Source: Thermoleophilia bacterium SCSIO 60948
Lineage (GTDB): Bacteria > Actinomycetota > Thermoleophilia > Solirubrobacterales > 70-9
Direction of reading: 5' to 3'
NCBI GenBank assembly: GCA_021496505.1
Contig: CP053031.1
Span: forward strand, 2,968,001-3,032,000
DNA: 64,000 bases
The notes below the pieces were generated by a model that was not told where the DNA came from, searched no databases, and worked only from the letters and a program-made list of their open reading frames with translations. Positions 1 to 64,000 of this stretch are shown one piece after another (within the stretch, counting starts at the first letter, position 1; each line of letters starts with the position of its first letter). The position numbers were made by a program, and so were the translations under genes.

Positions 1-418
1 CAACGACTACACGAAGGACATCAACTCGGGCAACGTCGTCGCGGCGGTCGGCTGGTCCGGCGATGCCTCGCTGATCTCCAACTCGGACGCCGAGTGGGTG
101 ATGCCGGACGAGGGCTGCATGCTGTGGACGGACAACATGGTGATCCCGATCGGCGCTCCCAACCCGGAGGCCGCGCAGGACTTCATGAACTTCGTCTACG
201 AGCCTGAGGTCCAGGCCGACATCACGGAGTGGGTGACCTACATCCCGCCGGTCGACGGCGTCCAGGACATCCTCGCCGACCGCGATCCGCAGCTCGCCGA
301 GCAGGACATCGTGTTCCCCGACGAGGAGTTCACGGCCGATTGCTCGGACCAGGTCAACCCGCCGACCGACGCGACGGACGAGCTGACCGAGTCCTACCAG
401 GACGTGGTCGCCGGCTGA
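1..418 (+). CDS. ABC transporter substrate-binding protein, PotD/spermidine-putrescine type (C-terminal part)
   Basis: The reading frame is open from base 2 and ends at TGA 416-418; the start lies outside the window. The visible 138 residues include the stretch AAVGWSGDASLI, then the PDEGCMLWTDNMVIP motif and the helix NPEAAQDFMNFVYEPEVQA, which match the C-terminal lobe of PotD-like binding proteins, where this region lines the polyamine pocket and the two-lobe hinge. It is followed 70 nt later by two PotB/PotC-type permeases, so it is the extracytoplasmic receptor of that importer. No ATPase gene is present downstream, so PotA is presumably encoded upstream. The ligand (putrescine, spermidine or another organic cation) cannot be decided. 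Confidence 0.85.
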   Translation, partial: NDYTKDINSGNVVAAVGWSGDASLISNSDAEWVMPDEGCMLWTDNMVIPIGAPNPEAAQDFMNFVYEPEVQADITEWVTYIPPVDGVQDILADRDPQLAEQDIVFPDEEFTADCSDQVNPPTDATDELTESYQDVVAG

Positions 419-488
419 CCTTGGTGGCCGGGGGCGACAGAGACGCACGTGGGGCCGCTGCGGCGGCTCCGCGTCGAGGCGGCGGGGC

Positions 489-1367
489 GTGAACTCGCGC
501 CGCCGCCTCGCGCCCTACCTGCTGCTCGGGCCGGGCGCGGCCTGGCTTCTCGTCTTCTTCCTGATCCCGCTCGGGATCATGGGCTACACATCGCTGTTCT
601 CGGGCTCGTTCGGGACCACGGAGGGCTTCTTCTTCGACTGGAATTTCTCGAACTACGCCGAGGCGCTCAGCGGACGCGCCGATCAGATCCTCAAGACGCT
701 CGCGTTCTCGGGCACCGCGACGATCCTCGCGCTGCTGATCGCCTACCCGCTCGCCTATGCGATCGCGGTGCGGGTCAGCCCGCGCTGGCGGCTCGTCCTG
801 CTGTTCGCGGTCGTGGCACCGTTCTTCACGACGTACCTGATCAGGACGATCGCCTGGGTGACGATCCTGAGCGACTCGAGCCCGGCGGTCGACATCCTCC
901 AGTTCCTGCAGATCATCCCCGACGACGGTCGCCTGCTCGCGACCCCGGCCGCCGTCATCGCCGGCCTCACCTACAACTTCCTGCCGTTCATGATCCTGCC
1001 GATCTACGCGTCGCTCGAGCAGCTCGACACGCGTCTGCTGGAGGCCGGTCAGGACCTCTACGCGTCGGCGCGAACGACGTTTCGCAAGGTGACGCTGCCT
1101 CTGACCGCGCCCGGGATCATCGCCGGCATCCTGCTGACGTTCATCCCCGCGTTCGGCGACTACGTCAACGCGCAGTTCCTCGGCGGTACGAACCAGTTCA
1201 TGATCGGTAATCAGATCCAGTCGCTCTATCTGGTCGAGCGCGACTATCCGGAGGCGGCCGCGCTCTCGTTCCTGATGATGGCGGCGATCCTGATCATCGT
1301 CACGATCTACATCCGCCTCGCCGGCACCGACGCCTTCATGGGCTCCGACGACGAGGCGAAGGCATGA
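489..1367 (+). CDS. ABC transporter permease, PotB type
   Basis: 292-residue integral membrane subunit of the importer whose binding protein ends at 418. GTG start at 489 gives MNSRRRLAPYLLLGPGAAW, a short basic tail followed at once by the first membrane span; about six spans follow. The cytoplasmic coupling loop is seen around residues 185-215 (EAGQDLYASARTTFRKVTLPL), a form of the EAA motif that docks on the ATPase. Length is normal for PotB. The last codons overlap the next permease by four bases (ATGA), indicating translational coupling. No convincing Shine-Dalgarno is visible in front of the GTG, and the 70 nt gap to the upstream gene fits a single operon. Confidence 0.9.
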   Translation: MNSRRRLAPYLLLGPGAAWLLVFFLIPLGIMGYTSLFSGSFGTTEGFFFDWNFSNYAEALSGRADQILKTLAFSGTATILALLIAYPLAYAIAVRVSPRWRLVLLFAVVAPFFTTYLIRTIAWVTILSDSSPAVDILQFLQIIPDDGRLLATPAAVIAGLTYNFLPFMILPIYASLEQLDTRLLEAGQDLYASARTTFRKVTLPLTAPGIIAGILLTFIPAFGDYVNAQFLGGTNQFMIGNQIQSLYLVERDYPEAAALSFLMMAAILIIVTIYIRLAGTDAFMGSDDEAKA

Positions 1368-2281
1368 CTGGGGCGACGGTCGAGACGCGGCGGCGGCCGC
1401 ACGGCTCGGGGCCGATCGGCTGGATCCGGCGCAACTGGGTGATCGTCTTCGCCGGGTTCGCGACGCTCTACATGCTGATCCCGATCGCCGTCATCGCCCT
1501 GTTCTCGTTCGGGGACACGCCGGCCGACAAGCTCACCTTCGACCTCTCCGACGGCCTGACGCTCAAGTACTGGGCCGACGCGTTCGGCGTCGCGGCGATC
1601 AACGAGTCACTCGTCACATCGATCGAGCTCGCCGCCCTGGCGACACTGGGCGCCACGATCCTCGGCACCGCGATGGCGATCGCGCTCGTCCGCTACGAGT
1701 TCTTCGGCCGCAAGGTCTCGAACCTCCTGATCATCCTGCCGATGGCCTCGCCCGAGATCGTCATCGGCGCGGCGCTGCTGTCGTTCTTCGTCAACATCGC
1801 GATCATCCCGCTCGGGTTCACGACGCTGCTGATCGCCCACATCATGTTCTCGATCTCGTTCGTGGTCGTCGTCGTGCGCTCACGGCTGATCGGATTCGAC
1901 CGCCGGCTCGAGGAGGCCGCCGCCGACCTCGGCGCGAGCCCGTGGGAGACCTTCCGCCTGGTCACCCTGCCGCTGATCACCCCTGGCGTCGCATCCGCGG
2001 CCGCACTGGCCTTCGCGCTCTCGATCGACGACTTCGTGATCTCGAACTTCAACTCCGGGACGACCGAGACGTTCCCGCTCTACGTCTACGGCGCCGACCT
2101 GCGCGGGATCCCCGTCCAGGTCAACGTGATCGCGACGCTGCTGTTCGCGCTGGCGGTCATCGGCATCGTCTTCGTCATCTGGCAGCAGCGGCGAGCGGAG
2201 AAGCTCGCGGCGCGGCGCGACGAGGACGATGAGGCGGTCACCCTGCCGGTGCCTCCGGCGCCCGGCGCGGCCGGCGGCTGA
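1364..2281 (+). CDS. ABC transporter permease, PotC type
   Basis: 305-residue second permease of the polyamine-type importer. ATG 1364 overlaps the previous stop (ATGA). After a basic N-terminus (residues 1-25) come six hydrophobic spans; the EAA coupling loop is clear (EEAAADLGASPWETFRLVTLPL, about residues 185-206) and is followed by the conserved SIDDFVISNFNSG segment found in PotC proteins. The C-terminus is a polar, proline/alanine-rich tail. The stop codon abuts the stop of the convergent GGDEF-EAL gene with no intergenic space, so any terminator must lie inside coding sequence. It works with the partner permease as a heterodimeric channel in the cytoplasmic membrane. Confidence 0.9.
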   Translation: MTGATVETRRRPHGSGPIGWIRRNWVIVFAGFATLYMLIPIAVIALFSFGDTPADKLTFDLSDGLTLKYWADAFGVAAINESLVTSIELAALATLGATILGTAMAIALVRYEFFGRKVSNLLIILPMASPEIVIGAALLSFFVNIAIIPLGFTTLLIAHIMFSISFVVVVVRSRLIGFDRRLEEAAADLGASPWETFRLVTLPLITPGVASAAALAFALSIDDFVISNFNSGTTETFPLYVYGADLRGIPVQVNVIATLLFALAVIGIVFVIWQQRRAEKLAARRDEDDEAVTLPVPPAPGAAGG

Positions 2282-3997
2282 TCAGCCGCGTTGGGGCGCA
2301 GGCCGCGTCGCGGCCCAGCCCTGAACCGATTCGGCCGCCATCGGGCGCGAGATCAGGTAGCCCTGTCCGAGCCGGCAGCCCATCGAGCGCAGCATCTCGA
2401 GCTGCTCGGGCTCCTCGATCCCCTCGGCCACGACGTCGATCTCCATCTCTCGCGCGAGCCCGAGTAGGCCGCGGAGCAGCCTGCGATCCGAGCTCCGCGC
2501 GAGCTTGTCGATGAACCGCTTGTCGAGCTTGAGGACGCCGATCGGCAGTTCGCCGAGCCGCGCGAGCGACGAGAAGCCGGTACCGAAGTCGTCCATCGCG
2601 AGCCCGACACCGAGCTCGGTCAGCTCGTGCAGGGCGTGGAGCGCGACGATGTCGTCGCGGGCGAAGGCGCTCTCGGTGATCTCGAGGATCAGTCGCTCGG
2701 GACCGAACCCCGCGTCGGCGAGGATCTCCTCGACGCGCCGCGCGTAGCCCGGTATCTCGAGCTCGACCAGCGAGACGTTGACACCGACTCGCAGCCCCGA
2801 GAGCTCCGGCCACCCGCGCAGGGCGCCGAGCGTCGTTCGCAGGACGAAGGCACCGATCTCGGCGATCTCCCCCGTCTCCTCGGCGAGTCGGATGAAGTCG
2901 AGCGGCGAGACCGGCCCGCGTTCGGGATGCGTCCAGCGCGCCAGCGCCTCGACGCCGTGCATCGCCTGCGTCTCGAGGTTCACGATCGGCTGGAACGCCA
3001 CGCTCATCTGACCCTCGGCGATCGCCTTCGGCAACGCGTTTCGCAGCTCGAGCCGCTCGACCGCGGCGACGTGGAGGGCGGGGCGGTAGACGCCGACGCG
3101 GTTCTTGCCCGAGCGTTTGGCCTCGTACATCGCGAGGTCGGCGGCGCGCAGCATCTGCTCGGGGCGGGTCTCGTCCGTGCGCAGCGCTACGCCGACGCTG
3201 GCCCCGACCGCGAAGTCGCGGTGTCCCGCGGTGAGCGGATCCGACAGGGCCAGCAACACACGGTCGGCCGCCGCGCGTGCCGCGAACTCGTCAGGGGCCG
3301 AGAGAAGGACGACGAACTCGTCGCCGCCGAGGCGGCCGATCATGTCGCAGTCGCGAAAGGCGCTCCCGAGGCGACTCGCGATCGCGATCAGCAGCTCGTC
3401 ACCGGCAGGGTGGCCGAGGCTGTCGTTGACCTGCTTGAAGTCGTCGATGTCGATGAACAGCAGACACGGACGGCGCTCGGGACGGGCACCGCGAAGCGCG
3501 GTCTCGAGGCGCTCGAAGAGCAGCGCGCGGTTCGGCAGCCCGGTCAGTGGATCGTGCTTGGCGCGGTCGGCGTGGAGCTCTGAGAGCTCGCCGAGCAGGC
3601 GCCCGAACGAGACCTTGCCGAGCCCGTCGGCGACCGGTGTCACGACGACGTCGTCGTAGCGCGAGGACCCGTCGCGGCGCATCGCGGCGCGGCCGGCCTC
3701 GGGCAGCGCCAGCTCATAGGGAAGAACGAGTGCGGGGTGGCCGTCGGAGATCGCGCTGACCGGATTGCGACCGTGCCGAGCGCGGCCGAATCCGAGCCGG
3801 CCGGCGGACTCCGAGAAGAAGCACTCGCGGGTCAGCATGTCGTGGCCACCCTCCCGCTCGACGATGACGCAGGCGAGATCGGGCTCGGCGAGGAACGTGC
3901 GCTCCATCTCGCGCACGGTCGTCGTCGCAGGGACGGTTCTCGCTTTCACGGCCAACTGTCCGAGGCGCGTCGGTCTCATGGCCGTCTGGCGATCCAC
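2282..3997 (-). CDS. GGDEF-EAL protein (cyclic di-GMP synthesis and/or degradation)
   Basis: 571 residues. Residues ~7-125 resemble an incomplete CBS-pair sensor (RTVPATTTVREMERTFL, then VEREGGHDML). Residues ~145-300 are a GGDEF domain with intact RLGGDEF active site, preceded five residues earlier by RDCD, the RxxD inhibitory c-di-GMP site. Residues ~320-565 are an EAL domain with EALARW, LEITESAF, DDFGTGFSS, KLDKRFID and VAEGIEEPEQ, the metal and catalytic signature of active phosphodiesterases. Both activities therefore look possible; which dominates is unknown. No membrane span is seen, so it is cytosolic. Two starts are plausible (3997, or the Met at residue 7). It is one of three GGDEF proteins in the window and the only one with an I-site and an EAL domain. 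Confidence 0.92.
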   Translation of the reverse strand: MDRQTAMRPTRLGQLAVKARTVPATTTVREMERTFLAEPDLACVIVEREGGHDMLTRECFFSESAGRLGFGRARHGRNPVSAISDGHPALVLPYELALPEAGRAAMRRDGSSRYDDVVVTPVADGLGKVSFGRLLGELSELHADRAKHDPLTGLPNRALLFERLETALRGARPERRPCLLFIDIDDFKQVNDSLGHPAGDELLIAIASRLGSAFRDCDMIGRLGGDEFVVLLSAPDEFAARAAADRVLLALSDPLTAGHRDFAVGASVGVALRTDETRPEQMLRAADLAMYEAKRSGKNRVGVYRPALHVAAVERLELRNALPKAIAEGQMSVAFQPIVNLETQAMHGVEALARWTHPERGPVSPLDFIRLAEETGEIAEIGAFVLRTTLGALRGWPELSGLRVGVNVSLVELEIPGYARRVEEILADAGFGPERLILEITESAFARDDIVALHALHELTELGVGLAMDDFGTGFSSLARLGELPIGVLKLDKRFIDKLARSSDRRLLRGLLGLAREMEIDVVAEGIEEPEQLEMLRSMGCRLGQGYLISRPMAAESVQGWAATRPAPQRG

Positions 3998-4073
3998 TGA
4001 ACCCCCATCGTCAGATGACGGGTCGGGGATGAACCGGCGGTGGAATCCGACCGCCGTCAGGCGAGGCGGCGGA

Positions 4074-4574
4074 TCACTCGTCCGAGAGCCGGCGCCGCAG
4101 AAGCGGCGAGACGATCCACAGAGCGCAGACGGCGACGAACAGCAACGCGGTCACAACCCCCGCGAGCAGACCGCCGTAGAGGAAGTCCGAGATCAGCAGG
4201 ATCGCGCCGCAGATCGCGATCCCGAGGCAGCCGAACCCGGCCAGCGAGAGCCGGTTGGCCGTCAGCACGTTCCAGCGCTTGTCGCCCTGGCGAAAGGTCA
4301 CGCGGTGACGCGCCGAAGGGGCGATCAGCAGCACCGTCGCCGCGGCGGTCGCGAGCAGGGTGAGGAAATAGGTCGTGCGCTGGAACTCCGTGACCTCCTC
4401 GAAGCGCTCCTGGAAGGGCAGGATGAGCAGAAAGGCGAACAGGACCTGGACCCCCGGCAGCGCGACACGGAGTCCCTGCATGAGCTGATCGAGGTTGCGG
4501 TCCAGGCGCGCGCGCTCGTCCTCGTCAGGCCGGTCGATCTTGCCTATCGGTGCCCTGCCCATCGATGGAGCCAT
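4074..4574 (-). CDS. DUF6328-like four-span membrane protein
   Basis: About 166 residues from ATG 4574 (a second ATG at 4562 is equally possible; a longer frame reaches 4676 but its first 34 residues are low-complexity and would abut the divergent aldehyde dehydrogenase start). An acidic/arginine-rich N-terminus (DRPDEDERARLDRNLDQL) leads into LRVALPGVQVLFAFLLILPF, which I associate with the DUF6328 family, then three more hydrophobic segments and an RRRLSDE tail. The family has no established biochemical role. The gene is divergent from the aldehyde dehydrogenase and downstream of nothing obvious on its strand. Confidence 0.7.
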   Translation of the reverse strand: MAPSMGRAPIGKIDRPDEDERARLDRNLDQLMQGLRVALPGVQVLFAFLLILPFQERFEEVTEFQRTTYFLTLLATAAATVLLIAPSARHRVTFRQGDKRWNVLTANRLSLAGFGCLGIAICGAILLISDFLYGGLLAGVVTALLFVAVCALWIVSPLLRRRLSDE

Positions 4575-4678
4575 CCCCCTAGGGATACCCGGCGCGGCGG
4601 CGTCGAGTACGGACGACGCCGCGGGTCTGCTATCCACCGCTCGCAGGCGAGCGATGGCGGACGGCGGAGGGACCACGG

Positions 4679-6154
4679 ATGGATTTCGAGACGCGGCTTC
4701 TGATCGGAGGGGAGCTCACCGCCGGCGACGGCGAGGAGCTCGCGGTCGAGAACCCCTACAGCGAGGAGACGATCGCGACGGTCGCCGCGCCCTCGGACGA
4801 GCAGTTCGCCGCGGCTCTGCGCGCCTCGCGCGAGGGTGCGCGTGAGTGGTCGCAGGTTCCGGCGCTCGAGCGTGGCGAGATGCTGCACGAGGTCGCCGCC
4901 CGCCTGCGCTCGAACCAGGCCGAGCTGGCGCGCGTCATGACCCTCGAGGGCGGCAAGCCCTACATCGAGAACCACGACGAGATCGACTGGTGCGCGGCGG
5001 CCTTCGACTTCTACGCCGAGCTCGGCCGCGCCGAGGCGGGGCGCGTGATCCCGCCGATCGAGTCCTCGCAGCTGGCGATGGTGGTCAAGGAGCCGATGGG
5101 TGTCGTCGGCTGCATCGTGCCCTGGAACTACCCGCTGCTGCTGCTGACGTGGAAGCTCGCTCCGGCGCTCGCCGCCGGCAACGCCTGTCTCGCCAAGCCT
5201 TCCGAGCTGACGCCGCTCTCGACGCTCGCGCTCGGACCGCTGCTCGACCACCTGCCGGCCGGCGTGCTCGGCCTGCTCGCCGGTGACGGCAGGGTCGGAG
5301 CGAGGATCGCCGAAGCCGAGGAGGTCGACTGCGTCGCGTTCACGGGCTCGGTCGAGACCGGCCGCAAGATCGCCTCCGCCGCGGCCGCGCGACTCGGCCG
5401 CGTCAACCTCGAGATGGGCGGCAAGGACCCGTTCGTCGTCTGCTCGGACGTCGCGGCGGGCGGCGGCCTCGGGGTCGCGGCCCGCGGCGGCGCCTGGGCG
5501 GCGTATCTGAACGCGGGCCAGGTCTGCACCTCCGCCGAGCGCTTCTACGTCATGAGGGATGTCTACGACGACTACCTGCAGGCGTTCGCGGACGTCGCCC
5601 GCGGGTTGCGGCTCGGCGACCCGATGGAGGCGACGACCGACGTCGGCCCGATGGCCTCCGCCGTCCAGCGCGGCAAGGTCGAGGCGCAGGTCTCGGCCGC
5701 GCTCGACGCCGGTGCCGAGCTCCTCGTCGGCGGCGATCGCGGCGGTCAGGACCGCGGTCACTTCTACGCCCCCGCCGTCGTCACCGGAGCCGCCGCGGAG
5801 ACCGACCTGCTGCGCGAGGAGACGTTCGGTCCCGTCGCCCCGATCGTCCCGGTCGCCTCACTCGACGAGGCGATCGAGCTCGCCAACTCGACGCGGTTCG
5901 GTCTCGGTGCGAACGTCTACACGACCGATCTCAAGACGATGGTCCGCTGCATGCGCGAGATCAAGGCCGGGACCGTCTGGATCAACGACCCGCTGACCGA
6001 CAACGACGCCGGCCCGTTCGGCGGCTTCAAGGCGTCGGGGATCGGGCGCGAGCTCGGGCGTGAGGGTCTCGAGGCCTTCCAGGAGACCAAGCACGTCCAC
6101 GTCGAGACGGAGATCGCCGACAAGGAGTGGTGGTACCCCTACGGCGAGGGCTGA
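4679..6154 (+). CDS. NAD(P)-dependent aldehyde dehydrogenase
   Basis: 491 residues, normal length for the ALDH superfamily; oxidises an aldehyde to the acid in the cytosol. Landmarks: PWNYPLLLLTWKLAPAL (cofactor-binding Asn), KPSELTPLS, FTGSVETGRKI, catalytic Glu in LEMGGKDPF and catalytic Cys in NAGQVCTSAERF, then EETFGPVAPI. It is closest in look to betaine-, aminobutyraldehyde- or succinate-semialdehyde dehydrogenases. A Shine-Dalgarno (GGAGGG, 4664-4669) lies about 9 nt before ATG 4679. Given the polyamine-type importer at 1-2281 and the amine-oxidase-like gene at 9915-11348, a role in polyamine-derived aldehyde oxidation is possible, but they are not in one operon. Confidence 0.9.
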   Translation: MDFETRLLIGGELTAGDGEELAVENPYSEETIATVAAPSDEQFAAALRASREGAREWSQVPALERGEMLHEVAARLRSNQAELARVMTLEGGKPYIENHDEIDWCAAAFDFYAELGRAEAGRVIPPIESSQLAMVVKEPMGVVGCIVPWNYPLLLLTWKLAPALAAGNACLAKPSELTPLSTLALGPLLDHLPAGVLGLLAGDGRVGARIAEAEEVDCVAFTGSVETGRKIASAAAARLGRVNLEMGGKDPFVVCSDVAAGGGLGVAARGGAWAAYLNAGQVCTSAERFYVMRDVYDDYLQAFADVARGLRLGDPMEATTDVGPMASAVQRGKVEAQVSAALDAGAELLVGGDRGGQDRGHFYAPAVVTGAAAETDLLREETFGPVAPIVPVASLDEAIELANSTRFGLGANVYTTDLKTMVRCMREIKAGTVWINDPLTDNDAGPFGGFKASGIGRELGREGLEAFQETKHVHVETEIADKEWWYPYGEG

Positions 6155-6220
6155 TCGGCGCCGCAAGCAGGGGCGGCGCAACATCGCTTGCAGATTGGCG
6201 TTGGGGTCCGGGGCGCGGCG

Positions 6221-6235
6221 TAGTTTCGCCGCCCG
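6221..6235 (+). promoter_or_regulatory. Probable -10 box of a leaderless or near-leaderless transcript
   Basis: TAGTTT at 6221-6226 ends nine bases before ATG 6236. It fits the TANNNT pattern that precedes many transcription-unit starts in this window. No convincing -35 is seen at 16-19 nt; TTGGCG at 6195-6200 is 20 nt upstream. Confidence 0.45.
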
Positions 6236-6646
6236 ATGTCAGCCGACGCCACGACCGCCGCGCTCGTCGCCGCCTGCTGCCTGCTCGCGCTCGTCGCGAT
6301 CAAGTACGCGGCCTACCGCGTGCGCTACCGCTTCGACAGCGACGACATCGAGGCGGCGCGCGCCGACGCGGCAAAGCGCAGCCGGGCGGTGAAGGGCGGC
6401 CACGCGACCGAGCAGATGGCGCCGCTGCTCGGCGAGTTCGCCGAGCGCTTCGACCCCGCCGACGCCCGGTTCCTCGGCGGGCCGGTCGACTACGTCGTCT
6501 TCGACGGCCTCGCCGAGGGCCGGATCCGCGGCGTCTTCCTGGTCGAGGTGAAGACGGGCGGGTCGCGCCTCAACGCGAACGAGGTGCGGGTTCGCGACGC
6601 GGTCGACGAAGGCCGTGTCGCCTACGAGGTCCTGCGCCTCGGCTGA
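6236..6646 (+). CDS. Membrane-anchored endonuclease-like protein (Holliday-junction-resolvase-related)
   Basis: 136 residues. An N-terminal span (TTAALVAACCLLALVAIKYA) is followed by a charged linker and then a small domain with DYVVFDGL and LVEVKTGGSRL. The E-x-K with the upstream Asp matches the PD-(D/E)xK nuclease core, and the whole arrangement matches predicted secreted or anchored nucleases distantly related to archaeal Holliday-junction resolvases (COG4741-type, from memory). The domain would sit either outside the membrane or on its inner face; topology is not decided by sequence. The function is unproven in the family. It begins at a probable leaderless start and ends 42 nt before the next gene. 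Confidence 0.7.
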   Translation: MSADATTAALVAACCLLALVAIKYAAYRVRYRFDSDDIEAARADAAKRSRAVKGGHATEQMAPLLGEFAERFDPADARFLGGPVDYVVFDGLAEGRIRGVFLVEVKTGGSRLNANEVRVRDAVDEGRVAYEVLRLG

Positions 6647-6688
6647 GCAGGACTGGCGCCCGGTTCAAGCGGGCAGACACAGATCCCG

Positions 6689-7693
6689 ATGAAGTCCTCG
6701 ATGGATGTCCCACGAGCACTCGGCGCGCCGGTGCTCTCCTCCTCGCAGCGCCGCACATCGCTCAGCCTGGCGATCGCCGGGATGATCATCCCGATCCTCG
6801 TCGCGGTCCTGAGCGACCTCGACGCACACCACCTCGTCTTCTTCATCGGCGCGGTGACCGCGTGCGTGACCACCGTGCTGGCGACGACGCTCTCGCGCTC
6901 GCACCCCGTCCTCCTGCTCGGCGCGGCCTACGCCGGGATCCCGGCGCTGACGGCGATGCAGGCCTACAGCGGCGGACCGGCGTCGGGATATTCGATCCTG
7001 CTCGTCATGAGCATGGTCTGGTTCGGCTTCAACGCGTCGAACCGCGAATTGCTCGGCGCCGTCGCGCTGCTCGCGGCCTGCGCCTACCTGCCGATGCTCG
7101 TGTTCGGGCCGCCGGCCTATCCGGTCAACTGGGGCAACGCGACGCTGATCCTGCTGATCGGGGTCGCGGTCATGGCGTCGCTGTCCTTCGCGATGCGTGA
7201 GGTCCAGCGGCTGGCCTATCGGCTCTCCCAGGACGCCAACACCGACCGGCTCACCGGCCTGCTCAACCGTCGCGGCTGGGAGCAGTACGGGACAGCGGTG
7301 ATCGACCGCGCCTTCGACAGCGGTGAGCGCCCCGCGGTCGTCGTCCTCGACCTCGACGCGCTCAAGCAGATCAACGACGGCTTCGGCCACGACGAGGGCG
7401 ACCGCGTCATCCGCGGCACGGCGCGACGGATCCGCGAGACGCTCGTCGACGGCGAGCTCGCCGCCCGGATCGGCGGTGACGAGTTCGTACTGCTGCTCGC
7501 GCCTGAGCGCGCGACGGCGGCGGCGGCGATCGTCGCCGACCTGCACGAGCGGACGCCGGCGCTCGAATCGTTCTCGGCCGGCATCGCGACGTGGCGGCCG
7601 CCGGAGACGCTCGATCAACTCGTCGCGCGCTGCGACCCGGCGCTCTACGCCGCCAAGCTGGCCGGCGGCGCGCGCTCGAAGGTCCTCGACTGA
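6689..7693 (+). CDS. Membrane-bound GGDEF diguanylate cyclase
   Basis: 334 residues. Residues ~25-170 contain about six hydrophobic spans with short loops and no recognisable extracellular sensor domain. Residues ~180-334 form a GGDEF domain: DANTDRLTGLLNRRGW, DLDALKQINDGFGHDEGD and intact active site ARIGGDEFVLLL. The four residues at the I-site position read VDGE instead of RxxD, so product inhibition through that site is not expected. Synthesises c-di-GMP from two GTP at the membrane. The start at 6689 is the first Met; a second Met four codons on is possible. It ends at a strong hairpin shared with the convergent oxidoreductase. Confidence 0.9.
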   Translation: MKSSMDVPRALGAPVLSSSQRRTSLSLAIAGMIIPILVAVLSDLDAHHLVFFIGAVTACVTTVLATTLSRSHPVLLLGAAYAGIPALTAMQAYSGGPASGYSILLVMSMVWFGFNASNRELLGAVALLAACAYLPMLVFGPPAYPVNWGNATLILLIGVAVMASLSFAMREVQRLAYRLSQDANTDRLTGLLNRRGWEQYGTAVIDRAFDSGERPAVVVLDLDALKQINDGFGHDEGDRVIRGTARRIRETLVDGELAARIGGDEFVLLLAPERATAAAAIVADLHERTPALESFSAGIATWRPPETLDQLVARCDPALYAAKLAGGARSKVLD

Positions 7694-7695
7694 CC

Positions 7696-7724
7696 CCCGC
7701 CCCCGAGGACCTGCCGGGGGCGGG
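7696..7724. terminator. Bidirectional GC-rich hairpin between convergent genes
   Basis: A perfect 10-bp inverted repeat (CCCGCCCCCG at 7696-7705, CGGGGGCGGG at 7715-7724) with a nine-base loop lies three bases after the stop of the GGDEF gene and ten bases after the stop of the convergent oxidoreductase. It lacks a T tract on either strand, as is usual in high-GC actinobacteria. Being symmetric it can act for both genes. Confidence 0.7.
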
Positions 7725-7733
7725 CGCCGCCGG

Positions 7734-9347
7734 CTAGAGCGGCCGCTCGGTTCCGCTACCGGACAGGCGCCGCAGGAGCGCCGGCGCGAGCGCGTTGCGG
7801 CGAGACATCGCCGCGTAGGCCGCGTTGGCCCCGCAGGCACCGTGCACGCCCCCTCCCGGATGCGCCGACGCGGAAGCGAGATAGAGGTCTCGCACCGGAG
7901 TCTCGGCGCGGCCGAGGCCTGCGACCGGCCGGAAGATGAGCTGCTGGTTGAGATGCGGAGTCCCGCCGTTGATAGCGCCGCCGACGAGATTTCGGTTCGA
8001 GGCCTCGAGGTCAGCCGGCGTGCTGATCCGGCGCGCCCGGACCCGGTCGCGGAACCCGGGCGCCACGGCCTCGATCTGCTCCTCGACCCGGTCGGCGAAC
8101 CGCTCCGCCGCCTCGCCCGTCAGCTCGCCTTCGATCTCGCCGCGGGCGTCGCCGGAGATCGTCTGCGGGGTGTGGGTGTAGGCCCACACGGTGTCCTTGC
8201 CCTGCGGCGAGCGCGTCGGATCGAAGTGCGCGTACTGGCCGAGGACGAGGTAGGGCTCATCGGGCAGCAGTCCGCGGGCGAGCTCGGCCGAGTGCTGCGT
8301 CAGCGCGTCGACCCCTTCGGCGACGTGGATCGTCCCGGCGCGCCGTGCGGGCTCGGCCAGCCAGGGCACCTCGCCGTCGAGCGACCAGTCGACCTTGAAG
8401 GTCGAGTCGCCGTACTCGAAGCGCTTCAGGTCGTCGTGGACCCCCTGCGGCACCGCGGCGGGGTCGAGCATCCGCTCGTAGAGGTGGGGCGCGGCGACGT
8501 CGGCCAGGATCGCCCGCCGCGCCTCGATCCGCTCTCCCGACTCGAGCCGGACGGCGCGCGCGCGTCCGCCGACCAGCTCGATCCGCTCGACGGGTGAGTC
8601 GCAGCGAACCTCCCCGCCGAGGCTCTCGATCCGCCGGACCATGGCCCTGGTCAGGCCGCCGCTGCCGCCCTCCGGCACGGGGAATCCGCCATTCTGAGCG
8701 AGGCCGCAGAGCACCCAGCCGTAGACCCCGCTCGGCGGGGTCTCCGGCGACAGGTCGGCGTGCAGGGCGTTGCCGGCGAGCAGCCGCGGCCCGCCGTCGC
8801 CGCTGAAGTTCTCCTCACCGAGCCGGCGCACGTCGAGCGTCGCGAACCGCGCGAGGCGGATCAGGTCGCCGCCGCCGAGCTTGCGCGCCAGCCTCGCGAC
8901 CGGCACGACCGGCGGGAACGGCCGGAACAGCGCCGCGAGGACGTCGTCGCCGATCTCCTCCCAGAGCGCCATCAGTCGCTTCCACGCCGCGCCGTCGCCG
9001 CGCGCGAACTCCTCCAGGCCAGCGGCGGTCTCCTCGACGTCCTCGCCGATGTACGCACAGCTGCCGTCTCGGCCGGGGTGCGCGACCGGGTTGGGGCTGC
9101 GGCGCCATGTCAGGCCGAAGTCCTCGAGGCCCAGCTCGCGTATCACCGGCGAGGCGAAGGCCAGCGGATAGAAGGCGCTGAAGCGGTCGGAGACGAAGCC
9201 CGGCTCGACGATCTCGCCCGACCTGACCGCACCGCCGGGATCGGGCTCGGCCTCGAGGACGAGAACCTCCCAGCCCGCCTCCGCGAGTCGATTGGCGGCG
9301 ACGAGACCGTTCGGTCCCGACCCGATCACGACCGCGTCGGGGGCCAC
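7734..9347 (-). CDS. FAD-dependent oxidoreductase, phytoene-desaturase-like (COG1233 type)
   Basis: 537 residues. The N-terminus carries the dinucleotide-binding fold DAVVIGSGPNGLVAANRLA and the acidic strand end VLVLEAEPDPGG, then GFVSDRFSAFYPL. The middle has PEGGSGGLTRAMVRRIESLGG followed by a second nucleotide-side strand (RRAILADVAAPHLYERML), and the C-terminus has the closing FAD motif VRDLYLASASAHPGGGVHGACG. This matches CrtI/RetSat-like NAD(P)/FAD oxidoreductases; the substrate is unknown because no carotenoid genes are adjacent. GTG start at 9347, six bases after the stop of the SRPBCC gene, so the two are co-transcribed. Confidence 0.88.
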   Translation of the reverse strand: MAPDAVVIGSGPNGLVAANRLAEAGWEVLVLEAEPDPGGAVRSGEIVEPGFVSDRFSAFYPLAFASPVIRELGLEDFGLTWRRSPNPVAHPGRDGSCAYIGEDVEETAAGLEEFARGDGAAWKRLMALWEEIGDDVLAALFRPFPPVVPVARLARKLGGGDLIRLARFATLDVRRLGEENFSGDGGPRLLAGNALHADLSPETPPSGVYGWVLCGLAQNGGFPVPEGGSGGLTRAMVRRIESLGGEVRCDSPVERIELVGGRARAVRLESGERIEARRAILADVAAPHLYERMLDPAAVPQGVHDDLKRFEYGDSTFKVDWSLDGEVPWLAEPARRAGTIHVAEGVDALTQHSAELARGLLPDEPYLVLGQYAHFDPTRSPQGKDTVWAYTHTPQTISGDARGEIEGELTGEAAERFADRVEEQIEAVAPGFRDRVRARRISTPADLEASNRNLVGGAINGGTPHLNQQLIFRPVAGLGRAETPVRDLYLASASAHPGGGVHGACGANAAYAAMSRRNALAPALLRRLSGSGTERPL

Positions 9348-9353
9348 GGCCCG

Positions 9354-9836
9354 CTAGGGCTGCGCCGACTCGCCGAGCCGGCGATCGGCCGCGGCCGGTT
9401 CCTGGTCGAGCTGGACTGCGATGTCGCGCAGGCGGCGCAGCGACTCGACGTTGCGACCGCGGACGAGCAGGTGGGTCAGCGGGCTGAAAATGAGCGCCGA
9501 GAGCCGATCTCCCGGATCCTCGATCATCGTGACGCGGCTCCCGCCCCCGGTCTCCGCGATCCCGAGCGTGACCAAGGCCGTGCCGAGCGGGCGAGCCTTC
9601 GCGCGCAGGCGCAGCATCCGCGGGGGGTCGGCGTCGAGCACCTCGGTGTGGTCGGAGACCTTGATCGGACCCCACCCGACCTTGTGATGGAACCGCGAGC
9701 CGACCGCGGGCCAGTTCGGGTCCGCATCGCGGATCTGACTCGATCCGACGACCCACTCGCCGTAGCTGCGGGGGTCCGAGAGGACCTCGAAGACGCGTCC
9801 GGGAGGCACGGGGATGTCGATCGAGTTACGGGCCAA
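9354..9836 (-). CDS. SRPBCC (START/polyketide-cyclase-like) protein
   Basis: 160 residues. Begins with TTG at 9836 (MARNSIDIPVPPGRVFEVLSDPRSYGEWV), the typical first strand and helix of the SRPBCC fold, followed by WPAVGSRFHHKVG, LRLRAKARPLGTALVTL and a long C-terminal helix (LLVRGRNVESLRRLRDIAVQL). Such proteins bind hydrophobic ligands in a deep pocket; the ligand is not predictable. It is the first gene of a two-gene unit with the downstream FAD oxidoreductase (six-base gap), suggesting it presents or carries a lipid-like substrate for it. There is no good Shine-Dalgarno, so the exact start is uncertain. Confidence 0.8.
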   Translation of the reverse strand: MARNSIDIPVPPGRVFEVLSDPRSYGEWVVGSSQIRDADPNWPAVGSRFHHKVGWGPIKVSDHTEVLDADPPRMLRLRAKARPLGTALVTLGIAETGGGSRVTMIEDPGDRLSALIFSPLTHLLVRGRNVESLRRLRDIAVQLDQEPAAADRRLGESAQP

Positions 9837-9914
9837 GGCGCGAACGACGGTTGCCCGCGCTGTGCACGAGGAAACACGCCGGTGGCGGCGCCCGGCGTGG
9901 GCTCGGTCCGCGGT

Positions 9915-11348
9915 TCAGCGGCCGACGTGGATGCCGATTCGCTCCGGCACGCCGGCGACCAGCGCGGTCAGAGGATCGGGCTGCAGGCCACCCTCCTGGG
10001 CGGTCTCCGAGCGCAGCAGCGCCGCGCGGATGATCGAGCCGCCGATGAACCGAAACGGCTCCGGCGGGACGGCTGGGGGCTTCGGGTCGATCAGCGCGAG
10101 GCGGCTGAAGGCATCGCGGCGATCGAGCGCGAGCGAGGCGAGGACCCGGCCGATGAGACGCGAGGGGCCGACGCCGTTCCCCGTATAGCCGAACCCGGCC
10201 GCGACCCGCTCGTCGACCGGCAGGACGACGGGGATGTGGCTCGGCGAGACGTCGATCGGTCCTCCCCAGCCGTGATCGATCCGCCGACCCTCGAGCATCG
10301 GGAAGAAGCGGACGAGGTGCTCGGCGACCTCCTCGACGAGCGGCGGGTCGAGCTCGGTCGAGCCGTTCGTGCGAGCTCCGGGGACGACCTTGCCGCCTCC
10401 CCAGCCGAAGGCGATCCGATCGTCCTCGGTCGTACGGAAATAGTGGACCATCGCGCGCGAATCGGTGATGCACTCGCCGCCACGCCACCCGAGCTCGTCG
10501 AGGACGTCGGGCACCGGTTCGGTGATCACCATGTGCGACGAGGTCAGCGTCAGCCGGCGGCTCGTCGGCCCGAACGCGGCGAGCCTGCCCCCGGCGCCGA
10601 GCGAGGCGCGGCCGGCGGCGACCGATCCGAGCGGCGTGATGACCTTGACCCCGTCCGAGCCCGAGCGGACCTCGAGCACGGGCGTGCGCTCGAAGATCCG
10701 GACGCCGCGGTCGATCAGCCGGCGCCGCAGCCCGAGCGCGAGCCGCGCCGGGTGGACCGTCGCCGCGCCGGGATAGAGCGCGCCGCCGCGGAACACGGGC
10801 GAGGCGCAACGCTCGGCGACCTCGGCCGGCGTCAGCTCGCGGGCGGCCTGCGGCTCGCCGAGCTCGGCGAGGGCCTCGAGCGGACGCTCCCAGGCGCCGT
10901 CGTGGACGGGCGTCGTCGCGACCTGCATGTACCCGGACTGGCGGAAGTGGGCGTCGACGCCCTCGGCCTCGCAGAACTCGCCGATCGCGTCGACCGCGGC
11001 CTGGGACTCGCGCGCCACCTCGATCGCGCGCGCGTCGCCGAAGCGGTCGCGCATACCGGGCAGGCTGAACCAGAGACAGTTGGCGAAACCTCCGTTGCGG
11101 CCGCTCGGTCCGGCGCCGCAGTGCTCGTCGGCCTCGAGCAGCACGACGCTGGCCTCGGGTTCGGCGGCGAGAACCTCCCACGCCGTCCACAGCCCGGTGA
11201 ACCCACCGCCGACCACGACGACGTCCGCGCGCACGTCGCCCTCGAGCGGCGGCTCGGGTTCTACGGGCCCGGCGTCGTCGAGCCACCATCCCCTCGCGTC
11301 GTGGCGTCCGACCACACCCGAAGTGTTGCGAACCACGCGGCCCGGCAC
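9915..11348 (-). CDS. FAD-dependent amine/amino-acid oxidase (DAO family, PuuB-like)
   Basis: 477 residues. After a 38-residue lead comes DVVVVGGGFTGLWTAWEVL with VVLLEADEHCGAGPSGRNGGF, the FAD-binding motif and flavin-contact loop of the D-amino-acid-oxidase fold. Later landmarks are TVHPARLALGLRRRLIDRGV, TEDDRIAFGWGGGK, HGWGGPIDVSPSHIPV and GFGYTGNGVGPSRLIG, which closes the FAD site. The closest families are gamma-glutamylputrescine oxidase (PuuB) and related glycine/sarcosine oxidases, enzymes that oxidise a C-N bond and release H2O2. GTG start at 11348. A polyamine connection is attractive because of the importer at 1-2281 but is inference. The gap to ppk1 upstream is only 52 nt. Confidence 0.85.
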   Translation of the reverse strand: MPGRVVRNTSGVVGRHDARGWWLDDAGPVEPEPPLEGDVRADVVVVGGGFTGLWTAWEVLAAEPEASVVLLEADEHCGAGPSGRNGGFANCLWFSLPGMRDRFGDARAIEVARESQAAVDAIGEFCEAEGVDAHFRQSGYMQVATTPVHDGAWERPLEALAELGEPQAARELTPAEVAERCASPVFRGGALYPGAATVHPARLALGLRRRLIDRGVRIFERTPVLEVRSGSDGVKVITPLGSVAAGRASLGAGGRLAAFGPTSRRLTLTSSHMVITEPVPDVLDELGWRGGECITDSRAMVHYFRTTEDDRIAFGWGGGKVVPGARTNGSTELDPPLVEEVAEHLVRFFPMLEGRRIDHGWGGPIDVSPSHIPVVLPVDERVAAGFGYTGNGVGPSRLIGRVLASLALDRRDAFSRLALIDPKPPAVPPEPFRFIGGSIIRAALLRSETAQEGGLQPDPLTALVAGVPERIGIHVGR

Positions 11349-11400
11349 CGGCCAACCCTCGCGCCACGGGTTGTCCGTTGCGGCACGACGGTGATCGCGG

Positions 11401-13626
11401 CTAGATCGTCGCGTGCTCAGCCGAGCGCATGGAGTGGCGCTCCATCAGCTCGCGCTGCACGGAGCGCGGGCGGTCGCCGTCGGGCACGCTTCGCGTCCAT
11501 TTGCCCGTGGAGTCGAGCACCCACGAGTTCGCGTCGTCGGCGAGGCTGCGGTCGAGGACGTCGCTCAGCTGCTCGCGCACGCTCGCATCGAGCACGGGCA
11601 CGACGAGCTCGACGCGGTTGTAGAGGTTGCGCGGCATCAGGTCGGCCGAGCCGATGTAGATCGCCGGCTCCTCGCCGGGCCGCTCGAAGGAGAAGATCCG
11701 CGAGTGCTCGAGGAAGCGCCCGACGATCGACTTGACGTTGATGTTCTCCGAGACCCCCTTGACCCCCGGGCGCAGCGCGCAGATCCCGCGGACGTTGAGA
11801 TCGATCTCGACCCCGGCCCGTGAGGCGCGGTAGAGGGCGCGGATCGACGCCGGGTCGAGCAGCGAGTTCATCTTCAGGCGAATTCGCGCCGGCGCATCCG
11901 GGCGGTGGGCGGCGGCCGTTCGCTCGATCTCGGCCTCGATCCCCGGCTGGAGCCCGAACGGCGCCACGAGCGCCTTGCGGTAGCGGGTCGTTCGCGCGTA
12001 GCCGGTCAGGTAGTTGAACATCTCGCCGATGTCGAGCCCGATCGCGCGGTCGGCCGTGAACAGCCCGATGTCCGTGTAGATCCGCGCCGTCTTGGCGTTG
12101 TAGTTGCCGGTCCCGATGTGGACGTAGTGGCGGACGCCCTTGCCCTCGCGGCGGACGACGAGCACGCACTTGCAGTGGGTCTTCAGGGCCGGGATGCCGT
12201 AGACGACGTGCACCCCCGACTCCTCGAGCTCCTTCGCCCAGCGGATGTTCGCCGACTCGTCGAAGCGCGCCTTGAGCTCGACCATGCAGACGACCTGCTT
12301 GCCACGCTCGGCGGCCTCGATCAGCATCGGGATCTGCGGTGAGTCGGCGCTCGTGCGGTACACGGTCTGCTTGATCGCGAGCACCTGCGGGTCGTGGACC
12401 GCCTGCTCGACGAAGCGCTCGACGGTCGTGGCGAACGAGTCGTAGGGGTGGTGGACGACGATGTCGCGCTCGCGCATCGCGGCGAAGAAGTCGGCCGGCT
12501 TGCCCTCGTCGATCAGCGCCGGCGGGGTCACGCCCGAGTACGGCGGATCGCGGAGCTCGCGGAAGCCGCGAACGCCGTGCACCTCCCAGAGACCGGTCAT
12601 GTCGAGCATGCCCTCGACGAAGAACAGCTCGTCCTCGTCGATGCCGAGCGCGTCGATCAGCCGGTCGCGCAGCACGGGCGCCATCCCGGCCGACACCTCG
12701 AGCCGCATCACCTCGCCGAAGCGACGGCGGCGGAGCTCCTCCTCGACCGCCTGGAGCAGGTCGTCGGCCTCGTCGGAGACGTCGTAGTCGGTGTCGCGGG
12801 TTACTCGGAAGAGCGCATGGTCGACGACCTCCATGCCCGGGAACAGCGAGGCGAGGTTCGCGGCGATCAGCTGTTCGACCGGAAGCAACGTCCGTCCGCC
12901 CTCGCCGACCTCGACGAAGCGCCCGAAGATCTCGAGCGGCACTTTGACGCGCGCGAGCACCTCGCCCTCGGACTTCGGGTCGCGGAGCATGACGAGCAGG
13001 CTCAGCGAGAGGTTCGAGATGTACGGGAACGGCCGGCCCAGGCCGAGGACGAGCGGCGTGAGGGCCGGGTAGATCTGGCGCTCGAACAGCGCGTTCAGCT
13101 TGCGCCGCTCCTCGCTCGGCACGTCCTCGATGTCGACGATCCGCAGGCCGTGCCCGGCCAGCGCGGGGCGAATCTGGCGCTCGAAGGCACGGCAGACCCG
13201 TGAGCGCTGCTCGGCGACGCGGTCGGCGATCAGCTCGATCTGCTCGCCGGGCCCGAGCGCGTCGGCGCCACGCCCTCCGCGCCCGGTTTCGCGAGCGGCG
13301 TTGAGGGTCGCGACGCGGACCATGAAGAACTCGTCGAGGTTCGACTCCCAGATCGCGCAGAACTTGAGCCGCTCGAGCAGCGGCTGGTCCGGGTCCTCGG
13401 CGAGCTCGAGGACGCGGGCGTTGAACTCGAGCCACGAGAGCTCGCGGTTGAAGAACAGAGCCGGGTCGTCGAAGTCCTGAGCCGGCGGCGGCGCAGGGAC
13501 CTCATCGAGCCCCGGCACGCGTTCGGGCACCCCGGAGAGCGCCTCTAGATTCGGGTCCGAGTCGCGGTCGCCCGCGGCGGCCTGCGCTTCGGGACCGCTG
13601 AGCTCGGCCGGTTCTGGGGACGTCAT
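11401..13626 (-). CDS. ppk1: Polyphosphate kinase 1
   Basis: 741 residues, the usual length. Reversibly transfers the gamma-phosphate of ATP to polyphosphate. N-terminal domain: FNRELSWLEFNARVLELA and KFCAIWESNLDEFFMVRV. Catalytic core: KQTVYRTSADSPQIPML, MVELKARFDESANIRWA, ALKTHCKCVLVVRR and YVHIGTGNYNAKTARIYTD, the last containing the His that is phosphorylated in PPK1. The C-terminal half has the second phospholipase-D-like domain (RGICALRPGVKGVSENI, then YIGSADLMPRNLYNRVE). It starts 48 nt after the PHP-GT4 fusion on the same strand, so it is probably the second gene of the phosphate-controlled unit starting near 16.1 kb. The Ppx gene for the reverse direction lies at 19.9 kb. Confidence 0.97.
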   Translation of the reverse strand: MTSPEPAELSGPEAQAAAGDRDSDPNLEALSGVPERVPGLDEVPAPPPAQDFDDPALFFNRELSWLEFNARVLELAEDPDQPLLERLKFCAIWESNLDEFFMVRVATLNAARETGRGGRGADALGPGEQIELIADRVAEQRSRVCRAFERQIRPALAGHGLRIVDIEDVPSEERRKLNALFERQIYPALTPLVLGLGRPFPYISNLSLSLLVMLRDPKSEGEVLARVKVPLEIFGRFVEVGEGGRTLLPVEQLIAANLASLFPGMEVVDHALFRVTRDTDYDVSDEADDLLQAVEEELRRRRFGEVMRLEVSAGMAPVLRDRLIDALGIDEDELFFVEGMLDMTGLWEVHGVRGFRELRDPPYSGVTPPALIDEGKPADFFAAMRERDIVVHHPYDSFATTVERFVEQAVHDPQVLAIKQTVYRTSADSPQIPMLIEAAERGKQVVCMVELKARFDESANIRWAKELEESGVHVVYGIPALKTHCKCVLVVRREGKGVRHYVHIGTGNYNAKTARIYTDIGLFTADRAIGLDIGEMFNYLTGYARTTRYRKALVAPFGLQPGIEAEIERTAAAHRPDAPARIRLKMNSLLDPASIRALYRASRAGVEIDLNVRGICALRPGVKGVSENINVKSIVGRFLEHSRIFSFERPGEEPAIYIGSADLMPRNLYNRVELVVPVLDASVREQLSDVLDRSLADDANSWVLDSTGKWTRSVPDGDRPRSVQRELMERHSMRSAEHATI

Positions 13627-13674
13627 CGGTCCTTCGATCCTACGCCGATCATCGCTTCGCGAAAAGGCGCCGGA

Positions 13675-16008
13675 TCAGGCCGCACGGTGCGCTGCGCCGC
13701 TCGCGCCGATACGGCGGCGCGCCCGGGCGACACCGAGCTCGTAGCCGCGCCCCAGCTGCTCGAGCGAGCGCGACCAGCCGCGGGCTCGCGTCGCGGCGCG
13801 GCCTCCGTCGCCGAGCGCTCCGCGCAGGTACGGCGACGCGCCGAGCTGCGCGATCGCCGAAGCGATCTCGCACGCGTCGGCGCGGCAGAGATAGCCATCG
13901 GCGCCGTGGCGGATCAGCTCGGCCGGCCCGCCCTCGGCGACGGCGACGACCGGGAGCCCGCTCGCCTGCGCCTCCGTGATCACCTGGCCATAGGTGTCGG
14001 TCTGCGAGGCGAAGCAGAAGAGATCGGCGCTCGCGTAGACCCGCGCCAGCTCGTCGCGCTCGACCCAGCCCAGGAACGTCGCCGAGTCGCCCAGCCGCTC
14101 GCGCAGCGCCTGCTCCTCCGGACCGCCGCCGGCGAGCACGAGGTGCAGCCGGGGGTCGCGCTCGCGGGCCAGCTCGAAGCTCTCGGCGAGCAGGTCGACG
14201 CCCTTCTCGCGCGAGAGCCGGCCGACGTAGAGGACCGACACCTCGCCGGGAACCAGATCGGGGTCGCGCTTGGCCGGGTCGTAGAGCTCGAGGTCGACTC
14301 CGCGGCCCCAGCGCGCGATTCCGACCGGGTCGATTCCGAGCTCCTCGACCGAGCGGTCGGCGGGCTCGGACGGTGAGAGCACGACGTCGGCCTGCTCGAG
14401 GAACGAGCGCAGCGCGAACGCCGCCGTCGCGGCGACGCCGGGATCGCCGGAACGCGTACGCGCGTAGCCGACGAGGTCGGTGTGATGGCTGATCGCGAGC
14501 GGCTTCGCCGCGATCTTCGCCGCGACCGCCGCCATCACCCCGGCCGGCCCGGGCGCCGTCAGGTGGATCAGGTCGTAGTTGCCGCCGGCGAGAGTCTCGA
14601 CGAGCTCGGGGGCGCTCGGCACGCCGAGGTGGAGGCCCGGGTAGAACGGCGTCTCCAGCTCGGCCACCGCCGGCAGTCGCCGATCGACGCGCGCGTCCGT
14701 GCCGACGACCTCGACGTCCCAGCCCGGCACGCCGCGCTCGCGCACCCACTCGACCGTGTGCGTGACGCCGTGCATCGACCCGGCGCCGTCTACGACCAGC
14801 GCGACTCGGGGGCGGTCGCCCGGGTCACGGCGACGCAACCTCGCGCGCTCGCCGCCCAACACCGTCGCCGAGGCGACGTACGGAATCGCCGGGATGAACG
14901 CCGACGTCAGCTCTTCGGCCGCGGCTGGAAGCCGGGCCGGGTCCTCGACGGCGGCGGTGACGGTCCTCGCAGCCGCGGCGAGGCGCGCCTCGTGGATCCG
15001 CCGGGCGCGGCGCTCGAGCTCGGAATGGCGGAAGCCCTCGGCCTTGAGCGTGTCGAGCAGGCCCGCGGGGTCGGATGCGAAGCCGACCGAGTCGAGCCAG
15101 GCACTGAGCAGCCCCGAGGCCTCGCCGGCCGATATCTCAGAATCGCCCGAGCCACCGCGCTCGCCCCCGTCGGCGACGACGCGCCGGGCGAGCTCGAGGA
15201 TCGCGCCGGCGGTCACCGCGCGCTTGGAGACCTGGCTCTCGTCGGTCGCCTCCGCCCCGTCGCCGACGCTCGTCGCGGGTTCGGCCGACAGCGATCGGAC
15301 CGCGAGCGCGAGCGCGGCGTGCGCCCACTTAGCGGCGCTGCCCTGCTCACCGCCGGCCTGCGCGTGGCCGCCGCGGATGTGCGCGAGGAAGTCCTCCGGC
15401 GTCTCCGCGAACGGTGTCTGGGTGTAGGTGCGGCCGATGTCGACACCGGCGTGATCGTCCGAGCCGCCCGATTCTGAGCCGCCGCGGGTCTCGAGGTAGA
15501 TCGCCGCCGGGGCGTTCAGCTCCGGCGCGCGCGAGCCGTTGCGCGTCTCCCAGACGCCGAACAGTTCGGCGAGCCGACGGCGGTGGCGCTGCTCGAGGGG
15601 CGCGGCGACCGAGAAGAACGGGTGGGCGAGCGAACACGCGATCTCGTGCTCGGCGAGGTAGGCGGCGCAGGTCTCGAGATCGCGGGCGTTGGACTGCAGG
15701 AACTCGTGATCGGCGGCGTCGATCCCCCAGCAGAGGACGTGAACGGCGTGGCGTTCGCCGCGAAACCAGGTCGTCAGCTCTTCGGAGACGAAGACATCGG
15801 GCAGGTGGGCGATCTCGAGTGCGCCATCGATCGTGTCGTGGTCGGTGATCGTCACGAAGTCCATGCCGCGCGACTTGGCGAGCTCGTAGACCTCCTGCGG
15901 CGGCGTCGCGCACTCGGGCAGTCCGATCGAGCGCGAGATGCCGAGCTTCGCGACCTGCGAGGCGGTCGAGTGGCAGTGCAGGTCGGCCCGCACAGGCTTG
16001 GGAGTCAT
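13675..16008 (-). CDS. Fusion of PHP phosphoesterase domain and GT4 glycosyltransferase
   Basis: 777 residues from ATG 16008, preceded by AGGGAAG. A longer open frame extends upstream but lacks coding character. Residues 1-190 are a PHP domain with every metal-binding position visible: H11 and H13 (DLHCHST), D56-H57 (ITDHDTI), E76, H90, H129 (LAHPFF), E154 and D184/H186 (GSDDHAG). Residues ~190-370 are a helical, Ala/Glu-rich linker. Residues ~375-770 are a GT-B glycosyltransferase of family 4: HGVTHTVEWVRERG, ISHHTDLVGYA, LSPSEPADRSVEELGI, WGRGVDLELYDPAKRD, VLYVGRLSREKGVDLL and ITEAQASGLPVVAVAEGG. The WGRGVD and HTDLVGYA stretches recall SqdX/MgtA/PimB lipid glycosyltransferases. A PHO box lies ~85 nt upstream and ppk1 follows. 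Substrate unproven. Confidence 0.9.
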   Translation of the reverse strand: MTPKPVRADLHCHSTASQVAKLGISRSIGLPECATPPQEVYELAKSRGMDFVTITDHDTIDGALEIAHLPDVFVSEELTTWFRGERHAVHVLCWGIDAADHEFLQSNARDLETCAAYLAEHEIACSLAHPFFSVAAPLEQRHRRRLAELFGVWETRNGSRAPELNAPAAIYLETRGGSESGGSDDHAGVDIGRTYTQTPFAETPEDFLAHIRGGHAQAGGEQGSAAKWAHAALALAVRSLSAEPATSVGDGAEATDESQVSKRAVTAGAILELARRVVADGGERGGSGDSEISAGEASGLLSAWLDSVGFASDPAGLLDTLKAEGFRHSELERRARRIHEARLAAAARTVTAAVEDPARLPAAAEELTSAFIPAIPYVASATVLGGERARLRRRDPGDRPRVALVVDGAGSMHGVTHTVEWVRERGVPGWDVEVVGTDARVDRRLPAVAELETPFYPGLHLGVPSAPELVETLAGGNYDLIHLTAPGPAGVMAAVAAKIAAKPLAISHHTDLVGYARTRSGDPGVAATAAFALRSFLEQADVVLSPSEPADRSVEELGIDPVGIARWGRGVDLELYDPAKRDPDLVPGEVSVLYVGRLSREKGVDLLAESFELARERDPRLHLVLAGGGPEEQALRERLGDSATFLGWVERDELARVYASADLFCFASQTDTYGQVITEAQASGLPVVAVAEGGPAELIRHGADGYLCRADACEIASAIAQLGASPYLRGALGDGGRAATRARGWSRSLEQLGRGYELGVARARRRIGASGAAHRAA

Positions 16009-16084
16009 CGTTGCTTCCCTCTTGTGAGAATTCAGCTTGATTGCAGGGGCGATGCAACCGCGCCGAGCGCCCTCAGCCGTTACC

Positions 16085-16117
16085 GGGCTGACACCAGGCG
16101 GTGAAGTGGCTGTGAAC
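16085..16117 (-). promoter_or_regulatory. PHO box and promoter of the PHP-GT4 / ppk1 unit
   Basis: Reading the minus strand, 16117-16107 is GTTCACAGCCA, 16106-16096 is CTTCACCGCCT and 16095-16085 is GGTGTCAGCCC: two good and one weak 11-nt direct repeats, the architecture of actinobacterial PhoP/PhoB boxes. The second unit can serve as the -35 (CTTCAC), followed after 18 nt by TAACGG as -10. The pstS promoter has the same layout (TTTCAC, 18 nt, TAACAG). Confidence 0.75.
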
Positions 16118-16127
16118 GAGGGTTGGG

Positions 16128-17573
16128 CTAGCGGACGTAGCGCGCGCAGCCCGAGGGCTTCTTCGGATCGCGCAGCCAGTCGTCGAAGAAGCGGTCGAGC
16201 TGCTGGCCGGAGACCTCCTCGGCGAGGTCCTGGAACTCGAGCAGGCCGACGCTCCCGTAGCGGTGATCGGTCGCCCAGCGCCGCATCACGCGATTGAAGA
16301 CCTTCGGGCTTATCCGCTGGCGAAGCGCCTCGAGCGCCAGCCCGCCGCGGTTGTAGATCGAGAGCGAGAACAGGCGGCTGGCGTTGCCCGGGTACGCCGG
16401 GGGCGGCCGCCAGAGGCTGTCGTTCGACGCCGGGACCTCGCAGTTGCGGACGAGCCGGGCGCGCAGCGACTCGCGCCCCTCCTTCTGGACCCAGAACCAC
16501 TGCGCCCACGTGGCGAAGCCCTCGTTGAGCCAGATGTCGGGCCAGCGCTCGAGCCCGACGCTGTCGCCGAACCACTGATGCGCGATCTCGTGCGCCATCA
16601 GCGCGTCACCCGGCTGGCCGTCGAAGGCCGAGCGGGTCTGCGTCTCGAGCGCGTAGGAGACCCCGGCCCGGTCGACGATCGCCCCGGTCGAGCTGAACGG
16701 ATACGGGCCGAAGCGCTTCGCGAACAGGCGATGGATGCGCGGCATCGCGCGCAGCCCCTCGGCCTCCCCGCGAGCCGACGAGTCGAGGATGTCGCGGTCG
16801 ATCGCGATCCAGGCCGGGATGCCGGCGACCGTCCGCTCGCGGATCGCGAAATCGCCGATCGCGACGACCGCGAGGTAGCTCGACATCGGCTCCTCACCGT
16901 GCCAGCGGTACGTCGCCGTGCCGCCGTCGCGCTCGCGTCCCTCGTACGTCCCGTTCGCAATCGCCTCGAGTCGCTTCGGGACCGTGATCTCGAAGTCCCA
17001 GAGCGCCTTGTCACGGACGTCGTCGTTGACCGGCAGCCAGCTCGGCACCCCACGCGGCTCGTTGAGCGCGAGCGAGCCGTCGGAGGTGAAGAACCACCCG
17101 GTGCCCGCGCGACGGCCAGGCTCGCCCGCGTAATCGAGCACGAGCTCGAACCCCTCGCCCTCGGCGATCCCCTCGCCCGGCGTGATCCGCACGTCCTGAG
17201 GACCCCGCTGCTCGGCGCCGGCCTCGGCGCCGTCGACGCTGGCCGAGCGGATCTTCAGGTTCGGTCGCGAGTCGACGTAGAAGCGCGACAGGTCTTGGGT
17301 CGCGGTCGCGGTCATGCTGACGCGACCGGCGAGCCGGCGCTCGCCGGGCCGGTAGTCGAGCTCGACGTCGTAGGCGTCGGCGGTGTAGCCCGAGTTGCCG
17401 CCACGGGGGAAGAACGGGTCGGCGTCGTCGGGGCGCGGCGAGCCGTCGGCGAACGGCAGCCCGGCGAGGGTCGCGGCACCCCCGCCCATGCTGAAGATCG
17501 CGACGATCAGCGCGATCGTCGGCGCAAAGCGATGCCGGCGCCGGCCGGTTGATCTGTCGGGTTGCCCTGCCAC
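16128..17573 (-). CDS. Exported or membrane-anchored M1 family aminopeptidase
   Basis: 481 residues. A basic N-terminus and one hydrophobic segment (FAPTIALIVAIFSMGGGAATLAGL) act as signal anchor. The mature part starts with NSGYTADAYDVELDYRPGERRLAGRVSMTATA, the beta-saddle of M1 enzymes, and contains the zinc site LMAHEIAHQWFGDSV (HExxH) with the third ligand in DIWLNEGFATWAQW. The exopeptidase motif expected before it appears as AGVSYALETQTRS, a diverged G-x-M-E-N. The protein is shorter than classical M1 enzymes because the C-terminal helical domain is reduced. It removes N-terminal residues from peptides outside the membrane. GTG start at 17573; the gap to the PHO-box region downstream is short. 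Confidence 0.9.
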   Translation of the reverse strand: MAGQPDRSTGRRRHRFAPTIALIVAIFSMGGGAATLAGLPFADGSPRPDDADPFFPRGGNSGYTADAYDVELDYRPGERRLAGRVSMTATATQDLSRFYVDSRPNLKIRSASVDGAEAGAEQRGPQDVRITPGEGIAEGEGFELVLDYAGEPGRRAGTGWFFTSDGSLALNEPRGVPSWLPVNDDVRDKALWDFEITVPKRLEAIANGTYEGRERDGGTATYRWHGEEPMSSYLAVVAIGDFAIRERTVAGIPAWIAIDRDILDSSARGEAEGLRAMPRIHRLFAKRFGPYPFSSTGAIVDRAGVSYALETQTRSAFDGQPGDALMAHEIAHQWFGDSVGLERWPDIWLNEGFATWAQWFWVQKEGRESLRARLVRNCEVPASNDSLWRPPPAYPGNASRLFSLSIYNRGGLALEALRQRISPKVFNRVMRRWATDHRYGSVGLLEFQDLAEEVSGQQLDRFFDDWLRDPKKPSGCARYVR

Positions 17574-17652
17574 GGACCCTCGAAGGCTAGGAAGCTCGGC
17601 TCAACGCGCGCCTTCGGCGCACGAGAGGGCTTTTCCTACCCGCGAGCCGGGT

Positions 17653-18885
17653 TCAGGAACGTCCGGGTCCCCGCAGCGGCGCCTCACCGAGCGGATGCGC
17701 GATCGCGGACGGCCTCGAACGAAGCGCCGGCGGGAGCGCAAAAGCGAGGCCCGCGAGCGCGGCCGCGGCGGCGAGCAGGAACGTCGCGTCGGTGCCGGGC
17801 CCCTCCACCGCCGCGCCCGCGAACGCCGCGCCGATCCCGAAGCCGGCGTTGAGCGAGGTCGTCACCCCGGAGAACGCCGCCGCCGAGGGGTGGCCGGCCG
17901 ACAGCTCGCCGACGAGCAGGGCGTTGGTGACGAAGATCGGCGTCAGCGCCAGGCCCGGGATGACGATGAGCCCGGCGAGCGCGACCTCGCTCTCGGCCAG
18001 CGGCAGCAGCGCGAGACCTCCGGCGAACCATGCGAAGAGCAGAGCGTGCCGGGCGGCGACTCGGATCCCGCGCTCGCGCGAGCCCAGCAGCAACGCGCCG
18101 ATGATCCCCGAGACCGAGAGCACGGCGAGCACGATGCCTGCGGCGGCGGTGTTGTCGCGCTCTTCGGCGAAGGCGGTGATCGCGACCTCGGCGAAGCCGA
18201 GCGCCGCGCCGACCCCCGCGAGGCTCGCGATCGCGACCAGGAGGATGCCGTTGAGCGGAGCTCGCGCCGCACCGGGCACCCGCGCCTCGCGCAGCGCCGG
18301 GCGCCATGAGCGCAGGCCGGGACGCGCGACGAGGGCGAGGCCTCCGCCGAACGACAGGGCCACCGCCACCGCGATCGCCGCCTCCGGGCTGTCGAGGGCG
18401 ATGAAGGCGCCTGCGATCAGGGGGCCGGTTACGAAGCTGATCTCCTCGAGCACACCGTCCAGCGAGAACGCGAGCTCGCGGTCGCGCCCGTCGAGCCGTG
18501 CCGCGAGCGCCGCTCGCGTCCAGCCGCTGAACGGCGGCATGACCACCCCGGTCAGCGCGCTCAGCAGGATCCAGTTCAGATCGCTCGTCCCGCCCCCCAG
18601 TCCGATCGCCAGGATCGTCGCCCCGAGACCCGCGAAAGCGAGCGTGAAGCCGAGCAGCGCCGGAGCGCCGCTCAGGTCGACGAGGCGGCCGCGGACCGGG
18701 GCCAGCAGCCCGCCGGTGAGGATGAAGACGCCGAGCGCGACGCCCGCCGTCGCGTACGAGCCGGTCTCGAGCTCGAAGAAGACGAGGAACGCGAGCCCCT
18801 CGATCCCGGCACCGAGCCGAGCGATCCCCGAGGTCAGGAGAAGCGGTCCCGCGGCGCCTCGCATGAGTTCGCGGTAGCCCCCCAT
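17653..18885 (-). CDS. MFS transporter
   Basis: About 410 residues from ATG 18885 (MGGYRELMRGAAGPLLLTSGIARLG); a GTG at 18945 would add 20 residues and is less likely because MFS proteins of this group begin close to the YRELxR segment. Twelve hydrophobic spans are visible in two halves. The loop after span 2 (LAPVRGRLVDLSGAPALLGF) is the family's motif-A position, with a repeat of the pattern in the second half (LLLGSRERGIRVAARHALLF). There is no substrate-specific signature. Starts divergently from the methyltransferase at 18997. Confidence 0.82.
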   Translation of the reverse strand: MGGYRELMRGAAGPLLLTSGIARLGAGIEGLAFLVFFELETGSYATAGVALGVFILTGGLLAPVRGRLVDLSGAPALLGFTLAFAGLGATILAIGLGGGTSDLNWILLSALTGVVMPPFSGWTRAALAARLDGRDRELAFSLDGVLEEISFVTGPLIAGAFIALDSPEAAIAVAVALSFGGGLALVARPGLRSWRPALREARVPGAARAPLNGILLVAIASLAGVGAALGFAEVAITAFAEERDNTAAAGIVLAVLSVSGIIGALLLGSRERGIRVAARHALLFAWFAGGLALLPLAESEVALAGLIVIPGLALTPIFVTNALLVGELSAGHPSAAAFSGVTTSLNAGFGIGAAFAGAAVEGPGTDATFLLAAAAALAGLAFALPPALRSRPSAIAHPLGEAPLRGPGRS

Positions 18886-18959
18886 CCGGACGAAGCTACT
18901 CCCCTTAGCCGACCTCGTCACGGACCCGCTCAGAGCCGCGCCCACCGCCTAACGATCGC

Positions 18960-18987
18960 TTGCGTTCACGCGGTTCGGACCTATGGT
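18960..18987 (+). promoter_or_regulatory. Promoter of the methyltransferase gene
   Basis: TTGCGT (18960-18965) and TATGGT (18982-18987) separated by 16 nt. The -10 ends nine bases before ATG 18997, so the transcript would begin at or within a few bases of the start codon. Confidence 0.55.
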
Positions 18988-18996
18988 CGAGGGGTC

Positions 18997-19869
18997 ATGC
19001 CGGACATCGAGGTCGCAGCCGAGAACGAGGAGGCGACGGAGGCCTGGAACGGCCCCCTGTTCGATGTCTGGAAGAGCTTCGAGGCCGTCGTCGTCGGCAA
19101 CGCGCGAGCCCACGGTGACGCCGCGCTCTCCGACCACCACCCAGAGCCCGGCGACCGCGTCCTCGACATCGGCTGCGGGCTCGGCGACTCCACGGTCCAG
19201 CTCGCCGAGCTCGTCGGGGCCGACGGCGAGGCCCACGGGGTCGACGTCGCCGAGCGGATGATCGCCGGAGCCCGCGAGACCGCCGCCGCGGCCGGCGCGG
19301 AGAACGTCTCCTTCGAGGTCGCCGACGTGCAGGCGACGAGCTTCGAGGACACCTACGACTACGCGTTCGGCCGCTTCGGGACGATGTTCTTCGCCAACCC
19401 CGTCGCGGCGCTTCGCAACGTTCGCGCCGCCTTGCGACCGGGCGGGCGGCTGAACATGGTCGTCTGGAGGCGCAAGCTCGACAACGAGTGGCTCCACCGC
19501 GCCGAGGGGATCGTCGAGCGGTTCCTCGAGCACCCCGAGGAGACCGAGGAGCCGACCTGCGGCCCCGGCCCGTTCTCGATGGCCAACGCCGACACCGTCT
19601 CCGACATCCTCGTCCACGCCGGCTTCGGCGACGTGGTGCTCAAGCGACAGGACCTACGCGTGAGGACGGGGGAGAACCTCGACCACGCGATCGATCTCGT
19701 GATGTCACTCGGGCCGGCGGGGGAGATCCTGCGTCTGTGGGGAGACCGTGCCGACGAGATCCGGCCCCGGATCCGTGCGGCGCTCGTCGAGGGGATGGCC
19801 GACATGGAGGCCGAGGACGGCGTCTGGGCGGACTCGTCGACCTGGGCGGTCAGAGCCGTCGCCCCGTAG
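18997..19869 (+). CDS. Class I SAM-dependent methyltransferase
   Basis: 290 residues. The SAM-binding motif I is VLDIGCGLGDSTVQLAE (about residues 54-70), the acidic end of strand 2 is HGVDVAERMI, motif II lies in FEVADVQATSFEDTYDYAFGRFG and the post-I region in LRNVRAALRPGGRLNMVVWRR. It is UbiE-like in arrangement, with a C-terminal cap domain (GENLDHAIDLVMSLGPAGEIL) typical of small-molecule methyltransferases. No neighbouring biosynthetic pathway points to its substrate. Converges on ppx 21 nt later. Confidence 0.85.
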   Translation: MPDIEVAAENEEATEAWNGPLFDVWKSFEAVVVGNARAHGDAALSDHHPEPGDRVLDIGCGLGDSTVQLAELVGADGEAHGVDVAERMIAGARETAAAAGAENVSFEVADVQATSFEDTYDYAFGRFGTMFFANPVAALRNVRAALRPGGRLNMVVWRRKLDNEWLHRAEGIVERFLEHPEETEEPTCGPGPFSMANADTVSDILVHAGFGDVVLKRQDLRVRTGENLDHAIDLVMSLGPAGEILRLWGDRADEIRPRIRAALVEGMADMEAEDGVWADSSTWAVRAVAP

Positions 19870-19890
19870 GGTCGCGGCGCCCCGCGCCGG

Positions 19891-20805
19891 CTAGGCCGCG
19901 CGAAGCCTCGGGCGGTTGCTCTCGCCGTTGCCGGCGAGCAGGTCGAGGACGACGCCCTCGCGCAGACCGCCTTTGCCGATCTGGAGCGGGCAGCCGAGCA
20001 GCTCGGATATCTTCTCGAGGATCAGGATCCCGGCGGGGAGCATCTCGACGCGGCGCGGGTCGAGCTCGAAGCGGCGCGCGATCTCGGCGGCCGGAGCGCC
20101 GCAGAGCAGCCTGACCCCGCGCTCGAGCGTCTCGTACTCGAGCACCGAGCCGACGAGCGTGCGCAGCGAGTTGGCGCTGCCACCGACCGCGACCGCCTGC
20201 GCCGGGGGTTCGGTCTCGGCGCCGTCGAAGAGCTCGTCGATCCGGTCTCGCATCCGCCGGACCTCGGCCGCCGACGGCGGGTCGGACGCGACGAGCTCGC
20301 TCGCCAGCACCCCCGACCCGATCCGAAACGAGCGCACCTCGTCGCAGCCGCCGGCCTGGGTCCCGAGACAGATCTCCGACGAGCCGCCACCGACGTCGAC
20401 GACCGCCACGCGGCCGTCGACCGTGTGGCCGAGCGTCTTCGTGGCGCCGAGGAACGCGAGCCTGCCCTCCTCGGCCTCACCGAGCACATCGACCGGCCGA
20501 CCGGTCGCGCGGCGGATCCGCTTGACGGCGGCGCGGCCGTTCTTGGCCTCACGGATCGCAGCGGTCGCGACGATCCTGATTGCGCCGGCCCCGACCTCCT
20601 CGGCCAGCCGGGCCTGTGTCGCGACGACCTCGGCGACCTCGGCGAGCTTTTCGTCGGGGATCCGCCCGTTCTCGATCGCCCGCCCGATCCGGGTGTAGGC
20701 GCGCTGCTCCATCAGCTTGCGGAGCTGTCCCTCCTGCGGCTCGGCGACCAGTACGCGGGTCGTGTTCGAGCCGATGTCGATGGCGGCGCAGAGCGTCGGG
20801 CTCAC
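19891..20805 (-). CDS. ppx: Exopolyphosphatase of the Ppx/GppA family
   Basis: 304 residues from GTG 20805, preceded by GGAGG ten bases upstream; a longer frame reaches 20973 but is not needed. The acetate-kinase/actin-like fold is shown by TLCAAIDIGSNTTRVLVAE (phosphate 1), VAVVDVGGGSSEICLG (phosphate 2) and AVAVGGSANSLRTLV. It matches the short, roughly 300-residue Ppx/GppA proteins of actinobacteria, which release phosphate from polyphosphate ends; pppGpp hydrolysis is the alternative. Last gene of the minus-strand run pstS-pstC-pstA-pstB-phoU-ppx, 49 nt after phoU, so polyphosphate breakdown is tied to phosphate supply. Confidence 0.9.
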   Translation of the reverse strand: MSPTLCAAIDIGSNTTRVLVAEPQEGQLRKLMEQRAYTRIGRAIENGRIPDEKLAEVAEVVATQARLAEEVGAGAIRIVATAAIREAKNGRAAVKRIRRATGRPVDVLGEAEEGRLAFLGATKTLGHTVDGRVAVVDVGGGSSEICLGTQAGGCDEVRSFRIGSGVLASELVASDPPSAAEVRRMRDRIDELFDGAETEPPAQAVAVGGSANSLRTLVGSVLEYETLERGVRLLCGAPAAEIARRFELDPRRVEMLPAGILILEKISELLGCPLQIGKGGLREGVVLDLLAGNGESNRPRLRAA

Positions 20806-20854
20806 GACCGCCGATCCTCCCATGGGCCTCGGATGCGGCCCACCCGCCCCGTGC

Positions 20855-21586
20855 TCAGAGGCGCGAGATCCGCGCCGCGGGGTCGGATGCGTCCTGGAAC
20901 TCGCGGAACAGCCCGGTGACCACGAAGGCGACCTGCTCGCCGATGTCGACGGCGTTGTCGCCGACGCGCTCAAGTGCGCGCGCGACGAGGATCATCGTTG
21001 TCGCCCACTCGCGGATGTCCGGGTCGTCGCCGACCTCGATCGCGAGCCGGAACGTCTGGCGGTTGAGGGTGTCGACGACGTCGTCGGAGACGACGAGCGA
21101 CTGCGCGAGGTCGATGTCGCGGTCCGCGAACGCTCGCTTGGCCTGGCGGATCAGGATCTTGACCTGCTGCCCCATCTTCACCAGGTTGGCGACGATGCGC
21201 TCGTCAGAGGGCGAGTCGTGCCCGGAGAGCGGCAGGATCTTGGCGATGTTCACGCACTGATCGCCCATCCGCTCGACGTTCTTCATCAGGTGGAGCAGCG
21301 CCGCGATCACTCGGAGGTCCCCCGCAACGGGAGCCTGCGTCGCGAGCATCGTCAGCAGGCGCTGATGGACCTCGAGGTAGCGACCGTCGATGATGTCGTC
21401 GTCGGCGACCACCATCTCCGCGAGCTCGATGTCGCGATGCTCGATCGCCTCCGTCGTGCGCTCGATGGCGGTGACGACGAAATCGAGCGCCTCGAGCGCG
21501 CTGGCTTCGAGCGCCGCGAGCTGGCGCTCGTACTCCTGGCGAACGTGATCCGCTCCGGCTCGAGTCTCCCGCGCGCGGGCGCTCAT
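20855..21586 (-). CDS. phoU: Phosphate signalling regulator PhoU
   Basis: 243 residues of two similar three-helix bundles. The metal-binding pattern is present in both halves: VVADDDIIDGRYLEVHQ with LHLMKNVERMGDQCVNIAK in the first and VVSDDVVDTLNRQTF with ALERVGDNAVDIGEQ in the second (the E/D-R-x-G-D motif). In known systems it links the Pst importer to the phosphate sensor kinase and restrains both uptake and signalling. It begins ten bases after pstB with an AGAGGTG ribosome site five bases before ATG 21586. Confidence 0.96.
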   Translation of the reverse strand: MSARARETRAGADHVRQEYERQLAALEASALEALDFVVTAIERTTEAIEHRDIELAEMVVADDDIIDGRYLEVHQRLLTMLATQAPVAGDLRVIAALLHLMKNVERMGDQCVNIAKILPLSGHDSPSDERIVANLVKMGQQVKILIRQAKRAFADRDIDLAQSLVVSDDVVDTLNRQTFRLAIEVGDDPDIREWATTMILVARALERVGDNAVDIGEQVAFVVTGLFREFQDASDPAARISRL

Positions 21587-21596
21587 CGAGGCACCT

Positions 21597-22502
21597 CTAT
21601 CCGACCTTGCCCGATACGTAGTCCTCGGTGCGCCTGTCGGCCGGATTCGTGAAGATCTTCTCCGTGTCGTCGTACTCGACGATCTCGCCCCAGCGGCCCT
21701 TCTCGTCCGCGGTGAGCTCGACGATGAGGAACGCCGTCGCGTCCGACACGCGCGCCGCCTGCTGCATGTTGTGGGTGACGATCACGATCGAGTAGTCCTT
21801 CTTGAGCTCGAGCATGAGCTCCTCGATCTTGCCGGTCGAGATCGGATCGAGCGCCGAGCATGGCTCGTCCATGAGGATCACGTCGGGATTCGTCGCGATG
21901 CCCCGGGCGATGCACAGACGCTGCTGCTGGCCGCCGGACATCCCGAAGGCGTTGGTCTGAAGGCGGTCCTTGACCTCGTCCCACAACGCCGCCCTGCGAA
22001 GAGCGTTCTCGACGATCTCATCCATGTCGCCCTTCATCCCGAGGATGCGGGGACCGAAGGCGATGTTGTCGTAGATGGACTTCGGGAACGGGTTCGGCTT
22101 CTGGAAGACCATGCCGATCATCTTGCGGACCTGGACCGGGTCGATCTTGGGGCCGTAGAGGTCATGACCGTGGTAGAGCAGCTGCCCGTCGACCCGAGCG
22201 GTCGGGATCAGGTCGTTCATGCGATTGAGGCACCGGATGAGCGTCGACTTGCCGCAACCGGAGGGGCCGATGAGCGCCGTGATGTTCTTGTGGAAGATGT
22301 CCATCGAGATGTTCTTCACGGCGGGGCTGTCGCCGTAGTGGACCGACAGGTCCTTGATCTCGAAGACCTTCTCCCCCCGGCGAAAAGACCCCGTGCTCTG
22401 CCGGGTCTCCACCGAAATCTCGGGTCGTGACGTCTGCCCACCGACGCGGGAGGCGTGGTCAGCTCGCGAGGCGGCGTGCTCTTCGGTCATGCGCTGGCTC
22501 AC
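21597..22502 (-). CDS. pstB: Phosphate ABC transporter ATP-binding protein
   Basis: 301 residues; the canonical PstB domain starts near residue 43 ([20 protein letters not shown]). Walker A is GPSGCGKST, the Q-loop FQKPNPFP, the signature [14 protein letters not shown] and Walker [14 protein letters not shown], followed by the switch histidine in [15 protein letters not shown]. The N-terminal 42 residues are hydrophilic and unlike the rest; they may be a lineage-specific extension or the true start may be later. GTG 22502 has AGGAG seven bases upstream, which supports the long form. Powers phosphate import through PstC and PstA. Confidence 0.96.
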
Positions 22503-22512
22503 CTTAGTTCTC

Positions 22513-23451
22513 CTACCATTTCTGCTCGTAGCGATTGCGAAGCCAGATCGCGAACGAGTTCATCGCCAGGAGCACGGCGAGCATCAGGATGATGCCGGCC
22601 GCGGCGAGGGTCTGGAAGTCCTCCTGGGGCCGGGTCGCGTACTGGAAGATCTGGACCGGAAGCGCGGAGTAGTTGCCGCTGAAGGGTTCGGGATTGAAGG
22701 TCACGAAGACGGTCGCGCCGACCAGCAACAGCGGCGCGGCCTCGCCGAGCGCCCGTGAGATGGCGAGGATTACGCCGGTCGCGATGCCCGGGATCGCCGC
22801 CGGCAGGACCTGGCGCCGAGTCGTCTGCCACCGGGTGGCGCCCAGCGCCATGGAGCCCTCACGGATCGACGGCGGTACGGCGCGGATCGCCTCACGCGAG
22901 GCGATGATCACGATCGGCAGAACGAGCAGGGCCAGAGTGATCGACCCGGCGAGCAGGATGAATCCGATGCCCAGAGGCCCTCGAACGATGAACCCGAGGC
23001 CGAGGATCCCGTAGATGATCGATGGAACGGCCGCGAGATTCTGGATGTTCACCTCGATCAGGCGGTTCCACCAGCGTGTGCCGTCGGCGTACTCCTCGAG
23101 GTAGACGGCGGCCCCTACTCCGAGCGGGACGATGAGTACGAAGACGAAAGCGATCATCATGACGCTGCCGATCAACGCGGGCCGGAACCCCGCGTTGGCG
23201 GTGTCGATCGTCGAGGGAGGCTCGGTCAGGAGCGATGGGCTCAACGCCGGCGCGCCTTCCACCAGTGCCTGAGCGAGCAGCGCGACCAGACCGGCGAGCG
23301 CTACGAGGATCGCGGCGAGGAGAAGCCCGGCGAACACGTTCGTGCGGATCACGTCGCCGCGAGGCTGGCGACCGAGCGCAGCCTCGACGTTGGCGCGGGC
23401 GCCGGCGACGGCGAGCCGAGCGCGCTCCGATGAGGGTGTTGCGGATTCCAT
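22513..23451 (-). CDS. pstA: Phosphate ABC transporter permease PstA
   Basis: 312 residues from ATG 23451, which overlaps the pstC stop (TGATG). An N-terminal hydrophilic stretch of about 45 residues precedes the first span ([20 protein letters not shown]). Six spans are seen; the EAA coupling loop is [26 protein letters not shown]. An unusual feature is the long periplasmic-side loop [20 protein letters not shown]. Ends 11 nt before pstB with a good ribosome site in between. Confidence 0.95.
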
Positions 23452-24407
23452 CACTCGTAGACCTGTCGGTAGCGGCGCACGAGCCTGATCGAGATCATGT
23501 TCATGGCCAGTGTCATCAGGAACAGGACCGTGCCGGCGGCGAAGATCGAGTCGTAGGTGACCGACCCCTGGGCGATGTCGCCGGTCGCGGTCGTCGCGAT
23601 GAACGAGGTGAGCGCCTGCACCGATTCGACCGGATTGAGGCTGAAGTTGGGGGTCGAGCCGGCGGCCAGCACGACGATCATCGTTTCGCCGACGGCACGC
23701 GAGATCGCGAGCACGATCGAGGCGACGATGCCTGAGAGCGCGGCGGGGAACACGACCCGGGTGGCGACCCGGGCCCGGGTTGCGCCCATCGCGTAGGCGC
23801 CTTCACGAAGCCCCTGCGGCACGGCGGACATCGCGTCCTCGGAGATCGAGGCGATGATCGGCACGATCAAAAGGCCTATGCCGAGTCCCGCGGCGAGGGC
23901 CATGAAAGGACTGTCGGCGCCGCCGAGGAACTCGCCGGGCCAGACGTCCTGGATGATCGGGATCAGGAACGTAGCCGCGAAGAATCCGAGCGCCACCGTC
24001 GGTATCCCCGCGAGGACCTCGAGAATCGGCTTGACAACGCGGCGGACACGGCGACTGGCGTACTCGCTGAGGTAGATCGCCGCCGCCAGGCCGATCGGGA
24101 TCGCGAACAGGCAGCCCCAGAGCGTGACGCTGACGGTGCCGGCGACGATGTCGAGAACTCCGAAGCTGGGCGGCTCGAAGGTCGGGGTCCAGTCGGTGCT
24201 GAAAAACTCCCCGAGTGAGACGTCACCGAAGAAGCCGATCGTCGGCCCGATCAGGCTGATGACGATGGCCGTTGTGGTGATGACCGAGATCACCGCGCAC
24301 GCAGCGAGAAGGCCACCGATGACCTTCTCGCTGGTGCGGGCGCTCGGAGCCTCGAGCCGGCGACCGAGGTCACCGGGGCCCGAGCCGCCGATTCCGCTTG
24401 CTTCCAT
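23451..24407 (-). CDS. pstC: Phosphate ABC transporter permease PstC
   Basis: 318 residues, about six spans after a roughly 30-residue polar N-terminus. The coupling loop REGAYAMGATRARVATRVVFPAALSG and the following AISRAVGETMIVVLAAG are characteristic of PstC. The loop LGEFFSTDWTPTFEPPSFGVLD faces the outside, where PstS docks. Starts 30 nt after pstS and overlaps pstA. Confidence 0.95.
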   Translation of the reverse strand: MEASGIGGSGPGDLGRRLEAPSARTSEKVIGGLLAACAVISVITTTAIVISLIGPTIGFFGDVSLGEFFSTDWTPTFEPPSFGVLDIVAGTVSVTLWGCLFAIPIGLAAAIYLSEYASRRVRRVVKPILEVLAGIPTVALGFFAATFLIPIIQDVWPGEFLGGADSPFMALAAGLGIGLLIVPIIASISEDAMSAVPQGLREGAYAMGATRARVATRVVFPAALSGIVASIVLAISRAVGETMIVVLAAGSTPNFSLNPVESVQALTSFIATTATGDIAQGSVTYDSIFAAGTVLFLMTLAMNMISIRLVRRYRQVYE

Positions 24408-24437
24408 TGGGGACAGAACTCTCGCCGGTCTCGGGTC

Positions 24438-25409
24438 CTACGAACCCGAGCCGCCGGACGCCAGCGCTTCGACCTCGTCGGTCGACTCGGTGGTCTGCTC
24501 CTCGGTCATCGGGATGAACCCGGCGGCCTCGGTGATCTGCTCCTGGTTCTCGACGTAGAACTTGACGAACTCCTGGACGACCTCGTCCTTCAGTGCCTCC
24601 GAGGACGGGTAGATGTAGAGACCACGTCCGAGCGGCGTGTAGCTGCCATCCTGGACGGTCTCCGCTGACGGTGCGACGCAGCCGTCGCCGCCGTCGATCT
24701 CGAGCGCCTTCAGCGAGTCGGCGTTCTCCTCGAAGAACGAGAATCCGAAGTAGCCCATGCCGCCCGGAGAGCCCGAAACGCCCGTCACCGTGGCGTTGTC
24801 GTCCTCGCCGACGTTGTTGTAGTCCTTGCGCTGGACTCCCTCTTCACCGTTGATCGCCTCGGTGAAGTAGTCGAACGTGCCCGAGTCGGTACCCGGTCCG
24901 AAGAGCTGGAGCTCCTCGTCGTATTCGGCATCGAGGTCGTCGATGTCGGACCAGCTGGAGACCGTCGAGTCAGGACCCCAGATCTGCTCGAGCTGCTCGG
25001 TCGTCATGCAGGTGACCGGGTTCTCGGTGTTGACGACGACGGTCAGCGCGTCGTTGGCGACCTGAACCTCTTCGTACTCCACACCGCCGTCGGCGCAGAG
25101 CTTCTCTTCCTCGGCCTCGATCTGCCGCGATGCATCGGAGATGTCGGTCTCGCCGGCGCAGAACTTCTCGAACCCGCCGCCCGTACCGGACGTGCCGACG
25201 GAAACCTGAACGTCGGGATTCTCCTCCTGGAAGAGCTCGGCAGCCGCCTCGGTGAGCGGGGCCACGGTGCTGGAGCCGTCGACCTGGATGTTGCCCGAGA
25301 GGCCGCTCGCGGAATCGCCGCCGGACTCCGAGTCGTCGCCGCACGCGACTGCGCCGAGCGACAGCAGCCCGCAGGCGCCGGCGGTCAACAGCATCTTCCT
25401 CGTTCTCAC
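24438..25409 (-). CDS. pstS: Phosphate-binding lipoprotein PstS
   Basis: 323 residues from GTG 25409, with AAGGAG about seven bases upstream. The first 20 residues are a lipoprotein signal with lipobox LSLGAVAC; the Cys is followed by an acidic/serine-rich tether. The binding fold shows IQVDGSSTVAPLTEAAA, GTSGTGGGFEKFCAGETDISDASR and GPGTDSGTFDYFTEAI, the three loops that hold phosphate. The mature protein is highly acidic. The promoter region 115 nt upstream carries a PHO box. A longer frame upstream to 25850 is an antisense artefact. Confidence 0.97.
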   Translation of the reverse strand: MRTRKMLLTAGACGLLSLGAVACGDDSESGGDSASGLSGNIQVDGSSTVAPLTEAAAELFQEENPDVQVSVGTSGTGGGFEKFCAGETDISDASRQIEAEEEKLCADGGVEYEEVQVANDALTVVVNTENPVTCMTTEQLEQIWGPDSTVSSWSDIDDLDAEYDEELQLFGPGTDSGTFDYFTEAINGEEGVQRKDYNNVGEDDNATVTGVSGSPGGMGYFGFSFFEENADSLKALEIDGGDGCVAPSAETVQDGSYTPLGRGLYIYPSSEALKDEVVQEFVKFYVENQEQITEAAGFIPMTEEQTTESTDEVEALASGGSGS

Positions 25410-25629
25410 AGAATCTCCTTGGGTGCGGGCGACGAGCAGCGTCGCCCGAGTGAATGGACGCTTCGTAGTTGCGCGCCGTAGCGTCGCGGCGACCGAATCC
25501 GATCCTGTTACGGGAGCGTCGCAGGAACGTGAAAAAGCTGTGAACGTCGCTCGGGCACGGCGTTTTCTGCGCCGATATAGCGAACTTTGCGAACGCCAGC
25601 CAAAGCGCCGAGGCGCTTGCGAATGGGCG
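25410..25629 (-). promoter_or_regulatory. pstS promoter region
   Basis: This 220-nt gap separates pstS from the PhoB-like regulator. It contains the PHO box described separately and, on the minus strand, TTTCAC (25534-25529) followed after 18 nt by TAACAG as a likely -35/-10 pair. The remaining stretch (25546-25629) holds AT-richer sequence (TATATC and AAAGTTCG) but no clear gene or hairpin. Confidence 0.55.
25524..25545 (-). promoter_or_regulatory. PHO box of pstS
   Basis: On the minus strand 25545-25535 reads GTTCACAGCTT and 25534-25524 reads TTTCACGTTCC: two 11-nt direct repeats starting with (G/T)TTCAC, the PhoP-binding layout known from Streptomyces. They lie 115 nt upstream of the pstS start codon in the same orientation as the gene. 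Confidence 0.8.
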
Positions 25630-26448
25630 CTAGAGCCGCGAGATCTCGAACGCGAACTCGTCGTGCTCGAGATCGTCGTCGTGCTCGGAGGCCTCGGATT
25701 CGCCGGCCCGGCGCTCGAGCTCGGCCGCGGCGGCCTCCTCGGTGCGAGGCTCGGCCTCGAAGCGGTAGCCGACGCCGAAGTGCGTGTGGATGTAGTTCCA
25801 CTCGGGCGAGGCCTGTTCGAGCTTCGCGCGCAGCTTGCGGACGAAGACATCGACCGAGCGGTCCCCGTGGGCCATCGTGTAGCCCCAGACCGACTGGTAG
25901 ACGTCCTCGCGCTCGATCACGCGGCCGCTCGCCTCGACGAGCGTCTGGAGCAGCTCGAACTCGCGTCGCGTCAGACCGATTCCCTCGCCGGCCACGAAGG
26001 CCTGGAACTGGTCGGCGCGGACCTCGAGCTCGCCTGCGCGCACGGGCGCCGAATCGGTGGCCGGACGGCTGCGACGGCGGCGGCGGTTGACCGCCTCGAC
26101 GCGGGCCGCGACCTCCTCGGGGTGGCACGGCTTCGAGATCCAGTCGTCGACGAACTCGCGCAGCGCACGGACCCGCTGGGCGAGGGTGCCCTGCGAGCAG
26201 ACGACGATCCCGATGTCGGGAGCCGCCTTGCCGAGCCGCTCGACGAACTCCCAGCCCTGCGGACCGAGCAGGGTCAGATCGATGACGACGGCATCCATCC
26301 GCATCGTCAGGAGCTCCTCGGCCAGCGGCGGCGTCGAGAAGACCCGGTACTCGGCTCCGCCGGCCTGGAGGCGCCGGGTCAGCACTCGGAGGAATCCGCT
26401 GTCGGAATCGATGATCGCGACGCGGGGCTTGCGATTCTGGGAAGTCAT
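25630..26448 (-). CDS. OmpR/PhoB-family response regulator
   Basis: 272 residues from ATG 26448. Receiver domain: acidic pair D14/D16 (IIDSDSGF), phosphoacceptor D57 (VVIDLTLLGPQGW), switch Ser (VVCSQG) and Lys (DWISKP). A basic linker (NRRRRRSR) leads to a winged-helix domain with LTRREFELLQTLVEASGRVIERE, DRSVDVFVRKLRAKLE and THFGVGYRFE. The C-terminus is an extra 40-residue acidic tail (ERRAGESEASEHDDDLEHDEF), unusual for the family. Position upstream of pstS suggests it is the PhoB/PhoP/RegX3 equivalent, but no histidine kinase is adjacent. PHO-like repeats lie 76 nt upstream, in reverse orientation to this gene. Confidence 0.88.
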   Translation of the reverse strand: MTSQNRKPRVAIIDSDSGFLRVLTRRLQAGGAEYRVFSTPPLAEELLTMRMDAVVIDLTLLGPQGWEFVERLGKAAPDIGIVVCSQGTLAQRVRALREFVDDWISKPCHPEEVAARVEAVNRRRRRSRPATDSAPVRAGELEVRADQFQAFVAGEGIGLTRREFELLQTLVEASGRVIEREDVYQSVWGYTMAHGDRSVDVFVRKLRAKLEQASPEWNYIHTHFGVGYRFEAEPRTEEAAAAELERRAGESEASEHDDDLEHDEFAFEISRL

Positions 26449-26523
26449 ATGTGTATGTGAGCGGTGGGCCCTGCCGGCCACCGCATCGGAGTGTAGGTGA
26501 CGCCCGGACACGCGCATCTTCGG

Positions 26524-26567
26524 GTTCACGGGAATTTCACACCGGCATTATCGGGATATTCACCCCG
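26524..26567 (+). promoter_or_regulatory. Four-unit PHO-like repeat between the PhoB-like gene and a small membrane-protein gene
   Basis: 26524-26534 GTTCACGGGAA, 26535-26545 TTTCACACCGG, 26546-26556 CATTATCGGGA and 26557-26567 TATTCACCCCG form 11-nt units; units 1 and 2 match the pstS box and unit 4 is shifted by one base. Orientation is towards the plus-strand gene at 26788, but the divergent regulator gene starts 76 nt away on the other side, so either or both could be controlled. The rest of the 26449-26787 gap holds no gene. Confidence 0.6.
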
Positions 26568-26773
26568 CCCGCTCTTTGCGGCCGAATACTGCGCTCACGG
26601 ACGAGGCTCCTCTCTCGTCCTCCCGGCGTGCCGCCCGATCCCTGCCCCGCGGCCGCGCGCCAACAGTTCGCGAATGGCCGGCCCAAAAAGCCGGCCCGTT
26701 CGCGTCGGCGCGGACCGGTGGCGAGCGCCCGCGGCCTGTCCCGCCGATCCCGCCACCCGGGCCGGCCGCCCGG

Positions 26774-26787
26774 TAGACTGCGCGCCG
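26774..26787 (+). promoter_or_regulatory. Probable -10 box of a leaderless transcript
   Basis: TAGACT at 26774-26779 followed by eight bases and ATG 26788. It matches the TANNNT pattern described for other starts in the window. Confidence 0.45.
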
Positions 26788-27045
26788 ATGCAGTCCTTCG
26801 CGAAGCGCCTCTCCGCGGTCGCCGCTCTGGCGATCGCGCTGCTGCTGAGCCTCGCCGGACCGGCGCTCGCCGCCGACGGGGTCGGGCTCGCCGGCCGTGT
26901 CAGCGACGCGACGATCACCTTCTTCTGCTTCGGCGTGATGGTCTTCTTCGTGCTGATCGTCGTGCTCGGCTCGATCGTCCAGGCGCGCCTCGACAGCCGC
27001 AAGGAACGCGCACGCGCGGATCTCGAGCGGCTCCGCCGCCCGTAA
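26788..27045 (+). CDS. Small secreted/membrane protein, 85 residues
   Basis: Start ATG 26788 gives a signal peptide (MQSFAKRLSAVAALAIALLL, then SLAGPALAADG, cleavage likely after ALA), a short outside segment (VGLAGRVSDATI), one membrane span (TFFCFGVMVFFVLIVVLGSIV) and a basic/acidic cytoplasmic tail (QARLDSRKERARADLERLRRP). A longer frame upstream lacks coding character. I do not recognise a family. Its only neighbour clue is the PHO-like repeat 220 nt upstream pointing at it. It ends before a strong hairpin. Confidence 0.7.
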   Translation: MQSFAKRLSAVAALAIALLLSLAGPALAADGVGLAGRVSDATITFFCFGVMVFFVLIVVLGSIVQARLDSRKERARADLERLRRP

Positions 27046-27056
27046 CCGGAGGCCCC

Positions 27057-27086
27057 GGCACCCGAGCTGAAAGCAGCTCCGGTGCC
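27057..27086 (+). terminator. Strong hairpin between the small membrane protein and the crotonase
   Basis: A 13-bp stem with one mismatch (27057-27069 against 27074-27086) closed by the loop AAAG. It ends only five bases before ATG 27092. It may be the terminator of the upstream gene or a structure in the leader of the crotonase, which has no other ribosome site. Confidence 0.55.
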
Positions 27087-27091
27087 TCTCG

Positions 27092-27868
27092 ATGTCCGCC
27101 GAGGTGAGCTACGAGCGCGAGCGTGCGGTCGCCGTCGTCAGCATCGATCGTCCCGACCGCCGCAACGCCGTCGCGCCGTCGACCGCTGCCGCTCTACGGC
27201 AGGCACGCGACCGCTTCGAGGCCGACGAGGACGCGCGCGTCCTCGTCCTCACCGGGGCCGGCGGCACCTTCTGCGCGGGCGCAGACCTCAAGGCGCTCGG
27301 CTCTGAGCTCGACCCCGAGCGGGCGCTCGCCTGGAGCGAGTCGCCCGAGGGGCCGCTCGGCTTCACGCGGACCGACCCGTCGAAGCCGGCGATCGCAGCG
27401 ATCGAGGGCTGGTGCGTGGCGGGCGGGCTCGAGCTCGCGCTGTGGTGCGACCTGCGGATCGCCGCGCGCGGAGCGCGCTTCGGCTGCACCGAGCGGCGCT
27501 TCGGGGTCCCGTTGATCGACGGCGGCACGCAGCGCCTACCGCGGGTCGTGGGTCAGGGGCGCGCACTCGAGATGGTGCTGACGGGCCGGATCGTCGAAGC
27601 CGAGGAAGCGCTCGGATGGGGGCTCGCCAACGAGGTCGTGGACGACGGGTCCGCGCTCGAGCGCGCGGTCGAGCTCGGCGAGCGGATCGCGTCCTTCCCC
27701 CAGCCGACGATGCTCTCCGACCGCCGGGCTCTGCTCGAGGGAACGGGTCGCCCGCTCTCAGAGGGACTCGAGCTCGAGGCGCGGCTCGGCGCCGAGGTCC
27801 TCGGGGAGGCCGCGCGCGGCGCCGGACGGTTCGCCGCCGGCGAGGGCCGCGGCGCCTCGGGGGTGTGA
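27092..27868 (+). CDS. Enoyl-CoA hydratase/isomerase (crotonase) family protein
   Basis: 258 residues, standard length. Oxyanion-hole segments are GAGGTFCAGADLKAL (about residues 52-66) and AIEGWCVAGGLELALWCDLRIA (about 98-119); the region GCTERRFGVPLIDGGTQRLPRVVG follows, carrying one Glu at the usual catalytic position. Members hydrate, isomerise or cleave acyl-CoA thioesters; the exact reaction is not defined by sequence. Its stop overlaps a possible GTG (27865) of the oxidoreductase downstream, so the two are probably an operon. The start is only five bases after a hairpin. Confidence 0.88.
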   Translation: MSAEVSYERERAVAVVSIDRPDRRNAVAPSTAAALRQARDRFEADEDARVLVLTGAGGTFCAGADLKALGSELDPERALAWSESPEGPLGFTRTDPSKPAIAAIEGWCVAGGLELALWCDLRIAARGARFGCTERRFGVPLIDGGTQRLPRVVGQGRALEMVLTGRIVEAEEALGWGLANEVVDDGSALERAVELGERIASFPQPTMLSDRRALLEGTGRPLSEGLELEARLGAEVLGEAARGAGRFAAGEGRGASGV

Positions 27869-27912
27869 CGAGCGATGCGCGATCCTCACCTCACGGATTT
27901 GCGAGAGCGATC

Positions 27913-28965
27913 GTGATCGCCGTCCGGCTGACCGGCCACGGCGGGCTCGACAAGCTCGAGGTCGCCGACGTCCCCGACCCGACCCCCGGCCCCGGCGAGG
28001 TCCTGATCGAGGTCGGCGCCGCAGCGCTCAACAACACCGACATCTGGACGCGCGAGGGGAGCTACGGATCGCCCGGGCCTGCTTCGGGCTGGCGGGGTCC
28101 GATCGCGTTCCCGCGCATTCAGGGCGGCGACGTCGCGGGCCGGATCGCCGAGCTCGGGCCGGGCGTGGACGCCGAGCTCGAGGTCGGCGACCGTGTCCTC
28201 GTCGATCCGGCCTACTACGACGGCGATCGGCCTGACAACCCCGGCGAGCTGGTCGGCGTACTCGGCAGCGAGCACGACGGTGGCTTCGCCGAGCTCGTCG
28301 TGGTCCCCTCAGGACAGGTCCACGAGATGCGTGACTCGCCGCTGAACGACGCCGAGCTCGCGTGTTTGCCGATCGCCTACGGAACGGCGACCGGAATGCT
28401 CGAGCGCGGTGGCGTCGGGGCCGGCGAGACGGTGCTCGTCACCGGAGCGTCCGGGGGCGTCGGGCTCGCGCTCGTCTCGCTCGGCGCGGCCCGCGGCGCG
28501 CGCGTGGTCGCAGTGACGACGAGCGCGAACGCCGATGTCGTCCTCGCCGCCGGTGCCGCCGAGACGATCGATCGCGAGTCCGAGTCGATCGAGGAGCGGG
28601 CTCGGGCGTTCGCGCCCGGGGGACTCGACGCGATCGCCGACGTCGTCGCTGGACCCGAGTCACCGCGGCTTCTCGACCTGCTGCGCGACGGGGGACGCTG
28701 GGTCGTCGCGGGTGCGATCGCGGGCCCGCGGGTCGAGATCGATCTGCGCCGGCTCTACCTGCCGAGCCGGCGCATGATCGGATCGACGATGCACACGCCG
28801 CGACACTTCGAGCGCCTCGCCGATGACGCCCGGTCCGGAAAGATCCGACCGCACATCGCCTCCGTCCGCCCGCTCGAGGAGCTCGCCGACGCCGAGGAGG
28901 AGCTCGCCCGCCGCGCGCACACGGGCAAGCTCGTCGTGGTGCCATCGCGGGCTACGGGATCCTGA
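27913..28965 (+). CDS. Zinc-independent MDR-family alcohol dehydrogenase/quinone oxidoreductase
   Basis: 350 residues from GTG 27913 (MIAVRLTGHGGLDKLEVADVP, the usual family beginning); a GTG at 27865 overlapping the crotonase stop would add 16 residues. The GroES-like domain has NNTDIWTREG where zinc enzymes have a Cys, so catalytic zinc is absent. The Rossmann motif is VTGASGGVGLALVSLGAARGARVVAVTTS. It ends with IRPHIASVRPLEELADAEEELARRAHTGKLVV, the usual C-terminal pattern. Reduces an activated double bond or carbonyl with NADPH. The last 14 bases overlap the convergent HD gene. Confidence 0.88.
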   Translation: MIAVRLTGHGGLDKLEVADVPDPTPGPGEVLIEVGAAALNNTDIWTREGSYGSPGPASGWRGPIAFPRIQGGDVAGRIAELGPGVDAELEVGDRVLVDPAYYDGDRPDNPGELVGVLGSEHDGGFAELVVVPSGQVHEMRDSPLNDAELACLPIAYGTATGMLERGGVGAGETVLVTGASGGVGLALVSLGAARGARVVAVTTSANADVVLAAGAAETIDRESESIEERARAFAPGGLDAIADVVAGPESPRLLDLLRDGGRWVVAGAIAGPRVEIDLRRLYLPSRRMIGSTMHTPRHFERLADDARSGKIRPHIASVRPLEELADAEEELARRAHTGKLVVVPSRATGS

Positions 28966-29818
28966 ACTCGGGCAGCAGCCGCTTCTCGGACTCGCCCTCG
29001 ACCATCGCTGCGACCTCGACGTGGTCCTCGAGCGGGGTCCCACGGAGCTTGGTCGCGAGCAGGTCGTCGATCTGGAAGATCCCGGCCGAATTGTTCATCG
29101 CGATCTCGATCTTGACCGCGCGGCTCTCGCCGGGCGAGATCCGTACCTCGTCGATCGCCGCCGCCGAGATCGAGTGGATGCCGACGTGGCCCTGCTCGAC
29201 CGGCTGGCGGGCCCGGCCCTGGGCCATGTCGAGCGCGTCGGCGACGCGGACCACTCCGGCCTCGAGCGTGTAGGGCTCGCCGCGGCGGCGGTGGCCGATG
29301 ATCGCGTGCAGGGTCTCGGAGACGATGACCGTGAGCTGCGGCTCCGAGTAGACCGGGCCGAGCAGCTCGCGCAGCTTGCGCTCGGCGAGGAACAGGCTGT
29401 AGGCCTCGTGGTCGGCGCGGTGGATCGACATCCCGACGTCGTGGAGCAGCGCGCCACCGGCGACGACGAGCTCGGCGTCGCGCTCGCGCATTCCGTGCTC
29501 GGTCACGGTCGTCGGCTCGACGCCGGCGCGAGTCAGCAGCCGCAGCAGCCGCAGTGCGATGTTCAGCACGATCTGGACGTGGACCCAGGAGTGGTCGGAC
29601 ATCCCGAGTCGCTCGGAGTTGACCTGCGCCATGTACCACCAGGCGCGCACCTCGGGGTCGGCGTTGACCGCGTCGAGGAACGACTCGAGCCGGCGGTTGC
29701 CGCGGGTCGGCGCGCGCACGCGCGCGTTCTCGACCGCCTCGGCGACCGGCAGCGACCGGGCGGGTGCGCCCTGCGGCGGGTGCTGATCGGCTGATCCGTC
29801 CGGCGTCACGTCGCTCAT
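28952..29818 (-). CDS. HD-domain metal-dependent phosphohydrolase
   Basis: 288 residues from ATG 29818, which has GAGG seven bases upstream; ATG 29839 is an alternative. The N-terminal 40 residues are disordered. The HD core shows SDHSWVHVQIV (first His), GALLHDVGMSIHRADHE (His-Asp pair) and VADALDMAQGRARQP (distal Asp), matching COG3294-type hydrolases. After residue 210 a second small domain (SISAAAIDEVRISPGESRAVKIEIAMNNS) of beta character follows. Substrate unknown; related HD proteins cleave nucleotides or cyclic dinucleotides. Starts 52 nt after the SpoIIM-like stop on the same strand. Confidence 0.8.
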   Translation of the reverse strand: MSDVTPDGSADQHPPQGAPARSLPVAEAVENARVRAPTRGNRRLESFLDAVNADPEVRAWWYMAQVNSERLGMSDHSWVHVQIVLNIALRLLRLLTRAGVEPTTVTEHGMRERDAELVVAGGALLHDVGMSIHRADHEAYSLFLAERKLRELLGPVYSEPQLTVIVSETLHAIIGHRRRGEPYTLEAGVVRVADALDMAQGRARQPVEQGHVGIHSISAAAIDEVRISPGESRAVKIEIAMNNSAGIFQIDDLLATKLRGTPLEDHVEVAAMVEGESEKRLLPEFRIP

Positions 29819-29870
29819 CTTCGCGCCTCGGCCGGTCATCGGCGCGTCGGGGCCCTTACGAGCTCGCGGA

Positions 29871-30584
29871 TCAGGCGGCCGGTGAGACCGCCTCGAGGAT
29901 CTCCGGCCAGACGGTCAGCTCCCAGGCGACGGCGGCGAGCAGCATCGGGATCGCGATCGCGACGGTGACGAAGGTCGCCGCGAGCAGCTCGTCCCAGCCG
30001 TCGCGGCGGCTCGCGATCGTCCACGCGGCGAGCGGCAGGAAGAGCGCGACCAGCTCGACCATCGCGTGCGGGAGCACCGTCGCCATCAGTACCACCGGCT
30101 CGATCTGGAACGACTCGGCGAGGGTCGAGGCCGTGAAGCCGAGCTCGTAGGCCTGCGTCGCGAGCGAGAACGCGGTGACGCAGACGACCCAGCCGATCGC
30201 AATCGGCCGCGCGCGCTCGTGGACCCAGAGCGAGAGGCCTTGCCGGTGCTCGTTCTCGAGCGCGAGAGCGCTGCCGGCGAGGAACCCCGCTACGCAGGCG
30301 AAGCCGTGGAGGGCGAGAACGAGTGAGTTGCGAAGCAGCACCTCCCCCGCCGCCTCGAGGTCCGGCGCGTACCAGACCCCGACGACCCCGATCAGGAACG
30401 GATCGGGCTGCATGACGTACGCGATCACCGTGACCGCGACGAGGAGACCGAAGGCGACGACGGCGGCACCGATGAACCAGTCGCGAAGGACCGGCTTCGG
30501 ATCCGCGCGCCAGCGCTCGAGCGCCGCGCGCGTCGAGGCAGCTCTCTGGTCGTAGCTGAGGTCGATCGCCACCTGCTCCTTCAT
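29871..30584 (-). CDS. SpoIIM/DUF95-like membrane protein
   Basis: 237 residues from ATG 30584. One polar helix (YDQRAASTRAALERWRA) is followed by about five spans. The outside segment after the first span (PDLEAAGEVLLRNSLVLALHGFACVAGFLAGSALALENEHRQGL) and the MVELVALFLPLAAW span match the stage II sporulation protein M family, which in endospore formers helps the peptidoglycan-degrading DMP machine but in most actinobacteria is of unknown role. Here it probably has no sporulation function. Transcribed towards the HD hydrolase gene. Confidence 0.78.
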   Translation of the reverse strand: MKEQVAIDLSYDQRAASTRAALERWRADPKPVLRDWFIGAAVVAFGLLVAVTVIAYVMQPDPFLIGVVGVWYAPDLEAAGEVLLRNSLVLALHGFACVAGFLAGSALALENEHRQGLSLWVHERARPIAIGWVVCVTAFSLATQAYELGFTASTLAESFQIEPVVLMATVLPHAMVELVALFLPLAAWTIASRRDGWDELLAATFVTVAIAIPMLLAAVAWELTVWPEILEAVSPAA

Positions 30585-30677
30585 CGGCGCAACCCGCCGC
30601 TCCTTGACCCGAATCCGATCGCGACGGGTGCGCCGGACCGACACGACGAACACGAACGCACGTTCGCTCGGTTCTGC

Positions 30678-30694
30678 TACCTTCGAACGCGGCG
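30678..30694 (+). promoter_or_regulatory. Probable -10 box of a short-leader transcript
   Basis: TACCTT at 30678-30683 ends 11 bases before ATG 30695, giving a leader of at most a few bases. It starts the three-gene coupled unit. Confidence 0.4.
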
Positions 30695-30985
30695 ATGATC
30701 AGCTGCGAGTTCTGCTCCAACCCCTTCCCCGCGTGGCGCTACCGGCTGGCCGGCGGCGAGGACCGCGACATGCTCGCCTGCGAGCGCTGTCACGGAGCGA
30801 TCCAGTCCGATGACCGCGAGCGGCTGCTCGGCCGGGTGATGGGAGCGCCGGTCCCGCGAACGCTCCCGGACCGCTACGCGCCGGTATGGCGCGAGCGCGC
30901 CCGCAAGCTCGCGGAGGAGTTCTGGGATGCTCGGGAGGGTCAACCGACGCCCTACCGCGAGGGCGATCCCCGCCGCGCCGCGTGA
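30695..30985 (+). CDS. Small four-cysteine (zinc-ribbon-like) protein
   Basis: 96 residues. C4-x2-C7 (CEFCSN) and C29-x2-C32 (CERCHG) form a putative zinc knuckle pair; the rest is a charged helix (RYAPVWRERARKLAEEFWDARE) and a disordered basic tail. I do not recognise a named family. Its stop overlaps the GTG of the lipoate-ligase-like gene by four bases (GTGA), so the two products are made in coupled fashion, which suggests a functional link or a simple housekeeping arrangement. Confidence 0.75.
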   Translation: MISCEFCSNPFPAWRYRLAGGEDRDMLACERCHGAIQSDDRERLLGRVMGAPVPRTLPDRYAPVWRERARKLAEEFWDAREGQPTPYREGDPRRAA

Positions 30986-31830
30986 ACGAAGCCACCGCCG
31001 AGACACGACCCGCCGATCCGGCGCGACCGCGCGAGATCGCGCTCGTCCGTCACCCGACGCCCGAGGACCCGGCGCTCGGAACCGCGATCACGCGGGTCGT
31101 CCTCGAGCACGCGGCGAGTGGTGAGCTCGGCGCGACCGCGCGGTTGCAGCGCACGGGACCGGTCGTCACCTTCGGGCGCCAGGACTCGACTTCACCCGGC
31201 TTTGCCGACGCCGTCGCCGCGGCCCGCGAGCAGGGCTTCCGCTGCACGCTACGGCTTGCCGGCGGACGCGCCGCCGTCTTCCACGAGGGAACCGTCGCGT
31301 TCTCGATCGCGCTCCCCGACCCCACGCCGCGCCGCGGGACGCAGGCCCGTTTCCTGCTCTGGTCCGAGTTCGTGACGGCGGCATTGCGTCGGGTCGGGGT
31401 CGACGCGCGCGTCGGCGAGGTCGAGGGCGAGTACTGCCCCGGCTCCTACTCGGTCAATGCCCGCGGCCGGGTCAAGCTCGCCGGCGTCGGTCAGCGGCTG
31501 ATCGACGGCGCCGCCCACGTCGGCGGGGTCATCGTCGCCGGCGACTCCGCGCGGCTGCGCGACGTCCTCATCCCCGTCTACGAGGCGCTCGGTCTCGACT
31601 GGCGGCCCGAGACGGCCGGCGCGGCCGAGGACGAGGTGCCGGGCGCCGACCTCGACGCCGTCGAATCGGCTCTGCTCAACGAGCTCGACGAGCGCTTCGA
31701 CGTGTCGGAGCTCGAGCTCGGGGAAGGTCTGCTCGAGGAGGCCGTTGCCACCGCGGACCGCCACGAGGCCGAGCTCCTTACCGGCCGCGACGGCGGGCCC
31801 GTCACGAACAACCCGAAGGAGCCGCGTTGA
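30982..31830 (+). CDS. Lipoate-protein ligase A family protein (BPL/LplA/LipB fold)
   Basis: 282 residues from GTG 30982. The fold is recognised by VVTFGRQD, the substrate-loop motif RLAGGRAAVFHEGTVAFSI and the catalytic-lysine segment GRVKLAGVGQRLIDGAAHVGG, matching the R-x-x-G-G-x-x-V-x-H and K-x-x-G motifs of ligases and octanoyltransferases. It would attach lipoate or octanoate to an acyl carrier domain, or be one of the non-canonical members. The C-terminal part (about residues 200-280) is an acidic helical extension. It overlaps both neighbours by four bases. Confidence 0.85.
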   Translation: MNEATAETRPADPARPREIALVRHPTPEDPALGTAITRVVLEHAASGELGATARLQRTGPVVTFGRQDSTSPGFADAVAAAREQGFRCTLRLAGGRAAVFHEGTVAFSIALPDPTPRRGTQARFLLWSEFVTAALRRVGVDARVGEVEGEYCPGSYSVNARGRVKLAGVGQRLIDGAAHVGGVIVAGDSARLRDVLIPVYEALGLDWRPETAGAAEDEVPGADLDAVESALLNELDERFDVSELELGEGLLEEAVATADRHEAELLTGRDGGPVTNNPKEPR

Positions 31831-32426
31831 AGATCCTCGCCTTCTCCGACCTGCACGTCGACCTCGACGCCGCCCGCGAGCTCGTCGCGGCGTCCGGTGA
31901 CGCCGATGTCGTCATCGGCGCCGGCGACTTCGCCTCGATGCACGAGGGTCTCGACCGCGCGATCGGCGGGCTCGTCGCGATCGACGCGCCGACGCTGCTC
32001 GTTCCAGGCAACAACGAGACCGACGACGCCCTGCGTGAGGTCGCCGCCGGGTGGTCGACCGCCACCGTGCTACACGGCGAGGCCGCGGAGGTCGACGGGC
32101 TCTCGGTGTTCGGGCTGGGCGCCGGGATCCCGACGACGCCGTGGGACTGGAGCTTCGACCTGACCGACGACGAGGCCGAGGCGACACTTGCGGACGCGCC
32201 GGGCGACCTCGATCTCCTGATCCTCCACTCGCCACCACAGGGACACGTCGACACCGACGGCTCGGGTACCTCGCTCGGAAGTCCGGCGATCGCCGCGGCG
32301 ATCGAGCGCCTGCAACCGAAGCTCGCGGTCTGCGGGCACATCCACGACTCGTGGGGCGGGCGCTCGCGAATCGGCGAGACCGAGATCGCCAACCTCGGGC
32401 CGGCCGGCGCCTGGTTCGAGCTTTAG
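31827..32426 (+). CDS. Metallophosphoesterase
   Basis: 199 residues from TTG 31827, with AAGGAG six bases upstream; overlaps the previous stop by four bases. The calcineurin-like phosphoesterase motifs are all present: FSDLHVD, GAGDFAS, VPGNNETDD, LILHSPPQGH and CGHIHDSWGG. It is a compact single-domain enzyme. The substrate is unknown. The gene order Zn-ribbon, LplA-like, phosphoesterase is held together by two four-base overlaps. Ends tail-to-tail with the PfkB gene, sharing four bases. Confidence 0.9.
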   Translation: MKILAFSDLHVDLDAARELVAASGDADVVIGAGDFASMHEGLDRAIGGLVAIDAPTLLVPGNNETDDALREVAAGWSTATVLHGEAAEVDGLSVFGLGAGIPTTPWDWSFDLTDDEAEATLADAPGDLDLLILHSPPQGHVDTDGSGTSLGSPAIAAAIERLQPKLAVCGHIHDSWGGRSRIGETEIANLGPAGAWFEL

Positions 32427-33421
32427 GCGGAGCGGCGCTCGGGCCAGCCTGGCCAGCCGCGCGCGGGCAGCCCGTCGAGCGCGCCGAAGACGCTGACGAC
32501 TCCGCGCGCCGTCTCGCCCGCGGCGCGCAGCACCGGTGCGAGCGCCTGGCGCGGGGAGCCAAGCGCGGACGCGGCCGCGAGCACCGACGTGACCGAGTCG
32601 CCCGCGCCGGTCGCGTCACGCACCCTCGCCGGCTCGATCTCGACCCGAATCGCGTCCTCGCCGCGCCAGCGACCGACGAGACCATCGCCACCACACGTGA
32701 CGACGACGAGCTCCGGTCCGCGCTCGAGCAGTGCCGCGGCGGCGTCGGCCGGCTCGGCCTCGCCGCTCAGCTCGCGCGCCTCGTCGAGGTTCAGCTTGAC
32801 CGCCCAGGCCGAGCCGATCAGCCCGCCGATCACGTCGAGCATCGTCGCGGTGTCGGGCCAGCGGTTCGGGCGTAGGTTCGGGTCGTAGAGGACTCGCCAT
32901 CCGCGCTCGCCGGCGAGCACGACGGCTTCGCGAGTGAGCTCGCGAACGGGTTCGTCGACGAGCGTGTCGCTGCCGACGACGAGCAGTCCAGGCTCCGCCG
33001 GATCGAGCACGTCGCCGAGCCGTGACCGGGCGGTGAGCAACGGCTCGATCGGCTCGCCCGTGAAGTCGTAGCTCGGCTCGCCCGCATGATCGAGCGTGAC
33101 GATGGCGGCCGAGGTCGTGACCCCGTCGACGAGCCTGAAGTCGGAGACGTCGACGCCCTCACGCTCGAGCGCAGCGAGCAGGAAGCGTCCACGGCGGTCG
33201 TCCCCGGCACCGCCGAGCAGCTTCGAGCGCGCGCCGAAGCGACGTGCTCCCACAGCGACGTTCGCGATCGAGCCGCCGAGGCGCTCGGCCTCGAGCCCGC
33301 CCTCGCGCGACTCGTCGATCTCTTTGGGCAGCTCGTCGGCGAGGACGTCGACGATCGCCTCGCCGAGGCAGACGACCAGCTGGCCCCGGCTCGGCTCCTC
33401 GACAGCGGCCTTAGATTCCAA
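32423..33421 (-). CDS. PfkB-family carbohydrate/nucleoside kinase
   Basis: 332 residues if started at TTG 33421, the only start codon close to the conserved N-terminus (GQLVVCLGEAIVDVLADELP). Family landmarks: GGSIANVAVGARRFGARSKLLGGAGDDRRG, then VKLNLDEARELSG, VVVTCGGDGLVGRW and the catalytic DATGAGDSVTSVLAAA with Asp in GAGD. It resembles fructokinases or adenosine-type kinases. Its start is four bases from the start of the divergent ParB-like gene, leaving almost no room for separate leader sequences. Confidence 0.85.
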   Translation of the reverse strand: MESKAAVEEPSRGQLVVCLGEAIVDVLADELPKEIDESREGGLEAERLGGSIANVAVGARRFGARSKLLGGAGDDRRGRFLLAALEREGVDVSDFRLVDGVTTSAAIVTLDHAGEPSYDFTGEPIEPLLTARSRLGDVLDPAEPGLLVVGSDTLVDEPVRELTREAVVLAGERGWRVLYDPNLRPNRWPDTATMLDVIGGLIGSAWAVKLNLDEARELSGEAEPADAAAALLERGPELVVVTCGGDGLVGRWRGEDAIRVEIEPARVRDATGAGDSVTSVLAAASALGSPRQALAPVLRAAGETARGVVSVFGALDGLPARGWPGWPERRSA

Positions 33422-33425
33422 GTTG
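33412..33425 (+). promoter_or_regulatory. Probable -10 box of the ParB-like gene
   Basis: TAGATT at 33412-33417 followed by eight bases and GTG 33426. The box lies inside the first codons of the divergent kinase gene. Confidence 0.45.
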
Positions 33426-34319
33426 GTGGATACGGGCTTCACGACACAGGACGCGCAGAACGATTTCAGCAAGGCGCGGCGGCGCCAGGTCTTCTCGGAT
33501 CTCGCCGGACGGGTGCGCGGCGGCGGCGAGGTCGGCACGATCCTGCCGTTCGACGAGGTGATCGCGGCGGTCGGCCGCCGCGGCGAGCGACGGCTCGGCC
33601 TCCAGGTCATCCCCCTCGACTCGATCGTCGGCACGGTCGATCGCTCGCGGCGCGAGTTCGATCGCAGCTTCCGGCCGACGTCGCGCCGTGTCCGCCAGCG
33701 CTGGGAACGGATCGCGAAGGCGATGCGGCGCGGCGAGTCGCTGCCGCCGATCTCCGTCTACCGCGTCGGCGACGTCCACTTCGTCGAGGACGGTCACCAT
33801 CGCGTCTCCGTCGCCCGCGCGCTGGGGCTGACCGAGATCGAGGCCTACGTCACCGAGATCATCACCGCCGTCGGCGTCGACACCTCGACGACGCTCGCCG
33901 AGCTGATGTTCAAGAGCCATCAGCGGCTGTTCAACGAGCGCGTCCCGCTGCCTCCCGAGGCTCGCGATCAGATCGTCCTCGGCTCCGGCTACGCCTACGC
34001 CCTGCTCGCCGAGGGCGTCGAGGCGTGGGGGTTCCGTGCGATCCAGGCGACCGGCGAGCTGCTCGACCGCGAGCAGATCGCGTTGCGCTGGTTCGAGGAT
34101 GAGTACCTCCCGGTCATCGCGACGCTGCGCGAGGCCGACATGCTCGGCGACGGGACCGAGACCGAGGCATACATGCGCGCGGTATCCCTGCGCTACATGC
34201 TCGTCCGCACCCACGACTGGAACGACGACGTCCTCGCGCGCCTGCGCGAGGGGATCGAGCGGCCGCCGGCCGGCGTCGACACGCAGACCCACGAGGTGCG
34301 GCGCCAGTTCAGGCGCTGA
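33426..34319 (+). CDS. ParB/sulfiredoxin-like domain protein
   Basis: 297 residues from GTG 33426. Residues ~30-60 contain GEVGTILPFDEV and LGLQVIPLDSIVGTVDRSR, and residues ~100-140 contain LPPISVYRVGDVHFVEDGHHRVSVARALG. The P-I-x-V and DGHHR-x-x-A pattern is the ParB N-terminal fold, used by chromosome-partition CTPases, nucleases and sulfiredoxin. It lacks an obvious HTH and is not next to parA, so it is not a standard partition protein. The C-terminal half is helical and unassigned (ALRWFEDEYLPVIATLREADM). I suspect a DNA- or nucleotide-binding regulator. Confidence 0.7.
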   Translation: MDTGFTTQDAQNDFSKARRRQVFSDLAGRVRGGGEVGTILPFDEVIAAVGRRGERRLGLQVIPLDSIVGTVDRSRREFDRSFRPTSRRVRQRWERIAKAMRRGESLPPISVYRVGDVHFVEDGHHRVSVARALGLTEIEAYVTEIITAVGVDTSTTLAELMFKSHQRLFNERVPLPPEARDQIVLGSGYAYALLAEGVEAWGFRAIQATGELLDREQIALRWFEDEYLPVIATLREADMLGDGTETEAYMRAVSLRYMLVRTHDWNDDVLARLREGIERPPAGVDTQTHEVRRQFRR

Positions 34320-34324
34320 GCGGA

Positions 34325-35518
34325 CTACTCGCCCGAACCCTGGTCCGCGTAGAGCGAGGCGCCCGAGCTCGGGTCGAAGAAGTGCATCTTCTGCGTGTCG
34401 AGCCAGAGCTCGGCCTGGCCGCCGCGGGTGATCTCCGACGTCGGCTCGACGCGGGCGACGGCCTGGTTCTCACCCGAGGTCGGCACGTCGGCCGCGCCCG
34501 AGTCCTGCGCGAGCTCGTCGAGCTCCTTCGAGGCGACGCCCTCGGACTCGTATGAGAAGTAGACGTACTGCTCTGACCCCATCGACTCGACCAGGTCGAC
34601 GTTGGCGGTGAAGCGATGTCCGCGCCCGGCGATGTCGTCGCCGACCAGGCTCGCGTCCTCGAAGTGCTCGGGCCGCACGCCGACGATGACGTCGCGCGAG
34701 CGAGAGTCACCGAGCCGGCGCCGTGACTCCTCCGGGATCGGTACCTCGCCGATCGGCAGCCGGACCACGTCGCCCTCGATCTTGCCCGGCATGAAGTTCA
34801 TCGCCGGCGAGCCGATGAACCCGGCGACGAAGATGTTCTGCGGGCGCTCATACAGGTCCTTCGGCGAGCCGACCTGCTGCAGGACGCCGCCGCGCATCAC
34901 CGCGACGCGGTCGCCGAGGGTCATCGCCTCGGTCTGATCGTGTGTGACGTAGACGGTGGTCGTGCCGAGCCGCGCCTGGATCCGCGAGACCTCGGTGCGC
35001 ATCTGGACACGGAGCTTCGCGTCGAGGTTCGACAGCGGCTCGTCCATCAGGAAGGCCTTCGGCGAGCGGACGATCGCGCGCCCCATCGCGACGCGCTGGC
35101 GCTGGCCACCGGACAGGTTCGAGGGCTTGCGGTCGAGGTGGGCGTCGAGGTCGAGGATCCGCGAGGCCTCGGTGACCTTCTCGTCGATCTCCTTCGAGTC
35201 GACCTTCGCGAGCTTGAGCGGGAAGGCCATGTTCTCGCGCACGGTCATGTGCGGATAGAGCGCGTAGTTCTGGAACACCATCGCGACGTCGCGGTCGCGA
35301 GGGGCGAGCTGGTTGACGCGATCGCCACCGATCTCGAGGTCGCCCTCGGTGATGTCCTCGAGCCCGGCGATCATCCGCAGCGCGGTCGACTTCCCGCAGC
35401 CCGACGGCCCGACGAGGATCATGAACTCGCCGTCACCGATGTCGAGGTTCAGGTCCTTGACCGCCTCGTAGCCGTCGGGGAAGCGCTTCGAGATGTTCTT
35501 GAGCGTGATGCCTGCCAT
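34325..35518 (-). CDS. Sugar ABC transporter ATP-binding protein, UgpC/MsmK/MalK type
   Basis: 397 residues. Walker [11 protein letters not shown]-loop VFQNYALYPHMTV, signature LSGGQRQRVAMGRAI, Walker B AFLMDEPLSNLDAKLR and switch His VYVTHDQTEAMTLGD. The C-terminal regulatory (OB/TOBE) domain starts near residue 240 (IGSPAMNFMPGKIEGDVVRLPIG). Within it an acidic insert (SKELDELAQDSGAADVPTSG) separates two TOBE strands. Energises the permeases encoded immediately upstream on this strand. Such ATPases are often shared by several sugar importers. Confidence 0.93.
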   Translation of the reverse strand: MAGITLKNISKRFPDGYEAVKDLNLDIGDGEFMILVGPSGCGKSTALRMIAGLEDITEGDLEIGGDRVNQLAPRDRDVAMVFQNYALYPHMTVRENMAFPLKLAKVDSKEIDEKVTEASRILDLDAHLDRKPSNLSGGQRQRVAMGRAIVRSPKAFLMDEPLSNLDAKLRVQMRTEVSRIQARLGTTTVYVTHDQTEAMTLGDRVAVMRGGVLQQVGSPKDLYERPQNIFVAGFIGSPAMNFMPGKIEGDVVRLPIGEVPIPEESRRRLGDSRSRDVIVGVRPEHFEDASLVGDDIAGRGHRFTANVDLVESMGSEQYVYFSYESEGVASKELDELAQDSGAADVPTSGENQAVARVEPTSEITRGGQAELWLDTQKMHFFDPSSGASLYADQGSGE

Positions 35519-35530
35519 GGCGGGCCTCCT

Positions 35531-36370
35531 TTATCCCTTGACGGCGCCGGCCGTGAGCCCGGCGACGATCCGGCGTTGGAAGATCAGGACGAAGACGATG
35601 ATCGGGATCGTGACGACGATCGCCGCGGCGGCGATCGATCCCGACGGATCGGTGAACTGCGACGGGCCGGTGAAGAAGGCGAGCGCGGCCGGCACGGTTC
35701 GCGCCGCGTCGGAGCTGGTCAGCGAGATCGCGAACAGGAAGTCGTTCCAGCAGAAGATGAACACGAGGATCGCCGCGGTGAACACGCCCGGCGCGGCAAG
35801 CGGCACGATGACCTTGCGAAACGCCTGGAACGGCGTCGCCCCGTCGATCTGCGCGGCCTGCTCGAGCTCCCACGGGATCTCCCTGAAGAACGCCACGAGG
35901 GTGTAGATCGCCAGCGGCAGCGAGAACGTCAGGTAGGGGATGATCAGGCCGGGATACGTGTCGTAGAGGTTGAGCGCGTTCCACATGTCGAACAGCGGCC
36001 CGATCGTCGAGATCGGCGGGAACATCGCGATCGCCAGCGCGCCGGCGAGGATCAGCGCCTTACCGGGGAAGTTGAGCCGCGCGATCGCGTAGGCGCACAG
36101 CGAGGCGAAGATGATCGCGATCACCGTCGCGATCAGGCTGATCAGGATCGAGTTCATCAGCGGCGCGGTGAAGAACCCGTCGAGACCGTCGGAGAACAGT
36201 TCCTCGTAGTTGCCGAAGGTGAAGTCGGTCGGGATGAAGCTTCCGTCGGCGATCGTCGCCGGATCCTTCAGCGACAGCGACAGGATCCACAGCACCGGCA
36301 CGAAGGCGTAGATGAGCACGACGATGAGACCGATCGTCGTCAGCGCGCGTGAGCGAGTCGAGGAATCCAT
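35531..36370 (-). CDS. Carbohydrate ABC transporter permease, MalG type
   Basis: 279 residues with six spans. The coupling loop is [27 protein letters not shown] (about residues 180-206). The sequence [20 protein letters not shown], in the first outside loop, is typical of MalG/UgpE permeases. ATG 36370 shares one base with the stop of the MalF-type gene (TGATG). Ends 12 nt before the ATPase gene, whose ribosome site (GGAGG) is in the gap. Confidence 0.93.
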
Positions 36371-37311
36371 CAGCTACCGGGCCTTCCTTCAGCCATCCGT
36401 ACCCCGAACCCCTTGACGTAGATGAACGCGATCGCGAGCACGCAGACGAAGATCAGCACCGAGACCGCGGAGCCGAGACCGAGGTTGAGCCGGCCGATCA
36501 GCTGGTTGTAGCCGAGGATCGACAACGTCTCGGTCTCCTGCGCCCCTCGGGTCATGATGAAGACCGAGTCGAAGATCCGGAACGCGTCGAGCGTGCGGAA
36601 GAGCAGCGCGACCAGGATCGCCGGCTTCATCAGCGGCAGCGTGATCTTCCAGAACCGCTGCCAGGCGGAAGCCCCATCGACACGCGCCGCCTCATAGAGC
36701 CCGTCGTCGATGGTGACGAGGCCGGCGAGAAGCAGCAGGGCGATGAACGGGGTCGTCTTCCAGACCTCCGCGAGGATGACCACGAAGTAGGCGCTGTACT
36801 TGTCGCCGAACCATGCCTTGTCGGGTGTTCCGATCAGGTTGTTGACGAAGCCCGATGCCGGGTCGAACGCGAAGAACCAGGAGAACGCCGCTACGACGGT
36901 GACGATGCCGTACGGGATCAGGACCGAGGTCCGGATCACCCCGCGCCCGAACGCCGCGCGATACATGAACAGGGCGATCGCCATGCCGATGACCAGCTCG
37001 ATCGCGACCGAGACGATCGTCAGTCCCACGGTGTTGGCGAAGTCGGTCCACCACAGGCTCGAGGTCAGGACGGAGACGTAGTTGTCGATGCCGACGAAGC
37101 CGCCGTCCTCGGGGAAGCGGAGATCGACGTTCTGGACCGACAGCACGATCGCGTAGCCGATCGGATACGCGGTGACGAGCAGGATCGCGAGCACCGCCGG
37201 CGCGCTGAGCAGCCAGCCGAGGCGACGCTCGGAGCGCGCGCGGTCGGAGGGCGCGCCCTTCTTCGGCGCCATCTCGCCGCGCGACGGTGCGGGTGCCGAG
37301 CTCGCCTCCAT
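36370..37311 (-). CDS. Carbohydrate ABC transporter permease, MalF type
   Basis: 313 residues. A 30-residue basic N-terminus ([20 protein letters not shown]) precedes the first span. The coupling loop is [27 protein letters not shown]. It lacks the large MalF P2 loop, as expected for Gram-positive members. Starts 17 nt after the binding-protein gene and overlaps the MalG-type gene. Confidence 0.93.
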
Positions 37312-37327
37312 CAGCGCCTCGCCTCGC

Positions 37328-38605
37328 TCACAGCAGGCCCTCCCGCTTGACCGCCGCCTCGACGTACTCGTAGAGCTCGTCGTACTTCGGCTTCACGTCG
37401 TCGGGATCGATGTCCCTCGGCGGACTGAGCGCACGCTGGATCGCGAGCGACACGTCCGTGTAGGCGGGCGTCAGTGGCCGCGGCGCCGCGTCGTCGATCG
37501 ATTGCTTGATCAGGTCGGCGAACCCGGGATAGGCCTTGTCGAGAGCCTTGTTCTCGTACAGCGTCTGGTCGGTCGGCGGCAGGCCGCCGACCTCGGCCGC
37601 GTTGATCTGGTTCTCGGGAGAGACGAGGCAGGTCGCGGCCTCGAAGGCGAGCTCCTGGTTGTCGGAGTACGCGCTGACACCGACGTTGATGCCACCGAGC
37701 GGCGGGGCGCTCGTCACGCCCTCGGCGACGGTGGGGTACTTGGCGGCCTCCATCTGCTTGAAGACGTCGGGCGCCTCGGCCTTCGCGCTCGGGTAGACGA
37801 ACGGGTAGTTGACCATGAACGAGAGGTCACCGCCCTGGAAGGCGAGCCGAACCGAGTCCTCGTTCGAGGTGTCGATGTCGGGCTGGGCAGCGGAGGAGTT
37901 GGCGAGGCGGCCGATCACCTCGAGCGCCATCGACGTCGGCTTCTCCTCGAGCGAGACGGTCTCGGGCCCGGACAGGATCTCGCCGCCCGCGGAGACGATG
38001 AGCGAGTTGACCCAGGTCGTGTATCCCTCATAGAAGGAGGCCTGGACCCCGATCCGGCCCTCCGCGCCGCCGATCTTCTCTGCCTGATCGATCATCTCGT
38101 CCCAGGTCTTGGGCGGCTTGGGGACGCGGTCCTTGCGATACCAGAGCAGCTGCGTGTTCGACGTGAACGGCGCCGCGTAGAGCTGGTCCTCGAACGAGGC
38201 GGAGTCGATCACGCTGTCGAAGGTGTTCTTCGTCACCTGCTCGGCGTCGTCGGGCGCCCACTCCGCGAGCCAGCCCGCGTTGGCGAACTCCGACGTCCAG
38301 ATGACGTCCATCCCCATCAAATCGATCGATGTGTCACCGGCGCCGAGCCGACGGACGAGGAGCTCGCGCTGCTGCGAGGCGTCGGTCGGAAGCGGCTCGA
38401 TCTGGATCGTGTAGCGGCCGTTGGACTGCTTCGTGCAGGCGTCCGCCGCGTCCTGGTAGGCGCCGCTCGGATCGTTGAAGACGTAGAAGCCGATCGACTG
38501 GCCGCCCTCGCCCGCATCCGATCCGCCGCAGGCGGGAAGCACGACGACGGCCGCGGCCAAAGCCAGCAGGCACGCACGGATGCTCCCTCTCCCGCCCTCT
38601 CTCAA
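37328..38605 (-). CDS. Sugar-binding lipoprotein of the ABC importer
   Basis: 425 residues from TTG 38605, which has GGAGG five bases upstream, a decisive reason for this start. Signal: LREGGRGSIRACLLALAAAV followed by lipobox VLPAC. The mature protein has the extracellular solute-binding family 1 features: LVRRLGAGDTSIDLMGMDVIWTSEFANAGWL, then APFTSNTQLLWYRKD and GGDLSFMVNYPF. It is close to LpqY/MalE-like receptors; with the adjacent GH13 glucosidase, an alpha-glucoside (maltose, trehalose or similar) is the likely ligand. Its promoter overlaps an 8-bp inverted repeat. Confidence 0.9.
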   Translation of the reverse strand: MREGGRGSIRACLLALAAAVVVLPACGGSDAGEGGQSIGFYVFNDPSGAYQDAADACTKQSNGRYTIQIEPLPTDASQQRELLVRRLGAGDTSIDLMGMDVIWTSEFANAGWLAEWAPDDAEQVTKNTFDSVIDSASFEDQLYAAPFTSNTQLLWYRKDRVPKPPKTWDEMIDQAEKIGGAEGRIGVQASFYEGYTTWVNSLIVSAGGEILSGPETVSLEEKPTSMALEVIGRLANSSAAQPDIDTSNEDSVRLAFQGGDLSFMVNYPFVYPSAKAEAPDVFKQMEAAKYPTVAEGVTSAPPLGGINVGVSAYSDNQELAFEAATCLVSPENQINAAEVGGLPPTDQTLYENKALDKAYPGFADLIKQSIDDAAPRPLTPAYTDVSLAIQRALSPPRDIDPDDVKPKYDELYEYVEAAVKREGLL

Positions 38606-38634
38606 CAGGTCCTCCAGACCCTTGGGCTCCCCTG

Positions 38635-38659
38635 CGACCTTTATATCCCGCAAAGGTCG
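38635..38659 (-). promoter_or_regulatory. Operator-like inverted repeat over the -10 of the sugar importer operon
   Basis: CGACCTTT (38635-38642) and AAAGGTCG (38652-38659) form a perfect 8-bp dyad with nine bases between. On the minus strand, TATAAA (38645-38640) is the best -10 in the region and lies inside it; TTTCCG sits 17 nt upstream. The predicted transcript starts about 25-30 nt before the start codon and includes the GGAGG site. A repressor bound here would block the promoter. Confidence 0.6.
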
Positions 38660-38708
38660 ACGCGGAAACCCGCACCGTCTAAATCGTTCGAGCGCTCGAT
38701 CTCGCCGA

Positions 38709-40220
38709 TCAGGCGCGACGGACGACCACGCCGGAGCCAGGCGGCAGCTCGGCGCCGCTCGCGAGGCTCTGTGGAGCGCGTGCGCGCAGCGATCCGACCG
38801 CGACGACGACCTCCCCCGTGACGGGTGCCGAGAGCGCGGACTCGCCGAGGTTGAGGACCACCGCGTACTCGCCGCGGCGGTGGGCGACCGCCTCCGGGCC
38901 GGCGTCGATCGGCTCGTAGCCGGTCCCGGCGAGCGCATGGCGCAGCCGGATCAGGCCGCGGTAGAGGTTGAGCTCCGAGTGCGGGTCGACGGACTGATCG
39001 GCGACGTTCCGCTCGGCCGGATCGGTCAGCGGCAGCCACGGCTCGCCGGCCGTGAACCCGCCCTTCGGCCCCGGCTCCCACTGCATCGGGTGCCGCTGGG
39101 CATCGCGGCCATGGCGGTCGACCGGCGGGTCGCCGCCCGGTCCGTCTGCCATCCCGATCTCGTCGCCCTGGTAGATGAAAGCGGGGCCGGGAAGGGTCAG
39201 GAGCAGCGTCGCGGCGAGCTCGGCGGCGTCGCGGCCGAGCCTCGTGATCAAGCGTGGGAAGTCGTGGTTCGACAGCACCCAGGCGACCCGCTCGGCCGCG
39301 ACCCCCGAGGCGATCGCCGCGCGCAGGCGCTCCGCGTCCCAGGGTGAGAACAGGAACTCGAACGCGAACGCGACGTCGAGCGAGCCGAGGTAGCGGGACA
39401 GCCCGGCGTGGGGCTGGAAGACCTCGCCGGCGAGGAAGGCATCCGGCCCCGCGGCATCGCGGATCGTCGCCAGCGCGTCGCCGATGTCGGGCGCGTTCTG
39501 CGAGTTCACGTGGTCGTGGAGCGCGAAGTCCCCGGGCAGGGGCAACGGGAACGTGCCGCTCGACGGCGGATCATCGCGGCGCTCGGGGTCCTTGAGCAGG
39601 CGGTCGATCGCGTCGACGCGGTAGCCGTCGATCCCGCGTTCGATCCAGAAGCCGATCTCCCCCGCCATCGCCTCCCGCGTCTCGGGGTTACGCCAATCGA
39701 GGTCGGGCTGCTCGGGATAGAACGAGTGCAGGTACCAGCGGCCGGTCTCCTCGTCACGACTCCAGGCCGGACCGCCGAACGCCGCGATCCAGTTGTTCTC
39801 CGGCCCGTCGACGCGCGACCACACGTAGCGCTCGGGATGCTCGCGAAACCACGGGTGCTCGATCGACGTGTGGCAGGGAACGAGGTCGAGCAGGATCCGC
39901 ATCCCGCGCGCGTGGGTCTCGGCGACCAGCTCGTCGAAGTCCTCGAGCGTGCCAAGCCGCGGATCGACGGCGCTGAAGTCGGCGATGTCGTAGCCCATGT
40001 CGTGGAGCGGCGAGGGGTAGATCGGCGAGAGCCAGATCGCGTCGGCGCCGAGCTCGGCGATGTGGTCCAGTCGCGAGGTGATCCCGCGCAGGTCCCCGAC
40101 ACCGTCGCCGTCGGAGTCCTGGAAGGAGCGCGGGTAGATCTGGTAGACGACCGCGTCGGCCCACCACGGCCGCTCGGCCCCCGCCCGCCGCGGATCTGCG
40201 CTCTCGGCGGGGCCGCTCAC
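38709..40220 (-). CDS. GH13 alpha-glucosidase/oligo-1,6-glucosidase
   Basis: 503 residues from GTG 40220; the longer frame upstream is not protein-like. The TIM barrel starts at WWADAVVYQIYPRSFQDSDG. Catalytic residues are visible: nucleophile Asp in GIDGYRVDAIDRL, acid/base Glu in AFLAGEVFQPH and transition-state Asp in VLSNHDFPRL. The short B domain and the QGDEIGMAD segment fit exo-acting alpha-glucosidases (GH13 subfamilies with oligo-1,6-glucosidase and trehalose-6-phosphate hydrolase). No signal peptide, so it acts in the cytosol on imported sugars. It lies directly upstream of the sugar importer operon on the same strand. Confidence 0.92.
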   Translation of the reverse strand: MSGPAESADPRRAGAERPWWADAVVYQIYPRSFQDSDGDGVGDLRGITSRLDHIAELGADAIWLSPIYPSPLHDMGYDIADFSAVDPRLGTLEDFDELVAETHARGMRILLDLVPCHTSIEHPWFREHPERYVWSRVDGPENNWIAAFGGPAWSRDEETGRWYLHSFYPEQPDLDWRNPETREAMAGEIGFWIERGIDGYRVDAIDRLLKDPERRDDPPSSGTFPLPLPGDFALHDHVNSQNAPDIGDALATIRDAAGPDAFLAGEVFQPHAGLSRYLGSLDVAFAFEFLFSPWDAERLRAAIASGVAAERVAWVLSNHDFPRLITRLGRDAAELAATLLLTLPGPAFIYQGDEIGMADGPGGDPPVDRHGRDAQRHPMQWEPGPKGGFTAGEPWLPLTDPAERNVADQSVDPHSELNLYRGLIRLRHALAGTGYEPIDAGPEAVAHRRGEYAVVLNLGESALSAPVTGEVVVAVGSLRARAPQSLASGAELPPGSGVVVRRA

Positions 40221-40258
40221 CTGCGGGGTTCTACCCGCTCGGTGGCACCGGCGTGAGC

Positions 40259-40271
40259 TAGCCTCGCCGCG
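40259..40271 (+). promoter_or_regulatory. Probable -10 box of a leaderless transcript
   Basis: TAGCCT at 40259-40264 followed by seven bases and ATG 40272; the same TAGCCT-CGCCG motif precedes the gene at 46445. Confidence 0.5.
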
Positions 40272-40559
40272 ATGGGTTGGGTCGCATGGATCATCCTCGG
40301 CTTCCTCGCGGGTCTGATCGCCCGTGCGATCGTCCCGGGACGCACGGAGCCCGGTGGCTGCTTCGGCACGACCGCGATCGGCGTCCTCGGCGCGGCGATC
40401 GGCGGCTTCGTCGCGGTCCAGCTCGGCGTCGGCCGGCTCGGCGACTTCTTCGACCTCGAGACCTGGCTGATCGCGATCGCCGGCGCCGTCGTCCTGCTGC
40501 TGATCATCGGTGCGCTCGCCGGCGGGCGTCGCTCCGCCGGACCCCCCGCGCGCCGCTGA
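40272..40559 (+). CDS. GlsB/YeaQ/YmgE-family stress membrane protein
   Basis: 95 residues: three hydrophobic segments with the family signature GWVAWIILGFLAGLIARAIVPG, then GGCFGTTAIGVLGAAIGGFVAVQL and a last span (WLIAIAGAVVLLLIIGALAGG). These small proteins are often induced by envelope or acid stress; their molecular role is unknown. Leaderless-type start. It ends ten bases before a repeat-rich hairpin shared with dinB. Confidence 0.88.
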   Translation: MGWVAWIILGFLAGLIARAIVPGRTEPGGCFGTTAIGVLGAAIGGFVAVQLGVGRLGDFFDLETWLIAIAGAVVLLLIIGALAGGRRSAGPPARR

Positions 40560-40568
40560 CGATTCGAC

Positions 40569-40637
40569 CGTCCCAGACGTTCCCGACGTTCCGAACGTCC
40601 CGGACGTTCCGGAAAACCACAACGTCTGGGACGTTCG
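40569..40637. repeat. Nine-nt tandem repeat forming a long hairpin (likely bidirectional terminator)
   Basis: From 40576 the units GACGTTCCC, GACGTTCCG, AACGTCCCG and GACGTTCCG follow one another, then after a spacer AACGTCTGG and GACGTTCGC. The right arm 40621-40637 pairs with 40592-40608 (17 bp, one G-U pair, 12-nt loop) or, in its first 13 bases, with 40569-40581. It sits between the convergent GlsB-like gene and dinB. Confidence 0.7.
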
Positions 40638-40655
40638 CGCCGGCGGGGCGGCCCG

Positions 40656-41717
40656 TCAGCCGATCAGCGACAGGTTCTCGCCGACCCTCGTCTCGCGCTC
40701 GTCGCCGGCGGCGAACGCGGCGACGCGGACGCCGAGCAGCCGCACCGGCCGCGGCGGCGCGTAGGCCCTGAGCAGCGCCCTGGCCACCTCGGAGATCGTC
40801 GCGGCGTCGTCGGTCGGCGCCTCGAGCGTCCGCGCGCGCGTGACCTGTGTGAAGTCGTCGTGCTTGACCTTGATCCCGACGTTCCGCCCGGCGAGGTTGC
40901 GCTTTCGAAGCTCGGCCGACAAGCGCACCGACTGCTCGGCGAGGACGCGTTCCATCTCGTCGATCCGCGTCACGTCGCGGTCGAAGGTCGATTCGACCGA
41001 GCGCGACTTCGCCTCGCCCTCGGCGACCGGCGAATCGTCGTGGAAGTTCGCGCGCTCGTGGAGCGCGGCCCCGCTGCGCTCACCGAACACCGCGCGGAGC
41101 TCGTCGACGTCGCGCCGGCCGAGCTCGCCGAGGGTGGTGATCCCCATCGACTCGAGCCGTCCCGCCGTCTTGCCGCCGATCCCCGGTATCAGCCGTGGCG
41201 ACTCCGACGCGAAGCGCCGGACGGCGTCCTCGCGAGTGAGGACGACGAACCCGCGCGGCTTCTCGGCGTCGGAGGCGACCTTCGCGACGAGTCGGTTCGG
41301 GCCGATCCCGACCGACGCGTCGAGGCCCTCGACCTCGCGGATCCGACGGACCAGGGAGCTCATCCGCCAGATCGGGTCCGGGACCGAGCTGAGGTCGAGG
41401 TAGACCTCGTCGAGCGAGACGCGCTGCCGCGGCACCCCGAGCTCGGCGACGAGCTCCATGACCCGTCCCGAGACCTCGCGGTAATGGGCCATGTCCACCG
41501 GTACGTTGATCGCCTGGGGGCAACGCCGACGCGCCTGGAAAACCGGCATCGCCGACCCGACGCCGAACTTGCGCGCCTCATAAGAAGCCGTCGTGACGAC
41601 GGCTCGCGGCGAGGTCCCGGCGATGATCACGGGCTTGCCCGCGAGCTCGGGACGACGCAGCAGCTCGACCGAGAAGTAGAACGCATCCATGTCGAGGTGG
41701 GCGACGGTCCGCTTCAT
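40656..41717 (-). CDS. dinB: DNA polymerase IV (Y family)
   Basis: 353 residues. Translesion polymerase. N-terminal metal ligands in AHLDMDAFYFSVEL, the SLDEVYLDLS motif with the second catalytic acidic pair, the helix-hairpin-helix region RLIPGIGGKTAGRLESMGITTLGELG and a little-finger domain starting near residue 235 (SRSVESTFDRDVTRIDEME). The C-terminus lacks a classical beta-clamp motif that I can identify. A perfect 9-bp dyad overlaps a TACGAT -10 just upstream. The actinobacterial LexA box (TCGAAC...GTTCGA) is not present, so SOS control is not indicated. Confidence 0.95.
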   Translation of the reverse strand: MKRTVAHLDMDAFYFSVELLRRPELAGKPVIIAGTSPRAVVTTASYEARKFGVGSAMPVFQARRRCPQAINVPVDMAHYREVSGRVMELVAELGVPRQRVSLDEVYLDLSSVPDPIWRMSSLVRRIREVEGLDASVGIGPNRLVAKVASDAEKPRGFVVLTREDAVRRFASESPRLIPGIGGKTAGRLESMGITTLGELGRRDVDELRAVFGERSGAALHERANFHDDSPVAEGEAKSRSVESTFDRDVTRIDEMERVLAEQSVRLSAELRKRNLAGRNVGIKVKHDDFTQVTRARTLEAPTDDAATISEVARALLRAYAPPRPVRLLGVRVAAFAAGDERETRVGENLSLIG

Positions 41718-41723
41718 CAGAGA

Positions 41724-41748
41724 CTCGCCACCGATCGTAGGTGGCGAG
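41724..41748 (-). promoter_or_regulatory. Perfect inverted repeat at the dinB promoter
   Basis: CTCGCCACC (41724-41732) and GGTGGCGAG (41740-41748) with seven bases between. On the minus strand the spacer plus flank gives TACGAT, a good -10 element, 16 bases before ATG 41717. It could be a repressor operator for dinB or the terminator of the APC permease, whose stop is 38 nt upstream. Confidence 0.5.
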
Positions 41749-41786
41749 GAGGTCGGGCTCGCGGCGCCGGCCGCCGCCCGGGAGGG

Positions 41787-43187
41787 CTAGGCCGGGGTCT
41801 CGCCGCGCCCGCCGCGCGAGCGCTCGAACGCCTCGTTGAGCGCCCACAGGATGGCGCCGACGACGATCAGGATTCCCGCGATCCCGAAGGTCTGGGCCTC
41901 CTGCTGGGTGAGCAGCGCGATCGAGATGAAGATGCCGATCACCGGGACGACCGAGGGCACGACGAAGTGGTCGTGCTCGACCGGCTGGCGGCGCAGGATC
42001 AGGACGCTGGCGTTGACGAAGATGAAGACGGTGGTGAGCAGGGTGACCGTCGTCGAGGCGAGCGTGTCGAGGTCGCCGATGATGATCAGCACGGCGCAGA
42101 GCAGCGAGGTGAAGAGGATCCCGACCCAAGGCGTGCGCCGACCCGGCAGCACGCGTCCGAAGACCGGCGGCAGGACCTTCTCCTCGGACATTCCGTAGAG
42201 CAGCCGCGAGGCCATGATCATGTTGATCAGCGCGCCGTTGATCAGCGCGAGCAGCCCGATCGCCGAGAAGACCTCGAGCGGGATGTCGAGCGGGCCGAGC
42301 TTGACCACGTCGAGCAGCGCGCCGCCCTCGATGTCGCCGGCCGGGACGACGGTCGAGAACGCGATCGTGACCAGCAGGTAGACGACCCCCGCGATCGCGA
42401 TCCCCTTGAACAGCGTGCCGGGGAACGTCGCGCGCGGGTTCTGGGTCTCCTCGGCGACGTTGACCGAGTCCTCGAAGCCGATCAACGCATAGAAGGCGAG
42501 CGCGGCGCCCGCCAGCGCGAGGCCGACCGGCGAACCGCCGCCGGACTTGAACTCGAACGCCTGGCCGATGTCGCCGCTGCCGTCGGTCAGCGCGACGACC
42601 CCGATGACGACGATGATCAGCAGGCCGGTCAGCTCGATGAGCGTGAAGCCGACGTTCAGCTTCACCGACTCGGCGATGCCGCGGAGGTTGATCAGGGTGA
42701 CGAGCAGCAGCGCCAGCAGCGCGCCCAGCAGGACCTTGAGGTCCGGCAGGAAGGTCGGCAGGTAGTCGCCCGCGAAGCCTCGCGAGAGCGTGGCCGCGGA
42801 GGTGACGCCGGAGGCCATGACTGCGAACGCGACGATGAAGGCGAGGAACTTCGAGTTGAAGGCCTTCTTCACGTAGAGCGCGGCGCCGCCCGCACGCGGG
42901 TACTTCGAGACGAGCTCGGCGTAGGACCCGGCCGTGAACAGCGCCATGACGAGCGCGACGAGGAACGGGACCCAGATCGCGCCGCCGACCTCACCACCGA
43001 CCTCGCCGACGAGCGAGTAGATCCCGCCGCCGACGATGTCGCCGACGATGAACAGCAGGAGAAGGCCCGGTGTGATCGCGCGCTTGAGCTCCGTGCGCTC
43101 CTCGGTATCGGGGTCGTAGTCGGCCGGGTGCCCGGACGGACTGCCCGGCACCGGTACGCGGCCCCCACCGCTATGACTCCCCGACAC
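41787..43187 (-). CDS. APC-superfamily amino-acid permease
   Basis: 466 residues from GTG 43187. A hydrophilic 35-residue N-terminus is followed by about twelve spans. The first span region KRAITPGLLLLFIVGDIVGGGIYSLVGEV contains the G-x-G-x-x-x-G-like substrate site of APC transporters, and YAELVSKYPRAGGAALYVKKAF is the conserved segment after span 2. Probably imports or exchanges an amino acid by proton or sodium coupling; specificity not determined. TATAAA lies seven bases before the GTG, so the mRNA is probably leaderless. Confidence 0.88.
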   Translation of the reverse strand: MSGSHSGGGRVPVPGSPSGHPADYDPDTEERTELKRAITPGLLLLFIVGDIVGGGIYSLVGEVGGEVGGAIWVPFLVALVMALFTAGSYAELVSKYPRAGGAALYVKKAFNSKFLAFIVAFAVMASGVTSAATLSRGFAGDYLPTFLPDLKVLLGALLALLLVTLINLRGIAESVKLNVGFTLIELTGLLIIVVIGVVALTDGSGDIGQAFEFKSGGGSPVGLALAGAALAFYALIGFEDSVNVAEETQNPRATFPGTLFKGIAIAGVVYLLVTIAFSTVVPAGDIEGGALLDVVKLGPLDIPLEVFSAIGLLALINGALINMIMASRLLYGMSEEKVLPPVFGRVLPGRRTPWVGILFTSLLCAVLIIIGDLDTLASTTVTLLTTVFIFVNASVLILRRQPVEHDHFVVPSVVPVIGIFISIALLTQQEAQTFGIAGILIVVGAILWALNEAFERSRGGRGETPA

Positions 43188-43200
43188 CGGCGGGTTTATA
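43188..43200 (-). promoter_or_regulatory. -10 box of the leaderless APC permease gene
   Basis: TATAAA (43200-43195, minus strand) is followed by exactly seven bases and GTG 43187. It is the clearest -10 of the leaderless set. Confidence 0.55.
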
Positions 43201-43206
43201 CAGCCT

Positions 43207-44412
43207 TTAGCGACGGACCGGGGTCGCCGCCGGGTCGAGAGCACCGATCTCGAGCTCGCCGGACGGTCGATCGCGGCGCCCCGCGAAGCGCCTGAAGGCG
43301 AGCGCCGTGATCGCGAAGAGCGCCGCGATGATCAGGTACGGCACGGCGTCCGAGGTCGCGTCGGCGAGCGATGAGCCCGCCGATCCGCCGACCACCTGAC
43401 CGCCCGCCCAGGCGGCGTTGACGAGCGCGAACGCGAACCCGAGATCGAGCCCCGTGGCCTCGGCGGAGTCGGAGAGCATCGCCATCGCCGGCGCCCAGAA
43501 GGCGGCGAGCGAGACGAACGCGAGGACGAGGACGACCGCGAGCAGGGCGATCGAGTCCGGGAAGCCGAGGGCGGCAGCTCCGACGGTGGCGCCGAGCATC
43601 CCCGGCCGCATCGTCGCGAAGCGCCCGCGCCGGTCCGAGACCCCGCCGAAGAAGCGCGAGGCCGCCGCCTCGATCCCCGCCGCGACGACGAACACCGCCG
43701 CGACCCCGACCGCGCTCGCGCCCAGCTCCTCGAAGCGCAGCGGGCCGAGGACGTTGATCGTCCCCGAGAGCATCGCCGGCAGGGCGACGAGCCAGACCGG
43801 CCCGAGGACCGAGCGATCGGCGATCGACCGCCCGACGGCGCGCCAGCCGGGGGGCGGCGTCGGGCGCACGGGGTCGATCCGAAGCGCGAGAACCGCGAGC
43901 GCGATCGCCAGTACGGCGACGACGCTGAACACGAGCTCGGTGCCGACGCGCTCGGCGGCGGCGCCGATCACGGGGCCTACGAGGGCTCCGGCGATCGCGA
44001 GGCCGAGCGCGCCGCCGAGCAGCTCACCCCGGCGGTCGCGCGGCGAGCCCGCGATCAGCCAGGCGAGCGCGCCCGCCCAGGTGCAGGCGCCACCGAAGCC
44101 CTGGGCGAAGCGGGCCGCATCGAGCAGGACGATGTCGCGGGCGAAGCCGAAGGTCACACACGACGCGCTGATCAGGCCGAGGCCGATCAGCAGGGTCGGG
44201 CGCACTCCGACCCGGGCCGCGAGCCAGCCGCTGGGGAGTGCCCCGATGAGCGTGCCGGCGGCGTAGGAGGCCGACAGGATCCCGGCTTCCGTCTTCGAGA
44301 GGCCGAGCGCGCGCTGGTAGTCGCCGAGCAGCGGGGTGATCGCCGAGAAGAACATGACGTCGAGGACGATCGCGGCGGAGGCGAGGGCGAACAGGCGGCG
44401 CACCGGGGCCAC
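43207..44412 (-). CDS. MFS transporter
   Basis: About 401 residues from GTG 44412 (MAPVRRLFALASAAIVLDVMFFSAITPLL); ATG 44463 would add 17 residues. Twelve spans. Motif A is SGWLAARVGVRPTLLIGL after span 2, with a second-half counterpart (FGGVSDRRGRFATMRPGML). Span 1 carries FFSAITPLLGDYQRALGLSKTEAG, typical of drug:H+ antiporter-1-like exporters. No substrate clue from neighbours. The gap to the APC permease gene is 19 nt, so transcription may continue, although that gene has its own -10. Confidence 0.85.
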   Translation of the reverse strand: MAPVRRLFALASAAIVLDVMFFSAITPLLGDYQRALGLSKTEAGILSASYAAGTLIGALPSGWLAARVGVRPTLLIGLGLISASCVTFGFARDIVLLDAARFAQGFGGACTWAGALAWLIAGSPRDRRGELLGGALGLAIAGALVGPVIGAAAERVGTELVFSVVAVLAIALAVLALRIDPVRPTPPPGWRAVGRSIADRSVLGPVWLVALPAMLSGTINVLGPLRFEELGASAVGVAAVFVVAAGIEAAASRFFGGVSDRRGRFATMRPGMLGATVGAAALGFPDSIALLAVVLVLAFVSLAAFWAPAMAMLSDSAEATGLDLGFAFALVNAAWAGGQVVGGSAGSSLADATSDAVPYLIIAALFAITALAFRRFAGRRDRPSGELEIGALDPAATPVRR

Positions 44413-44449
44413 GTTAGGAGGCGCGGCGCGGACGGATGGTCCGAATCGA

Positions 44450-44479
44450 TTGCGGGCCGTCATCCGCCGCGTCTATGTT
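44450..44479 (+). promoter_or_regulatory. Promoter of a leaderless membrane-protein gene
   Basis: TTGCGG (44450-44455), 18-nt spacer, TATGTT (44474-44479), then seven bases and GTG 44487. The first two hexamers and the spacing make this one of the best promoters in the window. The ATG at 44475 lies inside the -10 and is therefore unlikely to be the start. Confidence 0.55.
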
Positions 44480-44486
44480 CCGGCGC

Positions 44487-45233
44487 GTGGAAGCCTCAGC
44501 CGCACCCGAGCGAACCCGACGTCCGATCCGGCCCAGCGGAGTCGTCGACGAGGCGTTCTCGCTCTACGCCGAGCATGCCCGCGTACTGCTGCCGACGGCG
44601 CTGCTCGTCGTCGGCGTCTTCGCGGTCGTCCAGGCGCTGCTCGCGAGCTCGGGCTCGTTCGCGCTGATCCTGCTCGGCAACGCCCTCTCGATCGTCGCCT
44701 CGGCGCTCTACTCGGGCTTCGTCGTCAAGTTCGTCGAGCGGCTTCGCTCCGGGGGCGGCCCGGCTTCGGTCGGCGACATGTTCGCGGCGGTCGCGGCGGT
44801 GCTCGGAACGCTGATCCTGAACGGGATCCTCTACGGCTTCGCCGTCGCGATCGGGCTCGTCCTGCTGATCGTCCCGGGCCTGATCATCCTCACGATGTGG
44901 TGCCTCGCCGCGCCGTCGATCGTGATCGAGGGGCGCGGCGTGACCGAGGCGTTCCGGCGCAGCGCCGAGCTGACCCACGGCCAGCGGATGCCGATCTTCC
45001 TGACGCTGCTGCTCGCGCTCGTCGTCCTGATCGGGCTCGGCATCGTCCTCGGCCTGATCGGGGCCGTGATCGGAACCGTCGGGATCATCGTGATGCAGAT
45101 CCTCGCCTCGGTGATCGCGGCGCCGGTCTTCTCGCTGATCGTGGCGGTGCTGTTCTTCGACCTGCGCGGCGCCGACGTCCCGGTCGAGCCCGCCGCGGGT
45201 CCGCTCGACCCACCGCCGGCCGCGACCGCCTAG
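44487..45233 (+). CDS. Membrane protein with glycerophosphoryl-diesterase-type membrane domain (YciC/DUF-like)
   Basis: 248 residues from GTG 44487. The N-terminus RRPIRPSGVVDEAFSLYAEHARVLLPTALLVV is characteristic of a broad family of six-span proteins related to the membrane domain of glycerophosphodiester phosphodiesterases. Middle motif: IVPGLIILTMWCLAAPSIVIEGRGVTEAFRRSAELTHGQR, the family hallmark. The C-terminus is proline/alanine-rich. No catalytic domain; function unknown. Its TAG stop is read on the other strand as the TAG stop of the M20 gene (shared CTAG). Confidence 0.78.
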   Translation: MEASAAPERTRRPIRPSGVVDEAFSLYAEHARVLLPTALLVVGVFAVVQALLASSGSFALILLGNALSIVASALYSGFVVKFVERLRSGGGPASVGDMFAAVAAVLGTLILNGILYGFAVAIGLVLLIVPGLIILTMWCLAAPSIVIEGRGVTEAFRRSAELTHGQRMPIFLTLLLALVVLIGLGIVLGLIGAVIGTVGIIVMQILASVIAAPVFSLIVAVLFFDLRGADVPVEPAAGPLDPPPAATA

Positions 45234-46396
45234 GTCGCGCCGAGCGCCGCCAGCGCGACGGCGAGAGCGACCTCGGCCCGAGGCCGTATCGAGTCCGCCT
45301 CGACGTATTCCTCGGGCGCGTGGGCGCGCCCCCCGAGCGGTCCGAGGCCGTCGATGACGAGATCGATGGTCTGCGCCATGTGACTCGCGTCCGAGGCACC
45401 GCCGCGAGCCCGTGCGAGCAGCGGTCGCCCGGTCAGCCGGGACGCAGCCTCGACGACGGGCGCCGCGACCTCGCGGGTGTCCATTCCCGGCCAGACGCGG
45501 ATCAGCGCCGGGTCGATCTCGACCCCGTCCACGTCGCGCGGGATCTCGCCCAGGACCCGGTCGAAGCTCGCCTGCGAGTCGGCCCTCAGGTCGCAGAAGA
45601 GCTCACCGCCGTCCGGGACGACGTTGAACGCGTCGCCGCTTCTCAGGATCGTCGGGACGGCGGAGAGCCGCTCGGCGCCGGCCGGGTCTTGCTGCGCCGT
45701 GACGAGCTGGGCCACGGCGGCGAGGCCGAGCAGCGCGTTCCGCCCGGCGTCGGGGGCGGAACCAGAGTGCGAGGCCACGCCCCGCGCCTCGATCCGCAGC
45801 GTTCCCGCCGCCTTGCGCTTGACGACCACTCCGTCGCCGACGCCGTCGGGGTCGCGCTCACCACCCTCGAAGCACAGGCAGGCGTCCCAGCCGGCGAACG
45901 CGGGCCCGTGGGCGAACGGGCGCCGGCGCCACTCCTCGTCGGTCACGGCCAGCAGAGCGATCTCCGCGTAGAGCTCCGGCCGCGTCGCCAGCTCTCGCAT
46001 CACGCCCGCGGCGAGGACGTCGCCGGCCTTCATGTCGATCGAGCCCGACCCGACGAGCTTCGACGCCTCGATCGCGAGCGGGCGATGGGACTCGTGGGCG
46101 ATGACCGTGTCGACGTGGCCGAGCAGGACGATGCGGCCCGACCCCGTGCCGCGAAGCCGCGCGATCAGGTCCGGCGCGTACTGCGGCGTCGAGCACGACG
46201 GGCGCTCGACCTCGACCCCCTCGGGAAGCATCCCGACGAGCAGCTCGATCGTCCGCTCGGCACCGGGGACGTCGCCCGACGGCGAGGACACCGCGACGAG
46301 CGTGGCGATCTGCTCGACCGCGACGGCGTCGATGCGCTCGGCGGCCTCGCGGACGAAGTCCGGCGCGGGCGTGGTCGGTGATCCGGGGGCGGTCAA
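45230..46396 (-). CDS. M20-family metallopeptidase (carboxypeptidase G2-like)
   Basis: 388 residues. Zinc ligands and catalytic residues: VLLGHVDTV (His and catalytic Asp), GSGSIDMKAGDVLAAGVM (bridging Asp), LLAVTDEEWRRRPF (catalytic Glu, ligand Glu). The dimerisation domain begins near residue 180 (GDGVVVKRKAAGTLRIEARGVASHSGSAPDAGRNA). The third His ligand is near RGGASDASHMAQ. Hydrolyses an N-acyl or C-terminal amide bond in the cytosol; carboxypeptidase G2 and ArgE/DapE relatives are possible. Converges on the preceding membrane gene with overlapping stops. Confidence 0.9.
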   Translation of the reverse strand: MTAPGSPTTPAPDFVREAAERIDAVAVEQIATLVAVSSPSGDVPGAERTIELLVGMLPEGVEVERPSCSTPQYAPDLIARLRGTGSGRIVLLGHVDTVIAHESHRPLAIEASKLVGSGSIDMKAGDVLAAGVMRELATRPELYAEIALLAVTDEEWRRRPFAHGPAFAGWDACLCFEGGERDPDGVGDGVVVKRKAAGTLRIEARGVASHSGSAPDAGRNALLGLAAVAQLVTAQQDPAGAERLSAVPTILRSGDAFNVVPDGGELFCDLRADSQASFDRVLGEIPRDVDGVEIDPALIRVWPGMDTREVAAPVVEAASRLTGRPLLARARGGASDASHMAQTIDLVIDGLGPLGGRAHAPEEYVEADSIRPRAEVALAVALAALGAT

Positions 46397-46430
46397 GGGC
46401 GCCGAAGCCTAGGCCCGCCCGCCGGCCGTC

Positions 46431-46444
46431 TAGCCTCGCCGCCG
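46431..46444 (+). promoter_or_regulatory. Probable -10 box of a leaderless transcript
   Basis: TAGCCT at 46431-46436, then eight bases and ATG 46445; nearly identical to the box at 40259. Confidence 0.5.
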
Positions 46445-47608
46445 ATGAGGGTCAGGATCTCGGCATCGGAAGCGCGGCGGATCGCGCTCGGCGCGCAGGG
46501 GTTCGCCGACCCACCGGCGAGCGGCACCGGCGGACACGCCCTGCGCCGTGTCGTCTCGCGGACGAAGCTGCTCCAGATCGATTCGGTCAACGTGCTCGAG
46601 CGCGCGCACTACCTGCCGATCTTCAGCCGCATCGGTCCCTACCCGCACGCGACGCTCGACGACGCCGCGTTCCGAGCGCCGCGGCGGCTGTTCGAGTACT
46701 GGGCCCACGAGGCCTCGCTGCTCCCGGTCACGACGCAGCCGCTGCTTCGCTGGCGGATGGCGAAGGCCTACGACGACGCGTGGGGCGGGATGCGCAGGAT
46801 CGCCGCCGAGCGGCCGGAGCTCGTCGAAGAGGTGTACGAGCAGGTCGCCGAGCGCGGTCCGATCGCCGCGTCGGAGCTCGCCGAGCGCGAGCGCCGCGCC
46901 GGGCCGTGGTGGGACTGGTCGGAGACCAAGCATGCGCTCGAGTACCTGTTCTGGTCCGGTCGGATCACGTCGGCGCGCCGGGTCCGCTTCGAGCGCCGCT
47001 ACGACCTGACCGAGCGGGTTCTGCCGCGCGCGGTCGTCGAGGCGCCGACCCCTGACCCGCAGGAGGCCCAGCGCGAACTACTGCGGATCTCGGCGAGCGC
47101 GCTCGGGGTGATGGCCGAGTCCGACCTGCGCGACTACTTTCGGCTGTCCGCGGTCGAGGCCAAGCCGCGCGTCGCCGAGCTCGTCGAGGCCGGAGACCTA
47201 CTGCCCGTCGAGGTCGAGGGCTGGGGTCGCACCCAGGGCTACCTGTGGCGCGACGTGCGGATCCCGCGACGCGTCGATGCGCGTGCGCTGCTCGCGCCCT
47301 TCGACCCGGTCGTCTGGGCACGCGACCGGACGCGGCGGATCTTCGGCTTCGACTTCCGGCTCGAGATCTACGTGCCGCAGCCGAAGCGGGTGCACGGCTA
47401 CTACGTGCTGCCGTTCCTGCTCGGCGACCGGCTCGTCGGCCGCTGCGACCTCAAGGCCGACCGCCGGGCCGGCGTGCTGCGCTGCCACGCGGTCCACCTC
47501 GAGGCGCACGCAGACCGGGCGCTCGTCATGCCCGAGCTCGAGGCCGAGCTCAGGTCGATGGCGTCATGGCTCGGCCTGGGCGGGTTCGAGATCGCTCGCG
47601 TCGTCTGA
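46445..47608 (+). CDS. YcaQ/AlkX-like winged-helix DNA glycosylase
   Basis: 387 residues. The N-terminal region contains TKLLQIDSVNVLERAHYLPIFSRIG; its Q-x-D is the catalytic motif of YcaQ-type glycosylases, which unhook interstrand crosslinks and remove bulky alkylated bases. Three winged-helix units follow, with HALEYLFWSGRI and AESDLRDYFRLSAVEAKPRVAELVEAG as two of the recognisable ones, and a C-terminal beta domain (FGFDFRLEIYVPQPKRVHGYYVLPFLLGDRLVGRCDLKADR). Length is normal. Acts in DNA repair; sits alone, leaderless-type start, 51 nt before the exporter operon. Confidence 0.9.
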   Translation: MRVRISASEARRIALGAQGFADPPASGTGGHALRRVVSRTKLLQIDSVNVLERAHYLPIFSRIGPYPHATLDDAAFRAPRRLFEYWAHEASLLPVTTQPLLRWRMAKAYDDAWGGMRRIAAERPELVEEVYEQVAERGPIAASELAERERRAGPWWDWSETKHALEYLFWSGRITSARRVRFERRYDLTERVLPRAVVEAPTPDPQEAQRELLRISASALGVMAESDLRDYFRLSAVEAKPRVAELVEAGDLLPVEVEGWGRTQGYLWRDVRIPRRVDARALLAPFDPVVWARDRTRRIFGFDFRLEIYVPQPKRVHGYYVLPFLLGDRLVGRCDLKADRRAGVLRCHAVHLEAHADRALVMPELEAELRSMASWLGLGGFEIARVV

Positions 47609-47659
47609 GCGTCGCCGAGCCGCCCGCCGCCACCGGCCTTCATATGCTCGCCCGCCGGG

Positions 47660-48583
47660 ATGACCGGGACGACGGGACAAGCTGGAGCAGAGGCGGCGAT
47701 CGAGCTCCGCGGTGTCGTCAAGCGCTACGGCTCGCTCACCGCGGTCGACGGTCTCGACCTGGCGGTCCCCTACGGCAAGTGCATCGGCCTGCTCGGCCCG
47801 AACGGCGCCGGCAAGTCGACGACGATGAAGATGCTGACCGCGCAGGCGATCGCCGACGAGGGCTCGCTCGAGGTGCTCGGCTACGAGCTGCCGCGCGAGT
47901 CGAAGCAGGCACGGGCCGAATGCGGCGTCGTCCCCCAGCTCGACAATCTCGACACGACGCTGACCGTCGAGCAGAACCTCGTCGTCTTCGCCCACCTCTA
48001 CCGGATTCCGCGCGCCGAGCGCCCGGAGGCGATCGAGCGCGCGCTTCGGATCGCCAACCTGACGGAGCGCCGCGATACGCGCGTCGACAAGCTCTCCGGC
48101 GGGATGCGCCGGCGGCTTCTGATCGCCCGCGCTCTCGTCCACCGCCCTCGACTGCTCTTGATGGACGAGCCGACCGTCGGCCTCGACCCGCAGGTGCGCC
48201 AGGAGCTCTGGGCGCTGATCGACGGGCTGCGCACCGAGGGCGTCTCGATCCTGATGTCGACGCACTACATCGAGGAGGCCGAGCGCCTCGCCGATTCCGT
48301 CGTGATCATGTCCCACGGCAAGGCGATCGCCGCCGGCGAGCCGCGCGACCTCGTGACCGAGCACGTGGGCGCCGAGGCGCTCGAGGTCTACGGGCCACCG
48401 GAGCGCCTGGCCGAGGTCGAGGCCGAGGTCAGGTCCGGCGGGATGTCGACCCGCCGGACCGGCACGTCGGTCGCCGTCCTGCGGCTCGCCGAGGCGAACG
48501 GCTCCGAGCTCCCCGAGGGGCACCGCCGCGTCACGAACCTCGAGGACGTCTTCGTGCTGCTGACCGGCGAGGAGATCGCGTGA
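47660..48583 (+). CDS. ABC-2 type exporter ATP-binding protein
   Basis: 307 residues. Walker A GPNGAGKST, Q-loop VVPQLDNLDTTLTVEQ, signature LSGGMRRRLLIARAL, Walker B LLLMDEPTVGLDP and switch His STHYIEEAERLAD. The NodI/DrrA-type C-terminal domain follows (LEVYGPPERLAEVEAEVRSGGMSTRRT). ATG 47660 is 11 bases after a TATGCT -10-like box. Overlaps the permease gene by four bases (GTGA). The exported compound is unknown; relatives export drugs, polysaccharide or lipooligosaccharide. Confidence 0.9.
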   Translation: MTGTTGQAGAEAAIELRGVVKRYGSLTAVDGLDLAVPYGKCIGLLGPNGAGKSTTMKMLTAQAIADEGSLEVLGYELPRESKQARAECGVVPQLDNLDTTLTVEQNLVVFAHLYRIPRAERPEAIERALRIANLTERRDTRVDKLSGGMRRRLLIARALVHRPRLLLMDEPTVGLDPQVRQELWALIDGLRTEGVSILMSTHYIEEAERLADSVVIMSHGKAIAAGEPRDLVTEHVGAEALEVYGPPERLAEVEAEVRSGGMSTRRTGTSVAVLRLAEANGSELPEGHRRVTNLEDVFVLLTGEEIA

Positions 48584-49383
48584 CGGGCGCGGCGAGGACG
48601 CGGCGGCGCCTGCGCCGGCTCGAACGCCCCGCGATCGCCGGCGTGATGGTCCGCGAGGCGATCAACTACTCGAGCTACTGGCGCTCGACGACGTTCTCGG
48701 CGACCGTCGAGCCGACGATCTACCTGCTCGCCTTCGGCTTCGGCTTCGGCTCGCTGGTCTCGGTCGTCGCGGGCTACGACTACATCGAGTTCATCGGGAC
48801 GGGGATCGTCGCGACGGCGGTGCTGTTCTCCTCGGCGTTCCCGGCGATGTTCGGAACGTTCGTCAAATACTCGTTCCAGCGCACCTACGACGGCATCCTC
48901 GCGGCCCCCGTCGACACCGAGGAGCTCGTCACGGGCGAGACGCTGTGGATCGCGATCAGGGCCGGCGTCTACGGCAACGTCCCGATGCTGATCGCGATGA
49001 TCTTCGGGCTGCCGCCGAGCTGGGGAATGCTGCTCGTGCCGCTGATCGCGTTCACGGCGGGCTTCGGCTGGGCCGGGTTCGGGATCTCGATCGCCGGATT
49101 CGCGAACTCGTTCGAGAACTTCAACTACGTCGTCTCGGCGGTTCTGACGCCGCTGTTCCTCGTCGCGGGCACGTTCTTCCCGATCGACGGCCTGCCCGAG
49201 TGGGCGCAGGTCCTCGCCCAGTTCAACCCGCTCTACCACTGCGTCGAGCTCGTCCGAGGCGCGGTCTTCGGCTTCGACGGCGGGGTCGGTGAGTTCTTCG
49301 TCCACTATGGGGTGATCGTGCTCTTCGGCCTGATCACCTGGCGCGTCGGGATCTACGCGATGACGAAGAAGCTGATCGACTGA
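48580..49383 (+). CDS. ABC-2 type exporter permease (NodJ/DrrB-like)
   Basis: 267 residues from GTG 48580, coupled to the ATPase gene. A basic N-terminus (RTRRRLRRLERPA) is followed by the NodJ-like stretch REAINYSSYWRSTTFSATVEPTIYLLAFGFGFG and six spans. The segment SFENFNYVVSAVLTPLFLVAGTFFPIDGLPEWAQ is the ABC-2 signature near span 5. One ATPase and one permease make a complete homodimeric exporter. Two hairpins follow its stop codon. Confidence 0.9.
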   Translation: MTGAARTRRRLRRLERPAIAGVMVREAINYSSYWRSTTFSATVEPTIYLLAFGFGFGSLVSVVAGYDYIEFIGTGIVATAVLFSSAFPAMFGTFVKYSFQRTYDGILAAPVDTEELVTGETLWIAIRAGVYGNVPMLIAMIFGLPPSWGMLLVPLIAFTAGFGWAGFGISIAGFANSFENFNYVVSAVLTPLFLVAGTFFPIDGLPEWAQVLAQFNPLYHCVELVRGAVFGFDGGVGEFFVHYGVIVLFGLITWRVGIYAMTKKLID

Positions 49384-49390
49384 GCGCCGT

Positions 49391-49451
49391 GGGCGGCGAG
49401 GGCCGCCCGGTCCGGATCGAGGCTGACCTTCACGCGAAGCGTCAACCTCGA
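49391..49451 (+). terminator. Two consecutive hairpins after the ABC-2 exporter operon
   Basis: First: GGGCGGC (49391-49397) with GCCGCCC (49402-49408), four-base loop. Second: TCGAGG/CCTCGA (49417-49422, 49446-49451) continued by TGAC/GTCA and CTTC/GAAG around the loop ACGC. They begin eight bases after the stop. A 14-bp palindrome (49488-49501) follows, nearer the GNAT gene. Confidence 0.6.
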
Positions 49452-49564
49452 ATCAGACCCGCACGACCGCTGCGGCTGGCGCCGCGCGGCTCGATCGAGC
49501 CAGCCGTGTCCCCTGAGGGGCCGGCTCGGTCCTGGCACTGGGGCGGCGCGGCGATACTGGTCGC

Positions 49565-50038
49565 GTGCGAAACGAGTGGATCCTTCGTGACGGCGGCGAG
49601 CAGGTCGATGGGCCGGGCGGGATCCGCCTGTCCACCGACCCCGAGCTCGTCGACCTCGACCTCGTCCACGCGTTCCTGACGAACTCCTACTGGCGGCCCG
49701 GGGTCTCGCGCGAGACGATCTCGCGAGCGATCGCGGGGTCGATCCCGTTCACGCTGATCGACGACCGCGAGCGCCAGGTCGGGTTCGCACGGGTGGTCAC
49801 CGACCGCGCGACGTTCGCCTACCTCGGCGACGTCTTCGTGATCGAGGCGGCGCGCGGCCGAGGCCTCGGCGACTGGATGACCGGCCGGATCCTCGACCAC
49901 CCGCACCTGCGAGGGATCGCGCGCTGGAGCCTCTACACCGCCGACGCGCACCGCCTCTATGAGAGGCACGGGTTCCGGCCGCCGGCCAACCCCGACTGGG
50001 CGATGGAGATCGTCGACCCGCAGGTCGGCCCGGGCTGA
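49565..50038 (+). CDS. GNAT-family N-acetyltransferase
   Basis: 157 residues from GTG 49565. Acetyl-CoA site: LGDVFVIEAARGRGLGDWMTGRIL, with the R-G-x-G-L-G loop. Strand 4 and the splayed region precede it (FTLIDDRERQVGFARVVTDRATFAYL) and the C-terminal end is TADAHRLYERHGFRPP. This is the YjgM/ElaA-like single-domain type; the acceptor amine is unknown. GATACT six bases before the GTG suggests a leaderless mRNA. The 180 nt upstream are rich in dyads (see terminator entry). Confidence 0.85.
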   Translation: MRNEWILRDGGEQVDGPGGIRLSTDPELVDLDLVHAFLTNSYWRPGVSRETISRAIAGSIPFTLIDDRERQVGFARVVTDRATFAYLGDVFVIEAARGRGLGDWMTGRILDHPHLRGIARWSLYTADAHRLYERHGFRPPANPDWAMEIVDPQVGPG

Positions 50039-50136
50039 GCCACCCAGGGTTTCGGTTGTGCGCTGCGGAGCGCCGGCGCGGGTAAGCGGCAACGGCGCGA
50101 GCGATGCGCACCGCCCCCCACGGAAGGACCCGCCCC

Positions 50137-50574
50137 ATGCCCAGCGTCTCCCGAACCTTCGACGTCAGCGTGCCCCCGAACGTCGTCGTCCCCTACCTCG
50201 CCGACTTCGCGAACGCCGAGGAGTGGGACCCCGGGACCGAACGCTGCGTGCCCAACCAGGAGGGACCGCCGGAGATCGGCTCGTCGTGGAAGAACACCTC
50301 GAAGATCGCCGGCATCACCACCGAGCTGACCTACACGCTCGAGGACAAGCGCGACGACCTCGTCGTGCTCGTCGGCCGCAACAAGACCGCGACCTCGACC
50401 GAGACGATCGAGGTCAAGCCGAACGGTGGGGGCTCGAGGGTCGCCTACACGAACGCGATCGAGTTCAACGGAGCCTCGAAGCTCGCGTCGCCGCTCGCCA
50501 AGGTCGTCTTCGAGAAGGTCGCCAGCGACACCGAGAAACAGCTCTCGGAGTCGCTCGAGAAACGGGGGCGCTAG
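50137..50574 (+). CDS. SRPBCC-family protein
   Basis: 145 residues from ATG 50137 with GGAAGG nine bases upstream. The fold begins PSVSRTFDVSVPPNVVVPYLADFANAEEWDPGTE, typical for polyketide-cyclase/dehydrase or CoxG-like lipid-binding domains, and ends in a long amphipathic helix (PLAKVVFEKVASDTEKQLSESLEKRG). The ligand is unknown. It is a separate gene from the SRPBCC protein at 9354-9836 and only distantly similar. Confidence 0.85.
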   Translation: MPSVSRTFDVSVPPNVVVPYLADFANAEEWDPGTERCVPNQEGPPEIGSSWKNTSKIAGITTELTYTLEDKRDDLVVLVGRNKTATSTETIEVKPNGGGSRVAYTNAIEFNGASKLASPLAKVVFEKVASDTEKQLSESLEKRGR

Positions 50575-50575
50575 C

Positions 50576-51037
50576 TCAGCAGCCGCCCTCGCACGCGAGG
50601 GCGAAGAGCCCGACGATCCCGGCGAGGGCGACCAGGACGCCGAGTGCGAGCGCGGCGGCGATGCCGACCGCGAGCTCGGCGCGGCTGCGGCCGGGCGCGG
50701 CGAGGTACCAGCCGATCGCGGCGTAGATCAGGGCGACCGCCGCGGAGAAGCCGACGGCGATCAACGTGCCGGCGTCGTCGTCGTCGCCGAGGCCGCTCAG
50801 CAGGACGACCGCCAGCGGGACGGCGATCAGTGCGCCGGCCGCGCCTCCGAGGACGGTTGATCCCCGGGCGCTGGCTCCCGCGAGCAGCGCGCCGAGCGTG
50901 ACGAGCGCGAACAGGCCGAACAGGCTCCCGCGCCCGGTGAACAGGCCGCCGCCGAAACCCGCGAGGAGCACGAGGACCACGAGCCCCCAGAACGCCGGCG
51001 CGACCCGTGCCGCATCGCGCTCGCGCCCGCCGCTCAC
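50576..51037 (-). CDS. Small four- or five-span membrane protein
   Basis: 153 residues, almost entirely hydrophobic, with a polar N-terminus (MSGGRERDAARVAPA) and an acidic loop GLGDDDDAGT between spans 3 and 4; it ends in ALACEGGC with two Cys. The family is not recognised. Start ATG 51037. It converges with the SRPBCC gene with one base between the stops. Confidence 0.6.
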   Translation of the reverse strand: MSGGRERDAARVAPAFWGLVVLVLLAGFGGGLFTGRGSLFGLFALVTLGALLAGASARGSTVLGGAAGALIAVPLAVVLLSGLGDDDDAGTLIAVGFSAAVALIYAAIGWYLAAPGRSRAELAVGIAAALALGVLVALAGIVGLFALACEGGC

Positions 51038-51174
51038 GGGGCGAACCTACTGACGGACGACCTCGCCGGTGCGAGGTGCGCCGAGAACCTGTCGCCGGGG
51101 CGACCGATCTCCGGTCCGCCTCGCGGGCGGGGGCCGAGGGTCCGGGCGGCCGGGCGGGCGGAGGGCCCAGTCCC

Positions 51175-52047
51175 CTAGGCGATGATTCGCCCGGTCAGGT
51201 GCTCGCGCTCGCCGTCCTTGCGAAGCAGAGCGAACTCGTATCCCTCGCCGGCCGGCGTCGACCGGAAGCGGGGCCTCGATGGCAGCAGGACCGGCGCCTT
51301 GAACTCCACGGCGATCGTGAACTCCTCGGGCACACTGCCGTCGAACGCGGCGAGCGCCCGTGCCTTCGACCACATCCCGTGGGCGATCGCGCGCGGGAAG
51401 CCGAACGCCTTCGCGCTGAGTGAGCTCATGTGGATCGGGTTGCGATCGCCCGAGACGGCCGCGTAGCGGCGACCGAGGTCGCCGGGCAGAGACCAGACGG
51501 CCTCGGTCCAGTCGTCGGAGGGCTCGACGCCGAGCGACTCGTCCGCCGCAGACTCCTCGCCGTCCTTCCCGCGGCGCAGGTAGGTCGAGCGATCGGCCCA
51601 GACCGTCTCGCCCTCGACGCTCGCCTCCGAGACCAGGTCGACCTGCTTGCCGCGCCGGTGGGGCCGCAGGTTCTCCGACCACACGCGCAGATCGAACTGC
51701 TCATCGACCCGAAGCGGACGCCGCTGTTCGATCCGGTTGGCGAGATGGACCAGGCCGAGGAGGTCGAACGGGAACCCCTTCGACGTCATCAGCTCGAGCT
51801 GAAGCGCGAAGGCCGCGACGTGCGGATACGTCGCCGGCAGCGTGTCGCGCAGCGTGAAGCCGCAGACGCGCGCGTAGTCGGCGACGGCGCCGGGCTCGAC
51901 GCTGATCCCCAGCAGCGAGACGACCGTGTCGGGCAGCTCGGAGCCGCCACCGCCGCCGAACGGCAGCACCGACGCCGTCGCGGCCCGCCGGTAGAGGCCG
52001 CCCATCGAGGGCAGCCGCTCGAGCTCGATCGTGCTCGCCTCGGCCAT
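51175..52047 (-). CDS. MaoC-like (R)-3-hydroxyacyl thioester dehydratase, HtdX type
   Basis: 290 residues of a double hot-dog fold. The hydratase-2 motif sits in the C-terminal half: YAAVSGDRNPIHMSSLSAKAFGFPRAIAHGMW, with the Asp-x-x-x-x-His catalytic dyad. The N-terminal half is the degenerate repeat (VADYARVCGFTLRDTLPATYPHVAAFALQLELM). Last gene of the fatty-acid operon, three bases after the FabG4-like stop. In M. tuberculosis HtdX (Rv0241c) is adjacent to FabG4, as here. Dehydrates 3-hydroxyacyl thioesters, or hydrates in the oxidation direction. Confidence 0.9.
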   Translation of the reverse strand: MAEASTIELERLPSMGGLYRRAATASVLPFGGGGGSELPDTVVSLLGISVEPGAVADYARVCGFTLRDTLPATYPHVAAFALQLELMTSKGFPFDLLGLVHLANRIEQRRPLRVDEQFDLRVWSENLRPHRRGKQVDLVSEASVEGETVWADRSTYLRRGKDGEESAADESLGVEPSDDWTEAVWSLPGDLGRRYAAVSGDRNPIHMSSLSAKAFGFPRAIAHGMWSKARALAAFDGSVPEEFTIAVEFKAPVLLPSRPRFRSTPAGEGYEFALLRKDGEREHLTGRIIA

Positions 52048-52050
52048 CGG

Positions 52051-53412
52051 CTAGGCGCCGATCATGTTCTGGCCGCAGACGCGGACGACGTTGCCGTTGA
52101 CCGCGCTCGAGGCCGGGCTCGCGAACCAGCCGATCGTCTCGGCGACGTCGACGGGCTGCCCGCCCTGGGTCAGGCTCGAGATCCGCCGGCCGCCCTCGCG
52201 GGTGCCGACCGGCATCGCCGCGGTCATCGCGGTCTCGATAAAGCCCGGCGCGACGGCGTTGATCGTCGCGCCGCGCTTGGCCATCTCGGGCGCCAGCGCG
52301 TCGACGAGACCGATGACTCCGGCCTTCGTCGTCGCGTAGTTGGCCTGGCCGCGGTTGCCCGCGATCCCGCTCGTCGAGGAGACGGTGATCACGCGCGAGT
52401 TCTGGCCGATCAGGTTCGCCTCGAGCAGCGCCTCGGTGATCGCGACCTGGCTCTGCAGGTTGACCGCGATGACCGAGTCCCACTGCTCCTCGCTCATCCG
52501 CCCGATCGTCTTGTCGCGGGTGATGCCGGCGTTGTGGACGAGGACGTCGAGCTGGCCGCCGTGCGAGCGCACGTGCTCGACGATTCGCTCGGCCGCCTTC
52601 TCCGAGGTGATGTCGAGCTGCATCGCGGTGCCGCCGATCTCGTTCGCCTTGGCGGTCAGCGCCTCGCCGGCCTGCGGAACGTCGACGCAGATCACCTCGG
52701 CGCCGTCACGGGCGAGCGTCTCGGCGATCGACGCACCGATGCCACGCGCGGCACCGGTGACCAGCGCGACGCGGCCGGCGTGCGGCGCATCCCAGTCGGC
52801 CGGCGGCACGACCTTGTCGGCACCCTCGGCGCGGACCGTCACGACCTGACCATCGACGAAAGCGGACCGGGCCGAGAGCAGGAAGCGGAGCGTCGACTCG
52901 AGCGCACCCTCGGCTCCGCGCTCGACCCGCACGAGCTGCGCGGTCGAGCCCGAGTTGCCGATCTCCTTCGCGGCCGTGCGCGTGAAGCCCTCGATCGCGC
53001 GCTGGGCGATCTGCTCCTCGACTGACTCGGCCTCCTCCGGCACGCCGGCGAGGACGAGCAGACGCCCCGAGCGGGCGATCCGCCGGATCGTCGGGTGGAA
53101 CGCCTCGTAGAGCGAGCGCAGCTTGGCGACGTCGTCGATCCCGGAGGCGTCGAAGACGACGGCGGCGAACTTCGCGCCGTCGGTCTCGGCCGCCGAAGGA
53201 TCGGTCTCGACGTGTGCGCCGATCGAGCGCAGGACCTCCTGCGTCGGCTCCGAGAGCCGGCCCTCGCGGGTGCCGAGCAGCATCACCGGCGCCGAGACGA
53301 CGGGCTTGCCCGGCTCGTGGCGCTCGAGGATCGGCGGGACCGGGAGTCCGATGCGGCCCGAGACCGCCTTGCCGACCGGCGAGTTGGTGAGTGTCTGGTA
53401 GCGGTCGCTCAT
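52051..53412 (-). CDS. High-molecular-weight 3-oxoacyl reductase, FabG4 type
   Basis: 453 residues from ATG 53412, overlapping the thiolase stop by four bases (ATGA). The N-terminal half (residues 1-215) is a degenerate flavodoxin-like/SDR domain (KPVVSAPVMLLGTREGRL, then KFAAVVFDASGIDDVAKLRSLYEAFHPTIRR). The C-terminal half is a complete SDR: RVALVTGAARGIGASIAETL, LDVLVHNAGITRD, then the catalytic Ser-Tyr-Lys in VSSTSGIAGNRGQANYATTKAG. This two-domain layout is that of mycobacterial FabG4 (Rv0242c), an NADH-dependent 3-oxoacyl-CoA reductase. A longer upstream frame is antisense to the thiolase. Confidence 0.92.
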   Translation of the reverse strand: MSDRYQTLTNSPVGKAVSGRIGLPVPPILERHEPGKPVVSAPVMLLGTREGRLSEPTQEVLRSIGAHVETDPSAAETDGAKFAAVVFDASGIDDVAKLRSLYEAFHPTIRRIARSGRLLVLAGVPEEAESVEEQIAQRAIEGFTRTAAKEIGNSGSTAQLVRVERGAEGALESTLRFLLSARSAFVDGQVVTVRAEGADKVVPPADWDAPHAGRVALVTGAARGIGASIAETLARDGAEVICVDVPQAGEALTAKANEIGGTAMQLDITSEKAAERIVEHVRSHGGQLDVLVHNAGITRDKTIGRMSEEQWDSVIAVNLQSQVAITEALLEANLIGQNSRVITVSSTSGIAGNRGQANYATTKAGVIGLVDALAPEMAKRGATINAVAPGFIETAMTAAMPVGTREGGRRISSLTQGGQPVDVAETIGWFASPASSAVNGNVVRVCGQNMIGA

Positions 53413-54704
53413 GCCTTCCTCTCCACGATCGCGGTGACGCCCATGCCGCCGGCCGCGCAGATCGAGATCAGGCCGCGGCCCGAGCCCTTCTCGGCGAGCA
53501 GCTTGGCGAGCGTCGCGACGATCCGCCCGCCGGTGGCGGCGAACGGGTGGCCACTCGCGAGCGAGGAGCCGTTGACGTTGATCTTGGCCGGGTCGATCTC
53601 GCCGAGCGGCTCGTCGAGGCCGAGGCGCTCGGAGCAGAACGCGGCGTCGTTCCAGGCCTTCAGCGTCATCAGGACCTGCGAGGCGAACGCCTCGTGGATC
53701 TCGTAGAAGTCGAAGTCCTGGAGCGCGAGGCCGTTGCGCTCGAGCAGTCGCGGCACCGCGTAGATCGGAGCCGAGAGCAGCCCGTCGTCGCCGTGGACGT
53801 AGTCGACCGCGGCGGTCTCGGCGTCGACGAGATGAGCGAGGACCGGCAGCGAGTGCGCCTCGGCCCACTCGTCGCTCGCCAGCAGCACCGTCGAAGCGCC
53901 GTCGGAGAGCGGGGTCGAGTTCGCCGCCGTCATCGAAGCGTCGGGACCGGAACCGAAGACCGGCTTCAGCTTCGCGAGCTTCTCCACCGAGGAGTCCGGG
54001 CGCAGGTTCGCGTCACGCGACTGCCCGAGGTAGGGCGTCATCAGGTCGTCCATGAACCCGGAGTCGTAAGCGGCGGCGAGCTTCTGGTGCGAGGCGACCG
54101 TCCACTCGTCCTGCTCGGCGCGCGTGATCTGCCAGCGCTTCGTCGAGATCGCCTGGTGCTCGCCCATCGACAGGCCGGTACGCGGCTCGGAGTTGCGCGG
54201 AATCAGCGGCACGATCTGACCCGGTCGCAGACGGCCCAGGACCTTGAGCCGCCCGGCGGTCGTCCTCTCGCGATTGGCCGCGAGCAGGACCTGGCGCAGG
54301 TCCTCGTTGACCTCGATCGGTGCGTCCGAGGTGGTGTCGACGCCACCGGCGACGCCGGCCTCGATCTGGCCCATCGCGATCTTGTTGCCGACGAGGATCG
54401 CCGCCTCGAGGCCCGTGCCGCACGCCTGCTGGATGTCGTAGGCGGGCGTCTCGGCCGACAGCGCGCTGCCGAGGACGGCCTCGCGGGTCAGGTTGAAGTC
54501 GCGCGAGTGCTTGAGGACGGCGCCCGCGGCCATCTCGCCGAGGCGCTCGCCCTGGAGGCCGAAGCGACCGACGAGGCCGTCGAGCGCCGCGGTCAGCATG
54601 TCCTGGTTGGAGGCCTTGGCGTAGGGACCGTTCTGGCGCATGAACGGGATCCGGTTGCCTCCGAGGATCCCGATCGGTCGCTTCTCGTCGGTGGTTGGGC
54701 TCAT
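53409..54704 (-). CDS. Acetyl-CoA acyltransferase (thiolase, FadA2/FadI type)
   Basis: 431 residues. Nucleophilic Cys in DIQQACGTGLEAAILVGNK, the HEAF motif in YEIHEAFASQV and the second catalytic Cys in ICAAGGMGVTAIVE. The N-terminus KRPIGILGGNRIPFMRQNG and overall length fit FadA2 (Rv0243) and FadI-like enzymes. Cleaves 3-oxoacyl-CoA to acetyl-CoA in beta-oxidation, or condenses in reverse. Sits 65 nt after the acyl-CoA dehydrogenase gene and overlaps the FabG4-like gene. Confidence 0.94.
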   Translation of the reverse strand: MSPTTDEKRPIGILGGNRIPFMRQNGPYAKASNQDMLTAALDGLVGRFGLQGERLGEMAAGAVLKHSRDFNLTREAVLGSALSAETPAYDIQQACGTGLEAAILVGNKIAMGQIEAGVAGGVDTTSDAPIEVNEDLRQVLLAANRERTTAGRLKVLGRLRPGQIVPLIPRNSEPRTGLSMGEHQAISTKRWQITRAEQDEWTVASHQKLAAAYDSGFMDDLMTPYLGQSRDANLRPDSSVEKLAKLKPVFGSGPDASMTAANSTPLSDGASTVLLASDEWAEAHSLPVLAHLVDAETAAVDYVHGDDGLLSAPIYAVPRLLERNGLALQDFDFYEIHEAFASQVLMTLKAWNDAAFCSERLGLDEPLGEIDPAKINVNGSSLASGHPFAATGGRIVATLAKLLAEKGSGRGLISICAAGGMGVTAIVERKA

Positions 54705-54769
54705 TCGCTTCTCGCTTCTCGCTTCTTCGAGTGGGTGGGTGAGGTTTCGGTGGTCGTCGCCGCCGCGCC

Positions 54770-56782
54770 TCAGCGCAGCTCGGCGATCATCTGCTCGGCG
54801 TCGGGGAGCTCGTCGCCGAACTCCATGTAGGAGCTCTGGCTCGCCGGCCCGCCGGGGATCGCGATCGGGGCCCCGAGGACCTCGTCGGGAATGCCGAAGG
54901 CGTCGACGAGGTCCGAGGCGGCCGGGCGGATCTCCGTGCAGAGCTGATTGACGGCCTTGATGACCGCCTTCGACCGCGTCGAGGAGATGCGGCCGTGCTC
55001 CTGGAACCAGCCGCGGTCCTCCTCGATCACGGAGAGGATGTAGAGGTCACAGAGCTTCGAGAGCGTCTCGCGAAGCGCCTTGTCATCGGTCGCGGCGACC
55101 GCGCGCGCGAACGCTTCAGCGATCAGCTTCTCGGTGTGGACGCGTGCGCAGGCCAGAACGTGGTCCTGACACTCGTTGAACAGCTCGAACAGGTCGCGGC
55201 CCTGATCGAACCCGCCCTTGAGCCGCCGCGCGGCCCCGCTCAGCACGTGCTCGGCACGCCAACGCAGCAGACCGAGCTGGTAGTCGCGGTCGAGCAGGTC
55301 GCCCTCGCTCTCGCGTCCGGGCGTCAGGTCATCGGACAGCCGCTGGATGAGCTCGCGAGCGGCGGAGCGCTCGACGACGGTCTCCCAGACCTGCTTGCCG
55401 ACGAAACCGGCGATGCCGATCGGGTTGAGCTCGCCGAACTCCTCGCGGTAGCCGGTCAGCAGGCTCTTGGCGACGAGCTGGAGCAGGATCGTGTTGTCGC
55501 CCTCGAACGTGGAGAAGATCTCCATGTCCTCGGCGAGCTCGGCGAAGCGGTTCTTTCGCAGGTAGCCCTGGCCGCCGCAGCACTCGCGGCAGACCTGGAT
55601 CGTGCGGATCGCGTGCTCGGCCCCGAGCGCCTTGTAGCCCGCCGCCCGGGTCTCCAGCTCTCGCCGCGCGTCCTCGTCGTCGACGTCGCCGCCGAAGATC
55701 CGGTCGAGCTCGTCGACGAGCTCGCGCTGGGCGAAGTGGAGCGCGTAGCTCTTGGCCAGGCGCGGCAGCAGGCGGCGCTGGTGGACCCGGTAGTCGAGCA
55801 GCAGCGCCTCCTCGTCGGAGTCCGGCGGCCCGAACTGGCGCCGCTCGTCGCCGTAGCGGATCGCGATCGTGAGCGCCGACTTCGCCGCGGCCTGCGCCGC
55901 GCCGCCGACGGCGACGCGCCCCTGGATCAGGGTGCCGAGCATCGTGAAGAAGCGGCGGTTCGGGTTCTCGATCCGGCTCTTGTACTCACCGGCCTCGGTG
56001 ACCTCGGCGTAGCGGTCGAGCAGCGCATCGCGCTCGACGCGCTTGTGGTCGAACCAGATGCGTCCGTTGTCGACGCCGTTGAGACCCATCTTCTCGCCGC
56101 AGTCCTCGATCCGGACGCCCTCGACGACGTCACCGTCCTCGTCGCGGAGTGGCACGAGCAGGGCGTGGACGCCCTTCGACTCCCCACCGATGATGAGCTG
56201 AGCGAACACGGTGCAGAGGCGCGCGTCGCGAGCCGCGCCGCCGATCCAGTCCTTCGAGTCGTGCTCCGTCGGCGTGTTGACGATGAACTCGCCCGTCTCG
56301 ACGTCATAGGTCGCGGTCGTGCGGACCTCCTGGACGTTGGAGCCGTGGAAGGACTCGCTCATCCCGAAAGCACCCGGCAGCTCGAGCGATGTGATCTGGG
56401 AGAGGTACTTCTCGTGGTGCTTGCGCGTCCCGAGGTGCAGGACGGAGCCACCGAAGAGCCCGAACTGGACGCCGCACTTGACGAGCAGCGAGAGGTCGGA
56501 GTGGGCGAGCGTCTCGAACGCCGCGATCGAGCCTCCGACCATGTCGAAGCCTCCGAATTCCGCCGGGAAGCCGAGCCGGGTGCCGCCCGTGTCCGAGAGC
56601 AGCCGCGCGCGCTCGAGGATCAGCTTGCGGTACTCCTCGGTCGGCGGTGGGACCTCCGCGGTGACGAACTCGGGCCTGCGCAGCACCCCGCGGACGCCCT
56701 CGCGGACGAGCCGGTGCTCACCGTCGAGCAGCTCGCGCATCGCCACCGCGTCGACCGCCACACCCGGAGCCGTGATGCTCAT
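54770..56782 (-). CDS. Acyl-CoA dehydrogenase/oxidase, FadE5-like
   Basis: 670 residues from ATG 56782; the extra frame to 56884 is not protein-like. Residues ~80-200 hold the N-terminal and middle domains (KCGVQFGLFGGSVLHLGTRKHHEKYL and GAFGMSESFHGSNVQEVRTTATYD), and ~320-470 the FAD helical domain ending in FSTFEGDNTILLQLVAKSLL, the E-G-D-N motif of acyl-CoA oxidases and large dehydrogenases. A further helical C-terminal part (ARVHTEKLIAEAFARAV) resembles the oxidase extension. FadE5 of mycobacteria is related but ~60 residues shorter. First step of acyl-CoA oxidation; the electron acceptor (ETF or O2) is undecided. Confidence 0.9.
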   Translation of the reverse strand: MSITAPGVAVDAVAMRELLDGEHRLVREGVRGVLRRPEFVTAEVPPPTEEYRKLILERARLLSDTGGTRLGFPAEFGGFDMVGGSIAAFETLAHSDLSLLVKCGVQFGLFGGSVLHLGTRKHHEKYLSQITSLELPGAFGMSESFHGSNVQEVRTTATYDVETGEFIVNTPTEHDSKDWIGGAARDARLCTVFAQLIIGGESKGVHALLVPLRDEDGDVVEGVRIEDCGEKMGLNGVDNGRIWFDHKRVERDALLDRYAEVTEAGEYKSRIENPNRRFFTMLGTLIQGRVAVGGAAQAAAKSALTIAIRYGDERRQFGPPDSDEEALLLDYRVHQRRLLPRLAKSYALHFAQRELVDELDRIFGGDVDDEDARRELETRAAGYKALGAEHAIRTIQVCRECCGGQGYLRKNRFAELAEDMEIFSTFEGDNTILLQLVAKSLLTGYREEFGELNPIGIAGFVGKQVWETVVERSAARELIQRLSDDLTPGRESEGDLLDRDYQLGLLRWRAEHVLSGAARRLKGGFDQGRDLFELFNECQDHVLACARVHTEKLIAEAFARAVAATDDKALRETLSKLCDLYILSVIEEDRGWFQEHGRISSTRSKAVIKAVNQLCTEIRPAASDLVDAFGIPDEVLGAPIAIPGGPASQSSYMEFGDELPDAEQMIAELR

Positions 56783-57114
56783 GAGCCGGTCGCCGCCTCG
56801 CCGGCGCGGTCGGGGAACGATCCGTTCATCTCGGTACTCGGCTTTCTCTTCGAAGAAACCGCGGCTGCGAGACGAGCCGTCCACTCGCCTCGCGCCGCGT
56901 CATGGATCAGTCTTGCTTGTTCCGGGCTGAAGGTCTACTGCCGTTGTCGGGAACTTGTTGAGCTGGATTTATCAGTGCGATACAACTCTGAGCCGTTTGC
57001 GGGACCGGATGGCGGGTTAGCGCCTCCGGCTCGCCCACCCCGGTCGCCGACGATCCCTAGGATCACCCGCCTCCGTCGTCTGCTCTGTGATCTTCACCTA
57101 ACGAGGTAACCGCC
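56783..57114. promoter_or_regulatory. Divergent control region between the fatty-acid operon and the amino-acid importer
   Basis: 332 nt without a gene. The part 56940-56995 is AT-richer than its surroundings. TTGTTG (56955-56960), an 18-nt spacer and GATACA form a possible plus-strand promoter. AACttGTT (56952-56959) is a small palindrome of the kind bound by TetR-type lipid regulators such as KstR, but its flanks do not match. No PHO or iron box and no riboswitch that I recognise. Confidence 0.35.
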
Positions 57115-57990
57115 GTGTCACTGCGCCCTGCGTTGAGCCTGATTCTCGGCCTTCTGTTGACCGTCGCTCTGGCCGCATGCGGATCCGACGATTCCTCCGA
57201 TTCCGAATCGGCCAGCTCGGGCTCGGAGACGGTCTCGCTCGAGGAGTGCACCCCCGACCAGCTCGACACGCTCGAGCCCGACACGCTGACGGTGGCGACC
57301 GACAGCCCCGCCTTCCCGCCGTATTTCGAGGACGACGACCCGACGAACGGTAAGGGCTTCGAGAGTGCGGTCGCCTACGCGATCGCCGACCAGCTCGGCT
57401 TCTCCGACGACCAGGTGGAGTGGGTCGTCGAGCCGTTCAACTCGTCCTACGCGCCGGGACCGAAGGACTTCGACTTCGACGTCAACCAGATCTCGATCAC
57501 CGAGAAGCGCGCCGAGCAGGTCGACTTCTCGACGCCGTACTACACCGCCAATCAGGCGGTCGTCGCGCTCAAGGACTCCTCCGCCGCGGATGCCGAGAGC
57601 ATCTCTGACCTCGCCGGCGCGGTTATCGGGGTGCAGATCGGCACGACGAGCCTCGAGGCCGTCGAGTCCGTGATCCAGCCCGACGAGGATCCGCAGATCT
57701 TCGACACCTCGAACGACGTCGTCTCGGCGCTCAAGAACGGCAGCGTCGAGGCCGTCGTCGTCGATGTGCCGACCGCCTTCTACCTGACCGCGGTCCAGGT
57801 GCCCGAGGCCTCGGTCGTCGGGCAGTTCGAGGCGCCGGGCGGCGATCAGTTCGGCGCCCTGCTCGCCAAGGACTCGTCGCTCACCCCGTGCGTCTCGGCC
57901 GCGATCGAGGAGCTCGACTCGTCCGGCGAGCTGGCCGAGATCGAGAAGCAGTGGCTGAGCGAGGCGACGAACGCGCCGGTCCTCGAGTAG
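57115..57990 (+). CDS. Polar amino-acid ABC transporter binding lipoprotein (family 3)
   Basis: 291 residues from GTG 57115. Lipoprotein signal RPALSLILGLLLTVALAACG with the Cys at the ALAAC lipobox, then an Asp/Ser-rich tether. The binding fold begins TLTVATDSPAFPPYFEDDD and contains DFDVNQISITEKRAEQVDFSTPYY, the conserved segment around the amino-acid carboxylate site. Two Cys in the mature part (EECTPD and LTPCVSA) may form a disulfide. The ligand could be Glu, Gln, Arg or similar. Operon with permease (six-base gap) and ATPase. Confidence 0.92.
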   Translation: MSLRPALSLILGLLLTVALAACGSDDSSDSESASSGSETVSLEECTPDQLDTLEPDTLTVATDSPAFPPYFEDDDPTNGKGFESAVAYAIADQLGFSDDQVEWVVEPFNSSYAPGPKDFDFDVNQISITEKRAEQVDFSTPYYTANQAVVALKDSSAADAESISDLAGAVIGVQIGTTSLEAVESVIQPDEDPQIFDTSNDVVSALKNGSVEAVVVDVPTAFYLTAVQVPEASVVGQFEAPGGDQFGALLAKDSSLTPCVSAAIEELDSSGELAEIEKQWLSEATNAPVLE

Positions 57991-57996
57991 GGCCCC

Positions 57997-58896
57997 GTGT
58001 CCGCGGCGCCCGGTGAAGAGCGCCTGGTGAGCGAAGGCTCAGACCCGGCGTCCGAGGCCGCCCGCCGGCGGCTCGAGCGCGCTGCCGCGAGGCGCCGGAA
58101 CGACCGTCGCGGGTTCGCGATCGCCGCGACCTCGACGCTCGTCGTGCTCGGCGGGCTCGCGGCGCTCGTTCTCACGAGCTCGGGCTGGCCCGACGTCCAG
58201 GACAGCTTCTTCAACCCGGGAGACTTCGCCGCCGTCTTCCCCGAGATCCTCGAGGCCTTCTGGCTCGACATCAAGATCTTCATGGTCGTCGAGGTCGCCG
58301 TGCTCGCGCTCGGCCTGCTGGTAGCGCTGGTCCGCGTGACCCGGGGCCCGGCCCTGTTCCCGGTCAGGCTGCTCGCGACGGTCTACACGGACGTCTTTCG
58401 AGGCATTCCCACCATCCTGCTGATCTACCTCGTCGGCTTCGGAGTGCCGGCCCTGACGCCGGGTGCGGACCCCGACAACTTCCTGATCTCGGGCGTATTC
58501 CTCGGCTCCGTGGCGCTGATGCTCTCCTACGGCGCCTACGTATCCGAGGTCTACCGGGCCGGGGTCCAGTCGGTCGAGCGCGGCCAGCACGAGGCCGCGC
58601 TCTCGGTCGGGCTGACCCAGCGCCAGGCGCTTCGCCACGTGATCGTGCCGCAGGGCGTGAGACGCGTGGGGCCGCCGCTGCTCAACGACTTCATCGCGCT
58701 CCAGAAGGACGTCGCCCTGCTCTCGATCCTCGGCGTCGTCGAGGCGTTTCGCTTCGCTCAGATCGAGGCGTCGACCAACTTCATCTACACGCCGCTCGTC
58801 GCCGCGGCGATGCTCTACCTGCTGATCACGATCCCGCTTGCGCGGCTGCTCGATCACTACGACCGCCGCTCCGGCGAGGGCGGGAGGACGCGCTGA
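57997..58896 (+). CDS. Polar amino-acid ABC transporter permease (HisMQ/GlnP type)
   Basis: 299 residues from GTG 57997. The N-terminal 45 residues are charged and predicted cytosolic; the permease domain starts FAIAATSTLVVLGGLAALVL. The segment VYTDVFRGIPTILLIYLVGFGVP is the family signature, and the coupling loop is GQHEAALSVGLTQRQALRHVIVPQGVRRVGPPLLNDF. A single permease gene implies a homodimeric channel. Stop overlaps the ATPase ATG by one base (TGATG). Confidence 0.92.
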   Translation: MSAAPGEERLVSEGSDPASEAARRRLERAAARRRNDRRGFAIAATSTLVVLGGLAALVLTSSGWPDVQDSFFNPGDFAAVFPEILEAFWLDIKIFMVVEVAVLALGLLVALVRVTRGPALFPVRLLATVYTDVFRGIPTILLIYLVGFGVPALTPGADPDNFLISGVFLGSVALMLSYGAYVSEVYRAGVQSVERGQHEAALSVGLTQRQALRHVIVPQGVRRVGPPLLNDFIALQKDVALLSILGVVEAFRFAQIEASTNFIYTPLVAAAMLYLLITIPLARLLDHYDRRSGEGGRTR

Positions 58897-59645
58897 TGTC
58901 GGCGCCCGTTCTCGAGATCCGCGGCGTCACGAAGTCCTTCGGCGAGCGCGAGGTGCTCAAGGGGATCGACCTGTCGATCGCCGAGCACGAGGCGGTCGCG
59001 CTGATCGGCGCGTCGGGCTCGGGCAAGTCGACGCTGCTTCGATGCATCGACCTCCTCGAGGAGATCGACGACGGCGATGTCTTCCTCGATGGCGAGGTCA
59101 TCACCGACCCGTCGGTCGACGCCGTGGCGGCGCGTCGCCGGCTCGGGTTCGTCTTCCAGCACTTCAACCTGTTCCCGCACCTCGACGTGATCTCAAACGT
59201 GACGCTGGGCCGCAGGCGCGCCGACGACGTGGGCCGGGACGAGGCCGAGGCCGAGGCCGAGGCGCTCCTGGCACGGTTCGGGCTCGAGGGCCGCGAGCGC
59301 GACCGTCCGTCGCGGCTCTCCGGCGGCCAGCAGCAGCGAGTCGCGATCGCGCGGGCGTTCGCGGGCCGGCCGCGGGCGATGCTGCTCGACGAGGTCACGA
59401 GCGCGCTCGATCCCGAGCTGATCGCCGAGGTCCTCGCCGCCGTCCGCGACCTCAAGTCCGAGGGGGTGACGATGCTGCTCGCGACGCACGAGATGGGCTT
59501 CGCGCGCGAGGTCGCCGACCGGATCGGCTTCCTGCACGAAGGCCGGCTCGTCGAACTGGGGCCGGCACGGCAGGTGATCGACGCCCCGAAGCGCCCTGAG
59601 ACGCAGCGCTTCCTCGGCCGCCTGCTCGCCGCCGACCGCGTCTGA
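58896..59645 (+). CDS. Polar amino-acid ABC transporter ATP-binding protein (GlnQ type)
   Basis: 249 residues. Walker A GASGSGKSTLLR, Q-loop FVFQHFNLFPHLDVISN, signature LSGGQQQRVAIARAF, Walker B AMLLDEVTSALDPELI and switch His LLATHEMGFAREVAD. Compared with GlnQ the Walker B is followed by V instead of P (DEVTSALD), a common variant in actinobacteria. Completes the importer. Confidence 0.94.
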   Translation: MSAPVLEIRGVTKSFGEREVLKGIDLSIAEHEAVALIGASGSGKSTLLRCIDLLEEIDDGDVFLDGEVITDPSVDAVAARRRLGFVFQHFNLFPHLDVISNVTLGRRRADDVGRDEAEAEAEALLARFGLEGRERDRPSRLSGGQQQRVAIARAFAGRPRAMLLDEVTSALDPELIAEVLAAVRDLKSEGVTMLLATHEMGFAREVADRIGFLHEGRLVELGPARQVIDAPKRPETQRFLGRLLAADRV

Positions 59646-59724
59646 CGCCCGCGCGTCTGCGGGTTGACCGCAAACCTGCGTCCAACTTCTTAATGAGCTC
59701 CGAACAGGTGCCGAAGGACCTCAC

Positions 59725-60810
59725 ATGGGGGTTGGGGACCTACTCGTACGTGATGAATCCGAGCGCGAGCGGATGCTCGAGATGGATCGGATCATCGCCC
59801 CGCGCCGGAGGATCGTCTTCCTCGTCCTCGGTCTCACGCTGCTCCTCAGCGCCCCGTGGATCGGCCTTTGGACGCTCGTGCCGCTGGCGGTCGCGGCGAT
59901 CGGGTTCCAGATCGCCGACCGCCGCTCGGCCGGGGGCGGTGCCCGGCCCGAGGTCGCGATGTTCGCGGCCTGGGTGCTGTCGGAGATCCTGATCGCGCTA
60001 TCGGTGATGCTGAGTGGCGGTGCGCTGACCGGGACGCTGGGTTGGCTGGCGATCCCGATCGTGACGTTGAGCGCCCGGTTCCCGGTGCGCGGAGTCGTGC
60101 TCGGGACGGCGATCGCGGTCGGCCTCACGGTGCTCGTGGCGTTCTCGGTCAGCACCGCCGCGGTGCTCGCCGACCCCACCCTCGTCCTCGCGCCCGTCTC
60201 GACGATGATCTGCGTCGCCGTCCTGTCGACGGCGCTGCTCCAGTCGGAGCTCCGCTACCGCAGCGAGGCGGTGATCGACGGCCTCACCGGGATGCTGAAC
60301 CGAAACGGCCTCGAGGCGCGCCATCAGGAGCTCGCGCAGCAGTCGCAGCTGACGGGCGAGCCGATCGGCGTCGTGATCGGCGACCTCGACCACTTCAAGC
60401 GCGTCAACGACTCGCTCGGGCACGTCGTCGGCGACGCGGTCCTGCGCGATGTCGCCTACCTGATGCGAAAGGAGCTCCGCGCCTTCGAGCTCGCCTACCG
60501 GCTCGGCGGTGAAGAGTTCCTGATCCTGATCCCGGGAGCCGACCTCGAGTCGACGCGTGAGCTCGCCGAGCGCCTGCGCTCGCGCATCGAGGCGGACCCG
60601 GTCGGTGGCCAGCGGGTGACGATGAGTTTCGGCATCGGGGCCTCGCAGCGCGGCCGCGAGTTCGACTTCGACCGCATCTTCGAGCAGGCCGACGCGGCGC
60701 TCTACGAGGCGAAGCGCAGTGGGCGCAATCGGGTGCGCGACGGTTACGGGTTCGGCGAGCACGCCGAAGCGCGCGGCGGGCTCGAGCCGCTGCCCCAGCC
60801 CGCGCTCTGA
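59725..60810 (+). CDS. Membrane-bound GGDEF protein with GGEEF active site
   Basis: 361 residues from ATG 59725 (GAAGGA six bases upstream). About five hydrophobic spans in residues 28-175 (RRIVFLVLGLTLLLSAPWIGLW is the first), then a GGDEF domain: VIDGLTGMLNRNGLEAR, GDLDHFKRVNDSLGHVVGD and active site YRLGGEEFLILI. The I-site position reads RAFE, so it lacks the RxxD inhibitory site. The C-terminus has DAALYEAKRSGRNRV. It is the third c-di-GMP protein in the window; the spans lack a recognised sensor name. Confidence 0.9.
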   Translation: MGVGDLLVRDESERERMLEMDRIIAPRRRIVFLVLGLTLLLSAPWIGLWTLVPLAVAAIGFQIADRRSAGGGARPEVAMFAAWVLSEILIALSVMLSGGALTGTLGWLAIPIVTLSARFPVRGVVLGTAIAVGLTVLVAFSVSTAAVLADPTLVLAPVSTMICVAVLSTALLQSELRYRSEAVIDGLTGMLNRNGLEARHQELAQQSQLTGEPIGVVIGDLDHFKRVNDSLGHVVGDAVLRDVAYLMRKELRAFELAYRLGGEEFLILIPGADLESTRELAERLRSRIEADPVGGQRVTMSFGIGASQRGREFDFDRIFEQADAALYEAKRSGRNRVRDGYGFGEHAEARGGLEPLPQPAL

Positions 60811-60879
60811 GCGAGCGGCGGGTGGGGCGGGGGCTCGTGGACCGGATCGAGCGCGCGCGAGTGGCGCGCTAGTCGGCGA

Positions 60880-61389
60880 TCAGTCCTCGTACTCGGCGAG
60901 GAAGCGCTCGAAGCGACGCATGTGACCCTCCTCGTCGCGGAGGATCTCGATGACGGTGTCCTGCGTCGCCCAGTCGAAGCCGTCGCAGGCCTCGATGATG
61001 TGGTTGTAGTGCTCGATCGCGCCGGCTTCGGCCTCGATCACGCCCTTGATCACCGAGACGACGTCGGTCGGGTCCGACGGCGGCTGGAGGTAGGTCTGCT
61101 CGGGCTTGATGTCCATCGAGCCGGGCGGCGTGCCGTAGAGCTCCTTGATCCGCCCGGCGAAGGTCTCGGCGTGCCCGAGCTCCTCCTTGGCGTCGTCGGA
61201 GAGCTCCTTGGCGATCTGCTCGGCGCGGACGCCGTCGAGGGTCGCGGCGTTGGCGACGTAGCTCATCACCGTCTCCATCTCCATCCAGTACGCCTTGGTG
61301 AGCAGATCGACGATCTCCTCACGCTTGGCGGTCATCTTCTCGGAGAGGATCCCGGCGGTCGCCGAACCCTGGGTCTTCGTAGTGGCCAT
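60880..61389 (-). CDS. Ferritin-like di-iron protein (bacterioferritin/Dps-like)
   Basis: 169 residues from ATG 61389, preceded by a strong AAGGAGG. Four-helix bundle with di-iron ligands: AYWMEMETVMSYVANAATL (helix A Glu), DDAKEELGHAETFAGRI (helix B E-x-x-H), VIEAEAGAIEHYNHIIEAC (helix C) and IEILRDEEGHMRRFERFLAEYE (helix D E-x-x-H). It belongs with the bacterioferritin/DPS-like proteins that oxidise and store iron or detoxify peroxide. Two iron-box-like elements 85-115 nt upstream suggest iron-dependent control. Confidence 0.88.
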   Translation of the reverse strand: MATTKTQGSATAGILSEKMTAKREEIVDLLTKAYWMEMETVMSYVANAATLDGVRAEQIAKELSDDAKEELGHAETFAGRIKELYGTPPGSMDIKPEQTYLQPPSDPTDVVSVIKGVIEAEAGAIEHYNHIIEACDGFDWATQDTVIEILRDEEGHMRRFERFLAEYED

Positions 61390-61473
61390 CCGGTGGCCTC
61401 CTTCGTGGATCTCGTGACAGGTGCTGTGTCCTACCCTAGCCGACCGACCGGCGGTTGACCACCCGAAAATGGC

Positions 61474-61503
61474 TTAGGCAAGCCAAATCTTCGGCATGCC
61501 TAA
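61474..61503 (-). promoter_or_regulatory. Two iron-box-like elements upstream of the ferritin-like gene
   Basis: TTAGGCAAGCCAAA (61474-61487) matches the core of the DtxR/IdeR box (TTAGGCTAACCTAA) at 11 of 14 positions, and GGCATGCCTAA (61493-61503) reads TTAGGCATGCC on the minus strand, a weaker second copy. Paired boxes in front of ferritin genes are known in mycobacteria, where IdeR activates storage genes. Confidence 0.5.
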
Positions 61504-61554
61504 TGACCGGCGATGGCCCCGTGCGGGGGGTCTGGAGGAGGGTCGCGAGGAGCT

Positions 61555-61782
61555 CTAGGAGCGCACGTCGCGTGCGACGGGCAAACGGTTCTTCGGGTGG
61601 TGCTCACACGTCTGGCAGGCGCTCGGATCGGCGCAGCTGCGGGCGGCGTAGAAGCAGGCGAAGCGGCCCTCGCTGGTCTCGAGCCACTCGGCGAGTTGGC
61701 CCTCGAACCGACTGAGGCGCCGGGCGGCGACCCCGGCTCGGGGCATGTCGAGTGCGTGCTCGGGGTGATCGGTGGCGATCAT
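61555..61782 (-). CDS. Small Cys-rich protein with C-x6-C-x5-C-x2-C, iron-box controlled
   Basis: 75 residues from ATG 61782 (ATG 61788 would add two). Cys at 43, 50, 56 and 59, followed directly by His61 and His62: a compact metal- or Fe-S-binding knot (FYAARSCADPSACQTCEHHP). The N-terminal half is a plain amphipathic helix (AGVAARRLSRFEGQLAEWLE). I do not recognise the family. TAAGAT (61795-61790) lies seven bases before ATG 61782 and is inside the iron box 61793-61806 by three bases, so an iron-loaded regulator would cover the -10. This is why I favour the 61782 start. Confidence 0.65.
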   Translation of the reverse strand: MIATDHPEHALDMPRAGVAARRLSRFEGQLAEWLETSEGRFACFYAARSCADPSACQTCEHHPKNRLPVARDVRS

Positions 61783-61792
61783 CGTCATGATC

Positions 61793-61806
61793 TTAGGCCA
61801 CCCTAA
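61793..61806. promoter_or_regulatory. Iron box (DtxR/IdeR type) between two divergent small genes
   Basis: TTAGGCCACCCTAA matches the IdeR core TTAGGCTAACCTAA at 12 of 14 positions and contains the perfect dyad TTAGG/CCTAA. It lies 11 bases from ATG 61782 on the minus side and 56 bases from TTG 61863 on the plus side. Confidence 0.6.
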
Positions 61807-61862
61807 CGAGCGCGCCCGGCCGGCCGCGCCGACCCTGCACCCCCCTCCTCTGCGAGCACCCC

Positions 61863-62039
61863 TTGGCGAAGAGTAAGAAGAAGCCCTCCAAGCAGGCGAA
61901 ACGCCGTCGCGAGCTCGAGAAGCTGCGGCGAATCCCCCCGAAGAAGAAGTGCTGCCGGTCCGATCCGCGCTGCAAGCGCTGCCCGGTGCGGATCAAGAAG
62001 CGTGTGCGGAAGCTCGAGGCGAAGCTCGGCGAGGACTGA
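61863..62039 (+). CDS. 58-residue basic Cys protein with C-C-x5-C-x2-C
   Basis: Read from TTG 61863 to TGA 62037-62039; shorter than usual gene-finder limits. The first 29 residues are Lys/Arg-rich (MAKSKKKPSKQAKRRRELEK, then LRRIPPKKK); C30, C31, C37 and C40 follow (CCRSDPRCKRCPV) and a basic helix ends it (RIKKRVRKLEAKLGED). Codon use is coding-like (third positions almost all G/C) and the frame is the only open one that gives this composition. The strong charge suggests nucleic-acid binding with a small metal site. The gene is divergent from the other Cys-rich protein across an iron box. No Shine-Dalgarno is seen, so the start could also be slightly different. Confidence 0.7.
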   Translation: MAKSKKKPSKQAKRRRELEKLRRIPPKKKCCRSDPRCKRCPVRIKKRVRKLEAKLGED

Positions 62040-62145
62040 CCCGATGCTCCGGCGTCCACGCGGATTCCGCGGGTAGCGGAGGAGTGGGGGCAAGGAGACA
62101 TCGCTCGCCGCGCGCGAGGTGGCGGGTCGAGGAGAGGAGGCCGTC

Positions 62146-63369
62146 ATGGCCGACAATCGCGGAGTCGCCTACATCGAGCCAGGCAAGGTCGAGGTCCAGG
62201 ACATCGACTTTCCGACGCTCAGGCTCGAGGACGGTCCGGGAGTGCATCCGGACAACGTCGGGCGCGAAACACCCCACGGAGCGATCCTCAAGATCGTCTC
62301 GACGAACATCTGCGGCTCGGACCAGCACATGGTGCGCGGCCGGACGACCGCGCCGGAAGGCCTGATCCTCGGACACGAGATCACCGGTGAGGTGATCGAG
62401 ACAGGGCCCGGCGTCGAGTTCATCAAGGAGGGCGACGTCTGCTCGGTGCCGTTCAACATCGCCTGCGGGCGCTGCCGGCAGTGCAAGGAGGGCAACACGG
62501 GCGTCTGCCTGAACACGAACCCCGAACGTCCCGGTTCGGCGTACGGATACGTCGACATGGGTGGCTGGCGGGGTGGCCAGGCCGAGTACGTGATGGTCCC
62601 CTACGCGGACTGGAACCTGCTCCGGTTCCCCGACAAGGACCAGGCGATGGAGAAGATCCTCGACCTGACGATGCTGTCGGACATCTTCCCGACCGGCTAC
62701 CACGGCTGCGTGACCGCGGGGGTGACCACCGGCTCGACCGTCTACATCGCGGGCGCCGGCCCGGTGGGACTCGCCGCCGCCTACTCGGCACACCTGCTCG
62801 GAGCCGCGGTGGTCATCGTCGCCGACCTGAACGAGCAGCGGCTCGCGCAGGCGCGCTCGTTCGGCTGCGAGACGATCGACGTCTCGAAGGGCGATCCGAA
62901 GGACCAGGTCGAGCAGATCCTCGGCGTCCCCGAGGTCGACTGCTCGGTCGACGCGGTCGGCTTCGAGGCTCGCGGGCACGGCGAGGGCTCGGACACCGAA
63001 GCACCGGCGACGGTCCTCAACACCGCGATGGACCTAACCCGCGCCGCGGGCAAGATCGGAATCCCCGGTCTCTACGTCACGGCGGACCCCGGCGGCGTCG
63101 ACGAAGCCGCGCAGACCGGGTCACTGTCGATGGCGTTCGGCATCGGCTGGTCGAAGTCGCACTCGTTCGCGACCGGTCAGTGCCCGGTGATGCGCTACCA
63201 CCGCGGCCTGATGCAGGCGATCCTCAACGACAAGGCGAAGATCGCCGACGCCGTGAACGCGAAGGTGATCACGCTCGACGAGGCACCGAAGGGCTACCAG
63301 GACTTCGACTCCGGGGTGGCCGAGAAGTTCGTGATCGACCCCCACGGGCTGATCGGGGCCGCGGCCTAG
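62146..63369 (+). CDS. fdhA: Glutathione-independent formaldehyde dehydrogenase (FdhA type)
   Basis: 407 residues from ATG 62146, preceded by GGAGAGGAGG. A zinc-dependent MDR dehydrogenase: catalytic-zinc ligands in TNICGSDQHM and LGHEITGEV, the structural-zinc lobe CGRCRQCKEGNTGVC with four Cys, and the NAD site YIAGAGPVGLAAAYSAHLLGA. The long insert VCLNTNPERPGSAYGYVDMGGWRGGQAEYV and the end MAFGIGWSKSHSFATGQCPVMRYHR are typical of Pseudomonas-type formaldehyde dehydrogenase/dismutase, which holds NAD tightly and oxidises formaldehyde without glutathione. A hairpin follows the stop. Confidence 0.93.
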   Translation: MADNRGVAYIEPGKVEVQDIDFPTLRLEDGPGVHPDNVGRETPHGAILKIVSTNICGSDQHMVRGRTTAPEGLILGHEITGEVIETGPGVEFIKEGDVCSVPFNIACGRCRQCKEGNTGVCLNTNPERPGSAYGYVDMGGWRGGQAEYVMVPYADWNLLRFPDKDQAMEKILDLTMLSDIFPTGYHGCVTAGVTTGSTVYIAGAGPVGLAAAYSAHLLGAAVVIVADLNEQRLAQARSFGCETIDVSKGDPKDQVEQILGVPEVDCSVDAVGFEARGHGEGSDTEAPATVLNTAMDLTRAAGKIGIPGLYVTADPGGVDEAAQTGSLSMAFGIGWSKSHSFATGQCPVMRYHRGLMQAILNDKAKIADAVNAKVITLDEAPKGYQDFDSGVAEKFVIDPHGLIGAAA

Positions 63370-63388
63370 CCGTCTCCTGAGCTTCGGC

Positions 63389-63421
63389 GGGACGCTGCCC
63401 GGCTCGGCCGGGCGGCGTTCC
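63389..63421 (+). terminator. Terminator-like hairpin after fdhA
   Basis: 63389-63403 pairs with 63407-63421 over 15 positions (13 Watson-Crick, two G-U) with a three-base loop, 20 nt after the fdhA stop. It is the most stable hairpin in the final kilobase. No T tract. Confidence 0.7.
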
Positions 63422-63703
63422 GCGCGGCTGGTGCTGGTGGTGGCGTCCCGCTCGGGGCGTCGCCAGTGGGTGCGGCGCGTGGTGTGGTTGCACCGAGGGG
63501 AGGACCCTGGGTGCGCCCGGGTTGATTCGGGCGCCTGCGGCGGAGCAAAGCTGGACTGGTGCCCCTGATGGGCACCGGGGTGACTTTGCCTCGCTCCCGA
63601 GACGCCGTTCGGGGGCGTTGGCCGCCGGTGATTGCTCCGCAACGCCTGGAGCCATTGCTCCCTCCGCGCGGCTCCGAACCCGCACGGAAACCCGTGCAAA
63701 GCA
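63422..63703. other. Structured intergenic stretch without a convincing gene
   Basis: Between two converging genes. It contains perfect short dyads: GCGCCCG/CGGGCGC (63513-63519, 63528-63534), GGTGCCC/GGGCACC (63558-63564, 63570-63576), GCGGAGCAA/TTGCTCCGC (63540-63548, 63632-63640) and GCACGG/CCGTGC (63682-63687, 63692-63697). The last sits just after the stop of the minus-strand gene and may be its terminator. Open frames here have no protein-like composition. It could hold a non-coding RNA; I recognise none of the standard ones. Confidence 0.4.
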
Positions 63704-64000
63704 CTAGGGCGAGCCCCGCCCCACCCGCCGTCGCAGCATCGGCACGCTCACCGCCGCCTCGAGCGCGATCTCGGTCGTCATCTTCGAGCGACCGAGACGG
63801 CGGTCGCGGAAGACGATCGGGAGCTCGCGGATCCGTGCGCCGGCGAGCGCGGCGCGGTAGGTCAGCTCGACCTGGAAAGCGTAGCCGTGGGTCTCGAGAT
63901 GGTCGAGCGGCAGGGCGGCGAGGGTCGTGGCGCGGAATGCCTTGAAGCCCCCCGTCAGGTCGCGGACGCCGATCCGAAGCCAGGCGGCCGCGTAGGCGCA
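63704..64000 (-). CDS. Polyprenol-phosphate mannosyltransferase (DPM1/Ppm1-like), C-terminal part
   Basis: The gene enters from beyond 64000 and ends at TAG 63706-63704; the final 98 residues are visible. They contain VRDLTGGFKAFRATTLAALPL, then GYAFQVELTYRAALAGARIRELPIVFRDRRLGRSKMTTEI, the conserved GT2 end of dolichol/polyprenol-phosphate mannose synthases (the TGGFKA-FR, GYAFQ-E and F-R-x-GxSKM blocks). These enzymes transfer mannose from GDP-mannose to polyprenol phosphate at the cytoplasmic membrane for cell-wall glycan and protein mannosylation. It stops without the C-terminal membrane domain some relatives carry, so it is the soluble, single-domain form. Confidence 0.88.
   Translation of the reverse strand, partial: CAYAAAWLRIGVRDLTGGFKAFRATTLAALPLDHLETHGYAFQVELTYRAALAGARIRELPIVFRDRRLGRSKMTTEIALEAAVSVPMLRRRVGRGSP

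What the first reader, a model, noticed from the sequence alone, without database searches (positions are those of the whole stretch)
13675..16117. PHO-box-controlled fusion of a PHP phosphoesterase and a lipid-type GT4 glycosyltransferase: a possible one-protein phospholipid-to-glycolipid switch
Seen: all PHP metal ligands (H11, H13, D56-H57, E76, H90, H129, E154, D184/H186) and a complete GT4 domain in one 777-residue chain, with two 11-nt GTTCAC-type repeats upstream. Known: GT4 enzymes such as SqdX, MgtA and PimB glycosylate lipids, and phosphate-starved bacteria of other phyla replace phospholipids using a phospholipase (PlcP) plus a glycosyltransferase (Agt). Inferred: the PHP half removes a phosphate-containing headgroup and the GT half glycosylates the resulting diacylglycerol, or the PHP half trims a phosphorylated glycolipid precursor.
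Basis: partly seen in the sequence, partly recalled or inferred. Interest (0 to 1): 0.82.

Follow-up and report, generated by a model that had tools for sequence, protein, structure and literature searches.

The report
Phosphate-regulated phosphoesterase–glycolipid glycosyltransferase fusion
Soil bacteria of one actinobacterial order carry a single gene, switched by a phosphate-starvation DNA signal, that joins a phosphate-removing enzyme to a sugar-transferring enzyme of the kind that makes sugar lipids, which suggests (but does not yet prove) a one-protein way to swap phosphate lipids for sugar lipids.

Summary
Window 13675-16008 (-) encodes a 777-aa PHP + GT4 fusion, with a PHO-box pair (16117-16101) about 90 nt upstream and ppk 48 nt downstream. 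Full-length homologues (51-60% identity) occur in 61 of 216 near-complete genomes of the class. Distant ones (about 31-36%) occur in other orders and in a 'Nitrospirae' MAG. The Pho link is strong and holds at many loci: 21/27 homologues with Pho genes nearby have the box, and so do 19/23 with none within about 10 kb (shuffles predict about 2% of regions). In close relatives the order is pstSCAB-phoU-ppx-fusion-ppk. In a tree (support 96) the GT half groups with proven phosphate-starvation DAG glycosyltransferases (Agt1, Agt2) and an MgtA orthologue, apart from PimA, MshA and BshA. The PHP half keeps all metal ligands invariant and folds like PHP phosphoesterases, but its substrate is unknown. 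The lipid-switch idea is thus well supported for regulation and the GT half, only plausible for the PHP half. I judge it a new variant of the PlcP-Agt kind, with a non-homologous, fused phosphoesterase. A second, reversed GT4-PHP fusion beside inositol-lipid genes is a candidate for the missing PIP phosphatase.

The parts
13675..16008 (-). PHP-GT4 fusion gene, 777 aa
   Evidence: ORF, RBS, Pfam/NCBIfam, 58-sequence alignment
15349..16008 (-). PHP phosphoesterase domain (residues ~1-220), all metal ligands invariant
14833..15336 (-). helical region (residues ~225-392) with conserved hydrophobic helices; possible lipid/membrane-binding part (inference)
   Evidence: AlphaFold2 model and hydropathy
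13729..14814 (-). GT4 glycosyltransferase domain (residues ~399-760) of the Agt/MgtA diacylglycerol-glycosyltransferase clade
16101..16117 (-). PHO box, GTTCACAGCCACTTCAC, about 90 nt upstream of the ATG
16014..16021 (-). ribosome-binding site GAGGGAAG
   Evidence: read from sequence
11401..13626 (-). ppk (polyphosphate kinase), 48 nt downstream, probably co-transcribed
   Evidence: directly downstream within ~50-270 nt in 9 related loci
19891..20820 (-). ppx (exopolyphosphatase/GppA); ORF as listed starts at 20973
20855..21586 (-). phoU
21597..24407 (-). pstB, pstA, pstC phosphate ABC transporter
24438..25850 (-). pstS (listed ORF over-long at 5' end)
   Evidence: TIGR02136 above cut-off
25529..25545 (-). 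PHO box upstream of the likely true pstS start
25630..26529 (-). OmpR/PhoP-type response regulator
   Evidence: L115:1602-2501
26524..26540 (+). PHO-type box at the 5' end of the response-regulator gene

Best explanation
It is a Pho-regulon enzyme of glycolipid synthesis. Under phosphate starvation a PhoP-type regulator binds the upstream PHO box and turns the gene on together with ppk (regulation inferred from sequence). The GT4 half is a retaining, nucleotide-sugar-dependent glycosyltransferase whose acceptor is diacylglycerol or a glycosyl-diacylglycerol (inferred from its clade). The PHP half is a metal-dependent phosphoesterase that works in the same lipid pathway, most likely making the diacylglycerol acceptor by taking the phosphate-containing headgroup off a membrane lipid (phosphatidic acid, PG or similar). 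The hydrophobic helical region would hold both sites at the membrane. Net effect: phosphate is recovered and a phosphorus-free glycolipid replaces the phospholipid. Shown: architecture, intact sites, Pho linkage, GT clade. Inferred: activities and the order of steps. My sub-estimates: Pho-regulated 0.9; lipid GT 0.8; PHP half makes DAG 0.45.
For: PHO boxes: 59/84 upstream regions >=10/12 (1.4 expected), 26 at 11/12 (0.12 expected), median position -94. They persist in 19/23 homologues with no pho gene in reach. Other gene families in the same loci score 7/324, while pstS scores 9/20. Pho genes lie within reach in 28/80 loci, in several arrangements, including a distant 'Nitrospirae' homologue with pstB and phoU in its apparent operon. 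GT half: 32% identity over 369 aa to Agt2/PA0842, clade with Agt1, Agt2 and MgtA at UFBoot 96. Agt1/Agt2 make glycosyl-DAG under Pho control (PMC8528852). Close GT relatives are repeatedly paired with DAG-making phosphoesterases: Agt1 with PlcP, Agt2 with plcHR, the A. baumannii GT with a PAP2 phosphatase; here the phosphoesterase is fused. GpgS/GpgD-like lipid-sugar genes follow it in related loci. PHP ligands are invariant and the PHP fold is clear (Z 15-20).
Against: PHP relatives with known activity hydrolyse soluble, protein or nucleic-acid phosphoesters; I know of none acting on phospholipids. Six related loci have a separate PF04185 phosphoesterase. The class-level homologue in L107 lacks Pho neighbours, and its upstream region lacks a PHO box. 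Glycosidase genes (GH31 divergent in 37 loci, glucosylglycerate-hydrolase-like in 13) could point to a soluble glycoside. No expression or lipid data exist. Homologues are related, so box counts are not independent events.
Confidence: 0.55

Rival explanations
1. Phosphatase acts after or beside the GT: the PHP half dephosphorylates a phosphorylated lipid precursor or product (for example a glycosylated phosphatidylglycerol phosphate or a PIP-like lipid), as a tailoring step, rather than making diacylglycerol.
For: PHP enzymes are typically phosphomonoesterases. The second, reversed GT4-PHP fusion in this genome, beside ino1 and a CDP-alcohol phosphatidyltransferase, fits a PIP phosphatase plus PimA-like GT. 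GpgS/GpgD-like neighbours make modified PG in Pseudomonas (PMC12713373).
Against: Closest GTs (Agt1, Agt2) need only plain DAG, and phosphate-starvation control favours a phosphorus-free product.
Confidence: 0.25
2. Soluble product: the GT half glycosylates a phosphorylated small molecule (glycerate, glycerol or inositol phosphate) and the PHP half removes the phosphate, giving a compatible solute, like sucrose-phosphate synthase plus phosphatase.
For: Best single PDB sequence match is sucrose-phosphate synthase; a glucosylglycerate-hydrolase-like gene (13 loci) and GH31 (37 loci) are frequent neighbours.
Against: The tree places the GT with DAG/lipid GTs (UFBoot 96); match bits to Agt2/MgtA (134/119) far exceed those to SPS/MshA/BshA (<=63) (different programs, so only a rough comparison); conserved hydrophobic helix.
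Confidence: 0.1
3. The GT makes a glycolipid, but the PHP half has no role in lipid supply: it is regulatory, structural, or acts on nucleotides; DAG comes from a separate phospholipase (for example PF04185).
For: PF04185 phosphoesterase near the gene in 6 loci; no PHP known to me to act on lipids.
Against: All metal ligands invariant down to 32% identity, fusion kept across orders and in another phylum, which implies coupled catalysis.
Confidence: 0.1

Closest known systems
PlcP-Agt phosphate-starvation lipid remodelling (Agt1/PlcP and Agt2 of Pseudomonas aeruginosa; Agt of SAR11, Agrobacterium)
   Same: Pho-box control; GT of the same clade (Agt2 32% identity over 369 aa); GT paired with a phosphoesterase
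   Different: phosphoesterase is a PHP domain, not the unrelated PlcP; both halves in one protein; different bacterial lineage; lipids and activities untested
MgtA (actinobacterial GlcA-diacylglycerol mannosyltransferase)
   Same: GT half in the same clade (31% identity; the Tsukamurella orthologue was named by its menD/menaquinone-methyltransferase synteny)
   Different: MgtA is a lone GT, beside menaquinone genes
GpgS/GpgD glucosaminyl-phosphatidylglycerol pathway (PMC12713373)
   Same: GpgS model is the top NCBIfam match of the GT half; GpgS- and GpgD-like genes lie just downstream in many related loci
   Different: score 105 bits against a cut-off of 480; no such partner genes beside the fusion in this window
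PHP phosphoesterases (Cv1693 2yb1, RNase AM 7ug9, PsfC 7rty, CehA/McbA family)
   Same: fold and metal ligands
   Different: known substrates are soluble or nucleic acid; here fused to a lipid-type GT
Sucrose-phosphate synthase and other GT plus phosphatase fusions
   Same: logic of GT and phosphatase in one chain
   Different: unrelated phosphatase domain; GT in another clade

Membership tests
PHP superfamily phosphoesterase | HxH, DH, E, H, H, E and DxH metal-ligand motifs | tested here: met
   H11 H13 D56 H57 E77 H90 H129 E154 D184 H186 invariant in 58 sequences
PHP superfamily phosphoesterase | PHP fold | tested here: met
   Z 15-20 to PHP structures over 176-210 residues; Foldseek E 5e-8 to RNase AM
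PHP superfamily phosphoesterase | Pfam PF02811 above gathering | tested here: not met
   only PHP_C (PF13263) passes in this protein; PF02811 is a detection threshold, and fold plus ligands carry the assignment
PHP superfamily phosphoesterase | hydrolysis of a phosphoester | not testable with these tools
   needs enzyme assay
GT4 glycosyltransferase | GT-B fold with donor-site K and acidic-X7-E motif | tested here: met
   Pfam above cut-offs; K602, E679 invariant, D671 >90%; Z 30-37 to GT4 structures
Agt/MgtA-type diacylglycerol glycosyltransferase | phylogenetic grouping with proven members | tested here: met
   UFBoot 96 with Agt1, Agt2, MgtA orthologue
Agt/MgtA-type diacylglycerol glycosyltransferase | transfer of sugar to DAG | not testable with these tools
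   needs assay
PlcP-Agt lipid-remodelling system | Pho-box control of the GT | tested here: met
   box present and conserved; binding itself not tested
PlcP-Agt lipid-remodelling system | PlcP homologue present | tested here: inconclusive
   P. aeruginosa PlcP found in 0 of 61 relatives, but no positive control in the set
PlcP-Agt lipid-remodelling system | phospholipid replaced by glycolipid at low phosphate | not testable with these tools
   needs lipidomics
GpgS (NF053787) | curated score cut-off 480 bits | tested here: not met
   105 bits
MshA (TIGR03449), BshA, PimA | curated cut-off or grouping in tree | tested here: not met
   MshA 72 bits against 462; falls outside the MshA, BshA and PimA groups

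The most novel reading that the evidence does not exclude
The PHP half is the first PHP-family lipid phosphoesterase, so the one protein turns a phospholipid into a glycolipid at the membrane. The mirror-image GT4-PHP fusion next to ino1 and a CDP-alcohol phosphatidyltransferase is then the missing PIP phosphatase joined to a PimA-like mannosyltransferase, making PHP + GT4 a general lipid-headgroup exchange module in these bacteria.
Probability: 0.3. Interest if true: 0.82.

Novelty: new variant of a known kind. Interest (0 to 1): 0.62.

Why it matters
Lipid remodelling at low phosphate is known mainly from proteobacteria through PlcP and Agt. In M. tuberculosis phosphorus-free glycolipids appear at low phosphate, and the phospholipases of phospholipid breakdown are still described as 'yet to be identified' (PMC12722247). 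Here one gene with an intact Pho signal joins a candidate phosphoesterase to a DAG-type glycosyltransferase in a large soil lineage. One expression experiment could test it. If right, it gives a new enzyme class for phospholipid headgroup removal and a clue to the unidentified actinobacterial PIP phosphatase.

Tried and rejected
Literature searches for a PHP-glycosyltransferase fusion found none, in an open-access library only. MshA-type and sucrose-phosphate-synthase-type function: rejected as first choice by the tree and scores. GpgS membership: score far under cut-off. Plasmid search for the fusion: only lone GTs. Fold searches with the full model filled up with GT4 hits, so the N-terminal part was folded alone; the helical region 225-392 gave no listed match of its own, which says nothing about its novelty. 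One PDB search used a wrong frame and was repeated. A first genome search for the second fusion failed and was repeated.

Full report
Observation. The gene is on the - strand, 16008 to 13675, ATG start behind a GAGGGAAG ribosome-binding site, 777 aa. Pfam finds a GT4 in residues ~416-736 and PHP_C at 163-214. NCBIfam adds CehA/McbA-type metallohydrolase similarity for the N-terminal part. An AlphaFold2 model from 58 homologues has pLDDT 87 and pTM 0.86. A model of residues 1-396 (pLDDT 88.5) matches PHP phosphoesterases: RNase AM, PsfC, TM0559, Cv1693 and others, Z 15-20. The GT half matches GT4 structures with Z 30-37. All PHP ligands are invariant across 58 sequences, one of them only 32% identical. 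The invariant Glu is E77 rather than E76. Between the domains is a helical region with a conserved hydrophobic helix (362-382, mean hydropathy about +1.0), which I read as a possible membrane or lipid contact (inference).

Distribution. The window's genome is one 3.42-Mb contig, closest to Solirubrobacterales by its relatives. Homologues with 51-60% identity, most of them full length, were fetched in 79 loci, nearly all named as that order or its class. One locus annotated 'Nitrospirae' has 32% identity. In a survey of the class, 61 of 216 genomes at least 90% complete have it, in 22 of 91 genera, including three distant copies (31-36%) outside the order. In the first relatives set it was in 18 of 61, so it is patchy.

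Phosphate link, neighbourhood. In the window the order on the - strand is pstSCAB-phoU-ppx, then a methyltransferase on the other strand, MFS, an M1 peptidase, the fusion, and ppk 48 nt further on. In close relatives the order is pst-phoU-ppx-fusion-ppk, all in one direction, with fewer genes between. ppk lies directly downstream within ~50-270 nt in nine other loci. Patulibacter and others have pst genes and phoU a few kb downstream instead, and L059 has them on the other side. In total 28 of 80 loci have at least one Pho gene in reach (18 of the 42 large ones); of eleven other window genes used as controls only two appear, in 7 and 1 loci. The 'Nitrospirae' locus reads PhoU-kinase fusion, RimK-like, HprK-related kinase, phosphoglucomutase, fusion, second GT4, DUF2334, pstB, phoU.

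Phosphate link, PHO box. PHO boxes are pairs of 11-nt direct repeats; the conserved core in Streptomyces coelicolor is GTTCACC (PMC4415409). The best GTTCAC-N5-GTTCAC match upstream of 84 homologues is >=10/12 in 59 (shuffles: 1.4) and 11/12 in 26 (shuffles: 0.12). Positions centre on -94. Other gene families in the same loci reach >=10/12 in 7 of 324 cases, pstS-type in 9 of 20 and a second pst-linked family in 11 of 32 (42 of 84 for the fusion in that test, which used uncorrected ORF starts). The strongest single test: of 23 homologues in large loci with no Pho gene in reach, 19 have the box and 13 have 11/12. So the box is kept when the neighbourhood is not. The distant homologues L010, L011 and L106 lack this box.

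GT half. Pairwise, it matches Agt2/PA0842 over 369 aa at 32% (134 bits), an A. baumannii GT (123 bits), an MgtA orthologue (119 bits; identified by its synteny with menaquinone genes) and Agt1 (88 bits). The best of the other GT4 proteins in its own genome gives 72 bits; PDB entries for SPS, BshA, MshA and PimB' give 63 or less. In a maximum-likelihood tree the PHP-fused GTs are one clade (98), sister to Agt1/Agt2/MgtA (joint support 96), apart from PimA, MshA and BshA. The PimA, MshA and BshA references are stretches taken from PDB alignments, a limit. Agt1 and Agt2 make monoglucosyl- and glucuronosyl-DAG under Pho control (PMC8528852). The GpgS model is the top NCBIfam hit of the fusion (105 bits), but also of Agt2 (135), MgtA (134) and Agt1 (60), all far under its cut-off. 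It marks the clade, not the function.

Pairing with a phosphoesterase. Agt1 sits directly behind plcP, Agt2 directly behind plcH-plcR, and the A. baumannii relative directly before a PAP2 phosphatase. The fusion looks like a fourth, fused solution with an unrelated phosphoesterase. P. aeruginosa-type PlcP was not found in 61 relatives, without a positive control. These are analogies and do not fix the PHP substrate.

Other neighbours in related loci: a GpgS-like GT4 next downstream (14 loci), a GpgD-like DUF2334 deacetylase (10 loci), a GH31 enzyme divergent from the fusion (37 loci), a glucosylglycerate-hydrolase-like protein (13 loci), a PF04185 phosphoesterase (6 loci), BacA (11 loci). The first two recall the GpgS-GpgD pathway that puts glucosamine on PG (PMC12713373) and suggest that in those species the product lipid is further decorated. 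The glycosidases could recycle sugar headgroups or belong to a soluble glycoside pathway.

A second fusion. The genome also has a GT4-PHP protein with the domains in reverse order at G000:C1:154505-156757, behind a CDP-alcohol phosphatidyltransferase, myo-inositol-1-phosphate synthase, a sigma factor and an anti-sigma factor. Its GT half is closest to PimA among those compared (26% identity). 40 of 41 relatives have a match, in a few only the PHP half, and ino1 is adjacent in 12 of 20 loci despite 1.5-kb flanks. In mycobacteria PI is made through PIP, and the phosphatase was 'yet-unidentified' in 2019 (PMC6506517). A PIP phosphatase + PimA-like fusion is an obvious hypothesis, and it gives the PHP domain a second lipid setting.

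Verdict. Observation confirmed. Pho regulation very likely; lipid GT likely; PHP as a DAG-making headgroup hydrolase plausible, not shown. Novelty: new variant of a known kind (PlcP-Agt logic, non-homologous fused phosphoesterase). Shown by sequence: architecture, conservation, box, neighbourhood, clade. Inferred: expression, substrates, products.

Noticed in passing
G000:C1:154505-156757 (L109:4506-6758 +): Second fusion in the same genome with reversed order, GT4 (PimA-like) then PHP, in a locus with a CDP-alcohol phosphatidyltransferase and ino1; a match in 40 of 41 relatives, ino1 adjacent in 12 of 20. Candidate for the missing PIP phosphatase joined to a PimA-like GT.
   Followed up: partly
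G303, G307, G310, G315 and other genomes of two genera: In some relatives only the PHP half of the reversed fusion is found, at 72-78% identity, with a shorter open frame (434-484 aa); the PHP half is far more conserved than the GT half.
   Followed up: no
related loci, for example L070:7616-10306 (-): A GH31 glycosidase lies divergent from the fusion in 37 of about 80 loci and would share its promoter region; role unknown.
   Followed up: partly
L106:4932-9919: Upstream of the 'Nitrospirae' fusion: a PhoU domain fused to an APH-type kinase, a RimK-like ATP-grasp protein, an HprK-related kinase B and a phosphoglucomutase, an unusual phosphate-linked operon.
   Followed up: no
L045:13526-14512 and L106:13680-14456: DUF2334 (GpgD-like deacetylase) with a GpgS-like GT4 next to the fusion in related loci: a possible phosphate-controlled aminosugar-lipid pathway.
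   Followed up: partly
window 24438-25850 (-): The listed pstS ORF is over-long: its family match starts at residue 161 and a PHO box (25529-25545) lies inside it, so the true start is probably about 25460 or lower.
   Followed up: partly
window 9915-11348 (-): FAD oxidoreductase resembling the putative aminophosphonate oxidoreductase model TIGR03329 (330 bits, under its cut-off), just downstream of ppk.
   Followed up: no
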